Positions 1 to 64,000 of a stretch of 64,000 nt of DNA are shown piece by piece. Both the position numbers and the translations under genes were made by a program. The DNA is from Tetrapyrgos nigripes. Taxonomy: Eukaryota; Basidiomycota; Agaricomycetes; Agaricales; Campanellaceae. The DNA lies in contig JAACJM010000010.1 in assembly GCA_013368315.1 (NCBI GenBank), forward strand, positions 372,001-436,000, given 5' to 3'. The first letter of the stretch is position 1. The number at the start of each line of letters is the position of its first letter. Below the pieces are notes generated by a model, which was not told the DNA's origin, did not search any database, and worked only from the letters and a program-made list of their open reading frames with translations.

Positions 1-923
1 ACGGTCCTGCAGCGAAAAAGAGGAAGTCCGCGGCCGACGAACTTTCTGATCTGTCAGATAGCGATATGGAAAAGAACAAGCCATCTGAAAGACCTCAGAA
101 GAAGCGCAAGATGGCTATCGAGAAGAGCGGAGAGAGCAGTGCGGCAAGCAAGACTGTCCGTCTAATGACCACTCAGTTGAAGTTAGAACAAGATGAAATT
201 GATGTATGTTTACCCTGTCTTTTGGTCCTCGATCATGATATTCACGTCTTTTCCAACAGTCTCTCAAATCCATGGGAGTGAAAATGACCACGAAATGGTC
301 CGAATGTACACATCTAGTGGTCCCACAGCTGGTTCGGACAGAGAAGTTTCTGTGCGCACTGGCTCGTTCACCTTACATCCTCACTATCAAATGGGTCCAT
401 GATTCCATTTCCGCAGGGAAATTATTGTGTATGTCTTGTTTGTCTGCTAATTATCAGCGTTGTTGAACCTTTTTTTCCTGTAGCTGAGGATCGTTATTTC
501 CTGAAGGACGAAGTCAATGAGAAAAAACATGGCTTTCGTCTAGTAGATTCGCTCGCCCGCGCCAAGCAAAATAAAGGAGCTTTGTTCAAAGATAAAAGGT
601 TCTACATCACAGGGAAGGTCGATGTTGATTATGGACTTTTGAAACATGTCGTTGAAGCCAATGGAGGACAGGTGAGCGACGGACAAATTTCACACTGGAT
701 TCTGCTAACATGTTTTCAGGTCTCGAACCAACAGCCGACTCTACGGATATTGGATAATGATTCGGACAATCGGTTTGTCATTTCTTGCCCCAAAGATGCC
801 TCTATATGGCGACCACTTGCGGAGAAGTACACCATCTATACCAGCGAACTCATACTCACGGCTGCCCTGAAGCATGAAATTGAGTGGGACAACGACGCTT
901 TCAGGGTTTCAGGATCGTTTTGA
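1..923 (+). CDS. C-terminal part of a BRCT-domain protein (Rtt107/Brc1/PTIP type), 5' truncated
   Basis: The gene enters from the left edge and ends at the TGA at 921-923. The visible exons read through a Lys/Arg-rich linker (KKRK motifs) into two BRCT-like modules. The first contains KWSECTHLVV and the helix with W in TIKWVHDSI. The second contains FKDKRFYITGKV, VVEANGGQV and a late YTSELILTAALKHE. Introns are seen at about 204-259, 429-483 and 672-719, the last being 48 bases and in frame. Paired C-terminal BRCT modules are known in Rtt107, Brc1, MDC1 and PTIP, which bind phosphorylated histone H2A or repair factors in the nucleus. Without the N-terminus the exact orthologue cannot be named, so the function as a DNA-damage scaffold is inference. 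Confidence 0.75.
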
Positions 924-1188
924 GGAAGGACGTTGTGTAGTCATCACATATCTATTCTCTTTAACATCTGTATCGTTGGTTGTAATCTTGTTTGTAGTTG
1001 AGGTGCATCTGTATACCAATCAGAATAGAATTTAACGTTTCGTCGATCCAATCCACCTCTCATGCCTGGCATTAGAAACTGTAAGTAGGTAATAATACGC
1101 TGAAACGAAAGTGTAGCAACATTGAGTTAAATACCTAGGGATATGTACACTATATATTGATTAAAGAATAAATAATCTGAATCTGAAT
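924..1188. other. Convergent 3' intergenic region
   Basis: This short AT-rich stretch lies between the stop codons of two converging genes and presumably holds both 3' UTRs and poly(A) signals. I see no open reading frame or repeat here. Confidence 0.5.
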
Positions 1189-2942
1189 CTAGAGTTTCGT
1201 GGTAGAGGGAGAGTTTGGCATGTAATGATATCGATGTGGTGACATTGGACCGAAATTATGTTCAAACAACAGAGGATCTGCCCTGGCAGTGAGCTGGGCG
1301 TTCTCCATCATGATCGCATGCATCTGTACCAAAAAGTCAGTACTCGTATACAAGGTGAATGTGAATGTACTTGCCTGCATACGCATGCCATGCATATTCG
1401 CCTTCAGCGACATCATTTCTTCATTTAACCGTAACGTCTCGTTTGTCAAGGTTATGTCGCTCCGACGACCCAATGTCTCTACAGACTTTGAAAGGGACAC
1501 CACGGATTCCCTCAATCCTTCCAGAGAACATTGTAGCGTAGAGTTGAGGTTTAATGGGGCGACGGCTGTAGTAATACCTTGCTTGGGAGCTCTTGGTCCG
1601 GTTGGCTGAAGATTGGTCGGTGTATGCATGGCATCCCAGCTTTGACCCAAGCTCCACGAGTTCCGGTTCAATGACCTCGTCCGACGATCTACCTGACGGT
1701 CCGCACTAGGACGCTCAACAGCTGAGAATGATTGCTGCCTGTCGAAAGACTGTGTGTTATCCTGAGCCGGGAAATAGGGAGCGAGGGGGTCGCCTTCTAA
1801 CACAGATTGCGAAGACGATGGCAACGAGGGTATACCAGAGGCGACTATGCGTAGTTGCGGTCTTTGCGGAGTGCCAGGATTTGGAGTAGGCGTGTCTAAA
1901 GAGAAAGACGAAGCAGTATTTCTGATCCATGGCCCTAGAGCAATACGCGCAGATTGTAGCTCAATTTCCATGGTCCGAACATGATTCTCCAGGCTTTCTA
2001 CACGACGTCTGAGAAGAACATTTTCGTCTTCCAGCACCTTTGTTTTCTCGTGATAGATGGCGAAGAACCCCGAAATAGCCTGATAAGGGCAGGTGGAGGT
2101 GTGTTCAGAATATAATGCTGCCCTTTTTCCTCTCCATGAGCACCCGTTTTCTTGCTGAGGACAATGCACTACTGTCTCGGGACAGGAATTCTGATGTGAT
2201 GACTTGGAGGAACGAGGGAATTGGAGTTTGCAGGATTCGCATGTTGTTAGTTGCTTGAGACACTGGGTGCGATGATCCTATAGTAGTCCTACTGAGCATG
2301 GTCGTGAAAGAGGATAAGATGTATTAATAACTCACCTCCAACTCGAAAGCCCTTACCTGTGAACTACAAGCATCGCACTTGACAATAGAATGTTCGCAAC
2401 GGTGAGTCACAGCTTCTCTCCGTAACATGATTTGGTCGCAACCTCCGTCAGGACATGGCACGGGAATATAGAGACAAGAGGATTGAAGATGTTGCTCCAG
2501 TAATTGTCTTTGGCAAGTATGCGAGCACGGGTGGTTGGTGCATTCGACGGCGAGTTCGTCTACAAGCTAATACACGTTGGAATGAGGAAGTGCATTAGTA
2601 GCCAGGTGAGACGCACAGATCTAATAATGGGATTTGCTGGCTGGAGATCATCGGTTGTGAGTGGAGAGCGGTCTATAGGGCACTGCAGGGCGTGGTCCAG
2701 GGATTCAAGGATACAGTCGCGGCAGAAAGTGTGGCCACAGGATCGTGTTGTGAAAGGATCAATGAAAGGCATACTGAGCAAGAAATGAGTGCATGTTTTG
2801 CAGGTCGGTCAGATCTGAACATACCGACATATGCAGCAAAGCTTGATATGTCGCTATTAGCGCAAAAAGCATGATGTAAAGACTGGAAGCGTACAAGGTT
2901 CTGATTTATGGCGTCAACATAGTTATAGGTCAAGGAGGGCAT
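1189..2942 (-). CDS. RING finger / TRAF-type zinc-finger protein, 496 aa
   Basis: Six exons fit one frame: 2942-2895, 2841-2825 (17 bases), 2773-2617, 2566-2336, 2277-1375 and 1323-1189. They sum to 497 codons. The N-terminus reads TYNYVDAINQNL, then the microexon supplies LCCICR, and the next exon gives MPFIDPFTTRSCGHTFCRDC and CPIDRSPL, a complete C3HC4 RING. Two Cys/His clusters follow (ECTNHPCSHTC, CPDGGCDQIM, HRCEHSIVKCDAC, then CLKQLTTCESC and CPQQENGCSWRG), as in TRAF-type fingers. Next come a coiled coil (LLRRRVESLENHVRTME) and a low-complexity Ser/Pro tail. RING plus TRAF fingers suggests an E3 ubiquitin ligase or scaffold; the substrate is unknown. The 1324-1374 segment looks like a GC-AG intron, but it is in frame and could be retained. 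Confidence 0.8.
2825..2841 (-). other. 17-base microexon carrying the first RING cysteines
   Basis: This exon is bounded by introns 2842-2894 (gtacgc...atcaag) and 2774-2824 (gtatgt...gctcag). It encodes LCCIC plus two bases of an Arg codon. Without it the RING lacks its first Cys pair and the frame breaks. It is supported by frame continuity and RING spacing. Confidence 0.8.
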
Positions 2943-3046
2943 GGTTGACGATGAAGGCGATGGAACAGCAAGACGGAAAAGAAAAGTTGCATCCACGCGT
3001 GCCCGCACTGCCTTGTTCTCTCTCACTGCTCTCTGTCTCTAGCACA

Positions 3047-3052
3047 TATAAA
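3047..3052 (+). promoter_or_regulatory. TATA-box-like element
   Basis: TATAAA lies about 75 bases upstream of the start codon at 3126, in the 183-base divergent region shared with the RING/TRAF gene. The position suits a core promoter for the rightward membrane-protein gene. The assignment rests on position and sequence only. Confidence 0.45.
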
Positions 3053-3125
3053 GTCTGCTTCCAATGCTTCTGTTTTCTTTGCTCTGGCTAGCCTACATAC
3101 TTGTTGATCAAGTCCCAATCTCACA

Positions 3126-4130
3126 ATGCTCTCTGCTTCAAAGCTCGGTCTCGCTCTCTGTCTGGTAAACCTTGCGGCCGTTACAGTGGCAGCGCCCGAC
3201 GATCATGAAACTCGTACTATTACTCGTTCGTCACGCGTACGCTTTGCCATTCTTACAATAATGCTAATGTCCTATTGATATTCCTAGTGGGAGATGCCTT
3301 GTCCTCCATCATACAGGCACACGAGAATAACCATGATGAACACGATTTCGGTCATTGGCATCCATTAGAGATTCTGCCACTTCACGATGCCCATACCACG
3401 TCGAGCTCGGCCGAGTCTTCCTCTAGTCAGTCCCGAAATTTGCTTCTTTCCGATAGTTGCTCAATGCGACGCCTCAGGTTCAGGTTCACCGACGTCAGGG
3501 TTCATCACTATGGTCTCGGGTTCGGCGCTTACTATAGATCCTCACGGAACACCCACGACAATTGATGGTTCCACCTTTACCGTCGGCCCCTCTAGCTCAA
3601 GCTCAACAAGTTCATCATCCAGCACCTCAAGCTCGACCGGCTCAAATTCCAGTTCATCTTCAGGAACCTCAGTCTCATCAAGCAGCCCATCTTCCACAAA
3701 TAGCACGAGTACATCGTCAAGTTCCAGTACTTCCAGTTCTCCGTCAAGCAGCTCATCTGAATCTTCGACATCTTCGTCTACTTCTTCACAGGCATCTGCT
3801 ACGTGAGTACCTGATGTTATCCTCCATATCAACGAGACCTTGAATATTCGTGACAGGAACAACAATACTGCCATATCTATTACCATATGGTCTCAGTCAG
3901 GAGCACTGACAGCAATGGGCTTGACTCTAGGAACGCTCTTGTATGTGTAGATTATCTGAACCATGTATTATTACCATTTGTGCAGAGGACTTTCATGTTC
4001 TCTTGTCATCATGAAGAAATGCGAGAGCTTGATAAAGTGGCCAAGAACGAGGGTCCCAAATTATCCTGACAATGACATGAACATCCTGTCCGTTGCGCCG
4101 CTGTCATATGAAAAAAAAAACAAGCGTTGA
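3126..4130 (+). CDS. Ser-rich single-pass cell-surface protein, 263 aa
   Basis: The inferred exons are 3126-3225, 3288-3425, 3478-3802, 3857-3940 and 3986-4130, giving 264 codons with the stop. The N-terminus is a signal peptide (SKLGLALCLVNLAAVTVAA). A His/Asp/Glu-rich stretch follows (AHENNHDEHDFGHWHP), then about 75 residues that are almost entirely Ser/Thr and fit dense O-mannosylation. A single hydrophobic segment spans AISITIWSQSGALTAMGLTL and is completed across the last intron. A short basic cytosolic tail ends at KKNKR. This layout resembles fungal wall-stress sensors of the Wsc/Mid2 kind, but I see no WSC Cys domain, so that role is only a suggestion. The first donor (gttcgt at 3226) is weak and was chosen by frame. 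Confidence 0.65.
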
Positions 4131-4202
4131 AGAACAAACTTACGATGACGATCGCGAGGAATGTTTGTTGAAACGCTAGTTACGCTACTATTGTCTTGAA
4201 TC

Positions 4203-5557
4203 ATGTCGCTTACAATTGCATCCGCTACAAAGCTCTCTTCAGGTTCGGTTATCTCTGTTGCTGGTACTCGCTAATGCCCAGCGTCCAGACTATTGGCAGG
4301 TCATTACATGCCCATCTTGGGTTTTGGGGTTTACCAGAATTATGATACAAAAACTTCGGTGCTGGACGCGTTCAAGGTCGGATATAGGTCAATCCTCGTA
4401 TAGCAACCCATACTCCGCCCTAGGCACTCACAGCATCATAGACATGTCGACACTGCTCAAGCTTATCGTAACGAGGCGCACGTCGGAGCCGCCGTTCATG
4501 AATCCAGCTTGAATCGGTCAGACATCTTCATTAGTGAGCTTACCCAAACATCCGGGCCCGACCTTTTTTTCATTTCATCTCGATTGTGTGGCGTCGGCTT
4601 TCTTCATTTCGGTGACTTTCAGCGACAAAGATCATCTCCAAGTTTCACGGTTATGAGAGCACCCTGAAGGGTGTCGATGAATCCCTCAACAGATTCGGAT
4701 TTGGTAGGCGTCGGTATATTTTCATTTGGGTCGGTTATTTCTGACATGTGCATTCTCGTAGACTACATCGATTTGTTTCTTATTCATGATCCTTATTCCG
4801 GTACCTTACGACGACTCGAAACATACAGAGCTCTTGTGGAGGCCAAAGCAGCTGGAAAAATCCGGAGTGTTGGCGTCTCTAACTAGTATGACCCTTCTTC
4901 TGGCCTCGGATCCATGGGCTTTTTCGTCTCAAGTGAGCAATTTTAGCGGCGTGAAGCATATGGAAGAACTTCGGAAGGCGGGCCTTGAGATGCCTGCAGT
5001 GAATCAAATCGAAGTAGGTTCAGACTATCCTACATTTGGGAAGATAGCACTTAACGGATGATCCAAGTAGCTCCATCCTCTCTGCCAACAGAAACCCATA
5101 GTTGAGTACTGCAGAGAGAACTCCATTGTCGTCCAAGCATACAGCCCTTTGCTAAGGGGTAAAATGGACCATCATGTCTTCCAAACCATTGCGAAAAAGG
5201 CGCGTTCAAATTTTCGATCACGATCAATGCGAGGCTCATGTTGGCCTTCTTCAGCACACACGGGATCCTGCGCAGATCCTTATACGATGGTCACTTCAGA
5301 AGGGGTAAGCTTGCAAACAGCATTTGTTCCGTGTCTTGACTCAATCTCCTGTGATTTTGAACTTCCCTGCAATGACATCAATGACTCTTCCTCTGCTAAG
5401 CTTTGTTCCCCTTCCAAAAAGCGCCTCTTCAGCCAGAATACACTCCAATGCGCAGCTTTTCGATTTCGAATTGGACGAGGACGATATGGTTAGATTGGAC
5501 GCACTAGACCTCGGGAAAGAAGGAGCTATTACTTGGAATCCCGTTGACGCTGAATGA
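4203..5557 (+). CDS. Aldo-keto reductase
   Basis: About nine short introns interrupt a protein of roughly 280 aa that matches the AKR barrel from end to end. Landmarks are [87 protein letters not shown] and the final WNPVDAE. By hand count the catalytic tetrad is Asp46, Tyr51, Lys76 and His109. Such enzymes reduce aldehydes and ketones with NADPH in the cytosol; the substrate cannot be read from the sequence. The LHP sequence follows an intron ending near 5070. The junction AKK|HTRDPAQ needs an intron at 5200-5254 that starts with GC instead of GT. This is either a GC-AG intron or a damaged donor. Confidence 0.85.
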
Positions 5558-6845
5558 AGAATCCAAGGAAGGATACTTGGTAGTTGGTAGTCCTTACTAC
5601 TGATTGGATACTGAATGCCGTTGTCACCCTCCCTCCGTCGTAAATGCACCCGCACCCTTTCGAATTTCAACAAGACATAATTTGGAACCAAGTTTTTCCA
5701 TCCATACAGTATCATTCGGATCCGTGGACTACTGTCCGTGACATGCCTCGAGGAAAACATGAGGCTCGCACCACTCAACAAACGAAGACTGCATGGGTAC
5801 TGAAGACCCGTCAAAAATACTCAGCCAACAGATATCCTCCTCCTCGGAATCACCGCTAGTCCGCCAAAGCGAATAGAAACGGGTATGAGCTTTGACAGGT
5901 AGTCTTTGATTGCGTAGGTGCTCGACAGTTCCTTACAGTTCAATGTACAGCTGCTCCATGCGTTCGTTCAAGTGACCGGCTTTCCAAGTCGCTAGCTTTG
6001 TGAAGTCGGGTAGTTGGCAGCATTCGGTATAGATTGAGGAGACCCTGATAGTCATCTGTTCTTTCAATCACGGCAGTGCCTCGGTCTATTCTGTGCTCCA
6101 ACGATGATCTTCCCCCCTTCCCTCCGATTCTGAATGGTAACAACTGTCGGTTCGCGGCAACGTCGCGACAACCAACGAAGGCACCGCACTTGTCTAAGAA
6201 GTAACCTTCTTGTGCAGAGCTTTTTCGTGGGACAGGGGTGTATACGGTAGATCTACCTGCCGATCTATACGCCACCGGGACATACCGTTTGGCCTGTACC
6301 CTCATGTTGAATTGTATGTCTTTTACAGCACCAAGTAGTTCCATATGATGTGATGCGGAGACTGCTCCCTTCAATTTGAAACACTTGTCAAAGAGTTGTC
6401 GTTCATCCTCCCACGTCGGCATCAGATCGCAAGAAAAGAGTCTCCAACGGCGTTTACGGATGTCAAAAGCAAGTGTGTATTATCGCGACGTTTTGTACCA
6501 GTAGAGTATGTGAGTGAGTGTACAGTATGTAGAGTTATTGGCGAGTGGAGCAAAGAGTGAAGTAGCAATGGACAACAACACGGAAAGAAAAGGAGAGAGA
6601 GAAGTCCGCTTCATGATTGGACATTACAATTACAGATGCAGAGAGATGACTAGGATACTTGACTTGCCAGAGTTTGAGAAAAGGACACAAGAAAGATCAA
6701 AGAGTGTCATGAGGAACTGTTGAGCTTGAGACTAGAAGGTGCATTTAAATGAATGTAAAATAGATATCGTAAAGTAGGAATCCCAAAACTAAAACCTTCA
6801 TTTGGAGTCAAAGGACCAGCAGGAAAAAGACGTCATGCCTGAAGG
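5558..6845. other. Intergenic stretch without a supported gene
   Basis: This lies between the aldo-keto reductase stop and the homeodomain gene stop. The longest open frame is 160 codons on the minus strand (5940-6422). It has no recognisable domain, no intron-joined continuation and random-looking composition, and an ORF of that length is expected a few times by chance in 64 kb. The part from about 6500 to 6720 is purine-rich on the plus strand. I see no repeat or RNA gene. Confidence 0.4.
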
Positions 6846-8760
6846 TCATAGGAAATGAGAAGTCGAGACCGAGTTTCCATCGAGACCCTCGGAGTAAGAT
6901 AGATGGTACGAGTCCTGGTTGTACTGTGCAGAGTTTAAATGTTCAGCAAAGCTTCCATTACCGTTGTAGTGTGATGCGATCCCCGATACATCCGTTTGTA
7001 CGAACGGATATTCGCTGCCAAACTCTAGGGGCAAGTTTGATTCGGACGAGACAGATAGGGATGTCGATGAATTGTCACCCATGTAGAACGGAGCAGAGTT
7101 GACGTTTGAGCTGTCGGGGTAAGCAGCCTGACCAAGGTGATCAGATACGCGTAGTAGGCAGAAAGTGGAAAAACATACATGGTCAGATTTGCCCATAGCA
7201 AATACTAGCTCGCTCGAGCGGTTCAAGCCGGGACTACCGACACTTCCTGGAGACACTGTCGAGGAAGGAGAAGAATACGTGCTCGTTCCATCGTGGACTT
7301 TCAAGCCAGCAGTCATTCTTGGTACATCAGCCACAGGGCTGCCCTCATGAGAGCCGATGCCACTAACGTTTAGTTCTGACATGAGGCCGGTGACAAAATG
7401 CCCAGAGCCCTTCCGGCTGTGACAACTGCCATCGGAACCAAGTTCATGACCGCTGCCGACATCGGAGTAGAAGGCGCTGGTGGCGCTGGATTCACTTGTA
7501 CCGATGGAAGCCACCGAACCAAATCTGGAGGAGAATGTGGAGGTGGCGTCATCCTCTGTATCAATCTCTTCATCCCTAAAAACAAAGCCATGCAGATGGT
7601 GGTCGGGCGAGTTCCTTTCAGACGAAGGCGAAGTTAAAGATACCGAGCTGTGGTTCGCGACACCGAATGAAAAATCAGGAGACGGGAGTGGTCCTGGGAT
7701 TGGATCCGGTACTTGTCGGTGTGAGAAAGCATACAGCTGATTGTCGGGTAGAGACGATCGTACAACATTGTAAGGGGAAAGCGGGGAAGGCGAAGGGGAG
7801 ACAGATACAGGAACACCAGTTGGAGGGAAGCGGAAAGTACGCGAGTCTGCAGAAGAGTGTCGAGAATGAGATAGCATTGGAACTTCAGGGATGAGAGGAG
7901 GTTGGGGTGCAGATGACATGCGGAAATGCTCGTTGGAAAGACCAGAGAGTCGTGTGCCTGCCATGCCATTTTTCACCCTAGCAAGATTGGCAAAAGGGTT
8001 ATTGGCTAGTCTGTGGAGGCTGGCATCAACTGACCGGCGTCTGATAAAAGGATCAAAGTGGCCGACAAGAGGAGGCCCTCGGGAGCAGTCCTCGTTTACA
8101 GGGAACATGTCGACAGGCAGCGAGCCCCGACGAATCATGTACATCTGACTAAAGTCGGCAGACTGGTTGAAATCGTCGGGAGTTGCGAGAGGCGAGCCAT
8201 TCCATGAAGTTTGATTGGAGTCGCAACTGACGTGCAGGTGAGGCGGTGAGTTGCCTGTCGGACTGGAGCCTTGTGATGACGAGGGCTCGAGTTCAGGAAG
8301 GTCTCTGGGGAAAGTGGCGGTGGGAGGAATGATAGCAGATTCTGCTGGGTCCTGTGCGTCGCTGGCACCGTTGTTGGACTTGCTGCTGTCTGTCGACGAA
8401 GCGGTGGCAGACTTGGTGGCCTTTGACTTTTCCTTTGCTCTCCTGGAGAGGGATTAGACGAGGGAACGGGGGGGTACGTGTTACAACTGACCTGTTCTGG
8501 AACCAAACCTGGGGTTGGAAGTACGAAAAAAAAGTTGAACAAGGGAGAGCTCGAGAAAAGAGAGAACTGACCTGGACACCACGGGCGGTCATGTCGAGCT
8601 GGATGGCGAGCTCGTTGCGGAGGGCGGCATTGGGCTTTGTGTCGCGCTTGAAGATGGACTCGAGGACCTTGAGCTGGGCGGAGGTGGTGCGTTTGCGGTG
8701 CTTGACCTCGTTGGGGGTGTATGGATAGAAGGCTCGGAAGTCGACTGCTGAGGGGTCCAT
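6846..8760 (-). CDS. Homeodomain transcription factor, 583 aa
   Basis: The exons are 8760-8572, 8508-8492 (17 bases), 8442-7179 and 7127-6846, adding to 584 codons. The homeodomain starts at about residue 20: HRKRTTSAQLKVLESIFKRD, then NAALRNELAIQLDMTARGVQ, and the recognition helix VWFQNRRAKEKSK at about 64-76. The invariant W, F, N and R are all present. Spacing between helices looks like a typical 60-residue domain, not the atypical TALE loop. The remaining 500 residues are Ser/Pro/Asn-rich and probably disordered regulatory sequence. The intron at 7128-7178 is 51 bases and in frame, so it could be missed. Fungal single-homeodomain factors regulate development or metabolism; it is not clearly a mating-type HD1 or HD2 gene, and no partner gene sits beside it. 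Confidence 0.9.
8492..8508 (-). other. 17-base microexon in the homeodomain recognition helix
   Basis: The exon reads GTT TGG TTC CAG AAC AG and encodes VWFQN plus part of the next Arg. It is flanked by a 63-base intron (8509-8571) and a 49-base intron (8443-8491). The flanking exons rejoin in frame to give the canonical WFQNRRAK motif. Confidence 0.88.
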
Positions 8761-9152
8761 GGCGTAGAAAGGGTAGCTGAGGGAGTGTGGGTGGTTGGGA
8801 AGCATATATACAAGTCGAAAAACAGAAGCGCGAAATCAGCGGTGCAAAACAGGATGTGGACAGGATCTGTACATGTTGTTTTGGTAAATACTCCCGGCCG
8901 TTGCCAGGAACCCCCGATGGGAATATTCCCAATACATCCCCGCTTATGGCTAGCTTGCTTAAACAAATCAAATAATCCTATCCAATGCGACATGGGTATA
9001 GACAGTAGTCCAAACAGTGTACCATACTCCTACATATCATATCATACTCTTTCCCCCCCCTCCGTACAAAGCCCCCAAAACAAAAAACTTCACATAGATC
9101 GTGATTCCTCGGGCGCGAAGCTCTATTACGCCACCGTCAACCTATGACAAAT
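8761..9152. other. Upstream region of the homeodomain gene
   Basis: This 392-base stretch separates the homeodomain start codon from the WEE1 stop codon, both genes being leftward. It must hold the homeodomain promoter and leader and the WEE1 3' UTR. An A/C-rich segment lies at about 9050-9085. I could not assign a specific site. Confidence 0.4.
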
Positions 9153-12100
9153 TCACAGATCCAGTATGTCTTCCAGGAAGCCCTCTGCTACACTCGCCAA
9201 TGGAGATGCCGCAAACACTGAGCTCCCAGCTGCCCTTGCCGCGCTGTATAGTTCCTCCATCTTGGTCCGTGCGCGCGCCACAACAGGGTGCTCATACACG
9301 ACCTGGATGTCAACTCGAAGCGTCGGGTCTCTACGCATCATATGCTGCATTAACCGAAGCAACTCGGGACTTGTCTGCAAATCAACTTGTGAAAAGTCCT
9401 CTCGTCGTAGCCGATGCCATGCCTCGCCTCTGGTTAATGAAAATCGTTATTTCATTAGCAACGCTCCTCATCCGACAGCAGTCTACACTTACTGGTCAGG
9501 AACAACAATGTTGGATGCAGTCTCCAAAATCGTCATGCCAAAACTGCGCGTTTGACGTGAGAACCAAACAAACCGCTGGGACCGTGTGTAAAAACATACC
9601 TGAAAATATCTGCGGCTTTCCCGTATTGGCCTTGCAGCACCTCGGGTGCCAAGTACAACTTGTCTCCTTCGCGCTCAAAGCCGCTTCCCGCCGCGTGAGC
9701 AGGTCGCGGCCAAAGTGATGCCATCCCAAAGTCCCCGATCTTGAAACGGCCTTCTCTAGTTACAAAGATATTCGCGGGCTTCAAATCAAGATGGATCACC
9801 CCGGAGTCGTGTATAAATCGAAGACCCTGTGATATCTCTTCAGCTTCTGCGGCGAGTCACTGCAACCATGGCTTACGTTACTCAAGTCAACGATGATCTT
9901 CCACACTCGTGCTTCATCCAGTCGCGGATAAACGCGGCCGTACTCCCACAGAAAGTGTGCAAAGTTACCCCACTCACACAGCTCTGTCCAGATGAACAAG
10001 TGCTCGTCTTCCTCCCAACTGTCTATAAAAGCAAGGACATTCGGGTGACGATGTCTCCCGTTAGCCTCAGAGAGGTGCCGTAGTGTGTCAACTTCCTCTC
10101 TCAGACGTAACCTGAACAAACACATCAACATCACTTCCATCTCGATGGTATCTAACCAGCGGCTTACCTATGTTTAACGCCCTCAAATCGTTTCGACTTT
10201 TTGATGGCATACAATTCGTTTGTATCACCGGTTTTTGTCCGAGCTTTGATCACCTTGCCGAATTCGCCACTACCTACTTCAGCGACCTCGACAAATTCAC
10301 ACTCGAACCGGCCGGGCCGCTCTTGGTCGTAAGACGGTTGAGATTGACGTCGTGTACGAGACCCTTGGAGCTTGTGACCTCCAAAGATAGGAAGTGTTCG
10401 TAAAGATGTCGTAGGAGAATTGATAGTAGTCGCCGAGCTGGCAGACGAACTAGAAGTAGATCGAGCGGGGGAAAACTTGTGTCTGTTCTTGGAAGGAGAG
10501 TATTGAATGGGAAGTCTACTGGGGGGTCGAAGGGTGTCTATTTTGCAATCATAACGTTAGGACATCAAATAGGCTGGTCATAAGACAACTCACCGGTTCC
10601 GTGAGGCCTAGTGGGGGTAGCGATGACGGACATGGAATCACTTCCACTGGAGAATGCACCACTGCTACTTCTGCGCATTAACCAACGCGTTCTGGTCACA
10701 CTATCTTTCGGAGTAGGGGCTGTCGGACGACCGAGACCAATACCAGAATATTTGTCTTTTCTGCTACTGGGGCTTTCGTCATAATCGGAATCGGAATCTG
10801 TCATGTCACCACTTTTGCCACCTCTTCTCCCCAGTGGAGGAAAGACGGCTGGCATACTCTTTCTCGGTGCCTTGCCCTTCTTGTCTGCAATACCAAGACC
10901 GACTTTGTGGGCGACTGCACTCTGCCACGGTCGTTTGCCTCCCAGGTAGCTAATCTTGGCCTTCTTGACTGGTGTACCGGGCGCCTTCTTGACTTCGGGA
11001 ACTGTTTTCGAGGCTGCTGCAAGTGTTCGCAAGATGAAAGCATCAACGTCTTGTCCGTTGGGATCACCATTTGTATCTTCATCACCGTTGACGATGATGG
11101 CATCGGGCCAGCCCGATGACAAACGAGGACCAACTCCAGGAGTGACCAACCCATCTTCATCATCTGCGTCGGAATAAACAGAACCAATACTAGTGGACGC
11201 TCCTGGCATGGCACTCAGGTGCTCTGAACTGTTACTGGCCGATTCTCCCGAGAAAGACATCTCCTCGTCATCACTCAGAACAATACCCGAATCTCGCGCG
11301 TATTTCTTCGAAATAACATCGCTAATTCTGCCGGTACGCCGGGGAGAAGGAGTACCTTCGTCTGTAACGCTGAAGGTGAAGGAAGAATTTGCAGGAAGTT
11401 CTGCATCATCATCCACCATCATGTAATCGTCGTCTTCAGTTTCATAGTGCTCTGTATCGCAAGCATTGGGAGGCGATGACTGGGGAGAAATGGCCGAAGA
11501 CCTAGACCGCATGGTAGTCCAGGCCTGGGTCGATCCTGAACCGGCGTAACTGTGCCTGTTCAACATCTGGGAACGTTTGGCAGGCGAAAAGTTGATATCT
11601 CCAGAATTATTGGATGATATTGATGCACTGACTCTCTGGCGAAACCCGTTCGGTGGACTGGCTGTATCAGATACAAGAGGTCCAAAAAACAGAGTAGCAG
11701 AGTCCACTCGGGCGAATGGGACACGTGGTCGATTAGGTTGTGGAGGATTTGGTGGCTGAGGCGGTTTCTGAGAGAGTCGAAGTCGAGGAGCAGGGGAATC
11801 GCACTCTGAGGAAGGAGAAGGAAGTGAATCCCGTATGTTATTTGATGACGAAGGGAATGCTAGGACGTTCTTTGAACTTGGAGTAGAGTTGAAGATACCC
11901 TGACCATTACGGATTAGTGCTTGGAAAAACAGGTGAAATTTTATTCACTCACGGTAGTTCCGCGAACGCTTTCAAGTAATTCATCCGACAGTGGTCGGCG
12001 ACGAGCCCTTCGTTTAGTGATGTGTCCGCCAGGAGATACTGCTTCTGCCACCTCTTCGTCTTTAATCATTCCCTCTCGTCTCAATGCCTTGTTGAAATTT

Positions 12101-12861
12101 GATGTCTCGTCCTTCAATGTTTCACCCCCGAGAAAGAGAGCATCTTCCTGAGCATCAGCACCCAAATCGCACCCCGAATCATTGTCTGCCTCTGAGTCAT
12201 CCTCTGACGTGTTCAGGTCGGATATCTTCAACCGAGTCATGGTGTCAGTCTGATTCCGAATGTAAGCTTCTGTCTCCTTCTTGGTCTGAGGCGTCCGAAT
12301 TTGGAACTGTGGAGGAGACAAGGGTGCCAAACGGTCGAGCTTGGAACCGTGAGGATTTGTGGAGGAAGCGATGTTGAGAGGAGTGAGGGAATGCTGCCTG
12401 AGGGGAGTGCGTCGGGTAGACGGTGACTTTCTCTTCAAACCCGCCGTGGAAGGAGTGTATTTGGGAGTGTATACAAGGGTGGAGCTGAAGGAGTCATCAT
12501 AGTCAAACTCGTCAAAACTGCGGTGCTGTTTAACGGGAGTGTACAAAGTCCTTGACGACGAGAGGTCGAGCAAGGGAGAGACAGTCGGCGAGTCAAAGGG
12601 AGAGTCCACTGCATGACCGAGCATTCCCTGGGTGGCAGGATGGGACATGGGCGTTCTGAAGGGAGACTGGAGGTAGTTGTCCATGGAATGCTGCTGCTGA
12701 ACTGGCAAACGAAGACGATGGTGGAGAGGAGAAGGTGGGTGGATAGAAGAGTCGAGATTGGAGGAAGGGCGACTGGAACGATGGTGAGAGCGACACGAGG
12801 GAGACATGCTGGAGTCGCGTGGAGAATTTGAGAAAGGATGGGGCGGTGTAGACGCAAGCAT
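9153..12861 (-). CDS. wee1: WEE1-type mitotic inhibitor kinase, about 1,100 aa
   Basis: Exon 1 is 12861-11953, exon 2 is 11899-10594 and exon 3 is 10537-10168, followed by several small kinase exons down to the TGA at 9153-9155. The first two thirds are Ser/Pro-rich with many SP/TP sites. The kinase domain begins FECEFVEVAEVGSGEFGKV and continues with YAIKKSKRFEG, HPNVLAFIDSWEEDEHLFIWTELCEWGN, IHLDLKPANIFVT (the HLDLKPAN loop is typical of WEE1 rather than HRD kinases), KIGDFGMAS and YLAPEVLQG. WEE1 phosphorylates the inhibitory tyrosine of Cdk1 and delays entry to mitosis in the nucleus. It is head-to-head with HEM2 across 370 bases, which hold an ACGCGT box. Joining of the small C-terminal exons was checked by motif only. 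Confidence 0.92.
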
Positions 12862-13231
12862 TAGACAATGTGACTAGTGTAGAAAAGTGAAGATCTGGGT
12901 TTGTAAAAGACTTGGAATTCGTGAAAGATGTAGAAAAGTGAAGATTTGTAAAAGACTTGAGATTGTAATGACTTGAGAGTGCGGTCGGCGTAAAAAAAGA
13001 AATCGTAAAACAATAAACGAGAGAAACAATTGTCAGTGTCCAGTCAACGTAGTCACGTGGACGCGTTCCAACCTTCTCACGGCTATACCGGGCTGTGTCG
13101 GGGCCGAGTGGTCCCCGCTCCGTGTCAGCTATGCCGGACAATATTCATAGATACTCATCTCACAGCTCGCTGCCAGTGCCTCAGTTTCCTTTTCTTACTT
13201 AAACCCGTCTTCCCATCTTGACCCCCCGTCC
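12862..13231. promoter_or_regulatory. Divergent WEE1/HEM2 promoter
   Basis: The 370-base intergenic region contains CACGTG at 13064-13069 followed at once by ACGCGT at 13071-13076. The first is a bHLH (E-box) core and the second matches the MluI cell-cycle box bound by fungal MBF. Near the WEE1 side the sequence shows short repeated runs of gtagaaaagtgaagat and ttgtaaaagactt at about 12890-12960. Either gene could use the sites; cell-cycle control of WEE1 is the more natural reading but is inferred. Confidence 0.5.
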
Positions 13232-14495
<1,264 letters not shown>

Positions 14496-14821
14496 GGGCT
14501 GGACGGCTCGAGGTGTATGTATAGATGTAAACTTGAAAACCTTCCTGTAGAATATTTATTGCGCCTCAGGCACAAGGCGGAAAAAGAACAAAAGTTGCAC
14601 CTGCGGCCGAACGGTCCGCTTCTCTAACAACCTCGGATAAAGATCATCTGGTTCTAACTTCTATCGACTTCCGGTTCCCCTGCTTGATGCTTCAGCCTGG
14701 GGGCCGTGGAGCTCAACGTATACAGACAGCGACTTCTATGTCAGAATGTAAACACCGAAGTCTCTCCGAGAACTAGTCTTAAAACCCCCTTCCTCTCAAA
14801 ATTCCTCTCTCGACACTCACC
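14496..14821. other. Intergenic region between HEM2 and the GH5 gene
   Basis: This 326-base stretch carries the HEM2 3' UTR and the GH5 promoter. The last 80 bases are pyrimidine-rich, as is common just upstream of well-expressed fungal genes. No ORF or repeat stands out. Confidence 0.4.
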
Positions 14822-16560
14822 ATGTCTCTTCTCAAAGTTTCTGGAACAAAAATCGTCAATGAAGCAGGCGAAGAAACCATCCTTCGCGGTGCTGGTCTCG
14901 GTGGTTGGATGAAGTGAGTGAACTATACTTCTTTCGCCACTGGTGTACTGAACCTCTTGACCCAGCATGGAAAACTTCATTTCTGGTCTGTTTCCGGTTA
15001 GCACTGTCGATATCGACCCTAACACTCCCGCAAAGGTTATCCCGGTTGCGAACATCAGGTCCGTGAGGCCCTGACAGAGGCAATTGGACAAGACAAGGCC
15101 GAATTCTTCTTCGACAAGGTAAGTCTCTGTCGTTCCAATGTTTCGCCATCTCACGCAATTCTCCGTGCAGTTTCTAGAATACTTCTTTACTGACGCCGAC
15201 GCCAAGTTTTACAAAAGCCTGGGATTGAACTGCATTAGGATTCCTTTCAATTACCGCCATTTCGAAGGTAGGTTCTATATTCATACTCCATGGTCTTCCG
15301 CGCTCATTTTTATCATTTCTCAAAGATGATATGAACCCGCGAGTCCTCAAGTCCTCAGGTTTCAAGCATCTTGACCGGGTCATCGATCTCTGCGCGCAGC
15401 ATGAGATCTATACCATCCTTGATTTGCACGCCGTCCCTGGTGGCCAAAACACAGATTGGCATTCCGATCACGGAGGGCATATTGCCAATTGTCAGTTGTC
15501 AGGTTATTCTCGCAAAGATGAGGAATAGACTAACTTGCTTGCACTAGTCTGGGTACACAAAGATTTTCAGGACCGGACAGTGTGGTTGTGGGAGGAATTA
15601 GCCAAGCACTACAAGGACAACAAGTGGATCGCCGGGTACAACCCATTGAATGAGTGAGTTGCTATTCCTCAACAAGCATAGCACTCGATTTTGATTTTAA
15701 ACCTACTGCTCAGACCAACCGACCCATACCACACTCGTGTCATTCAATTTTATGACCGCGTCTACGCTGCCATTCGCTCCATCGATCCGGACCATGCCAT
15801 CTTTTTCGATGGTAACACTTTTGCTTCAGACTTTTCTCATTTTGGAGAAGCCCACAAGAACTGGGACAACACTGCCTATTCCATTCACGACTATTCTCTT
15901 TTCGGATTCCCTGGTGCGCCCGAAGAATACACTGGGACTGAAACACAGCAACATCGGCTCCGTCGAAGCTACGAAAAGAAACGGGAATGGATGGATCAGC
16001 GTGGACTTTGTGTTTGGAACGGGGAATGGGGACCAGTCTATGCTCGTCGACAATTTGATGGAGACGCCACAGACCAGATCAATGCCATCAGATACAGGGT
16101 GCTTCAAGACCAACTCGCCATCTACAAGAAGGATAGTCTGAGCTGGTCGATTTGGCTTTACAAAGATATTGGATTCCAGGGTATGGTCTATGTGTCATTA
16201 GACACGCCTTACATGAAGCTGTTAGAGAAGTTTTTGGAGAAGAAACATTGGCTCGCTGTGGACGCTTGGGGAGCGGACGACTCTCATGTCAAGGACGTGT
16301 ATGAACCGTTGATCCAGCACGTCAAGAAGGAGGTCCCAGAAGAATTCCAAAAGTTGTACCCGTATCCTGTGTGGCGTATGGAAGGCAGGGTCACTCGTCT
16401 GGCCAGGAACATCCTGGTGGCGGAGTACCTGGTGAAGGAGTGGGCTGCACATTTCGTCGGAAAATCGGAGAAGGAGCTGGACGAGATTGCAGCAAGTTTC
16501 TCCTTTGAGAATTGTCTGAAACGAGACCAGTTGAACAAGATTTTGACGGAGCAGATCTAG
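14822..16560 (+). CDS. GH5 glycoside hydrolase (glucan beta-glucosidase-like), apparently cytosolic
   Basis: Exons join to a protein of about 470 aa. It starts MSLLKVSGTKIVN and shows [24 protein letters not shown], the GH5 motifs GLNCIRIPFNYRHF, HEIYTILDLHAVPGGQN, the acid/base motif GYNPLNEP, and a later WNGEWGP that supplies the probable nucleophile Glu. The N-terminus has no signal peptide, unlike secreted exo-beta-1,3-glucanases. The family hydrolyses beta-glucosides or beta-glucans. An intracellular location suggests glycolipid or internal oligoglucan turnover, but that is inference. A long C-terminal extension after the barrel (VRTLARN region, about 100 residues) is helical and charged. 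Confidence 0.88.
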
Positions 16561-16693
16561 AGGCAAATGTAAGACAAGTAGCTGTACGCTGTGTATATTT
16601 AGGCCGTGACTTTTTTGTTGAACTCGCACCAACACCTTTCTACGCCGTTGCTCATCAACTCAACATCAACTACAGTCTATTCCTACAGTCGCC

Positions 16694-17284
16694 ATGATTA
16701 GTTCCGACCCTTCCACCAGTTGGTGGATTGCTGCCGACACTGTTGTTGGCCGTCACCCATATGCTCAACCACTTCTAATTCGTTCACGCACTATTCGCAG
16801 TCATCCCGGAGAAACATATCCTTGGTGCCCTGACCTTAAGCCCGACCGACGTATCTATGCTGCTGCCTTGAAACCTAGCTTCAAATCGCAGTTTATCACT
16901 CCTCGCGATCAAGAGCCTCGTCCCAAGCAGCCTGTGTCCAAGCGCGACAGATCACATTCCAGTCCATGCCCTCAGCTCGCCCAAGAGCGATCAAAGCGTC
17001 CGATGGCTTTTTCAAGTGACAATGGATTTCCCAACTATCCGCCTTCTTCTGCTCTCCATCAGAACCGTGATATTCCTGTCTTGCCCCCGATACCCGAGAA
17101 ATCATCTTCTGCACCAATACCTCTAGCAAAGCACCCGCTGTGCCCTCCACCTGCTCTTCCGTTACCTTTGTTACCGCCTGCCGATTTGCTCGCGTCGCGG
17201 CGATCACGAGCAAATTCGGACAGTAGGCCTGGACTGACCAGGACGTATACTCGGACTGATAAGGAAAATTGTTCATGGTTCTAG
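16694..17284 (+). CDS. Pro-rich hypothetical protein, 196 aa
   Basis: A single-exon frame begins at an ATG that follows a pyrimidine- and CAAC-rich leader typical of a fungal 5' UTR. The N-terminus (STSWWIAADTVVGRHPYAQP) looks ordered. The middle is rich in Pro (PVLPPIPEK, PPPALPLPLLPPAD), and the C-terminus ends TDKENCSWF, which holds a KEN motif. No family was recognised. The composition is unlike random sequence, but an ORF of this length could occur by chance, so the call is moderate. It lies in the same direction as the GH5 gene, 133 bases downstream. Confidence 0.5.
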   Translation: MISSDPSTSWWIAADTVVGRHPYAQPLLIRSRTIRSHPGETYPWCPDLKPDRRIYAAALKPSFKSQFITPRDQEPRPKQPVSKRDRSHSSPCPQLAQERSKRPMAFSSDNGFPNYPPSSALHQNRDIPVLPPIPEKSSSAPIPLAKHPLCPPPALPLPLLPPADLLASRRSRANSDSRPGLTRTYTRTDKENCSWF

Positions 17285-17347
17285 GGCTCGTGTTATCGAA
17301 GGTAATTTAACCTCCATTGATGAACGTTGAACTCTTTCTCAATTCAG

Positions 17348-17621
17348 TGTACTGAACTATGGTTTAAATCAGGACTCACGACAAGACGGAGACGGAATGG
17401 GGTGGCACTACATCGATACACTGGCTCATCTATCCTATTTTCCCCATGTTTGCACTATCAACCATACTTTCAATCCACTGTACTGAACGATGGTTTAAAT
17501 CAGGATCCACGACAAGTCGGAGACGGAATGGGATTGTACTACATCGATACATGTACACTGGGTCATCTATCCTATTTTCCCCATGTTTGTACTATCTATA
17601 TATCAACCATACTCTATTCAG
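17348..17621 (+). repeat. Direct duplication of about 131 bases
   Basis: Two copies begin at about 17348 and 17479 (offset 131). Both read tgtactgaac(t/g)atgg, then tttaaatcagga, cacgacaag, ggagacggaatggg, and catctatcctattttcccc before diverging at catactttc/catactcta. The second copy has small insertions near its end (gtacatg and ctatatatc). The high identity suggests a fairly recent duplication. It overlaps no supported gene. Confidence 0.85.
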
Positions 17622-17767
17622 AAAGTGAAGTTGTTTGGAAGTTGTCGATAATCTAGTTGGATTAGGAAATCATACGGATTAGACAAGTGCTCCCGCTGCT
17701 GGACTATTCGACAGACAGATGTCATGGTAGCGATGCGGTAGTTGTTACAATGTTGTTGAACTTGCTT

Positions 17768-18060
17768 GAGAACATAAGCACTACTACAGACATTCCTAAC
17801 TGGAAACAGTGCGGCGTAAAAGCATTCTTGATTGACTGAAGAGAGTTGCTAAGAACATATGCACTACTACAGACATTGTTGACTTGACCTGAGAACATAA
17901 GCACTACTACTAACTAGAAATGGTGCGGCGTAAAAGCATTGACTGAAGAGAGTCTCCTAAGAACATATGCACTACTACAGACATTCTTAACTGGAATAAA
18001 AGCATTCTTGATTGACTGAAGAGTGTCCTGAGAACATAAGCGCTACTACAGAATTCCTAA
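17768..18060 (+). repeat. Five degenerate tandem repeats upstream of the FIT gene
   Basis: The core agaacata(a/t)gc(a/g)ctactac recurs at about 17768, 17852, 17892, 17960 and 18031. Between cores lie recurring pieces such as gcggcgtaaaagcatt and ttgattgactgaagag, in shuffled and partly deleted form. Spacing is about 83, 40, 68 and 71 bases. The last copy ends about 70 bases before the FIT start codon, so part of the array may sit in that gene's promoter or leader. Confidence 0.85.
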
Positions 18061-18127
18061 CTGGAAATGGTGGGGCGCAAGAGAGTTACGCGTGAGCGTG
18101 ACCAACGTCATCCTTTCCTGCACCAAA

Positions 18128-19003
18128 ATGCCTGACGCTCGTTGGGTTGCCTTTACCTGCGTAACCCTGACAGTAGCATGCGGAACAGCGTACTCTATCC
18201 TGTATGGGACATATCTCGACACGTCCAATCCTCTCGTCGCTCATCTTGCCCATCCCCTGCACAAAACCCATTACTGGGCACGCAAATCCAACTTTCTCAA
18301 CGTGTATTTTATCAAAAAAGCCTGGGGATGGACGTCCGCTGCATTTTGGCTCCTTTGGATGACCGGTAGCTCGTCAAAGCGAACCTTTTCACGAGTGCTT
18401 CAGTGGTTGACAGCAACGTTCTGTTGGTTTATCTTCACTGCCTCGTTTTTTGGACCGCCTCTTCTTGACAGAGTCATTGCCGCTTCAGGAGGAGAGTGTA
18501 TCGTCGTCTTGCCATCAGGAGAACCCATATCTGTACCTGCAGAATACTGCTACACCAGAACCACAATTTCCCCAGCCAGCCATCCTGAAATCATCACTTC
18601 GTCCCTGCTCCCGTCTGAATGGACAGGAGTGCCCAGATTAAGGAAGGGTCACGATGTTTCGGGACATATCTTTCTCCTCACGATGTCCGTCCTATTCATT
18701 GCGGACCAGTTAAGACCTAGCCTGCGTCTTCGGGATTGGTCTGCGTTTCACAAATGGGCCATGGTGAATGCGACGGCGATGATAGGGGTATGGTGTTTTT
18801 CTGCATACACGACCAGCCTCTATTTTCATTCACCATTCGAGAAGGTTACTGGTTATCGTGAGTCAAATTGATCATCAAGTCTTGAGTTGAACTGACTCCA
18901 TGTTCAAACAGTGCTGGGTGTTGCTGGTTTTGCAATGACGCAGTTGATACCAGTCGTCTTCCGTACAAAAGCTCAACAACCTCGTGCAAATTGCACCCAA
19001 TAG
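18128..19003 (+). CDS. FIT family lipid-droplet biogenesis protein (FITM2/Scs3-like)
   Basis: A large first exon and a second exon after the intron at about 18859-18911 encode about 275 residues with roughly six hydrophobic segments. The family signatures are visible: HYWARKSNFLNVYFIKKAWGWTS, then KGHDVSGHIFLLTMSVLFI, whose two conserved His lie in the predicted active site. FIT proteins are ER membrane acyl-CoA diphosphatases needed for normal storage of neutral lipid and ER lipid balance. The start at 18128 was chosen because an upstream in-frame ATG at 18092 adds only a short polar leader. A degenerate repeat array lies just upstream. Confidence 0.88.
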
Positions 19004-19108
19004 ACACGTGCATACCTTCTCTGTGATACACGCTCATAGCAGTAACTCGGGTTTTAGAAGGATTAATTAGATTTTTTGTGAGGCTTGGAGGTCTAATTTA
19101 CCGAGATT

Positions 19109-21137
19109 TTAATACCACCACCATAAGAATATCAACCATGCCACTAACGAAGTCCATCCTACACTGGCGATGTCGATCAAGGTACTACGAATCAGGCCTC
19201 TCCGTCTAAAAGTAGCGTCCTCTCCTGCTCGATCGCCCAACAGTCCAACTAAATCTCTAAATGCACTCCATGATGGAGAAGGTATGCGTATGGTAATCCG
19301 TCTTCCTCCAATACTCAACGACCGAGTCCACCTCCAACGCGAGGCTTGCATCCAGTTCATAGCAAAACTTGGTTTTTCATGCCAGTTGTCGTCGGGCACA
19401 TGGTCCAGGTCTTCATGATCTGGAGACCATGTATCCTGCGATCCATCGGGATATCCCATTCTTTGGGCATACTGAGCGGGATACATGTCGTCATTCTCTT
19501 CTTCTTCGTGATACAGAGGTGTTGAGACAGGAAGAACGCTGCTGGCCAGTGGGGTAGCAGGACGTGAGGCAGAGCGAAAGACGATGGGCCTCGAGGATGC
19601 ATTGTTGGGCGTCCTCACTGCAGCTGAACCACCAGTCCAAATCGGGGAATCGAGGTCACTACGCGTCGGGCTGCTCAGTTTGTTCGAGAAAGAGCGAGAA
19701 GTAGTAAGCGGCATTGGAGGAATGAAGAAACGACGTGTTTGGCGTGAACGATATACGTTGAAGCCGAGTAATAATAATAGTGTAAGGCAGACAGACACTG
19801 GGTAAAGTTTGCCATTACCAGGTAACAGACACGGCTGCGTCGCAAAGGATTTTTGAGAATGTAAAGTGTCTCCAAGAGAAAGTAGCTGAAATCCCGGATG
19901 CTTGATGTGTCTGATCTTCGAGAAGGATTTAATGGTTATTTCTGGAACGGTCACTTCTGGAGTGTTAATTTCGAGGGCACAATAGTCCCTGTTGTCCCCA
20001 CTTACAAGACATGTTAGTCTAGAGCAAGACAGAATGAGAGAAATTCACCTAAAGATCATGGTCGGATGAATAGTATCGAGTAAGAATTGTGTCGTCTCCT
20101 TTCCAAGCATGTTTTGGTATCCGTGCCCCACTCCTTTGTGTATGTTTCCCTTCTCTCTGAGGGGCCCGCACGATGCAGAACCCTTGCGATACAGTGGAAT
20201 ATGACTGAGTAATATCACTGGATCCTGACCTACAATCACCGTGTTAAAAACTGTCAAGGGCAGAAATGCTGTTTCGAATTATGTACCTGGCACCAGTTTT
20301 TTCACGAAGTCAACGGCTCCGCCACGCACAGCATTCAATTCGTTGTAGCCTGTTCCGACAGAGGAACGCTGATAGTCTTCGTCTACAAGACCAGGTGCAT
20401 CCAATAAAACAAACGTATGGTTGTGGATTTTGACTTCCTGGTTAAAGGGACCAAATCGGTCGCTGAAGAGCTGTCTGACATTTACTGTTGGTCGAGCCAG
20501 ACCCATTCTGCGAACGTTGAGTACGGCAATGATACGAAGTAGGAACAACATACCCTACGTCTTCATTTCCGGGGGTGTAGTACGCCAGGGTATCAGAGTC
20601 GATGGGAAATGAATGAATGAACTTCTCCATATATTGTATGTATCTGAAAACATGAAAGAACAGTATACGAGGTTTGCTGGCAATGCTCACTCTGTTTCTG
20701 AGGTGGCTGTCCTCCCGCTAGCCAATAGATCTCCAAGGAAGAAAACAACTTTAGGTTGCAGTCTCTTCGTCGCATGCCAGCTCTTTTTGAGGTTGACGTC
20801 GTAAATGAGCTGTTTCAGGATACCAGACCACGAATGCTCGTCGCGAAAGATTGATGGCCGCTGCACTTGAGTATCGGACACAAGTAGTACGTGTGTGATG
20901 TGTGAGCTGGATGACTTGCATTGAGAGTTAGTTTTCGGATTCTAGATAGAGGAATAGGGATATACGCACTAGTCCGGAATCTGGCCATTTACAGGAAGAG
21001 ATTTTCCAATGGTAGATGCCCAGCTCTCCCCAAAGCAGGACTAGTACTCCGAAGATTCGAAAAATGTTGATGACCACTGCTCGTGAGCACAGCCAAGACG
21101 AAACTCGTAATTTTCTGCGTTCTGTCAGACCAGGCAT
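19109..21137 (-). CDS. CDC1/TED1-like metallophosphoesterase paralogue with substituted metal ligands
   Basis: The gene starts MPGLTERRKLRV with an N-terminal membrane segment (AVVINIFRIFGVLVLLWGELG). The phosphoesterase part follows: VLLVSDTQVQ, VVFFLGDLLASGR, YYTPGNEDVG, FVLLDAPGLVDEDY, ILLSHIPLYR and SGDNRDYC. A second membrane segment (VSVCLTLLLLLGF), a Ser-rich loop and a C-terminal membrane segment (LVAWLIFLWWW) close the protein. Cdc1, Ted1 and PGAP5 remove ethanolamine phosphate from GPI-anchor mannoses in the ER/Golgi. Compared with its paralogue at 28845-30632, GNHD has become GNED and GDDHD has become GDNRD. Two metal-binding His are therefore missing although the frame is intact. 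A catalytically dead or altered role is inferred. Confidence 0.85.
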
Positions 21138-21321
21138 CTAGTAGGGCTTTTGAAACGTGAAGAGTAGAGAAAATATGGGCAGAAACATGTGGGGATTGGA
21201 TGGTTAAGAATTGACCACGTCGACGTGGACAGCTTTAAACCAAAATTGTGATGGTAAACTCCAAATAAGTAAGACGTAATATTATATACAACATATCCTC
21301 AGTACAACGCTTTAATCCCAA

Positions 21322-22850
21322 TCACTCCCAATCACTGTCGCCATCATCAGAGTCAGTGGTCGCGGTCTTCTTGGCTGCCGTCTTGTCTTCTCTCCCGCTG
21401 ACATTCCCAGACGAAACCAAGTCATAACTCTCTTCACTGCTTTCTCGAGGGCTGGCATTCGCAGGTGTATGTGGTTTCGTAGAAGATGGCGTCTTGGTTG
21501 TTGTGTCGTCTGTCGTCTTAGCGGCGGCCGGAGGTGTTGGAGTTGCCTTTGACTCGGTGCTTTCTTCCGCATCATCGTCTTCCCAACTGAAATCCTCATC
21601 ACTCTCAACAGTACCTAGAGCAATTTGAGATTCCATTGAATCAAAAGATATCAAACATCTTACCTTGAATCAAAGCCTTGCGTTTCTCTTCCTCTGTCTG
21701 GATTTGATGTACACGGAAAAAGTATCGTTTCCAGAAGTCGTCCTTAGAGAGTAGAGAGGGTACTGCTCAAATTCGTCAATAGTGCCCAAGCCAACAGAAA
21801 GTCGCAGGTACTCACCCACTGAGTCCATGGTAGTTTGCAATGCTTGCCCATCGTCGCCATCCTTCAGAGCACTGTCAATCTTCGTAGACCAATGCTCACT
21901 CTCAAAACCTCCTTTGCCTTCGTATTCAGATTTTGCCCATTCCGTATATAGTTCTCGTATACTCTGTTCCGCCTCGGGGTCATGCTTGATAATTTCAGGA
22001 TCATGTTTGAGGCGTTTCAACAAAGCCTCAGCGCGAGTGGCCACAGCATTCTTCGCAGTAGCCTTTCCCTTCCCCTTGTCAGGAGTTCCAGAATCATTTG
22101 TGTCCGAAGGCAGCATCCACATATCGGATCCATCCCATACGAGACCAGTGGACCTGTCTGTCGATGATGCCTCCGGAGGAATGACTTTAACCGCGTCCTT
22201 GAGAACTTCACCTGCTTCGCGCAGCAGAGCCTCGCTCTTATGCACGTATTCCTCTGCTTGAGCCCGAGTGACTCCCTGTAACCTTTGGAGTTCCGAAGTT
22301 AAATTTGTCCTCAACTGGGCAAAATCCGTAGTTTCAGCGACGTGCTTCAAGGACTCCGGGAGATGCTGTTGCACTGTAGAAACAACATTTGGGGGCAGCG
22401 CAGACTGGAGTCGAGAAAGAAGAGTCGGTGCAGCAGTGCTAGTGGATGGTTCCCCTTCATTGTCTTCAGAAGGCACCGCTGGTTTCAGGGTTTCGCTGGA
22501 CGCTCTTGGTTGAGCGTTGTCGTCTGATGGAGGACCACTTTGACCTTCTCCACCGCCCTCCGTGGGTGCATCAGAAGTAAGCCTGGTAAACTCTTTCTGA
22601 GCTTGCGAAACTACTCCGGTAAAGTCCTTCCGAGCAGTCTCCAGAGCGGATTGACTCTAAAACACAGAAAAGTTATGGAGGTTGGTATAGCAAATTCGAT
22701 GTGATAACGCACTTGCTTCCGGAAACCACCCCAAAAACTGTTGAGCTGACCGATTACTTGACTGACTTCTTCATTTAGACTACGTTCGGGCTGGTTAGGT
22801 GGAGGCGTGTTTGAGCCTCCAGCAATGTCGTAGGGATCTAAGAAGTTCAT
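21322..22850 (-). CDS. BSD-domain protein (Dos2/SYAP1-like)
   Basis: The start is MNFLDPYDIAGGSNTP. An amphipathic stretch (VIGQLNSFWGGFRKQSQSALETARKDFTGVVSQAQKEF) precedes an acidic central region and a helical segment (RAEALLKRLKHDPEIIKHDP). The BSD core is split by an intron near 21760 and reads KDDFWKRYFFRVHQI in the following exon. The C-terminus is acidic and ends GDSDWE. The F-W and Y-F pairs in that core are the BSD hallmark. Fungal Dos2-like and animal SYAP1 proteins share the amphipathic N-terminus and central BSD layout; their biochemical role is poorly defined. The gene lies 79 bases from the CPS small-chain stop and in the same direction. Confidence 0.82.
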
Positions 22851-22929
22851 TGGAGATGTGACGTAATACTCTTTATTATGTTATGTACATATTTACTGAG
22901 ACGAACGGGAAAACTAATGTTACATTTCT

Positions 22930-24391
22930 TTAAGCAGTGACAGCAATACGAGGAGCAGTCTGTGTTCTCATGGGAGACTCAGTGATGACATTGTTGTGAG
23001 CACTTCCTGCAAGCTGCTGATGCATCTTACATTCGGCAATAAAGTCGCTGAACATCTTCGCGGAGTCAGAATCTCTCGGGCGATGGGTTGTAGTATTTAC
23101 TCACCTCGATTGTATCAAGAGGTCCACCAGCACTTTCCGGGTGGAATTGCACTCCCCAGACCTTTTTGCCCGAGTTGTCGGTTGACTTGATACCTTCAAC
23201 AGATGAATCGTTGCAGTTGATGAAGAATGGTTCCCATCCTGCGGGGAAAGGATCCTGAAGTTTCAATGCATACTGATGATTTTGACTAGAAAAATTGCAG
23301 TAAGTCGCCACGTTCATTGACGAACCCAGTCGACATACCTTGTCACGTAAACTCGGCCAGCCCTGATGGAACCAGATGAAGCGAGGGCTAGGACTGGTTG
23401 GTTATGGCCACGGTTCCCAAAGGTCATTCGATATGCATCCAAGCCCGCGGCCATACCAATGATCTGATGGCCCATACAGATTCCAAATATCGGCTTGCTC
23501 CATTCATTGATGGTTTGCCTCAATTTGAGTGCAGCTTCCATACAGTGGGAAGGATCGCCCGGACCGTTGCTCAAGAAGAGACCATCAAACTGATCCCTTA
23601 CGGCATTGAAGTCGTAATTCCAAGGCAGCACTGTCACTGCAGCGTCTCGGCGTACGAGCGAACGAACAATGTTAGCCTTGGCTCCGAAGTCGAGGACTGC
23701 AATCTTGACAGAGCCTGAGGGATTCAGGACATAGGGCTCTTTGGTCGAGACCTGATCAACGAGATTTTCGAGTGAGGGATCCCAGTATTCGTGGTCTTTG
23801 GGAGCAGGCAACGAAGCGTCAGAGCCAACGGCTAGTCGTCCTAGTGTGGTGCCTTGATCACGAAGCAGTCGCGTAACTGCACGTGTATCGACACCAGTTA
23901 TTCCTGGAACGTCATATCTTTTACACCAAGAAGCCAACGACTCCACAGCCAAGTAGTGTGAGAACTTTTGCGCAACGTCTCCTACGACGACAGCGGCACA
24001 CTGGATGTTCTGGGACTCGAGGACAACGCCAACATCATGAGAGTCGAAGGGAGCAGTGTTTTTCGGGACGCCGTAATTTCCTATGAGAGGTGTAGTGAAA
24101 ACGAGAATTTGACCCCGGTACGAAGGATCGGTCATAGATTCGGTATCTAGAAAGATAAAAAGAGTTGAACAATATTAGAAAGTGACGGATGTGGCCCAGC
24201 TTACAAGATGTGATGGATGTTGAGAAGACCGTTTCACCAAAAATGCTTCTTGGCGCTCCAAATGACCGTCCGTAGAAAGACTGACCAGTCTTTAAGTGGA
24301 GGGCAGCAGGAGGAAGCGTTGAACCAGGAGAGCTGGCATGGGAGGCAAAACTTCGAGAAAGACGAGGAAGAGTGTAAATCTGTCGGAACAT
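22930..24391 (-). CDS. CPA1: Carbamoyl-phosphate synthase, arginine-specific small chain
   Basis: The protein starts MFRQIYTLPRLSRSFASHAS, a basic Ser-rich mitochondrial presequence as in Neurospora arg-2. The small-chain N-domain follows: LHLKTGQSFYGRSFGAP, FTTPLIGNYGVP, YDVPGITGVDTRAVTRLLRDQG. The class I glutamine amidotransferase domain shows IAVLDFGAKANIVRSL, LFLSNGPGDP, the nucleophile-Cys motif FGICMGHQIIG and the His/Glu motif GVQFHPE. It releases ammonia from glutamine for the large chain, which makes carbamoyl phosphate for arginine synthesis. Introns occur near 24140-24200, 23290-23340 and 23060-23100. The next upstream element is a spliced leader ORF ending 16 bases before this ATG, which probably mediates arginine feedback on translation. 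Confidence 0.95.
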
Positions 24392-24407
24392 TTTTGTGGT
24401 TGTACCT

Positions 24408-24528
24408 TCAAAAGGGCAAAAGGGAGAAGACAAGATCGCTCAAATAACTAGCAGACAAAAGTTAGATGGACCTTCGATCAAAGAATAGGATAGACGTACT
24501 CGTCGCGAGTGTTTTGAGTGAAGAGCAT
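24408..24528 (-). promoter_or_regulatory. Spliced upstream ORF resembling the arginine attenuator peptide
   Basis: The ATG is at 24528-24526. Exon 1 (24528-24500, 29 bases) and exon 2 (24447-24408, 40 bases) join to a 22-codon peptide plus TGA, with the core DYLSDLVF. The 52-base intron (24499-24448) has donor gtacgt, branch point ctaac and acceptor gctag. In Neurospora arg-2 and yeast CPA1 a 24-25-residue leader peptide with the DY(L/I)SDH core stalls ribosomes when arginine is high. This leader sits at the same place before the same gene, with a 16-base spacer. The residue at the usual Trp position is Phe here. If the intron is kept, the frame gives a 16-residue peptide lacking the core. 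Confidence 0.85.
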
Positions 24529-24740
24529 GTACAAGGGCAAAGCCGTGAGTGAACGCGCAAGATAAGAGGCGGAATTTCAACTTCAAGCGAATAAAATTTT
24601 TTCTGAAACCGCCACGTGCAGACCCTTGACTCATTTGTATGATTTCATTCCAGTCATATCCTGCATCTAATTACGCTCAGACGCTGTCGTGCTACTCGAT
24701 GTATATACAGGATAATGACATGAAGCATGCAACAAGATAT

Positions 24741-27700
24741 TTATCGGCTCTTAACCCCTGCTCTTCTGGACTTCGGAATATGAGACTGCTCTGCATCGGA
24801 ATCAGAGTCAGAATCAGAATCCTCTCCATACGCGCTCGCAGCCATGCCATACATGTCTGCAGAGGAATTTTGCAACTTCGTCGGTTCAGGAACTTGTGAC
24901 AGTTGAAGTGGGAAAAGCGAGCGTTGGCTGGCGATGTCTGTAAGCCGCCGATAAGAAGCGGAAGAATTTGTTCTGCTCTGGACCCTGACGGCTGCTTCAA
25001 CTTCCTCCTCGTCGTCAGAATCAGCACCGAGATCATCGTCGTCTTTCCATTGGGAGTAAGGAAATTGTGTCTGACTCTCGCTAGCTATGAACAGCGGTTG
25101 GGAGTACTTCTCTGCCATGCCGTCATCACGAGGGGGACTACTTGATGACCGGAGTTGATCCTCACCTCCAACAGAAGCCGTGTCACCTTGAGATGGTGAA
25201 GACAGCTCCTGTCGCAGAGTGGTCCATGCAGCTGGGGTGACAGTGGTCGCAGTTGTCGATTTCACCATCTGCATTGGCGTGACCGTAGGATGATTAGCGG
25301 TGGCATCGTCGTGTGCAGTTGTAGACTGAGAAGATAAAAATTGTTTCGATCTGCTCCTAGTCATTCTAGTCATTTTCACGACACTCTCTCTGATACCCTG
25401 CTCATGCTTCGAGAGAGGTTGAGTATTTGTCGCTGCGGCGGGCTTTTGAGGAGGTGACTGAACAAGCAAAGAGCTGAGATGGTTTGGCAAAGCTTTACGG
25501 GAGGGCGAGAGCTTTGCGGGAGCAACCTCATCAACCTCAATTGGGCTTTCAGCACGAGGTGTTACGATGGTGGGCTGTATGGGGTCGGGATCTTGGGTTG
25601 AGAAGGCAGGGTGAGCGATAGGTGAGGTATCCGTTCCTTGGGCAATTGGAAGGTGTGTAGGTGACGGAAGAAGTTTCGGGGCCTGAGTATTCACGGGTGG
25701 GATACCGGAATGGACGTTTTCTGCAGGTTCAGGTGAGGTATTCCCGATGTTTCCTCCATCCTCTGCAACCCCTTTTTCGGAATCTGAATCGTTTTCATCA
25801 GAATCTGACCAACTGACTGCATGCCGCTTTTTGATTCTAGAGTCGTCAACGTCATCTTCCAGGACAATATCAGTAACGGGAGCGGGAAAGTCGGATAATA
25901 ATGCGTTATCAAGAGTGAGAGGGCGCTTTGTTGGACCGCGCATCAGGGCCTCCAGGTCAATATCAGGAAAAGCAACGGCAAGGGGTTTTTTTGGCGAGGA
26001 TGACTGTGGATAAATTATGGGTTCTTCATCAGATGATTCGGATCCGCTGTCAGGAGCGGCGGCGCTTCCAAGATTCGCATTGGGTGGTACTGTCAAGGCC
26101 TATTTGTCGATCCATATTTCAAGAAAACAGAGTCAAGAAAGGTTTATCGGGCGACCTACAGCTTTTCCAAAATGTACAGGATCCGACCTTTTGGACGGCT
26201 GCAGACGATCCTCATTCCCACTCGGCGCAATGGCAGAGACAGACTTTATCTTTTCGACCAATCCTGAAGCACTCGATTTTTGAGGCGGGGGTACGCTTTG
26301 AAGACGGCGGCCAACCAGACTGGAGAGAGAAGCCCTTGCGGCATCAAGTTCTTCGGAACTCGCCGGAACTGCTTTGTTCTTCTTCTCAGCCTTCTTTCGT
26401 CTACTGGGTTCTTTGTCCTGGTTATTAAGTGCAGGTTCCTTCGCAACTTCAAACAGCGATTGAGTCAAGTATCGCAGCTTACCAACCGGAAGACTTACCT
26501 TCCGTTGGAGAATTGTCTGCTGGGGCTGTCGACTTTCTCTTCTTCTTTCTCTTTGCTTTGCCTGGAGGACTATGATGAGAAGGTGAAGGGTCCCCAGCAG
26601 TGAGAGCGACGAACCAGCATCTTCAACGTCTGCGGATTCTGAAGTTGTCTTGCTTGTGGCATCCGAACCTGGCCAGAGACCTGAGTTAACGCTACATTAG
26701 TGAACCATGTAGGACGTACCGATTGATTTCTTGACAGGCGGAACTTCCACACTGAGTGCCGTACTTTTTCTTCGAGGTCTCTTATCTACAGATACAAAGA
26801 TGTCAGCAGAGAATGAGTGTATGAAACATAAACTTACCAGAAGATGCCTCTTTCGGTTCTTCTGTTGGTCCATCTGTAGGTAGATATGCATGAATTTGAG
26901 ATTCTCGACATTTTCGAAATGCATACCAGGAGTCGTAGCTGTACCTTGTAGTCAGAACAAGTATCGCTCATAATCGGATCGGGTCACATACCAGCATTCA
27001 TTATCTCCGCCAGTTGCTCGGCGAATTTCTTTTTGGGTTTCTTGCTACTCGAGGCTACATCGGAAACTTCGTTTGCAAGGTTTCCATCACCCTCAACTTC
27101 CACCTCAGGTTGTTTCTTCGCCTTCGCCTTTGGTTTTGGCTTCTTCTTTTCCGGTTTGTCGGGCTTGTTTGATGAATCTTCAGCTTGCACGGTGATAGCA
27201 GTTTCATTATTCGTATGGCTCGCTTGAGGCTCTGGATTCTCTTCGGCAGGTGGGCTAGTCATCTGCACATCCGACTCTCTCTGGTCCGGGGAAGGATGTA
27301 CAGGTGAAGGCATTGATGCAGTTGCATTCGGTATATTCTCTGACCTTTCCTCAGATGAAGGTACAGAGGTCGCGGGGCGCAACTCCTGGTCAGAGGGTTG
27401 AGATGCGACTCCCGCAGTTGAAACCGGTGCAGCGGCTTGATTTGACGCCGGAGCCGCAGATGAAACAGATTTTCTGCGTTTTCGAGGTGGGACAACCTGT
27501 GATTCGGAAGAACCTGGGGAGGGTGCATCTTCAAACGCGACTTTCCGTTTCTGAGCTGTACCAGTGTCAGGGATTCCGGGTACAGCACCATTCATACGAG
27601 GGGATTGAGAGTAGGAATCAGAAGGAGTAGGAATGGCAGAGTTGGAGCTCTGAAAAAGAGTTCAACAAAACGGCCAGGGAGAAATGAGAGGTTTGACGCA

Positions 27701-28087
27701 CCGATAAGACAATAACCCGAACATCCACAGTACCAGACATACGTGCTGCAGCGCAGAAAGCATCAAAATCATCATCTTCATTCACTCATTTAGCTGAACT
27801 GTGCTTTAGTGAGAACACCTGATCGTACCGTCTTCGAGATCAATAATTCGTTCACCACGATGTTGTGCAAGATGTATAGACACGTCGTCAGCAAGATTGA
27901 GCTTTCTTCGGATAACTTGTTTGGTTTCTGCTAGGGAATTCTCTGCGCTGAAGAGTTGATGGGGCGAAACGAACTAGGAGTATAGAAATGTACCATTGAG
28001 TAGTCTATCAAATGTTCTGCCTGGGGCGAGATAGGTGACGATAGCTTCGAACGATTCACGTTTCCGTTTTCGAGCATTGCTCTCCAT
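24741..28087 (-). CDS. Large, mostly disordered nuclear protein with a ubiquitin-like N-terminal fold
   Basis: Exons were followed from MESNARKRKRESFEAIV (28087) through RTFDRLLN, the segment ENSLAETKQVIRRKLNLADDVSIHL, RGERIIDLED and DVRVIVLSS. This first 90-residue part has the pattern of a small beta-grasp (ubiquitin-like) domain with an early basic motif. Long Ser/Pro/Lys-rich sequence follows with KRKVAFED, KKKPKPKAKAKK and KKPKKKFAEQLAEIMNAG, then several very small exons (one is 18 bases at 26927-26944). The exon at 26096-24741 has acidic SDSDEND runs and a final SDSDSDSDAEQ. No family is recognised; coilin has a comparable layout but I see no coilin-specific motif. Exon joins between 26470 and 26930 are uncertain. 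It is head-to-head with the complex I gene across 110 bases. Confidence 0.65.
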
Positions 28088-28197
28088 GGTGTCAAAGGAA
28101 CAACGCGTCGATTGTCGCGTCGCCGAACGGAGATCGAGGAGAGGAGAGAAAAGGGAGGACCAACAGAGACAAATACCATTCTCAACCGACCGTCATC

Positions 28198-28542
28198 ATG
28201 GCAGGCCCTCACTGTAAGTAGCCAGGTATCTGACTATCTCTCGTTCTAAACCCTCTCTTTGTAGCTGCTGGATTTCATCCTCATCTTCCTGGCTTCAGAT
28301 ACTCGTTCCTTGCTAAAGGACTCGGTGCCACAATGTGGTTCTTCGTTTTCTATCGCGTCAGGTGCGTCATACTTTGTAAATCTTGGAACTCTCGCTCACT
28401 ATCATCGCAGACAAGAAGGAGGCAAACTAGTAGTGAGTTCCAGTCTTGAAAAGATTTACCCAATCTAAGTGTTTGTTCCAAGGGACATCTTCCATTTGAA
28501 GGCCACGGCGATGGACATGGACACGATGAACACCATCATTAA
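28198..28542 (+). CDS. Complex I B2-like small subunit (NDUFB2 family)
   Basis: Four exons (first 28198-28213) give a protein of about 63 residues: MAGPHSAGFHPHLPGFRYS, LAKGLGATMWFFVFYRVRQEGGKLVGHLPFEGHGDG, and a His-rich end. The MWFxxxxR segment is a single membrane span, and the following GxxLxGH(x)P motif matches the NDUFB2 (AGGG) accessory subunit of mitochondrial NADH:ubiquinone oxidoreductase. It would sit in the membrane arm of complex I. The length is typical for the mature family member, and the His-rich tail is common in fungi. The assignment rests on a short motif. Confidence 0.72.
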
Positions 28543-28844
28543 CACTATCGCTGTATTATTATGGGAATAAACCAGGACCACTTGCTAGACGTTCTCTTAA
28601 CATCAACTTTGTAGAAAAGTTGCTTCCTTACCCAGGAATCCGCTGGTTCTGACTTCCGCCGTCAATTACTTTTCGCATTTCGCATCAGCCGTAGCCCAGA
28701 GAAGCTTGGTTTCTTGGCGAGAAAGCGATGTGAAACTAGAGCCCGTAGTGTAACACCGTATATTATATTTGGTACTTCCAATTTACACATAAATAACAGC
28801 GGACTTTGTCCGTCTCAAGGTTCACTCGAAGAACAGAGACGTGT

Positions 28845-30632
28845 ATGTCCGTCTTCAAATTCGCTAGAAGAGGAGCCGTTGTCAACCTCCTGCGAATATC
28901 ATGGGTCGTATTGGCGCTTTGGGAAGAATCAGGTATCTTCTCTTACAGCGCTAGTTCGTGTTCTTGGCCAGACTCTGCTCTTCATGTACGCCTCTCTTTT
29001 GAACTACGTGTCGTCAACTCTACTCAAGCCTGAAGCAGAAATATACGGATGAAACCCAGCCTGCACACCTCTTGGTTGTCGCTGACCCACAAATTCTCGA
29101 TCACCGCTCCTACCCCGGACGATCGCCCATCCTTACTTACATATCCCAAGTTCTGGTCGACTTAAATCTACGCAAAAGCTGGCGCGCTGCCTTACACTCC
29201 CACCCGGATGCCGTCTTCTTCTTAGGTGATATGATGGACGGAGGTAGAATGTCAATGTCGGATGACGAGTGCGTGCCTGACCGTGTTCTACTGCTTCTCT
29301 GGTTACTGAACGTGTTGCATAGGTATGAAGGATATTACCACAGATTCAAGAAGGTCTTCAAGACGAGCAAGAATATTCCGACGTACTTTATACCAGGAAA
29401 CCATGATACTGGGTACGTCCCGTAACTGGGGGATATCCTTTTCACTCAATTCTTCTGGACAGTCTAGGAAGCCTTAACATGTTTTCTCCGGACGCCCATA
29501 GCCGTTATACAACACATTTCGGTCCTCTTAATGATGTTGTTCGGATTGCAAATCATTCTATCGTTCTTGTAGATGCGCCAGGTCTGGTGGAAGAGGATTA
29601 CAAGAGACATGGCCGTGGACGGTCATATGCAGAATGGCAACCTACTCCTGGTGGAACAATCGACTTTGTGAAGCGGTTCGCGAAAGGTGCAGGAAGGATC
29701 TTACTTTATATCATCGCAGCTAACCATTTGTGCCAGATCACAAAGATGGCCCGACTCTTCTATTCAGTCATATACCTCTTTCCAGGCCCGAAGGTTCTGA
29801 CTGTGGCCCTCTACGCGAAAGAGGCACCGTACATCGTGGTGTAGGAATCGGGTACCAAAACACGCTTGCTTCAGAGACCACTAGATTTCTGTTGGAATCT
29901 GTCAGGCCGTCTTTGATTTTAAGGTTTTTTTATTGACACCTGCGCCAGAGTGTGATATCTGACCTCAGTCATTCTAGCGGCGATGATCATGACTACTGTG
30001 AATACACTCATACGTTAACACGCGGTGGTCGAACATATCAAACTCGAGAGGTCACCGTAAAGTCGTTGTCTATGGCCATGGGTATTCGACGGCCGGGTTA
30101 CCAACTGCTGTCCCTTTCTCCGTCTGGAGGATCCATTGGAAATGTTGCTGATGTTCCCTGCATCATGCCGGACCAACTAGGAATATATCTTTCTGTGTAT
30201 ATTCCTCTGCTCGTGCTTTCGCTATTGGTGCTGCTCTTTCACACTGCTTTACGATCTTGGACACGTCAGTCGAGGTTTCCGAATCGGGGGGAGCATGCCA
30301 AAAATCGGTCGACGTCTTCGTTTCCTCGACAAAGATCTTCTTCGCGATTGGCCCGGACTGATAGCAATATATTGCACGAGAATGTGCTTGAAGGAGACTG
30401 TGACGACAAGATGCCTCTTCCTGTTTCTTCCGAAACCCCGCAGTATCATCGCGGATTATCCTGGACATTTACCCTAGATGGAAGACGTCGAAGGATTTCC
30501 TGCGGCTGTCCCTCGATATACACCAAACCCGGTGGCTTTGTGGGCCGTTTCCTGTGTGACGTGCGCGATGTCGCGGTGTATCCCGTAACGATCATTCTCC
30601 TTGTTTCCTTCTGGGTTTTTCTGGACTCTTAA
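28845..30632 (+). CDS. CDC1/TED1-like metallophosphoesterase, intact active site
   Basis: Exon 1 runs from MSVFKFARRGAVVNLLRISW (28845) to 28985, with a membrane segment. Exon 2 starts at 29036. Motifs in order are LLVVADPQILDH, AVFFLGDMMDGGR, YFIPGNHDTG, IVLVDAPGLVEEDY, LLFSHIPLSR and SGDDHDYCEYTH. These supply the Asp, Asn and His ligands expected for the two-metal centre. Two membrane spans follow (LGIYLSVYIPLLVLSLLVLLF and VAVYPVTIILLVSFWVFL). Family members act on GPI-anchor ethanolamine phosphate in the ER/Golgi. The protein shares order, intron positions and many motifs with the leftward gene at 19109-21137. An in-frame ATG at 28806 would add 13 residues. Confidence 0.87.
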
Positions 30633-31309
30633 GTATCGTGTAGCATAGCTGACACACAGGCAACATTTGCGGTGCCATGTGTAGAAATTATTGACGTGTC
30701 GATGGATTGCCCTGGGCAAGTCGACGTTAGTAGACATGGCCTGTAGATATCTATTTTAGATCTACAGAAGTTATTGGATGGTCCCTCGATCTATCAGGTC
30801 CAGACAAACGTGCCCTGGCGGAACACTAAGTCCGACTTCATACTATAAATGGACTCTAGGCCTGAAATTTTGAGCTGCAGGCCCAGGGCAAGTTCTGACT
30901 GACTGACTGACGCCTTGCAAATGATATGTACACAGCCAGACCGGCAACAGTATATAGAAGGCTACGAGTATATTGAAAAATGAAAGTACACATGGGGCAC
31001 AAGGCACGTTTGCAAGCGGAGGTCTTAAGTATAACGATAACCGCCACGACGACGCCTTCTTTACCCATCTCGAAACGACCACAGCGCAAATCGTGGGTCT
31101 TTGAACCCATCAGGGAAGAACCTGTGTCCTTGGAGCCAGAGCAACAACTTGGAAACAAGCCACGACGTCACAAGCCTCGCCTGCCCCTAACCCGAACCCA
31201 GTCCGCTCCTACTCTCACTCTTCTCTCCACCAACATATATCAAATAAATCCACTCAGGTAATCCCCTTATCTCTCCTCCTTCTTCTTCTCTCATCTCCAA
31301 TCCAGCCCC
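30633..31309. other. Upstream region of UGP
   Basis: This 677-base stretch holds the UGP promoter. A gactgactgactgac run lies at about 30897-30911, and a strong pyrimidine tract (about 31255-31305) sits directly before the UGP start codon, as in many highly expressed fungal genes. A 93-codon plus-strand frame at 30980-31261 has no supporting motif and was not called. Confidence 0.45.
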
Positions 31310-33393
<2,084 letters not shown>

Positions 33394-34014
33394 ATAGTAA
33401 GGGAAATGGACTTCGGACACTTAGATACTTTTGATAGGGAGGGAGCCAAAAACATAGACACTTAGTAGTTAGTTGGCTTTACGCTTTAAATTCTCATAGT
33501 AGCTCCAATATGATCATAACTGCGATATTATAATAAAGCCTTTCTTCCGACGACGTGAGTTCCATTTCAAGTCCCTCAACGCGTAATTAACGCGGTCACG
33601 AGATATTCTCTCCTTTGACTCCTAACTGTGACACTGTTGGTCTTACTCATACCCCTCCTGAAATCATTTGAAGTTTCACCCTCCGATAGGACTCCCTACT
33701 AAACCCAGATCCCCATCCCGACAAATTTTGCCCAAAACCCCCAATCTCCTTGATCCAGACCCTATCAAAAAATCCCGACATCTTGGCTAAATTTTCACGC
33801 AGCCGGATGCACCGACCCGACAAGTAATATGGTCCCGTCTCCTCCAATGCTCAGTAACAAAAGGAACAATCCGACATTTGTTCAGGGCTGGAAGGAGTCA
33901 TGTAGTCCAATGGTCCGCTAAATTCCGTTTTTCTTATCTCTTATCGCTAGAAATTCTCTTATAGGGCCCCTGGCCAGCGATTTTGGATCTCGGAGTGACT
34001 TGCTCCTGTCTGTA
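33394..34014. other. Intergenic region between UGP1 and the NCS2 permease
   Basis: This 621-base stretch carries the UGP1 3' UTR and the permease promoter. A short minus-strand frame (33647-33847) lacks any motif. No repeat or structured element was recognised. Confidence 0.4.
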
Positions 34015-36355
34015 ATGTCCTCTGTTTCCGAGTCCAAGCAGCCTGAGCCCACAACCCCTCCATTTGCCAGTCCGTTACCTGGCAACTACCGCGACGGTCG
34101 TAAATCACTACGAAACACTGTCTCGCAGTTTGGCAGGAAAGTGACAACACGGGCTGGATGGTTTGGCACTGATTACAATTACTCATGGTATGTGTCGATA
34201 TTCTGGTCAGACATGAGATGGATAGATTTGTCTTTTGCAGGCTCTGCATGCCAACTTTGCCGTATTCAAGGAAAAAGCAAACATTGCCTCCCTTCTATGC
34301 ACTTGATGCAGATCTTCCCCTGGCGCTTGCGATTTCTAGTGGACTACAACATGCTCTTGCGATGCTGGCTGGGCTCATTACCCCTCCTATTATTTTCGCT
34401 TCCTCCCTGAACCTAGACAGCGAAACATCTGCGTACATGATTTCCGCTTCACTTATAGCGTCCGGTGAGATCTAGAACTCGTCATCCAAAGTCTGAAATT
34501 TTAATTTTTAGTGCAGGCTTCCTGAGTCTTGTTCAAATGTCAAGAATCAAGCTGTTTGGCAAATATTGTCTTGGGACTGGGTTAGTTTCCGTTGTGGGCA
34601 CGAGCTTTGCGACGTTGAGTACGGCGAATGCGGTCTGTGCCATCGTTAGGATCCTGGGGTGCTTTGAGGCTGAATCCGTTGTAGATTTTCGATTCGATGT
34701 ATAATGACGGCACTTGTCCCTCGACCACCTCAGCAGAGGGCACTATGACTCGGGAAGCATGTCCAGACGCGTACGGAATGCTGTTGGGTAAAGAATCCAC
34801 ATCTTAATCATTCTGAAAGCTAATATCTTCTTTAGGAACATCGTTGATTTGCTCATTTCTTGAAATGTTCATGGCGTTTGTACCTGCTCGTGTTCTCAAA
34901 CGCATATTTCCACCAATGGTGACAGGTATCATAGACCACCTTCCTTGAGGAGTATTGCACGCCACTCAGTTCTTTTCCAGGGACTGTCATTCTTATGATT
35001 GGAGCCTCTCTCATAGGCTCTTCTGGCATACTTAATTGGGGCGGAGGATCCAATGATTGTTCCAGCTCTCCTACGACTGGCATATTTCAGCTATGCCCAA
35101 CTATCAATGCTCCGAGGCCACTACCGTGAGTGGAATCTCGTCTGCTTACTGGTTAAGTGATTTGCTGAACAATGTCTGGCCGAACAGATGGGGATCACCG
35201 GAATTCATTGGTCTGGGCTTTCTGTCGTTTATAACCATAATCTTGATAGAGTTGTTTGGTTCGCCATTCTTGAAAAATATCAGTATCATCGTTGGTCTTG
35301 CTGTCGGGTGCATCTTTGCCGGTGGATTTGGCTACATTGACGGCAGTAGTATTAACACTGCCCCTGCCATCACTTTCTTATGGTTAGCTATAGTGTTGCT
35401 TCTACAAAAAGTACAGGTCATGCTAACTCATTTGCCAGGGTTCACACCTTCAAAATCAGGGTCTATCCTCCGGCCATTTTGCCGATGTTAGCAGTTTACG
35501 GTGAGTGGACCAGGTTACTTTTTGAGTAGTCCTGACGGAGCTCGTAGTTTCACTTGCCATGGAGGCCATTGGCGACATCACGGCCACTTCCGAGGTTTCA
35601 AGGCTACCTGTGGATGGCGAAGAGTTTGACTCTAGGATCCAAGGTGGTGTTCTGGTGTGTCATCTTTTCCAGTCGCTGCTCTTTTGCATGGAATGGTGAC
35701 CTAGTCTACAGAGCGACGGCCTAGGCGGTTTCTTGTCTGCTTTGCTGACCGTTCCCCCACTATCCGTCTTTGCACAGGTACGTTTTTACCTTTCGGAAAG
35801 AAGTGTATTCAAAGTGTATTAACCTTTTCATATCAGAACAACGGTGTCATCTCCATTACTCGTTGTGCCAATATCTCTGCTGGACGATGGTGTTGTTTCT
35901 TCCTAATCCTCTTCGGTGTGGTAGGCAAAATTTCTGGCGTCTTTCTTGCCATACCCAACCCTGTTTTGGGTGGCGTCACGACCTTCCTGTTTGCAAATGT
36001 TGCGGTGTCAGGGATAAGAGTTTTGACTTACAGCACTTTCAACCGGAGAGAACGGTTTATCTTGGCTGCAGCATTATCATTCGGCATTGGAGATCTCCTC
36101 GTTCCTACTATATTTACCCATCTATTCGATGGCGTAGATCAACCTAGCAAAGGGTTGAAAGGGTTATTTGACTCAATAACCATTGTTTTGAGCACCCCGT
36201 GTAAGTGATTCCGACAAACTTGCGTTCATTGTAGTCTCACACCAGTTGTATCAGTTCTGGCCGCTGGCCTTGTTGCTGTACTTCTGAACCTCATCCTCCC
36301 TCAAGAAACTGTGATGGACGAAGAGGGAGAGTCAGGTACTGAAGCTAAGATCTAA
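34015..36355 (+). CDS. NCS2-family nucleobase (xanthine/uric acid) permease
   Basis: Eight or more exons give a polytopic protein. After a polar N-terminus come PPFYALDADLPLALAISSGLQHALAMLAGLITPP, the usual first helix with its QHxxxM motif, and then GFLSLVQMSRIKLFGKYCLGTGLVSVVGTSF, TVILMIGASLIGSSG and VYVSLAMEAIGDITATSEVS. The family signature is in FAQNNGVISITRCANISAG, followed by GVFLAIPNPVLGGVTTFLFANVAVSG. QNNG is the substrate-selective motif of the UapA/UapC-type nucleobase-ascorbate transporter branch. The protein would import xanthine, uric acid or related purines by proton symport at the plasma membrane. The substrate cannot be settled from the motif alone. No purine catabolism gene is nearby. 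Confidence 0.92.
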
Positions 36356-36575
36356 GGGACCTCGAGACGGCTAACAAAATAATCAGATACATTGGTGCTA
36401 GTCGTGTATTAGTGATGTATTAGTGAATACATGATTGACAAATCCGCATGTCCAAAGCAATGAGCAAGACAAAAGTATAATTGCGAAAAGGGGAAGGTGA
36501 TCATTAAAGTTCCTGCATCGATAGTGAAGTAAAAGAAAACCAAGAAAGTAACGATCACCTACTATCATATTCAGA

Positions 36576-38580
36576 TTACCAGTGACTAGTCCTAAAATAT
36601 ATTGAGCTTTTTAAAATCGAGGAGAGCGGACTGACCACTCACTGTTCTCAAGGATGCATCCATCAGGAATGTCAATCCGCCTGCCTTCTTCCGCTGCAAC
36701 TGTACAGCAATTTAATTGCAGGAAACGGCTTGGCAAAGTTTTCACACACCTATTATTATTCCGCGCAAGGTGACGTTCCTCCCGAAGTGAACATCGCCAG
36801 TGACCGTCAAGAGATCGAGATCAACCATACTCGGGACCGTCTTGAATCGTCTCTGGAACTGGTCGACCTAAAAAGGCATTCAGATCGTGGTGCAGGATAC
36901 TGGAGGAAATCAGGATATTTACGCTTCGAAATTGGTCACTCAATTTGATAGTGGGGGATTGGAACAGTCGATTGTCATTCAAGACTAAACAACCATTCTG
37001 GATTTGATAGACGTCACTCCTAATCAGTAGCAAGTCCGAGCAAGTCTTCACGGGTAGGAATCGACTTCGCGAGACGTTGATAACCTTGGGTTTCTCGAAA
37101 TACTTCACTGCGGATGCTGCTGCCGTCTCCAGTTGTATGTAGGCGCGTCTGCAAAGATGGTGGCTTAATTGAGGAAAAACGGGAACACTGACAACCTACT
37201 CATTCTCGCCGGATACTCTCTTTTCAAAGATCTCTAATTCCAACTCTCCTTTGCCTATAATTCGTTTGATGGCTGTAAATGAATTGCTCGTTGATGAATT
37301 CCGGCTGGCAGGAAGATGCAGCCTACCTTTCAGGCTTATCCACATACTGTTGGTATTAAATGACTTGAAGTGTTTCGCTGTAAGAGCGTATGTTGAGCCT
37401 GTAGAAATACTAGGATGACTTAGTTTTACCTGACATAAAGTCTTGTACATGTTCAGGAGGAACCTGTTCGAGCTCGACAAGACGAACAACGCCGTCATAA
37501 TCCACAACGGAGCCACCCTAAAACTGATCTCAGTCAATCAAGCAGAGTGAACACCACGTTGTCCATACAGTATCATCCTTGTTAGTCTTGTTGGTGACTT
37601 CTATCAAGAAATCCGATTTGCAAGTGATCATATGTTGCAGTATCTTCTCGTCTACGGTAGCCCCTAGATTGTCCGAATTCGACACAAAAACATACTCTTT
37701 GCCTTGTGATAGAAGGGCATCAAGCACCCCAGACCTGTCGAGCGCTGTGTACAGGTCACCGTGGCCGGGAGGGTACCATGTTTTGCCTTCATTGGTGTTC
37801 TTGGGACAAGGCAGATACGTGTTTTCTGCAACCTGAGGATACCTAGATTGATTGAACAGGGTGACCTTTATAGGCTGGTTCGCATATTTCCTCGTGATTC
37901 GCAGCGTTTCATCATACGTGCTGAATGAAGTCATGAACAGCAGCGGCACATCAACGTTGTGTGTTGAGTTGACGTGTAGAACCTGCTGCATAGTCATATC
38001 TAAAAAAGTCAACCCGTTGTGGACCTCCAGAGCAGCCTTTGTCCCGCCTTGCATCCCTTTATCAACATTCAGTGAAAACGGAGAACTGAGAGGTATCAGT
38101 GTACTCACCCATGGTGGTACCAAGACCACCATTGAGTTTGAGTATTGCTAGTTTCTTCAGGGAATCGATACTAGCTGACTCGGTCAATTCTTCGTAGGGA
38201 ATCACTTGGTCTGGGGCTAGGGCTTTGATGGTGCTCCAGTCTCTGAAAGATAGATCGTACATATACCCGAAAGACCTCTATCGTGAATGAGCAGGACTTA
38301 CAGTGATGGTGGACGAGATTTCTGTTCGAGATACCGCGACAACAGTTTCAAGAAAGAATTCATCTCATTCTCGAAAGCCTTAGATCAAAGTTAATGGATT
38401 GAGTGTGACTGGAGCAGATATCGGTACCTTGCGAGCAGATCCATCTGCCTCCGTATTTATCAATTTCTTGATTTCGATGGCTGTCGGTGAAAGTGGCAAA
38501 CTAGCCGAGTTCCTCAGAGAAGCTGAGCTAGGCACTCTGCGACGGCGAAAACGACGCCGGGGATACTTGAAGAGGTGCAT
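36576..38580 (-). CDS. Diverged UGP paralogue
   Basis: The start was set at MHLFKYPRRRFRRRRVPSS (38580); the in-frame ATG at 38676 is possible. The body follows the UGP family: LAILKLNGGLGTTMG, then [99 protein letters not shown] and [11 protein letters not shown]. The basic Arg-rich N-terminus differs from UGP1. The nucleotide loop seems to carry one extra residue. The C-terminus ends ENRTSHW and lacks the SGNLNMI segment. Splice junctions keep an open frame throughout, so this is probably an expressed gene. It could make UDP-glucose under special conditions or have another sugar nucleotide substrate; both are inference. Confidence 0.85.
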
Positions 38581-38846
38581 CGTGGGGGAACAGTCAGAAA
38601 GATAGTATCCACTTTCATCGTGCAGCTTTATTGAACGTTTGATAGCTCTACACGCAAGTGCAGCAAGGCTTGACACGAAGGAGAGACGTGAAACCGACTA
38701 CTCGAGCGGAGTTCGGAGTTTCAATATAAACTATACAGTGACGAGGATTATGTCGTATGTGGCTTGATTAGTAAGCTGACGATTAGTCAGCAGACAACCC
38801 GCAAAAGAGATTAGAATTGTGCGTCAATCTCATCCTCAAGACTTCC

Positions 38847-39741
38847 ATGGGTGAGTATCGCTGCCAGTCTGCCCTACGCTGCTTGCTGATCTTTCTTTAC
38901 AGGTATCTCTCGTTCCTCGCGGCACAAGCGCTCTGCATCCGGTGCCCAGCGTGCACACTATCGCAAAAAAAGAAAGTTCGAGCTCGGTCGTCAGCCTGCT
39001 AACACCAAGCTCGGTGCTAAGCGTATTCACACTGTACGTGTCCGTGGAGGAAGTCTCAAGTACCGTGCTCTTCGCCTGGATGGCGGAAACTTTGCATGGG
39101 GCTCTGAGCATGTAACGAAGAAGACGAGGATTCTCGGTGTGGTCAGTTTGATCTATAGGCTCCAATAGCTATGGAAAGCTGAATCAAAAATTTCAGGTGT
39201 ACAATGCATCCAACAACGAGCTCGTCCGAACAAACACTCTTGTCAAGAACGCCATCATCCAGATTGATGCTACACCTTTCCGTCAGTGGTATGAAGCCCA
39301 CGTGAGTATGGGACTACGACCTTGAGGATGGCCTTCTAATATCCCTGCACAGTATGCCCAACCTGTAACGAAGAAGGGCAAGACTACTACCGATGCCTCT
39401 GCTGAGCCCAAAAAACTGTCCAACCACGCACAGCGTAATCTGGACGAGAAGAAGAAGGGTCAGTTCAATGGTGGATTTCATTAACTGTGTTCTGATTTCT
39501 GTGCAGACGCCAAGATTGACCCTCTCCTTGAAAGTCAGTTTGCTGCCGGCCGTCTCTACGCTTCTATCTCCAGTCGACCGGGACAGAGCGGTCGTGCTGA
39601 CGGGTACGTTCTTGAGGGCAAAGAACTTGAGGTATGTAATGATGGTTCGTCTTCCCGTTTCATGCGTACTGACATCTTTTCTCCCAGTTCTATGTCAGGA
39701 AAATCAGGACCGGAAAGCAAAAGCACGCACATGGCGCTTAA
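38847..39741 (+). CDS. RPS8: 40S ribosomal protein eS8
   Basis: The first coding exon is only ATG G. After the intron the protein reads [31 protein letters not shown], and then the family blocks [71 protein letters not shown] and the C-terminal [21 protein letters not shown] and KHAHGA. It is a constituent of the small ribosomal subunit. Five short introns are present, including one directly after the first Gly codon base. A minus-strand ORF across the same interval is a shadow. Confidence 0.96.
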
Positions 39742-40072
39742 TATTTGTCTTTTTCTTCTATCACGACGAGTGTTGCAGTGCTTTATGGCTCCACGATTTC
39801 AGAAGAGTGTTGTATGGTCGTAGTATGTAACATGTCATGCCTATCATAGCTCTAAGCAATTATGCCCCCTCGTCTCCAATTTGCTCGTCATTCAAGGGCT
39901 AAACATCAGTGAAAGGAGGATTTGGGCAGAAGGGATTATTGAAAGGCCAGAACTCTCTACTACTACTCTGAGCAACAGTCGAATGTACATCACCAAGTAC
40001 TAAAAATTGAATAAAATACTTTACTTGAAAGCGTGGATTTACGTCAGCGTAGTTCTCTTGTCGGTTGTCTTC
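39742..40072. other. Intergenic region between RPS8 and LSM2
   Basis: This 331-base stretch contains the RPS8 3' end and the LSM2 promoter. No gene, repeat or recognisable site was seen. Confidence 0.4.
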
Positions 40073-40574
40073 ATGGCATGCTATTCCTGCTATTGATAGC
40101 GAGCACCGTCTAACTGGCCTTCTGTTTCTTGCAGCTCATTTTCTCCGTTTTCAAAACTTTAACAGACCAGCAAGTCACCGTCGAACTCAAGAATGATCTC
40201 TCCATCACCGGGGTCTTGAAATCTGTCGACCAGTACGCAACCACTACGAGCATTTGCAGACACTCTTTGATCATCTCTCTCAGGTTTTTAAATATACGGC
40301 TTGACAATATCAAGGTTCTGGATGAAGCTAGACATCCACATATGGTTCGTCCAGATTTGTTCAGAATGTAGAGACGTCGCTCAACTTTCAATAGATGGCG
40401 GTGAAAAACTGTTTTATTCGTGGATCAGTGGTCCGTTACGTTCAACTTCCCGCGGAGCACGTTGATACGCAATTGTTGGAAGATGCAACGCGTAGAGGTG
40501 CGTGAGCGTTCGTGTCAAATGAACTTCACTCTGATCGCGTATGCTCAGAGGCACAAAGCCAGGTCAAACGATAA
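40073..40574 (+). CDS. LSM2: U6 snRNA-associated Sm-like protein LSm2
   Basis: The protein aligns to LSm2 from its first residue: M, then LIFSVFKTLTDQQVTVELKND, VLKSVDQFLNIRLDNIKVLDE, HPHM, and the Sm2 part VKNCFIRGSVVRYVQLPAEHVDTQLLEDATRRE. LSm2 is part of the LSm1-7 (mRNA decay) and LSm2-8 (U6 snRNA) rings. No GT donor fits between a start codon and the LIFSVF exon. The ATG at 40073 followed by an intron 40076-40134 with a GC donor (gcatgc), branch ctaac and acceptor ttgcag fits exactly. Exon 1 would thus code only for Met. Three more introns follow. The C-terminus is EAQSQVKR. Confidence 0.9.
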
Positions 40575-40760
40575 TGTGGGGCATCATAGTACTCTCAATA
40601 CCATTGCTTTCCATTCTGCTCAAGCTCGACTCTTGGGGCAATTGCTTTCCGTTCTGTTTAATCTCTCCTAATCCGGTCACGGTCGCATGAAGAATCACGA
40701 TTTTCGATGTATACAAATAGAGACACGACGTTCAGACAATACTGTATCTACTCGCAAATA

Positions 40761-41953
40761 TCACTTGGGTTGTCTCCAAACTTTACATGTCCCGTCTGCG
40801 CTAGCTGTGATCATTTCGTTGGGATCCGAGGGATGATGCTCGGTCCAAGTAATGACTTTTTCATGAACCTTTGGTGGAGGATTTGGTTGTAACAGTCCAG
40901 CCTGCATAAATTCGTTAGTCCAAGATCAAGATGAATAGGGTTCTGAACCGTACATCGACTAAGTCCCATGCCCAAACTTTACCGTCCTCGTCACCACAGA
41001 CTACACTAGCCTCCCCATGCTCAAAACATCCTCTGATACGATAGGACGTATTTTTATGACCCGTAAAATCGTTCAATAACTTGCCAGAGGTCAAATCTAT
41101 CAGGCGGATATGAGAATCTAGCGTTGTCACTAGAACAGTCTGCAAGTCTTGGGTAGGCACGATGGCAGTGATTGGATCTTCGACGAAATGAGCGTGTAGG
41201 TAGTTGGGATAACAGAGTTAAGCTTACGACCAATGTAGTCAGACCTCAGTTCTCCTTTTCGCAGATCGTAAATGCGTACATGTCCGTCAACGGAACCGGT
41301 CATGATGGTGGTTGAACCTATATGGATGGTATGAACTGCATCCCGTGCTTCTTCTAGTGCTTGTATCGGTGAACGGCTTTGGGCCCTGTGAGGTATAGAG
41401 AGAATGAACAAACTGAGGAAAAAGAGGTAGCGATATTTACCTCAAATCCCACAACCTGACAGTAGTATCAAACGATCCTACAAAGAAATGAGAAGGCACA
41501 CCACGGTACGGAAAACTTTGCACGAACCACTAGCAAGAACGCTTGCATCCTCGTTGAATTCCACGACATGGATTTTACCCATATGTCCGGCCAGACGTCT
41601 AGTAGTCATCCCAGTCGTTACATCCCAGACGAAAACCGAACGATCTCCTCCAGAAGAGGCAAATTTAGCATTGTCATGAGATCTAGAACTCGGATGAGAC
41701 TGAATCCAAGAAAGTTTTGGATCTTTTCGGCGTACACAGAGATAGAAAGGACTTCATAGCCGTGAGCAGTGAAAGCTTTTATTTCAGTACCAAGGTTAGC
41801 GTTCCAAAGTCGGACAGAGCGATCTTGTCCACCGGTAAGGACGTAAGTAGCATTGCCTTTTGAATATCGAGCGACATTAACTGGGCCTTTGTGATTGGCA
41901 AGAGTGGTATGAAGAGTACGAGCCAGGCGTTGAGGACCTCGGGAAGGAGCCAT
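40761..41953 (-). CDS. WD40-repeat protein (WDR83/MORG1-like)
   Basis: The start is MAPSRGPQRLARTLHTTLANHKGPVNVARYSKGN. Seven WD40-type blades can be traced: YVLTGGQDRSVRLWNANLG, GGDRSVFVWDVTTG, LASGSFDTTVRLWDLR, IMTGSVDGHVRIYDLRKG, LVTTLDSHIRLIDLTSG, VVCGDEDGKVWAWDLVD and ITASADGTCKVWRQPK. The order of blades and the short KGPVNVARY opening match WDR83/MORG1, a scaffold of spliceosomal C complexes and of MAPK modules. Several introns split the blades. The start codon lies only 47 bases from that of the divergent F-box gene. The orthologue assignment is by pattern only. Confidence 0.85.
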
Positions 41954-42000
41954 GACTATGAGTCAGCATACCCCCTCTCCTCTTCTTCTCTATCTTTCCA

Positions 42001-43674
42001 ATGTCGAAGCATAGACTGTCTTCGGCTCCAATTCCTCCAGCGAAACGTTTGCATACGTTATCATCACCATCCCCATCTCTACTCCCCTTTAGTTTTGAGA
42101 ACTCCCTCTCAGACGAAATTGTAGTCCTCATCTTTTCCCATTTATCCTCGGTGGATCTCTGTCAGTCACAACCGACGAGCAAAAGTTGGAGCCGTCTTGC
42201 TTCTGATAATGAACTCTGGAGGGATTTGTTTTTAAAAGCATTTGGTCGTCCACGCTTACGGGGATCGAGGGGATTTGTTGGTCGGACAGACGGAAAAGAG
42301 GTCAAATCTCTTCCGGGAAGAGCCAATACAGAGCTCGTCAAGGACTGGAAATGGATGTTTCGCATAAGCACAAATTGGAGGAATGGTAGGCGTCCTTCTC
42401 ATTATTTCCTGTTGAAACATTTCTGATATCAAGCACCTTTTTTAGGACGTTGTGCGGTGGAAGACGTTGATGTCATTCCTCGAGTTCCTAGCATTCATGC
42501 TGGCCAGACCCATATACTACTTGCAGGACCCCTGACGATTTTGGCTTCTAGCCGCGAATCGTCCACTCCCGAGATCCGTCTTCGGACAGCTGCTTGTTCA
42601 AATCATACTCTGGCTTATACACCTGCAGCAAGCCAACAACCGGTCCGCATCACCGCTTTGGCTTTAGACCAGTCTGTACCTACTTCAGGCCATATTCGGA
42701 TGGCTTGTTTCATTTCTTCAGGAGAGTTTACAGTTTTCTCCACCAACCACACCGAACCATCTAAATCCCATCGAATTCTAACGTATGTCCCGACACGAAG
42801 GAGTGCTAGGGTTTCTCCCATCATGCACGCAGTCTATCATCATCCCCTTCTCATGACGCTATCGGAAGCTTTCACCCTCTCCATCTACGACCTCTCGACA
42901 GGTACTGCGAAACTGACGCAAATGTTGACGTCCTTTACATCCTTTCCTCCCACATCCCTCGTATTATCAATGCCAACCCCGTCAACCTATAAACTCATCC
43001 TCACGTATGCAATACCTGTGTACCCAGCGCATTGGTCGGTTGGTGTAACTGAGCTGATCATAGCCGGTCTCCCGACAGCAAACTCGTCAACTCTTCCCTC
43101 GAGCTCCTCCTTTCTGTCACCAGAAGTCGAGCCCATGACGATCATATCTACAAGGACAGCTCGAGCAGTGGACATCCCACAAGGTTGGATAGACGAGCGC
43201 AAACTTGCTCAGATGCGGGAGCAATGGAGTCGTAAAGTGGCTCGCATAGCTGATGTACACACCGATGGGAAATGGGTGATTTTGGCACCAGAAGACTCTG
43301 TACAGTCGAGTTCATCTGGGCATGCGTCATCTCTGTATACTCCTACGAGTCTACAATTGTATCGTCTGTCTCTACCGTCGACTAGCTCGGTGTCATCGTC
43401 TGGACCCAAGCTAATGTTTGTGAAGACCCTGACTGGTCAGCTAGGACCCATCTCAGCATTGTCGCTATCAGATGGACGATGCGTGAGTTTTGGATTAAAC
43501 GGTAGTATCTGGGTCTGGGACATGGAGCGCGGTGTGGGTGCTGAAGTCGCGAAACCTGAAGAAGGAGGAACATTTGACAATCTCGACCTCACGAAACGGA
43601 GTGTCGCGTTTGATGAGAGACGGATAGTGACAGCTGTCGATAGCAAGATCGCGGTGCGGAGATTTGACATATAG
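42001..43674 (+). CDS. F-box protein with a WD40-like C-terminal half
   Basis: One intron (about 42385-42446) separates two exons. The N-terminal F-box is clear: LSDEIVVLIFSHLSSVDLCQSQPTSKSWSRLASDNELWRDLFLKAF. After DWKWMFRISTNWRNGRC the long second exon contains weak beta-propeller blades, the best being ISALSLSDGRCVSFGLNGSIWVWDMERG. F-box proteins link substrates to SCF (Skp1-cullin) ubiquitin ligases; the propeller would bind the substrate. The target is unknown. The gene is head-to-head with the WDR83-like gene over 47 bases, which leaves room for only a shared promoter. Confidence 0.83.
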
Positions 43675-44265
43675 AGTTTACTAGTTCCGTTTTGCAGTCT
43701 ACGCATGTAAACCCGGAGGCAATCTTCTGTAAACGCTGATTTCGTGTGCCATGTCTTCCAAAACGCGTCTTTTAGTCTGCTCAACGTGAGGATACCTGGT
43801 GCATTGTCAGCCAGGCAGACCGAGGCAGTGTCGAGGGAGTCCGAGGCGCGGACATCGGGGTTAAGAGATCTCTATCAAACTGGTTGGGTAATCTCATCAA
43901 ATATAGCATCTATTACGTTCATAGTTGCTGCAATAAAAAAAGCGAGGCTTGCTTTGAGGATTGCTTTGAGGCCAGGACGCGAAAGAAAGAGACATGAACA
44001 CATGGAGGATGTAAGGGATGGAGAAGCCATCTTCACACGAAAAATGACGGAAATGGGTCATGCGCTCCTTGGCACTTGCGCCTTTGACACAGACCATCTT
44101 TAAGAAGGCCCTTTCATTCCTTCGTCATCGCGACTCCTTCATCCACCGTCCTTCTCGTCGCTTTCTTTCTTGTTGTCTCCTACACGCCAATCGGGCGTTG
44201 CTGTGACACTCATCTGATCGACATTTGGATCACGGCCCTCGCGATATTTCTACTCTCATTCACCA
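43675..44265. other. Intergenic region after the F-box gene
   Basis: A 119-codon plus-strand frame (43744-44103) is the only open stretch. It includes the end of the F-box transcript region, shows no motif and was not called as a gene. The bases just before 44266 are rich in ctt and tct and fit a promoter/leader. Confidence 0.35.
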
Positions 44266-45179
44266 ATGTCAATCTTTGACCATATAGCTCAAAGACAGCG
44301 AATCGGTCCCGGACTCGTCAAGGCCGGGAAGCACCTACTATTCACTGCAGACCATCCACAGGTCAAGACAGTCCTCGCATATGTCCGTCACCACTGGCAC
44401 TTACCCAGCGATACACCCGAGTCAATACTCGCGTTAGCTGCACTGGAAGTATTCCAGCACCCCACGCATCCTGCACACTGGGTGTTCTGGTGCAACGAAA
44501 GGAAAACGGAGACAGCGAAACTGGTTGAACGACATGCAAGTGAGTGATGTGTAGCGTGTCGATTTGACTGCTTGACGCTGACAGGAACGTGTTTCTCTCT
44601 ACAGATGCACGCATACCCACTGTATACCATATCATGCCATGGTCGACTGACGAACGGTTGTTCATGCTGAACCTCTACCACGGTGGAGCATGGCACAACC
44701 TGATCAAAGACGAGCCTTGGTATCCCAAGTTTTTCCACAAAGAAACTATTCAACAGAAAGGAGGCCCTAATTTACGCAAACGCAAAGCTGTAGCTGCTGT
44801 AGACGAAGGATTGGAAGACGACGAGGATTTAGACGAGGAGGTGGTGCCCGTTCCGAAGCGGACACGGTCGCGTCAGAATGCTGGCGAAAACGACGCGGAG
44901 ACCACGGTGGTAAAACGAACAAGTGGCCGAACTGTGCACAAGACAGCTAAAGTCGCTGCAGCTCAGAGAACGGCGCGCGTGCCTTCGCCGGTACCGTCTG
45001 TTGCGTCGTCGTCGTCAATGTCCTCACTTGAGCCTACACCGGAGGCGACCCGAGGAATACGGTCTACGTCCCGATTGTCCTCGGAGACACTTGTCGACGA
45101 GCACAGCAATGAAGCCTTGCGGAAAGAAAAGGATGAAGAGACAGGAGGAGGACGAAGGAAACGACGACGAATAGAATAG
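44266..45179 (+). CDS. Nuclear protein of unknown function
   Basis: Two exons join across 44540-44605 to give about 280 residues. The N-terminal 150 residues look folded and helical (HIAQRQRIGPGLVKAGKHLL, VKTVLAYVRHHWHLP, PESILALAALEVFQHP, IMPWSTDERLFMLNLYHGGAWHNLIKDEPWYPKFF). The rest is charged and low in complexity with several basic clusters (RKRKAV, KRTRSRQ, RRKRRRIE), which suit nuclear localisation. I do not recognise the family. The WSTDERLFMLNLYHGG and WYPKFF blocks are distinctive enough for a search. Confidence 0.75.
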
Positions 45180-45370
45180 CTATATTGGAACACTGGATAT
45201 GGAAGGATGTACATTACTATGGATAGAGTGTATGAGAGTGTAAAGTATGTAGACTGACCGGCGGTAGTGCCGTGTGCCTGAAAGACTCCAAAGGCATTGT
45301 GGGAAAGCCCGAGTTGTGTTTACTGTGTCAGTGTCACAGCCAGCAAATCCACTCTTCGTCTTACACCATC

Positions 45371-46936
45371 ATGGCGAGGCGACTCAAACTTTCCCGCCAG
45401 CAGCTTCTGGAGCATCTAAAGGTAACGTTTTTCTTCCTCGCCGTCGTCCTCGACGTCGAGCTCAACCTCCACAGATCCTCGACTCCCTTCCACCCCCTCT
45501 TCCTGCCTCCCTGCCTCCCTCTCCTCCCGCTTCTCCTCCTTCCTTCCTCGGTAAGCGCAAGCAAGACGTCGTTGAAGACTCGGATAGAGTCAAACGTCAT
45601 CGTTCTTCGCAGCCGCTTCCGCCACCATTATCGTTAGAGCCCGCCGAAGACGGCGAAGTCTCCGAATCGCCCCAGACCCCTTCTCCACCCCCTCCCAGTG
45701 CCCTTCCAGTGCGCAGGCCAAAGCATGGCACCTATCCCACCTCTCACCATGACTCACTCTACAACAAGTACCATCAGGAGGGCCGGGAGCTCAAGTTCTC
45801 TGGTGATGCCCGCTTTTGGTCCACCTTCCCCCGCACAGCGAAAGACTACCGTCCCCTGGCAGATCCTCCTCCTACTGACTCTCCGTACCATAAAAATGGC
45901 ATTCAGATCGCCAAGTTGGAGTTGCTCGACGCTCTCATCCGCTTCACCTTCGCCATGTGGAACAAGGAATATAGCCGTGGCATCTGCTACTTCGAGTCAT
46001 GGGATAGCAGTATGGCATATATCGACTGGTGTAAGAGCAAGTGGGTCACTGACGATTCCACAAGTGAGGCCGAAAAGGCATTTCGGGGTCTCATGTAGGT
46101 TTTCACAACCTCTTACTCTCTTCCTAATCTCACCTCTGCAAAGTGACATGATACGTGCATTCATCCTCATCCGAAAAGCTGTCTTTTACAATCGCCATCA
46201 TCTAAAGCCCCAGGCTGCCAAGATGTTCGAGTCCGTTAAGGAGAGTATCGCCACCGCCATAGACTCAAGCGACCCTTCCAACGCTCTGCTCGCTGCAAAG
46301 TCCCGTACTCCTCCCATGCTACCTTCTCCTGCCAATAGCATCGGTGCTACCAACAGCGCAAATTCTACGCCGACTGGTTCAGGCTCCACACCCTCTACAT
46401 CCACTGATGACCCTTCCTCCACTCCCTCCGTTCCTGTAGATGCTGTTCCCGCAATGAAGATTGGTCCTGCGATTCCCCGAGAGCTCCTTCCCCCAAACAA
46501 GCTGTCGGATAACAGACCCATTCCTCCACATGTAGTCGCCGCAGCAAACTCCGTATCACTATCAGTCAAGCCCCAGCTTATACACACGCTACATTCTCAC
46601 TCTCAGAACTTCGCCCAGGCAGCACACCTGATTTCCTCCGCTGAAAATGTCCTCAATCTCCCCATCATTGCAAGGCATTTTCCCCGGACCTTTGCGCGGA
46701 TGATCTACACCAGTCTCTCTCCCAATGAGGAGTACGAGCCTGATTTCGAAGATGAGGAGGGCGAACTTTTCTGGCCAACACAATGTGCCAGCGGAGATGG
46801 TCTTGGGTGGGTGTGCCTCCTGGGTCAAGCTATGATAAAAGAGTATGGTAAACCATATGGCTACGTTGGCCATGCTGGCATCATCAAGAAACCCCAAGCC
46901 GAAAGGCAACGCCCTAGACCCCTCACAGGACGATGA
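45371..46936 (+). CDS. Protein of unknown function with a Pro-rich N-terminus
   Basis: The start MARRLKLSRQQLLEHLK is followed by an intron (45422-45474). Then comes a strongly Pro/Ser-rich segment with KRKQD and KRHRSS. A folded block follows: WSTFPRTAKDYRPLADPPP, IAKLELLDALIRFTFAMWNKEYSRG and WDSSMAYIDWCKSKW. After a second intron (about 46097-46141) come DMIRAFILIRKAVFYNRHHLKPQAAKMF, a Ser/Thr/Pro linker, and a helical end. The family is not recognised. The block around LLDALIRFTFAMWNKEY looks conserved-domain-like and the basic N-terminus suggests the nucleus. Confidence 0.75.
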
Positions 46937-48900
46937 TTTCTTTGCAAGTCTCACGAAGCATTCCAACCTTCGTGCGAGACCTTGCTTCTCACGTCCCTCT
47001 TAACATTTACCCTGGCTTGACACATTGGTCAATTCCGTGGTAGCACATTGGGAGTTTATTGCTCCGTGCTTGTAGGGAGATTGAGGAACGTTGGCCATCT
47101 TCCGAGCCATCGGGTCCCGGCCCTCCATCCCTCTGGATCATGACAGCTGTAGCCCTAGATCAAGCAGAACGCATAAAATCTCTTGTATATTATCGCACCC
47201 AAAAATTATCCCGTGCTAGCATCTACTGACTTCTGGGTTGTTTTCGGATTTCTCTTACTTCGGTTAACTACGGGACAATTGTGGTCTATGTTCGCCACCG
47301 GCGTTTCTCCGTTACTATTTATTGATGGGCTGTAAACTAGATGCTTCCTCCTTTGCACTGGTCATCCGCGGTGCCATGAAGTGGCAACCCAATACGGAGC
47401 TGATTTCCATTCTCGTTGTCTTTTATATTATTCCTACTTGAATCCGCACACCTCCCGTCATTAATCGCTATTGTTTCCAATTGCACCCACATACACTACT
47501 GCATCATCCGGCATATTCGCTGTATCTACTGCACTTGTTTTTCATTGCATCACTCATAGCATCCTTCCTGCATCTGCAGAGGCCCATTCTGCTCTGTTGT
47601 CGTCGCTTTTTTCCTTATTCATTCATCATTCAAACGTCCTGTTGCATTGCCTCATCCTTTTCCACTTTCTAATTGTCATCCCTTATATATCTCTCTGCCT
47701 GCCGTGTCTGACTAGGTTGTATGTAGAATAACAAGAATGGTTCTGGAATCGGAATCTTGACCTCGGTCTCGATTTTCACATAAAAAAAGGCGGCCCACAT
47801 TCTAAAAGCAGATAGATACATTAGCAATCACTCTCATATTAGTATACCCGTTGAGGGGGTTTCAGCTAACAGCTAGCGACGGGAGCGCATCCACACTCAG
47901 CAAGAGTCATACCATGTTGGAGATGCGGCATCAGCGTTTAGCGTAACAGGAAGTAGACAGATGTACGTGTAAAATGCTCCTATCCCCGGACTCTTGAAGC
48001 CGAAGTTGACGAGAGTCTGGCCAAGATTACAGGTCACCAGTACAGAACCGCAGATCCAAGAATTGTACGCATGGACACATGCGCAGACGGAAATAGAAAT
48101 AGGTCTTACAGCGGCGGTGGTCCTAACGTGCATTAGACGCAAACATAATGACGCACAGACGCAAAACCATTCCGTATGTCTGGTATATAGCAGCGTCATG
48201 TACTTAAACCTTTACTGGAGAAATTTCAGTACCGGACTTGGCGGTGACGCCTGTGAATGAATTTATAAAGAAGAACTGACAAGGATGAGAGGGAACTTTC
48301 TCGGGACCTTGCGAGAGGGGTGAGAGGGGTGAGAGGGGTGAGAGGATCCTCAAGACTATCAAAAGAAAGGTACAAGGTGCGGGGGTGACCTATGACCTCA
48401 AAGCCCCGCAGATGCCAAAAGGTGATTGATCCGCTTGTAACGAGCATTGTACAGTAGGATTACTCCAGAGTGGAGAACCTACTCCGATATATAGCCAGGA
48501 ACCTTGAGTGCTCGTTCGGGGACTGGTATCGGAGAGGAGGATCAATGAAATTAGAATTCCTACTCGTGTACGGTTCTGATGAAATCTCAATCGCAGTAAC
48601 GTTACGCTTGGTTCTATGTTCGATGGCGCAAGATTGGGGTCATTGGGGTCATTGAGGACCAAAGAACCGGGCACAGATGGAGAATTTACTGTTTCATTTC
48701 ATGTGGGCTATAGCATACCGTAAAGCATGAATAAAGCATATGGAGTCAAGCGAAGGAAAGACATGAGTACGGATGGGCAAGCGAGGTAAACAAACAAGTA
48801 TGAGACCGCCATATAGTCGAATCCAACCCCAACCCGCCTGAGCCCTCGACCCATTTTCCAGCAACAAGTGAGGAAAGGTAATAAGCATTTTGGACCGTTT
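46937..48900. other. Gene-poor stretch of about 2 kb
   Basis: This is the longest stretch without a supported gene. It includes short open frames (47471-47731 plus, 47897-48199 minus) with no domain and hydrophobic or random composition. Two 9-base direct repeats lie inside it: gagaggggt in about 3.7 copies at 48313-48345, and attggggtc in about 2.5 copies at about 48633-48656. The plus strand at 47440-47720 is rich in pyrimidines. It may contain a long 3' UTR, an untranslated RNA or relic sequence, but nothing could be identified. Confidence 0.45.
48313..48345 (+). repeat. Short 9-base tandem repeat
   Basis: The unit gagaggggt is repeated about 3.7 times without error. It sits in a gene-poor stretch and probably arose by slippage. 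Confidence 0.85.
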
Positions 48901-49765
<865 letters not shown>

Positions 49766-50223
49766 TTTGAGCGGATTGAAGTCTTGAGGAGAAGGGACCT
49801 TTTGTTGACTGTAGGGACTGGTTAGTACACTGCTACACTGTTGATCCAAAAATTATGTAAGGTTACGGCTTGGTTCTGCCGAGGTTTACTACTGTACAGT
49901 TGCAACCGGCAGCTCGGCGTCATACTGACACGTGCTGTCACACTCACGTGTTACGTGACCGAAGAGCAGACCTCCATTTTCAAGTGTCTGTTGGCAAGGG
50001 CCTGGAAATATAATTACAATCTACTTGAAGTTTTGTATACAACTGCAATGCGAGAATGTCACACGATGGAAAAAAGCAGCGGGGAGAGTCTATCAGCGAA
50101 AACAACGCGACGATGAGCTAACGGACGAAAACAATGCGATGGTTGCGAGAATGGTATGTGATGTGAGTTGATGATGCGACTGTACAATGCAGGGGGCAAG
50201 TCATGATCCGAGAAAAAGGTAAA
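49766..50223. other. Upstream region of RPS5
   Basis: This 458-base stretch holds the RPS5 promoter and the 3' UTR of the coiled-coil gene. The 80 bases nearest the RPS5 start are not obviously structured. A cacgtg-containing tract (tcacgtgttacgtgac) occurs at about 49946-49961, offering an E-box-like palindrome. No gene was seen. Confidence 0.4.
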
Positions 50224-51125
50224 TCAACCTTGATGAGACGAGGAAGTTGATCGACGAGCAGAAGTGCAGTTTGATGTGGATCTAGCATATCTATCCAGGT
50301 CAATCCTAAGATCGCGAACGCGATCCTCTGCCCTACGGCGGCTATCGATTTCGCGTCGCATTTGTTCGAGAGCGTACGCTTCCATATCACGCGCCCTGTC
50401 GCGTTCCTTTCGAAGCTCCTCTACCTCGCGTTCCAATTTTCGGCGTTTATCACGCTCCAAGTTGAAATCATCCTCCAGTTTTCGTTTCATCTTGTGAGCG
50501 TCAGCGAGAAGATTAACGTGATTGTTGAGTCGGTCGCGTAAGGATTGTAACTGACGTTCCACGGTGGACGGACGCGTCAATGAAGAGGGTTCGGAAGCGG
50601 CTGAGGGTACAGAACTGGATCCATACACCTTTTGTAACCACTTTTGGGAGTTGCTATAGTGGTGTGAAGAAGCTTTTGTATCGGCTTTATTGTTTTTACC
50701 CAGATCGGTCTCGCAGCCCGCGAGCAATAGAAAGGCGGGTTTGAGGTCCTGCTCGGACACGCGGAGGGCCAAGACTACATACACAGGGGCTGAATTAGCA
50801 TAGACCATCGATTCGACAAAAGAAACTGACCTTCAAGCATGGCGCTGACCACACTTATTGCTGCGGCGGGATTTCCAACCCGTCGATAATGCGCAGCAAC
50901 GGTGGTGTAACTGCCTCGTTCGCTGGCAGACGATTTGAGGAGCTCTATGATTTCACGAGGGTCCGCGTCAAGATGTTGGAGATCATACAAGAACGTCTCG
51001 CCAGAAAAGTTGAGCGAGATACGGGTTGAAAGGGTGACCTTGGGCTCGATGGAGCAGTGAAGGAGAGGGCTCCTTGGCAATGGTAGATTAACCGTAGTAG
51101 ACGGACCGAGGCAGTGAGAGAGCAT
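50224..51125 (-). CDS. Coiled-coil protein of unknown function
   Basis: Two exons (start 51125, intron near 50780-50835) give about 280 residues. The first exon reads FSGETFLYDLQHLDADPREIIELLKSSASERGSYTTVAAHYRRVGNPAAAISVVSAML, a helix-turn-helix pattern like one TPR-type repeat. The second exon has QKWLQKVYGSS and a long heptad-rich coil (VERQLQSLRDRLNNHVNLLADAHKMKRKLEDD, LEREVEELRKERDRARD) ending in Ser/Arg-rich sequence. The family is not recognised; it may be an adaptor. It is head-to-head with the first 10-Cys gene over 105 bases. Confidence 0.72.
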
Positions 51126-51230
51126 TGAAATGGTCAAGCTGAGCGCTGATGTATGTATGATGTAAGCGCATGCGCAGCTCATTTATTTATGCTCCTTATA
51201 TTATTCACCTACTTGACTACAACCACCACC

Positions 51231-52153
51231 ATGTTCCGCTCTCTTACTATCCTATCTGTCGTCGTTTCCTACACCGCCGTCACGGCTCAATCGTATGTCT
51301 TTTTCTTGATTTTCTGTTCCTTTTTCTCATCCAACGTATATAGCCTTTCTGAGCAGTGCTCCTCCACGCTAATTCAAGCGACTACCAATTCTGATGTCGC
51401 ATCCTGTCTGAGCCTCGGCACTCTTTTACCTCTTGCCACCGGGTCCTCCAACACGTCTGTTGTCGACCCAATCAACAATTGGCTCAACAGCGTCTGCTCA
51501 GCTCCTGTTTGCACAAATGAAACGATTGCCGCCTTCGTGAACAATGTCACCGCTGGCTGCTCGAGTGACCTGGCTGCGCTTGGTGTCAGCTCATCTGACG
51601 CCTCTTCCATAATTCCCACCATTCAGTCCGCGTATCCCGCCGTTCGCCAGGTGGCTTGTTTGCAAGAGTGAGCATATTCCGCTGCTGTCTTATCCCATGC
51701 GTAACCATTCGTGTTTTTCTATTCTTTCTTCAAGCGGCAACACCAAATGTATCACGCAGACACTGAATAATATTCAAGACATGGTCGGTCCTTTGAGCCC
51801 GAGCAATGTTATGAATATTGGCGCTAGCCTTGGCTCTTCTGACATTCCGTCAAACGTCACTTGTACGAATTGCATCAAGGAGGCATACAATATCATCAAC
51901 CAGGACTTCCCTGGGCTTCTCTCGGATGCTCAGTCTGACTTGCAGTCTCAATGTGGAGCCTCCTTTACTGGTAACTAACACATATCTAGTCGAATTTGTC
52001 TAGCTTGCTCACCGATTTCTTCTAGATGGTCAGACTCCTTCTGGCATTTCTCAAAGCAGTACTGATGCCCAAAATGACAACAACGGTGCCATCCAAGCTG
52101 GCGTAGGTGTATCAGCCATAGTTGCAATTGCCTCTCTTTTCTCTATGCTCTAA
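51231..52153 (+). CDS. GPI-anchored 10-cysteine secreted protein, copy 1
   Basis: Four exons give about 220 residues. A signal peptide (FRSLTILSVVVSYTAVTAQS) is followed by ten cysteines in the pattern C(SS), C(LS), C-x4-C (VCSAPVC), C(SSD), C(LQ), C(IT), C-x2-C (TCTNC) and C(GAS). Several NxT/NxS sites are present. The C-terminus is a hydrophobic tail (VGVSAIVAIASLFSML) after a small-residue site, which fits GPI attachment. No known domain was recognised. The next gene downstream, copy 2, has the same Cys order and intron positions. A role at the cell surface or wall is inferred from the GPI signal only. Confidence 0.85.
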
Positions 52154-52693
52154 TTCACGACCATCATCTTACTTTAATACTTTTACTACACGCATTGATC
52201 ATTGATTGGACCATGGACATATCCTATCGTAGTGGATCATACCTATGTATCACACACTATTATCTTTGGGACGCTTAGCCATGCACAGCACCTGCCCAGG
52301 TACCTCAGTTCGTCAAATTGATTGATACCTTGAGAATTTTCGCGGCCAACGCGCGGCAAGCTATTGTTCGTCTGCAACTAGTTGTGCTCACTAATCACTT
52401 AAGCTTGGTCCTTGGTATACCCAATCCTCATTGAGCCTCAAACGAGCCACTTGAAAGCCTTCAGCGCTTCAGCCTCCATCAAAACTTGGCTCACAGAAAG
52501 AAAGCGTCAAGGATATGATTGGATCACGAATCTGTCATCGCCGTTCCCAAAACTATGGAATCCTGTTACCCTCGTTACTTATAAGCTGGGAGACCGAGAT
52601 GTCCACACGTTCTTGGGACATTCATCTTTTCTCTCTACTTTGTTGTTCTTCACTTTCTTTTCTTCTTTTTCCAACTCCTCTCACTCTTTAGAT
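52154..52693. other. Intergenic region between the two 10-Cys genes
   Basis: This 540-base stretch holds the copy 1 terminator region and the copy 2 promoter. A cttataag element lies near 52577 and could serve as a TATA element, and the leader before 52694 is rich in tct and ttt. No ORF with support was found. Confidence 0.4.
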
Positions 52694-53680
52694 ATGCTGG
52701 TGCATATGAGATCCGTGATCTTCATCGCTGTTGCTACAGGAGCTGGGCTCGTTTCTGTTAATGGGTGCGTCATTGCATTTGGGGAATGAATTACATTCCT
52801 AAACTGACACAATCCAGTCAAATTTCCCTCTCCTCCTCCTGCCAAACCGCTTTGAGGGGACTCATAACGAATGAAGACGCTGCTTGTTTGAACCCGAGCG
52901 CCCTTCTTAACTTTGCTGTTCAGGGCGGGGGTTCAGTCCCTGATGCAGTCGATGCCTGGCTGAACGGGATGTGCTCTCAGGGATCGTGTACAGATGAGAG
53001 TATTTCAAACATCATCACCGGTGTAGCGTCTGGCTGCAGCGCAGAATTGGCCACTTTTGGATTGGATGCATCAGACATCTCCGATAACGTTGTCAACATT
53101 GTGCAGCAAGTGTATCCCACCGTGCGTCAGGCTATGTGCTTGAAAGAGTGCGTTCTGGACTTGTTTCCCGTTATCATCGTCACTTAACGTTTGTACAGCG
53201 ACAATTCCGAACAGTTATGTCTTACTGAGCTGTTGACAAGTGTGGAGAGTGTCATTGGTGGTCTTAGCCTGAACGACTTGAGTTTCCTCAACCTCATGGG
53301 CGATGTGCAACAATTGCTGTCATCAGGCCTACAAAATTTGGCCTGCTCGAATTGCGTGAAGGCTGGGTTCTCGGTCGCTGCAGAAAACTTCCCCTCAATT
53401 TTGTCTGTCGCTCAGCCCGAGGTAGAGGCACTCTGCGGAGCTGACTTCATCAGTGGGTTACATACATCTTTGACGTTGCTAGCCTACGACTGATCTTTTT
53501 TGTTCTAATCTTGTAGATGGCTCCACACCAGCTAGTATCACTGAAACTGCGAACCCGGAAGTATTCGCAGCCCAACCTCCTCCTACCAATGGAGGCAGTG
53601 CGTTAACCCATAGCACTTCCTACGGAAGGACAGCCGCAATGTTGGGAGCCACCTTTGCTATTTTTGCTTTCCTCTTGTGA
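52694..53680 (+). CDS. GPI-anchored 10-cysteine secreted protein, copy 2
   Basis: The start is ATG 52694 or the in-frame ATG 52706, which gives the cleaner signal peptide MRSVIFIAVATGAGLVSVNG. Ten cysteines repeat the layout of copy 1, including the C-x4-C motif (MCSQGSC) and C-x2-C (ACSNC). Intron positions also agree. The tail TAAMLGATFAIFAFLL is a GPI-type signal. Sequence identity to copy 1 is limited to scattered blocks (VDAWLN/INNWLN, YPTVRQAMCLK/YPAVRQVACLQ, ENFPSILS/QDFPGLLS), which points to an old tandem duplication. Function is unknown. Confidence 0.85.
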
Positions 53681-53974
53681 GACGATGATGGACTAGATAT
53701 TATTTGACGGAAGCACAGTACCCTTTCTCTGATACCATATATATTTCATGCTAGATTCATGGACTATTTTTACTACTTACGCTGCAGTAGAAGAAATGAC
53801 AGGCCCTAGGATGGTGCTTTCGGTTACGTCAGTTTGAGAGAAAACATGAGGAGGTACACGTGAGCCGGAGGAAACAACTGCTCCTCGACGTAGCTAGCTC
53901 ACGCTTTGACGCCTTTCACGACTCTTGCGACGCCCCAGGCATTTCTTCTCTATTCGGATATTGCTGTATGATTT

Positions 53975-56900
53975 ATGTCTCGTTATTCTGATCTCCCAAA
54001 GCCCGAGGAAGGTCTCGCGGAATGGGCGAGCAGGATCAAGGCCCTGCAAAGACAAGTAGATGCAGATGAAGAGGCCGAGCACAAGCGTTTGGAGGAGGAG
54101 ATTGCAGCATCTAGAATGGCTCGAATGCGTCGTAGTCGAGGAGGTGGGAACGGAAGCAGAGCGAACAGTGTTGACCTAGGTGAGCTCTATGGCTGCAGAC
54201 GTCATTGCAGTGTTCATCTATATGTGACGCTTAGGTCTCAACAAGGAATCCCTGGCCAGTCTGAAAGAAAACGATGACAACTCCTCCAGAGATAATCCCA
54301 AACCGAGCTCTGAGCGTCAAAGAGATCAGTCGGATGCGCTCGAGAAACTTGTTGGAAGGAGCAATGTTACCGGGGTACCCATGTCCAGACCCAATACCAA
54401 ATCTACACCATCATTTCCATCTCCTTCCAACCCATCCGAACCCGTGTCATTAGCTGCCTTCATGGGTGGTCGTGCGACGGGCCCTAGGCTCAATAAACAT
54501 GCGCCGCAACAGGATGCCCATGATCCCACTCAGTTTGAACAACGAAGTGTGCGCAGTATCACTGCACCTCATCCAGTCTTTGGGAGAGGAGGGGTAGCTA
54601 TGCCTGGGATGGCTGGTGCCGCAGACAGATCCTCTGTACGTTCTCCGGACAATGGAACCTCGCACGGCGGCGCCTCACTCTCAGCGAGTACAAACGCCGC
54701 AAATGGGGTCAGGTTCAACGACGAACGTTCTGCCTCTCCTCAGAAGAGTGATGTACGCGAGCGCACGCATAGCAACCCTACCAAACCAAATGTGAAACCG
54801 ATTGCAACCACTTCGGTACCATCGAAGTCTTATAGCCCTTCTTCAGTACATAAAGATGAGGAGCTTGCACGGATTCGGGACCGGACTATTAGTACTCCTA
54901 GTCCCTCCCACGACTTCAGGCCACCCATGTCTCCTCCCGCTTTTCGCAACAGTGTTGCCTCGAGATATACGGACGCTCTCAGAGAACGACCTGTGTCCCC
55001 TAAGAAGATGGGCAGCAGAGAAAGAACTCTGAGCACCCCCGGTGTCCTCAAGGGATCTTTTTCTGCGCCTAATCATGTTGATAATGAAGGCGACATCAGC
55101 CGTAGACCTAGGACGCCTTCACGGTCAAGAGCCACCGAAGAGGAAGATGCAATGCCGACTCCCAATTCACCTCCCCAGCATTCGCCTGTAACCACACCAT
55201 CACTAGCTGGACCCATTCGTCCTCAACCAAGGACCTCACTTGGACCCCAGATATCCACGTCACCAGCTCCATCTCCCGCATTCCTCAAGCCGCCGGCTCA
55301 GAAGGAGCCCACACCTAGTCTTAGTAGGCTAAAGGGTCGTGGTTTTGTCCAGAACATGGTCAAAGCAAGCATGGAAATTGAATCATCCTCTGCCTCTTCC
55401 AGCCTCACGAGTACACCAGAAAAATCCGGCTCTGGTTCTAGAAAGGTGCTGGAACGATGGCAGAATCAGGGATCACAGAGTCCGCCTCCAATTTCACCTC
55501 CAGTATCACCTAAACCGAATCCTCTACGCAAATCTCGCACGATCGATTCACCCACACCCGCCACTTCTTCCAAGCCTGTCAAGCCAGACCTTTTGCCTAA
55601 ATCTCAGGTTCCCAAGCCTTCAGTGTCATTCGCGTCCACAACAGAGACCATACCTCCCGAATCCAGAAAGCCAGAGCCGAAACCGAAGCCCAAGGGCTTG
55701 AAGCCTTCGGTATCCTTCTCAAATTTACCTCCTTCTGAAGGAGACCGTTCCAAGCCTCCCTCTGTCACTAACACTGGCTTGGGTTCAGCCACCACCCTGG
55801 TGGTATTCAAGCCAGAAGGCGACGTCGCACCTTTTGTCGGAGTGAGTGAACTGGGTGTGAAGCGCGATTCAACTTCGCTCTCAGCACGTAACATTCCGGT
55901 CTCTTCTGGGAAACCTCTCATCCATGTGCGTTAAATTTGGATAATCTCCGGTCAGATCTTGCTCAATTGTTCTTTCGGTTTTTTGTTTTTTGTTTTTGTT
56001 TTGTGCTATGTCTTGGTGCTTTCTTTACATATGTCAATCTATTCATTGTTGTGAACTCGTTTTATGCATCACAGCCTACAAAAGAACGCGCTCGAAAGCC
56101 GAAGAAGCAGGGTAGTGGACTCAAACATGAGGGATCCTCCGCTCCATCTACGCCGCCAGACATCAGCTCGGAGCGTGTTATTCATGCAGAAGCCGCAGAA
56201 CGTCCTCAAATGGAAGAGGTGACATCGAATGTCGCCAACGGAAACGGCGGACGTGTGCTTGATCGATGGGCTAATCAACCTATCATTGGCGTCAAACCAA
56301 TCTCCTCGCGTGAGCAATCCTTCGAGGCAGACAAACCCAGAGTCGCTGGTATGATAGGAAGAAGAGCACTGCCAGGGCTAGCTACCTCTGCCGCTGGGCC
56401 AGACGTTGCCACCCCAACTAGGCCTCCAGCCATACCACGGACGACTTCTCAAGAGGCAGCTCTGACTACTCCATTTCCATCGTCTGAATCCAAACAAGAT
56501 CAGATTGCCGTGGAGCACAGAGGCCCGGTTCCTCCAAGATCTCGAATCCCAAGCACAGGAAACAGACCTACAGTCATGGATGTTGTGGAAACGATGAAAG
56601 CGCAGAGTGTCTCCCCTGAGCCGCAAGCTTCTGTGGAAGAGCGGCCTCGATCTCCTGCAGCGGTAGTAGTGCCAGAACAGATGCCACAACCAGTTCCAGA
56701 GCTTGCTTCCCCACTGCGAGCCCCGGCGCTGGAAAAGCGCAAATCGAGTTATGAACGATATTCTGCTATTGCTCTACCGCCACTACACGAGGAGCGTACA
56801 CCGGAATCAACACCAGCGAATACACTGGCTCGGAATGCACTTGTCAGTGGTTCAATTATCCGAGATTTCCCTTTACCTTCTCAAGCTGAAACTGACACTG

Positions 56901-58559
56901 TTAAACCTGCCAAAGAGCCCTCAAGGCTTACACATATACGTACGCCAAGTCAGTGATCATATTTATCGTACGCTGACAGTTAATCTTGGATTAGCCTTCG
57001 TAGACGAACCTCTTCCCCAAGTCGACCCGGACATTCTGACTCAATCTCACCTTTCTGCAAAGCGAAAGGACTTGGATCTCAATACGATATCGGTCGAAGT
57101 GATGAGTATCACAGGGAATTCTTCCACTGCCATTTCAAACCCCTCTCACATCTTCTATGACTCTGAACTTTTGTCAATCATACACCGAGCAAAATCCAAG
57201 ACAAACGGGCTGGTCACTACCGATGTCTGGGTTTGGTATGGAAGGAACTGTCTCACTGGTGAAAACGAAGAAAAGAAGTTGGAAGATTTGGCAAAGCGTT
57301 ACCGCACCTCTCCAGTCAGTGTAATGTATTCGCTGCATGCTACCTCGTTAACAACTCATAGGTCATTGTCCGTCAATACCACGAACCGCCTGAACTACTT
57401 CGCATACTTGGAGATAAGTTGGCAATCAGACAGGTTCGGGTTCGGACTGACTTCTTGGTGCTTACCGGCCTAATACCCCTTGCCGTATCATACAGGGTGT
57501 CAGAGTACACTGGTCTGCAGACAATACTGGCATGCATGTGATTCGTTCGAAGAAAGACGTCATCTACATCGACGAAGTGGACTTGGTGAGTTTGATATAT
57601 CTACCTGGCGACTACGTGTACTCATTAGAATGATCTAGACGGCCAAGAATTTGTGCTCAGGTTTCAGCTACTGTCTAACTATCCTTGAAACTGTTTATGT
57701 ATGGTACGGAATCGGTTCTATTGCCGCGGAACGCAAAGCAGCGTTGCAGTATGGCCAGTCATTGAGCAGCAATGTCGTTGAGATGACTGAAGGAGAGAAC
57801 GACGGGGATGAGATGTTCTGGATAGTTCTTGGAGATGATGAGCATGCTCGAGCTCATTATTGGAAATGGAGACCGGTCGCAGCAGACACTGAAACTAAGA
57901 TATGGCGAGTGAATACTCTTGCAAAGGATGTGGTGCGTCGGTCTATATTGCACGTCGGAAATTTGACTGAAACTATTTCGGAAGGTAATGCCTGCGTCAT
58001 CGATAAATCCAGATGAGATAGCAGGCGCTGTCCACATCCTTGATTGTGTCTGGGAGTTGTTTGTGCTGGTCGGCCGTAAGGTCAGAGGCAATAGGAACGA
58101 TATTCGCCTCGCACTGTCTGTAGCCACAGTTCGTATATTTCTCTTCGCCTTTCGTCATCACGTCCTCATTGTCGATGCAGCAATATTCAACCACAGTTTC
58201 ACCGGCAAGACCCTTCAAACCTCCTGTTCACGTCATTGTTCTTCCGTCACAATTACCTCAGGATCTCAAGCTGCATTTTCGTGAACTTAACGAGGACGCT
58301 CTGGTACGCCCCTCTTCTCCTAAAGAGGGCAAGCGTTCTCATTTATTCCCTCAGAATGCCAACGATGTTCCGGACCATATGAACCTGATGCCTGTTGAGG
58401 AAGCTTCAAATCATGTGCGTCCTTCATCTATTGTTCCTAATTGAAGCACATTTGCTGAGCATCCCAATATTGTAGCTTCGGAGAAAACAATGGGATGCAT
58501 TTGCTCTGAGGGATCCTTCATTTTTGCCCGTAGGCCTAGATCCCTCGCAGATCAACTAA
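53975..58559 (+). CDS. Large gelsolin/villin-like protein with long disordered N-terminus
   Basis: The start MSRYSDLPKPEEGLAEWASRIKALQRQVDADEEAEHKR opens with a charged helix. About 900 residues of Ser/Pro-rich, probably disordered sequence follow (the fungal DUF4045-type layout), with repeats of GGRVLDRWANQP and GSRKVLERWQNQG. The C-terminal part carries gelsolin-like repeats: VDPDILTQSHLSAKRKDLDLNTISVEV, IFYDSELLSIIHRAK, VTTDVWVWYGRNC, HWSADNTGMHVIRSKKDVIYIDEVDL, TVYVWYGIGSIAAER and WRVNTLAKDVVRRS. The WYGxxS/C pattern is typical of gelsolin folds. The last exon ends DPSFLPVGLDPSQIN. The protein may bind actin or membranes at the cell cortex; this is inference. Splice sites near 56940-56990 and 58020-58260 are uncertain. 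Confidence 0.8.
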
Positions 58560-59252
58560 GTTAAGAAGTAATTTGCTAATGACCAAGAATGATGTATTTC
58601 GTAGCTCTTCAGATTGGATACAGATTTCCTCGATTTTCGCTGCACCGTAAATTCTGTGAAGTTTTGAAGAAACTATTCACTTGCATGGTTTTCTTTTCCT
58701 TTTCAATGGAACTATCCGGATTATGGCTAGGGGGCTTAAAGTGTACCTACGTTCTTAACCCGTTATGTCACAGAAATAACTGGACACGACGCCTCACTGG
58801 CATTAACGACCTCATCAGTTTGTGCTCTCCTTCTATGGACGCCAGTACAAACACATCTGTTCTTGTAAAATCCCTACATCCCGGATTTGAGGGGAGTCCT
58901 AATCAACCTTTGACGTACTGATACTATTCTGATAGAAACGCTGGGTTCTGACAGAGCCCTGTATCTCCTTCGCCCATAATACGGCTCTATCCTGCCACGT
59001 ATAGCTTGCTGAACTCTCGTGCTGTGAATGGACGAAAACATCGCAAACCTGTAAGTGTGCAGCATGCTACCTTGCTCGCTCACGAGATACCAGCCGAATC
59101 CATACATTCTATTTTCTGATCGAGTAAGTATAGTACGCTTATTGAATTCAGACTAGTGACCACGCGTTCCTCAGGGCTTCTGCAATCAACGTCCATTTAT
59201 AAATACATGGGCAGAAAACGACGAATATTGGCGTCTGCTCCCTTGATATCTC
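58560..59252. other. Intergenic region before the GH17-like gene
   Basis: This 693-base stretch has no supported gene. Short open frames (58589-58921 plus, 58874-59107 minus) lack motifs. The region presumably carries the end of the gelsolin-like transcript and the promoter of the secreted glucanase. Confidence 0.4.
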
Positions 59253-60690
59253 ATGAAGAACCTACTCGTCTTTCTATCGGCATGTACTTTCCTTCTGCTG
59301 AGTGGATGTTCTTCACGCGCGTCGCGTCTTCCAAACTCTGGTAACAATGTCGACTCGCACCTTCGTTCAAACTGCTTCCCCGCACTGGGATTTCAACCCC
59401 CTCTCTCCACTCCACCCGACTCAGCCCTTGACACTTGGTGGTGCGATCCCGCTGACGAACATGCTTTCATGGGCTTCAGTTATGAAGTTACTGCTTGTAC
59501 GTGCCACCCGATCGTAATCTCCATGCTCCTGATCTGCTCTAGGCCAAAGTCCAGCACAACTTATCAGGGAATTTCTCGACATTCGGGACCATTTCCATGG
59601 TCGCTATGTGCGCTTGTATGGAGCCTGTGACCGGGAAAATTTTTAGTGAGCGCAAATCTGACTGCTCCTCCTATCACAACCCTCACAGGTTACAACTTAG
59701 CGACGACATTGTAGATGCTGCCTGGATTAGCGGACTGGGCGTTCACGCATTAATTTGGGTGAGTAGCATCCTAAAGTCCGTCCGTGTTTCCCCCTCTGAC
59801 TTGGACTACGAAAAGTTCGGCTTTGATGGGGACGACATTTGGATTGGCAGAAGAGATACGTTACTCGCCGCTTTACATGCCAACCCAAGGGCCAAATTCA
59901 TCACTCGTGTCTTGCAATTTGGCAGGTAAGAAGTCTAATATAACCGGAAATTAGAAGGACTCGGATCCGAGAATTTCTTTTTTTAGCGAGCCCCTATTCG
60001 ATAATGTGCTTCCTGTAAACCAGTTAACTGCCCAAGTTGAGATGGCAAAGGCAAATCTTTCTTCTTTGGGCATACCAGTCACCGTCAGTGAGCTTGCCTT
60101 TGGATATCAAGTAAGTCGTTCTTGTTTCTTCTATAATACACTGGTTCTGATATTTTTCTTCAAGGAGAGAGCGGGGAGCCAGGCACTTCTTGACGCTCTT
60201 GATTCCATCAACATCCATATGCTACCTTTCTTTTCCCAACAGGCTTCGATTGCAAACGATTCGTGGCCGATTGTTTTGAATGACCTTGACTGGTTCATTG
60301 ACCATGGAAATGGGAAGAAGATGTATTTTGACGAAGTGAGCCTTTCTGATGCTTCCCCCCACCGTTTACTGAATTTATCCTCAGAACGGATGGCCGAGTG
60401 TAACCAGTGAAGGTGTCCAACCAAATTCACCTTTGGCAGTAGCAGACATCCAGAACGAGCATGTAAGTACTTTGATTTGTCGTCACCCGGACCCGCATTC
60501 CAACTCAGAATCACCCACTCAGGACTACTACGTTCTGCTCGACCAACACTGCGAAGATTTGAAAGCCGTAGTTGGGGGTGGAATAGGCTGGTTCGCTCAT
60601 ATATACAGCGACGACCAAGAACCAGGGTATGGTATCTACAATGAATGGGGATCCTTAAAATTCCCTTTTCACCCAAGGACGTCTTGTTGA
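59253..60690 (+). CDS. Secreted GH17-like endo-beta-1,3-glucanase
   Basis: The start MKNLLVFLSACTFLLLSGCSS is a signal peptide, possibly with a lipobox-like Cys. Exons join to show FMGFSYEVTAC, LIREFLDIRDHFHGRYVRLYGACDRENFYDDIVDAAWISGLGVHALIWFGFDGDD, LQFGSEPLFDNV, VTVSELAFGYQ, and the GH17-type nucleophile motif YFDENGWPS, then GGIGWFAHIYSDDQEPGYGI near the end. GH17 enzymes cleave beta-1,3-glucan; in fungi they remodel the wall. The acid/base Glu is probably in the SEPLFDN or SELAF segment. The intron after CDRENF needs the acceptor at 59704 to avoid a stop, giving FYDDIV. The length (about 350 aa) suits the family. Confidence 0.8.
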
Positions 60691-60805
60691 GGGAACGAGT
60701 TGAAGAAACTAGGGATTATTGAAAGGTTACAATTGGTCGTAAATTATAATACATGAATATTCTAAGTACAATCTCGAAGAAAACTGCAATGCCATAAATC
60801 AAGGC

Positions 60806-62150
60806 TCAACCATACCATTTCTTACCAATTCGCATCTTGCCCTGTTCTCGTTGTGGAACTGTAGGCTCCTTGATATCAAAAACTTCTATAGCACGCTGTA
60901 CGACGACAATGTCAATCAATAATCAGAGCAAGAGGCTTAAGGTCTGTACCTTCCAAGTTGCTTGGTCAAACTCAAATACGATCTGACGTTTCTTTAGACC
61001 ATTGATGTAGTCTTCGTCTGACGGTTGATCACACGAGTCTGACAAGGATGCTCGGCCATAATGCACATGATAGAGAAAAGATTATGCATACAGATGATTG
61101 GCTCGCCATCTTCGCTCGTCTCCATTGCTACTTTCCCATCCCGAATCAAGAATGACAAATAAAACATGTTTTCCACCGATTGGGCAAAGTCATTGGGGTT
61201 CACGATGAACTTGAAGAGGTTGATTGCACCCGTCTCCTGAAGGATCGACTCCAACTGCAAGGAAGAAAATCAAATAAGGAAGATGAAACGGCCGAGCTGA
61301 ACACATACTGTAGCGACATTTTTGGTGGTTTCGTTGGTGGAACGGGAAATATCTTCTTCTTTGAGTTCTTGAGGCTTTGTCTGCTCGTCCTTGTTCTTCT
61401 CCAGCTTTTCACGTTTGACAGCTGCGCGTTGCTTTTGCTCGATAGAGAGTGGCCCAAGCCTGTAAGCAGGAATCTGAGCGACCGACCATCACCAGATAAT
61501 AGAGAGACGTACATGAAGCCCACGATAGGGACCCTTCGACTCTTCGCTAACGCATTCCTTCCCACTTTGTGCCACTCTAGCGGTGTGTGCAGATCATAGA
61601 CGTCTTCCTCTTCATCATCCCCTTCGAGCTGTTGATTCTCGATTTTTCGGCCTCCCATAAATGTGACCAGTCTTGCCACAAAGTCTTCGATGTCGAAGCC
61701 CCCCGACCCTGATTTCATTTCCCTGGCTTTCTGATTACTCAGAGAGGTCAGTTTGACGAGCAAATCCGAGTCAAGCGTGGCTTCCTGTGTAGTCTTGACT
61801 AGACAGCGAATGAATACAGGCCTAGATACAACTGGATGGACGTATACGGACCGTGGTCGAAGAGTGCATTCTGCTGGTGGAGTGCGGTCTCAATATCTTC
61901 AGTGCCTGCTTTAGAATCTCCTACACGTCGCGAGAAGTATATTTGGTGAGAGGTTTCAGGATAGTACTTGGAACTGACCATCAAACTTTTTGCCCAACGT
62001 GCGGAATTGTCTTCTCAGAGCGCGTTTTTCTTCAGGATTTTGATCCGGGTCGTACTGAAGCACTGGGATGCAACGTGAGTTAGAATGGAGATCTAAACGC
62101 GTTCCATATAGACAAATACCTGAAGGCTCGTCCATTTCTACGTCGGACAT
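60806..62150 (-). CDS. NSE4: SMC5-SMC6 complex kleisin subunit Nse4
   Basis: The protein starts MSDVEMDEPSGICLYGTRL. The N-terminal helix (VLQYDPDQNPEEKRALRRQFRTLGKKF) and EILKAGTEDIETALHQQNALFDH precede a region rich in acid residues, WHKVGRNALAKSRRVPIVGFM, LGPLSIEQKQRAAVKREKLEK, a helix NLFKFIVNPNDFAQSVENMFYLSFLIRDG and the C-terminal winged-helix end IVFEFDQATWKRAIEVFDIKEPTVP. These blocks define Nse4. It bridges SMC5 and SMC6 heads in a complex that resolves recombination intermediates. The start codon faces the PARP-finger/HIRAN gene 120 bases away. Several introns are short, and the exon ends near 60945-61020 and 61500-61860 were fixed only by motif. Confidence 0.85.
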
Positions 62151-62270
62151 GATGGTTGGAACACTGAACGCGAGGAGAGAAAGAGTTGTTATTATTTGTT
62201 GGGTACGCGTTGTTTGTCTCACTGACTCGGACAAACGCGTCAGTTTTTCTCGTCCACCATCACATGCCCA
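62151..62270. promoter_or_regulatory. Divergent promoter with two ACGCGT (MluI cell-cycle box) motifs
   Basis: The 120 bases between the NSE4 and PARP-finger/HIRAN start codons contain ACGCGT at 62205-62210 and 62235-62240. MBF complexes in yeasts bind this hexamer and activate S-phase and DNA-repair genes. Two copies 30 bases apart in so short a shared promoter are unlikely by chance and fit coordinated S-phase expression of both genes. Binding here is not shown. Confidence 0.6.
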
Positions 62271-64000
62271 ATGGTCTCCCATACATTTGGCGTAAGTCTC
62301 GCCCTATTCACGTTTGACAGTCCCATCGGCTCATGAATCCATCAGTACAGCAAAAGTACACGCGCCAAATGCCATGGTCCACCACCGTGCAAGGTCTGTC
62401 TTGCAAAGACTCGGTGTTGTAGAAACTGAACACGTCGTGTAGGGGACCTCTTTACCTCCAGGCACTCTTCGGTACGGTAGACTTGTCACGAACGAATATG
62501 GTAGTGAAAACGTAGAGTGGAGGCACTGGTAAACTCCTAGTCTTCCCCTTCAACAGCAAAAGCTGACACTATCACCTAGGGGTTGCGTGACACCGGCCAT
62601 CCTCGCTGAAATCTCTGGAGTGGAGACTATTCCTGGCTTCAGTGGGCTCAAGTGGGTTGCTATCTTTTCACAAACTCTCGTACATCTCACGAGTTGTCAA
62701 TAAACAGATCTCAAGATCAGCAGAGAATCCGACGCGCCATCGCTGTGCGGCACGTTGATCCTGCAGACGTACCTGCCTCTGCCGGGAAGCCTGAGTTACC
62801 CAAACTCAGTGCTGCACCTCCTGTCCAGACTCCGACGCGTGGAGTGGCAATGAGTCAAGTCTCAGCCTCCACCCACCAGAATAAAAGGAAAGCTCAAGAT
62901 GATCGACCCTCGGCTTCAGGGAGCCATACACCCTCTGAAGTTATCGAGATAGGCGACGAGGATGACAACACCCCAGAGGAGGAAGCTAAAGATGAACTGT
63001 ATTGTGCTTTGAGGACTGATGTGGTTGGTTTGCAATACTATAGAGGTAATTTGATGGTCTTGGTTTGCTTGTGCTGATTTCTCATCGGAATTCTCTGTAG
63101 GACTCGTTGGAACGGGAGAACAAGTACTACTGCTCAGGCAGCCTGACAACCAGTACGACAGGTATGTTTTTTTTCTGTGTTTTTTTTTTTTCTGCGCGAG
63201 TATGGAGCATAGCCTTATACACTCATTCCCAGGAACGCCATACAGGTTCAAAACATTGGTGTGTCTTAGCTTACAATGGTCGTTGGCGCTCGCATACTCA
63301 TTGGTTCACGTAGGACGACAGCAGATTGGACATGTTCCCCGCAACGTCGCCGCCAAGTTGGCCCCTCTCATGGATCGGAAACTAGTTACTGTTGAGGGTG
63401 TAGTGCATGATGGAAATTGTACGATCTCTCTTCTTTCAAGACGTCTGCCTTCTGATCGTTATTCAAAGTGAGTGGGTCTGGGCGGAAGAGCCTTTACAAA
63501 CTGTCAATGTAAGCATGTCCTGTGGTATTCACTCTTTCTCCGTTTACTGATTTTCCTCAGGACAGTCAATATCTACGGGCCTTCGGACAAGAGGAACGTA
63601 CTCGAGCCATTATTGGTGTGGGCAACTCCAGGTCAACGTGGTTTTCCTCATACGACTGGTGCGTCATCGAGCCAGGCTCCTCGCTCAGGTATCCCAGCGT
63701 CACAGGCCATGCCTCCACCACCTCGGATTGCCGGATCTTCTCGCATGACTGCTGCCCAGATAGCCCAGCAGGAAGCAGCTCAGAAACAACGCGAGCAAGA
63801 ATACCAGAAAGCGAATGAACTGAGAGATATGCTGAAGGTCGATAATGATTCTGCCGAGTGTATTTAAAAAAATTGCTGAGAATTTTTCATGTTACAGACC
63901 CTGGAGAAGAAGGACGACGAAGAGCGTCGGAGTTCCCTTTTGGATACCGTGTGCTCCGTGGAAGATGTGCTGAGTCTTCCCGAGTATCCTTCTCCTCCTG
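62271..64000 (+). CDS. PARP-type zinc finger plus HIRAN domain protein (Rad5/HLTF-like), 3' truncated
   Basis: Exons 62271-62291, 62346-62393 and 62443 onward join to MVSHTFGYSKSTRAKCHGPPPCKG, then LPPGTLRYGRLVTNEYGSENVEWRHWGCVTP and IPGFSGL. The Cys-x5-Cys pair, GTLR, WRHWGC and SGL match a PARP-type zinc finger. A Ser/Pro linker with SEVIEIGDEDD follows. The HIRAN domain reads VVGLQYYRGLVGTGEQVLLLRQPDNQYDRNAIQVQN, IGHVPRNVAAKLAPLMDRK and a later VYGPSDKR segment. HIRAN binds 3' DNA ends in Rad5/HLTF fork-remodelling helicases; PARP fingers bind DNA breaks. The downstream coil and CSVEDVLSLPEYPSPP lead off the right edge, where SNF2 ATPase motifs would be expected but cannot be seen. Confidence 0.82.

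Follow-up and report, generated by a model that had tools for sequence, protein, structure and literature searches.

Upstream of its CPA1/arg-2-type gene, the agaric Tetrapyrgos nigripes has a short open reading frame (uORF), which is probably a functional arginine attenuator of an Agaricales CPA1/arg-2 gene, and whose coding sequence would be interrupted by an ordinary, constitutively spliced intron of 52 nt. The analysis covers a 64,000-nt stretch of DNA, here called the window, together with searches of the genome and of protein collections. The features discussed below are collected in Table 1.

Table 1. Positions within the window of the CPA1/arg-2-type gene, its leader uORF and the elements upstream of them.
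Feature	Position	Strand	Description
CPA1/arg-2-type gene	22930..24391	-	Carbamoyl-phosphate synthase small subunit, 433 aa, four exons; PF00988 match; ATG at 24391
CPA1 coding intron	24204-24147	-	58 nt
CPA1 coding intron	23338-23286	-	53 nt
CPA1 coding intron	23104-23056	-	49 nt
Spacer, uORF stop to CPA1 ATG	24392..24407	-	16 nt
uORF part 2	24408..24447	-	40 coding bases; completes Asp10 (GA, then T), then YLSDLVFSLLPF, TGA at 24410-24408
Predicted uORF intron	24448..24499	-	52 nt, phase 2; GTACGTC donor, CTAAC branch-type site (24465-24461), GCTAG acceptor
uORF part 1	24500..24528	-	29 coding bases; ATG at 24528; codons 1-9 and two bases of codon 10, MLFTQNTRD + GA
Putative attenuator core DYLSD	24435..24501	-	Codons 10-14, formed only once 24499-24448 is removed
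Intron-retained uORF	24478..24528	-	MLFTQNTRDEYVYPIL, 16 codons, stop within the intron, core absent
TGAGTCA	24627..24633	-	Motif match, 5' of the uORF
TATA-like site	24702..24707	-	TATA[AT]A match, 5' of the uORF

The 98-Mb genome, in 587 contigs, contains a CPA1/arg-2-type gene, and the spliced product of this gene is 89% identical over its full length to its best match, a 432-aa protein of Stygiomarasmius scandens (Agaricales), and 88% identical over the whole query to the carbamoyl-phosphate synthase of Dendrothele bispora, also of the Agaricales. In the protein search, 1,512 of the 7,997 proteins scored passed 1e-100, and the source names of the homologues among the matches listed (the best 120 of the 1,512) point to an arginine-specific CPA1. 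NCBI names the Stygiomarasmius scandens protein CAD, which is not borne out by its length of 432 aa. The N-terminus of the Tetrapyrgos product appears to be of mitochondrial type. The second carbamoyl-phosphate synthase (CPSase) match of the genome, C4, is presumably the pyrimidine enzyme of CAD type, because it has a long open frame (738 aa). A search of viral contigs for CPA1 homologues gave one pattern match and no relative, and a search of genome contigs gave 16 pattern matches that led to four relatives, all bacterial or archaeal and none with a fungal leader. The last coding intron of CPA1 ends in AAG, as opposed to the usual CAG or TAG.

The spliced uORF would specify 22 residues, MLFTQNTRDDYLSDLVFSLLPF. 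It lies on the minus strand, a point on which the original prediction was silent; the ATG, the intron of 52 nt, the 22 residues and the 16-nt gap which that prediction had described were all found. Its exons of 29 and 40 bases are correct as sizes, but they represent the coding parts of exons and not whole exons. The splice junction does divide the first codon of the core, that for Asp, with GA on one side and T on the other. From the uORF ATG to the CPA1 ATG the distance is 137 genomic nt. At -3 the uORF has T (start context gtacATGc) and CPA1 has A; judged on this base, the uORF start would be weak and that of CPA1 strong.

The intron that splits the coding region of the uORF is a predicted one, and a credible one. 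Under a strict rule, which was also applied in the open reading frame scans and leader shuffles described below (GTRNGY, CTRAY and YAG, 45-80 nt), it is the sole candidate in the 350-nt leader and it creates the core; its signals and length are similar to those of the coding introns of CPA1. Throughout the window, there are 17 candidates of the form GTRNGT...CTRAY...YAG of 48-62 nt, compared with 4.1 (sd 2.1) in 20 shuffles, and 38 compared with 21.7 (sd 4.8), a modest excess, in the 45-80 nt class of the strict rule. A random candidate of the former class, to which the uORF intron belongs, would therefore be real about three times in four, and for the looser class the proportion would be below one half, both estimates excluding the added fact that the 52-nt intron joins the frame of an attenuator. 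Candidates with a GTACGT donor number 3 in the window versus 0.75 in shuffles, and those with a CTAAC branch 4 versus 1.65 (sd 1.5), again a modest excess.

Attenuators of this kind have been described in several fungi. In Neurospora, the 24-residue arg-2 peptide is reported to arrest ribosomes on the stop codon of the uORF when arginine is sufficient; Asp12, Tyr13 and Trp19 are given as critical, as is position 14, where Lys is printed, with reference to Spevak 2010 (PMC3130931). The Tetrapyrgos peptide belongs to the same gene and to a similarly short upstream uORF, and the core Asp stands 12 residues from the end in both (Asp12 of 24 there, Asp10 of 22 here), whereas in Tetrapyrgos an intron divides the uORF inside the codon for the core Asp, and Phe17 occupies the place of Trp19, seven residues past the core Asp. 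We take the DYLSD core and the weak uORF start to be common to the Neurospora attenuator and the Tetrapyrgos uORF; the residue following DY(L/I)SD is His in the Neurospora (His17) and yeast peptides, and it is Leu in Tetrapyrgos. The CPA1 leader of Saccharomyces cerevisiae is likewise of the same gene and role, and its DYISD core aligns with the Tetrapyrgos peptide without gaps there or downstream, the yeast sequence being approximate. On the other hand, the yeast peptide has His and Trp where Tetrapyrgos has Leu and Phe, and it is the Tetrapyrgos uORF that has an intron. Invariant between the Tetrapyrgos peptide and two known attenuator peptides, whose sequences are approximate, are M1, T7, D10, Y11, S13 and D14.

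Among basidiomycetes, Cryptococcus offers a parallel: its CPA1 (CND01050) reportedly has a conserved attenuator uORF with strong ribosome occupancy, and the mRNA is sensitive to nonsense-mediated decay, rising 5-fold in a upf1 mutant (PMC7049704). Outside the fungi, Toxoplasma ApiAT1 is reported to have an arginine-responsive, attenuator-like uORF peptide with an important Asp; it differs in belonging to an arginine transporter gene and in having 33 residues, and its authors consider convergence if the function is shared (PMC8370653). The claimed resemblance of the Tetrapyrgos peptide to an arginine attenuator holds for the gene, with the uORF in the CPA1 leader, for the D-Y-(L/I)-S-D core, for the distance from Asp to the stop and for the contexts of both start codons. 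What the peptide does not have is Trp seven residues past the core Asp. We provisionally file it as a fungal arginine attenuator peptide, on features other than Trp19. The Phe at the usual Trp position is present as claimed, and because of this replacement the arginine response of the Tetrapyrgos peptide is uncertain and may be altered.

A chance origin of the core is unlikely. Both strands of the 64-kb window were scanned for short open reading frames, at most 60 codons long and either unspliced or containing a single GT-AG intron of 45-80 nt. With any GT-AG intron allowed they number 19,256 (8,837 + 10,419), and DY[LIVM]SD occurs in one, the CPA1 uORF; with strict introns they number 1,999 (956 + 1,043), and the core is again confined to that uORF. 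No unspliced short frame in the window bears the core, so scans of unspliced genomic sequence would miss the Tetrapyrgos peptide. When the 350-nt leader was shuffled with its dinucleotides preserved, the core appeared anywhere in 3 of 20,000 shuffles with any GT-AG intron, and likewise in 3 of 20,000 with a strict intron or none; DY[LI]SD exactly eight residues ahead of a stop appeared once in 20,000 with any GT-AG intron and never with strict ones. At the pyrimidine-type CPSase locus (3,330 nt, plus being the gene strand), none of the 358 short open reading frames has the core. A loose pattern for the unspliced core matched the whole genome 88 times forward and 88 times reverse, as against 120 and 118 for a reversed control; because its matches are fewer than those of the control, the core motif is uninformative without its place. 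The leader has no second copy in the genome, the single match being itself. The attenuator peptide matched no solved structure at E values up to 10, and a weak search of annotated proteins for a fusion of the peptide to CPA1, which required three shared words, gave no candidate. The window contains no Rfam match at gathering scores and no tRNA.

Ahead of CPA1, seven ATGs lie within 349 nt. The attenuator's is the last of them and the only one downstream of TGAGTCA, which we take to be a Gcn4/CPC1-type site and which fits general amino-acid control; the six others, none of them downstream of 24634, would compete with the attenuator uORF if they were transcribed. One ATG that overlaps TGAGTCA opens an unspliced frame of 64 codons (24440-24634, minus strand), which overlaps the attenuator uORF and is relevant only if transcripts begin further upstream.

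The start contexts, the spacing, the parallels with Cryptococcus and Neurospora and the TGAGTCA site together make the standard working of an attenuator most likely. After splicing, many scanning ribosomes would bypass the weak uORF start and initiate at the strong CPA1 start. Cryptococcus genes with high translation are reported to have a purine at -3, U at that position being unfavourable, and leaky scanning is described in both Cryptococcus and Neurospora (PMC7049704). Ribosomes that do translate the uORF would have the newly made DYLSD core inside their exit tunnel. With high arginine they may come to a halt when the stop codon of the uORF occupies the A site, blocking the scanning ribosomes that follow, and the stalled ribosome could expose the mRNA to nonsense-mediated decay. 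The uORF stop codon lies 203 nt 5' of the next exon junction, a layout that would leave the transcript open to such decay. With low arginine, leaky scanning past the uORF would be expected.

The original prediction gave splicing the deciding role: regulated retention of the 52-nt intron would remove the core and free CPA1 from arginine repression, adding a second layer of control. The retained form does read as a different peptide of 16 codons without the core, MLFTQNTRDEYVYPIL, as had been foreseen, and in Cryptococcus intron retention is described as common, regulated by growth conditions and likelier in introns of untranslated regions (PMC5006051), which makes such a switch a testable idea. 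However, the intron signals are the usual ones and the length is like that of the gene's three coding introns. The possibility of an unusual RNA structure at 24392-24600 was considered and rejected (z = 0.01, with 87 of 200 shuffles folding equally well). Moreover, the confinement of the core to spliced RNA does not make splicing regulatory, because the same is true of any intron in a coding region. Splicing as the deciding regulator thus finds no backing in the intron signals or the RNA fold, and such a switch seems very unlikely. Equally slim are the prospects of a broader proposal, in which the attenuator of this agaric lineage would exist only after splicing, retention under stress or fast transcription would yield a harmless 16-codon uORF escaping arginine repression, and the spliced Phe variant would have an arginine threshold of its own.

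The change of two residues raises a different question. The peptide could be a true descendant of an attenuator in which the replacement of Trp by Phe and of His by Leu has cut or abolished arginine stalling, so that the uORF would now repress at a basal level or have a different threshold. In favour of this, Trp19 is described as critical in Neurospora (PMC3130931), and Tetrapyrgos has Phe there. Yet Asp, Tyr, Leu, Ser and Asp have been kept together with the exact distance to the stop, which would be improbable without continuing selection, Phe is also aromatic, and the ribosome that is its partner may differ in this lineage; we consider a weakened or repurposed attenuator unlikely, if somewhat less so than a splicing switch. 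Leaders can also be short, and transcription might start downstream of 24528, or the intron might go unused, so that the likeness would be a relic or a coincidence. The shuffles (3 of 20,000) and the scan of open reading frames (1 of 19,256) disfavour coincidence, TGAGTCA and the TATA-like site both stand 5' of the uORF, and the uORF ATG is close enough to CPA1 for its 137 genomic nt to argue against a uORF outside the mRNA; this reading is exceedingly improbable. A functional attenuator with a routinely spliced intron is accordingly the reading that we favour.

Elsewhere in the window, two genes for UTP-glucose-1-phosphate uridylyltransferase (PF01704) lie tail to tail at 31646-33171 (plus strand) and 36763-38241 (minus strand). 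They contain two pairs of 72-74 nt stretches that are 73-75% complementary, and contig C15 has further matches; the pair looks like an old inverted duplication. A fat storage-inducing transmembrane protein (FIT, PF10261; E 5.4e-40) is encoded at 18092-18868, and an exon of glycosyl hydrolase family 5 (PF00150; E 5.4e-14) at 15691-16557. The minus-strand translation of 8293-8805 includes what we take to be a homeodomain-like stretch with VWFQNR, broken as if by an intron.

Since a basidiomycete attenuator, that of Cryptococcus, is already published (PMC7049704), the Tetrapyrgos peptide would be a further example of a known switch. Among the matches listed, titles and abstract openings of open-licence papers make no mention of an attenuator uORF split by an intron, a scope that does not take in the survey of Hood, Spevak and Sachs (2007; Fungal Genet Biol 44:93-104). 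Judged from its sequence, the case is convincing that the attenuator family gains an agaric example, whose peculiarities would be the intron in the core Asp codon and Phe in the place of Trp19. If functional, the uORF would be a mushroom case of an arrest peptide that has been well studied in eukaryotes, and it would show two variations found in nature, a core that exists only after splicing and a Phe in place of the reportedly critical Trp, and the Phe variant may serve as a direct probe of the weight of the aromatic position in arginine sensing.
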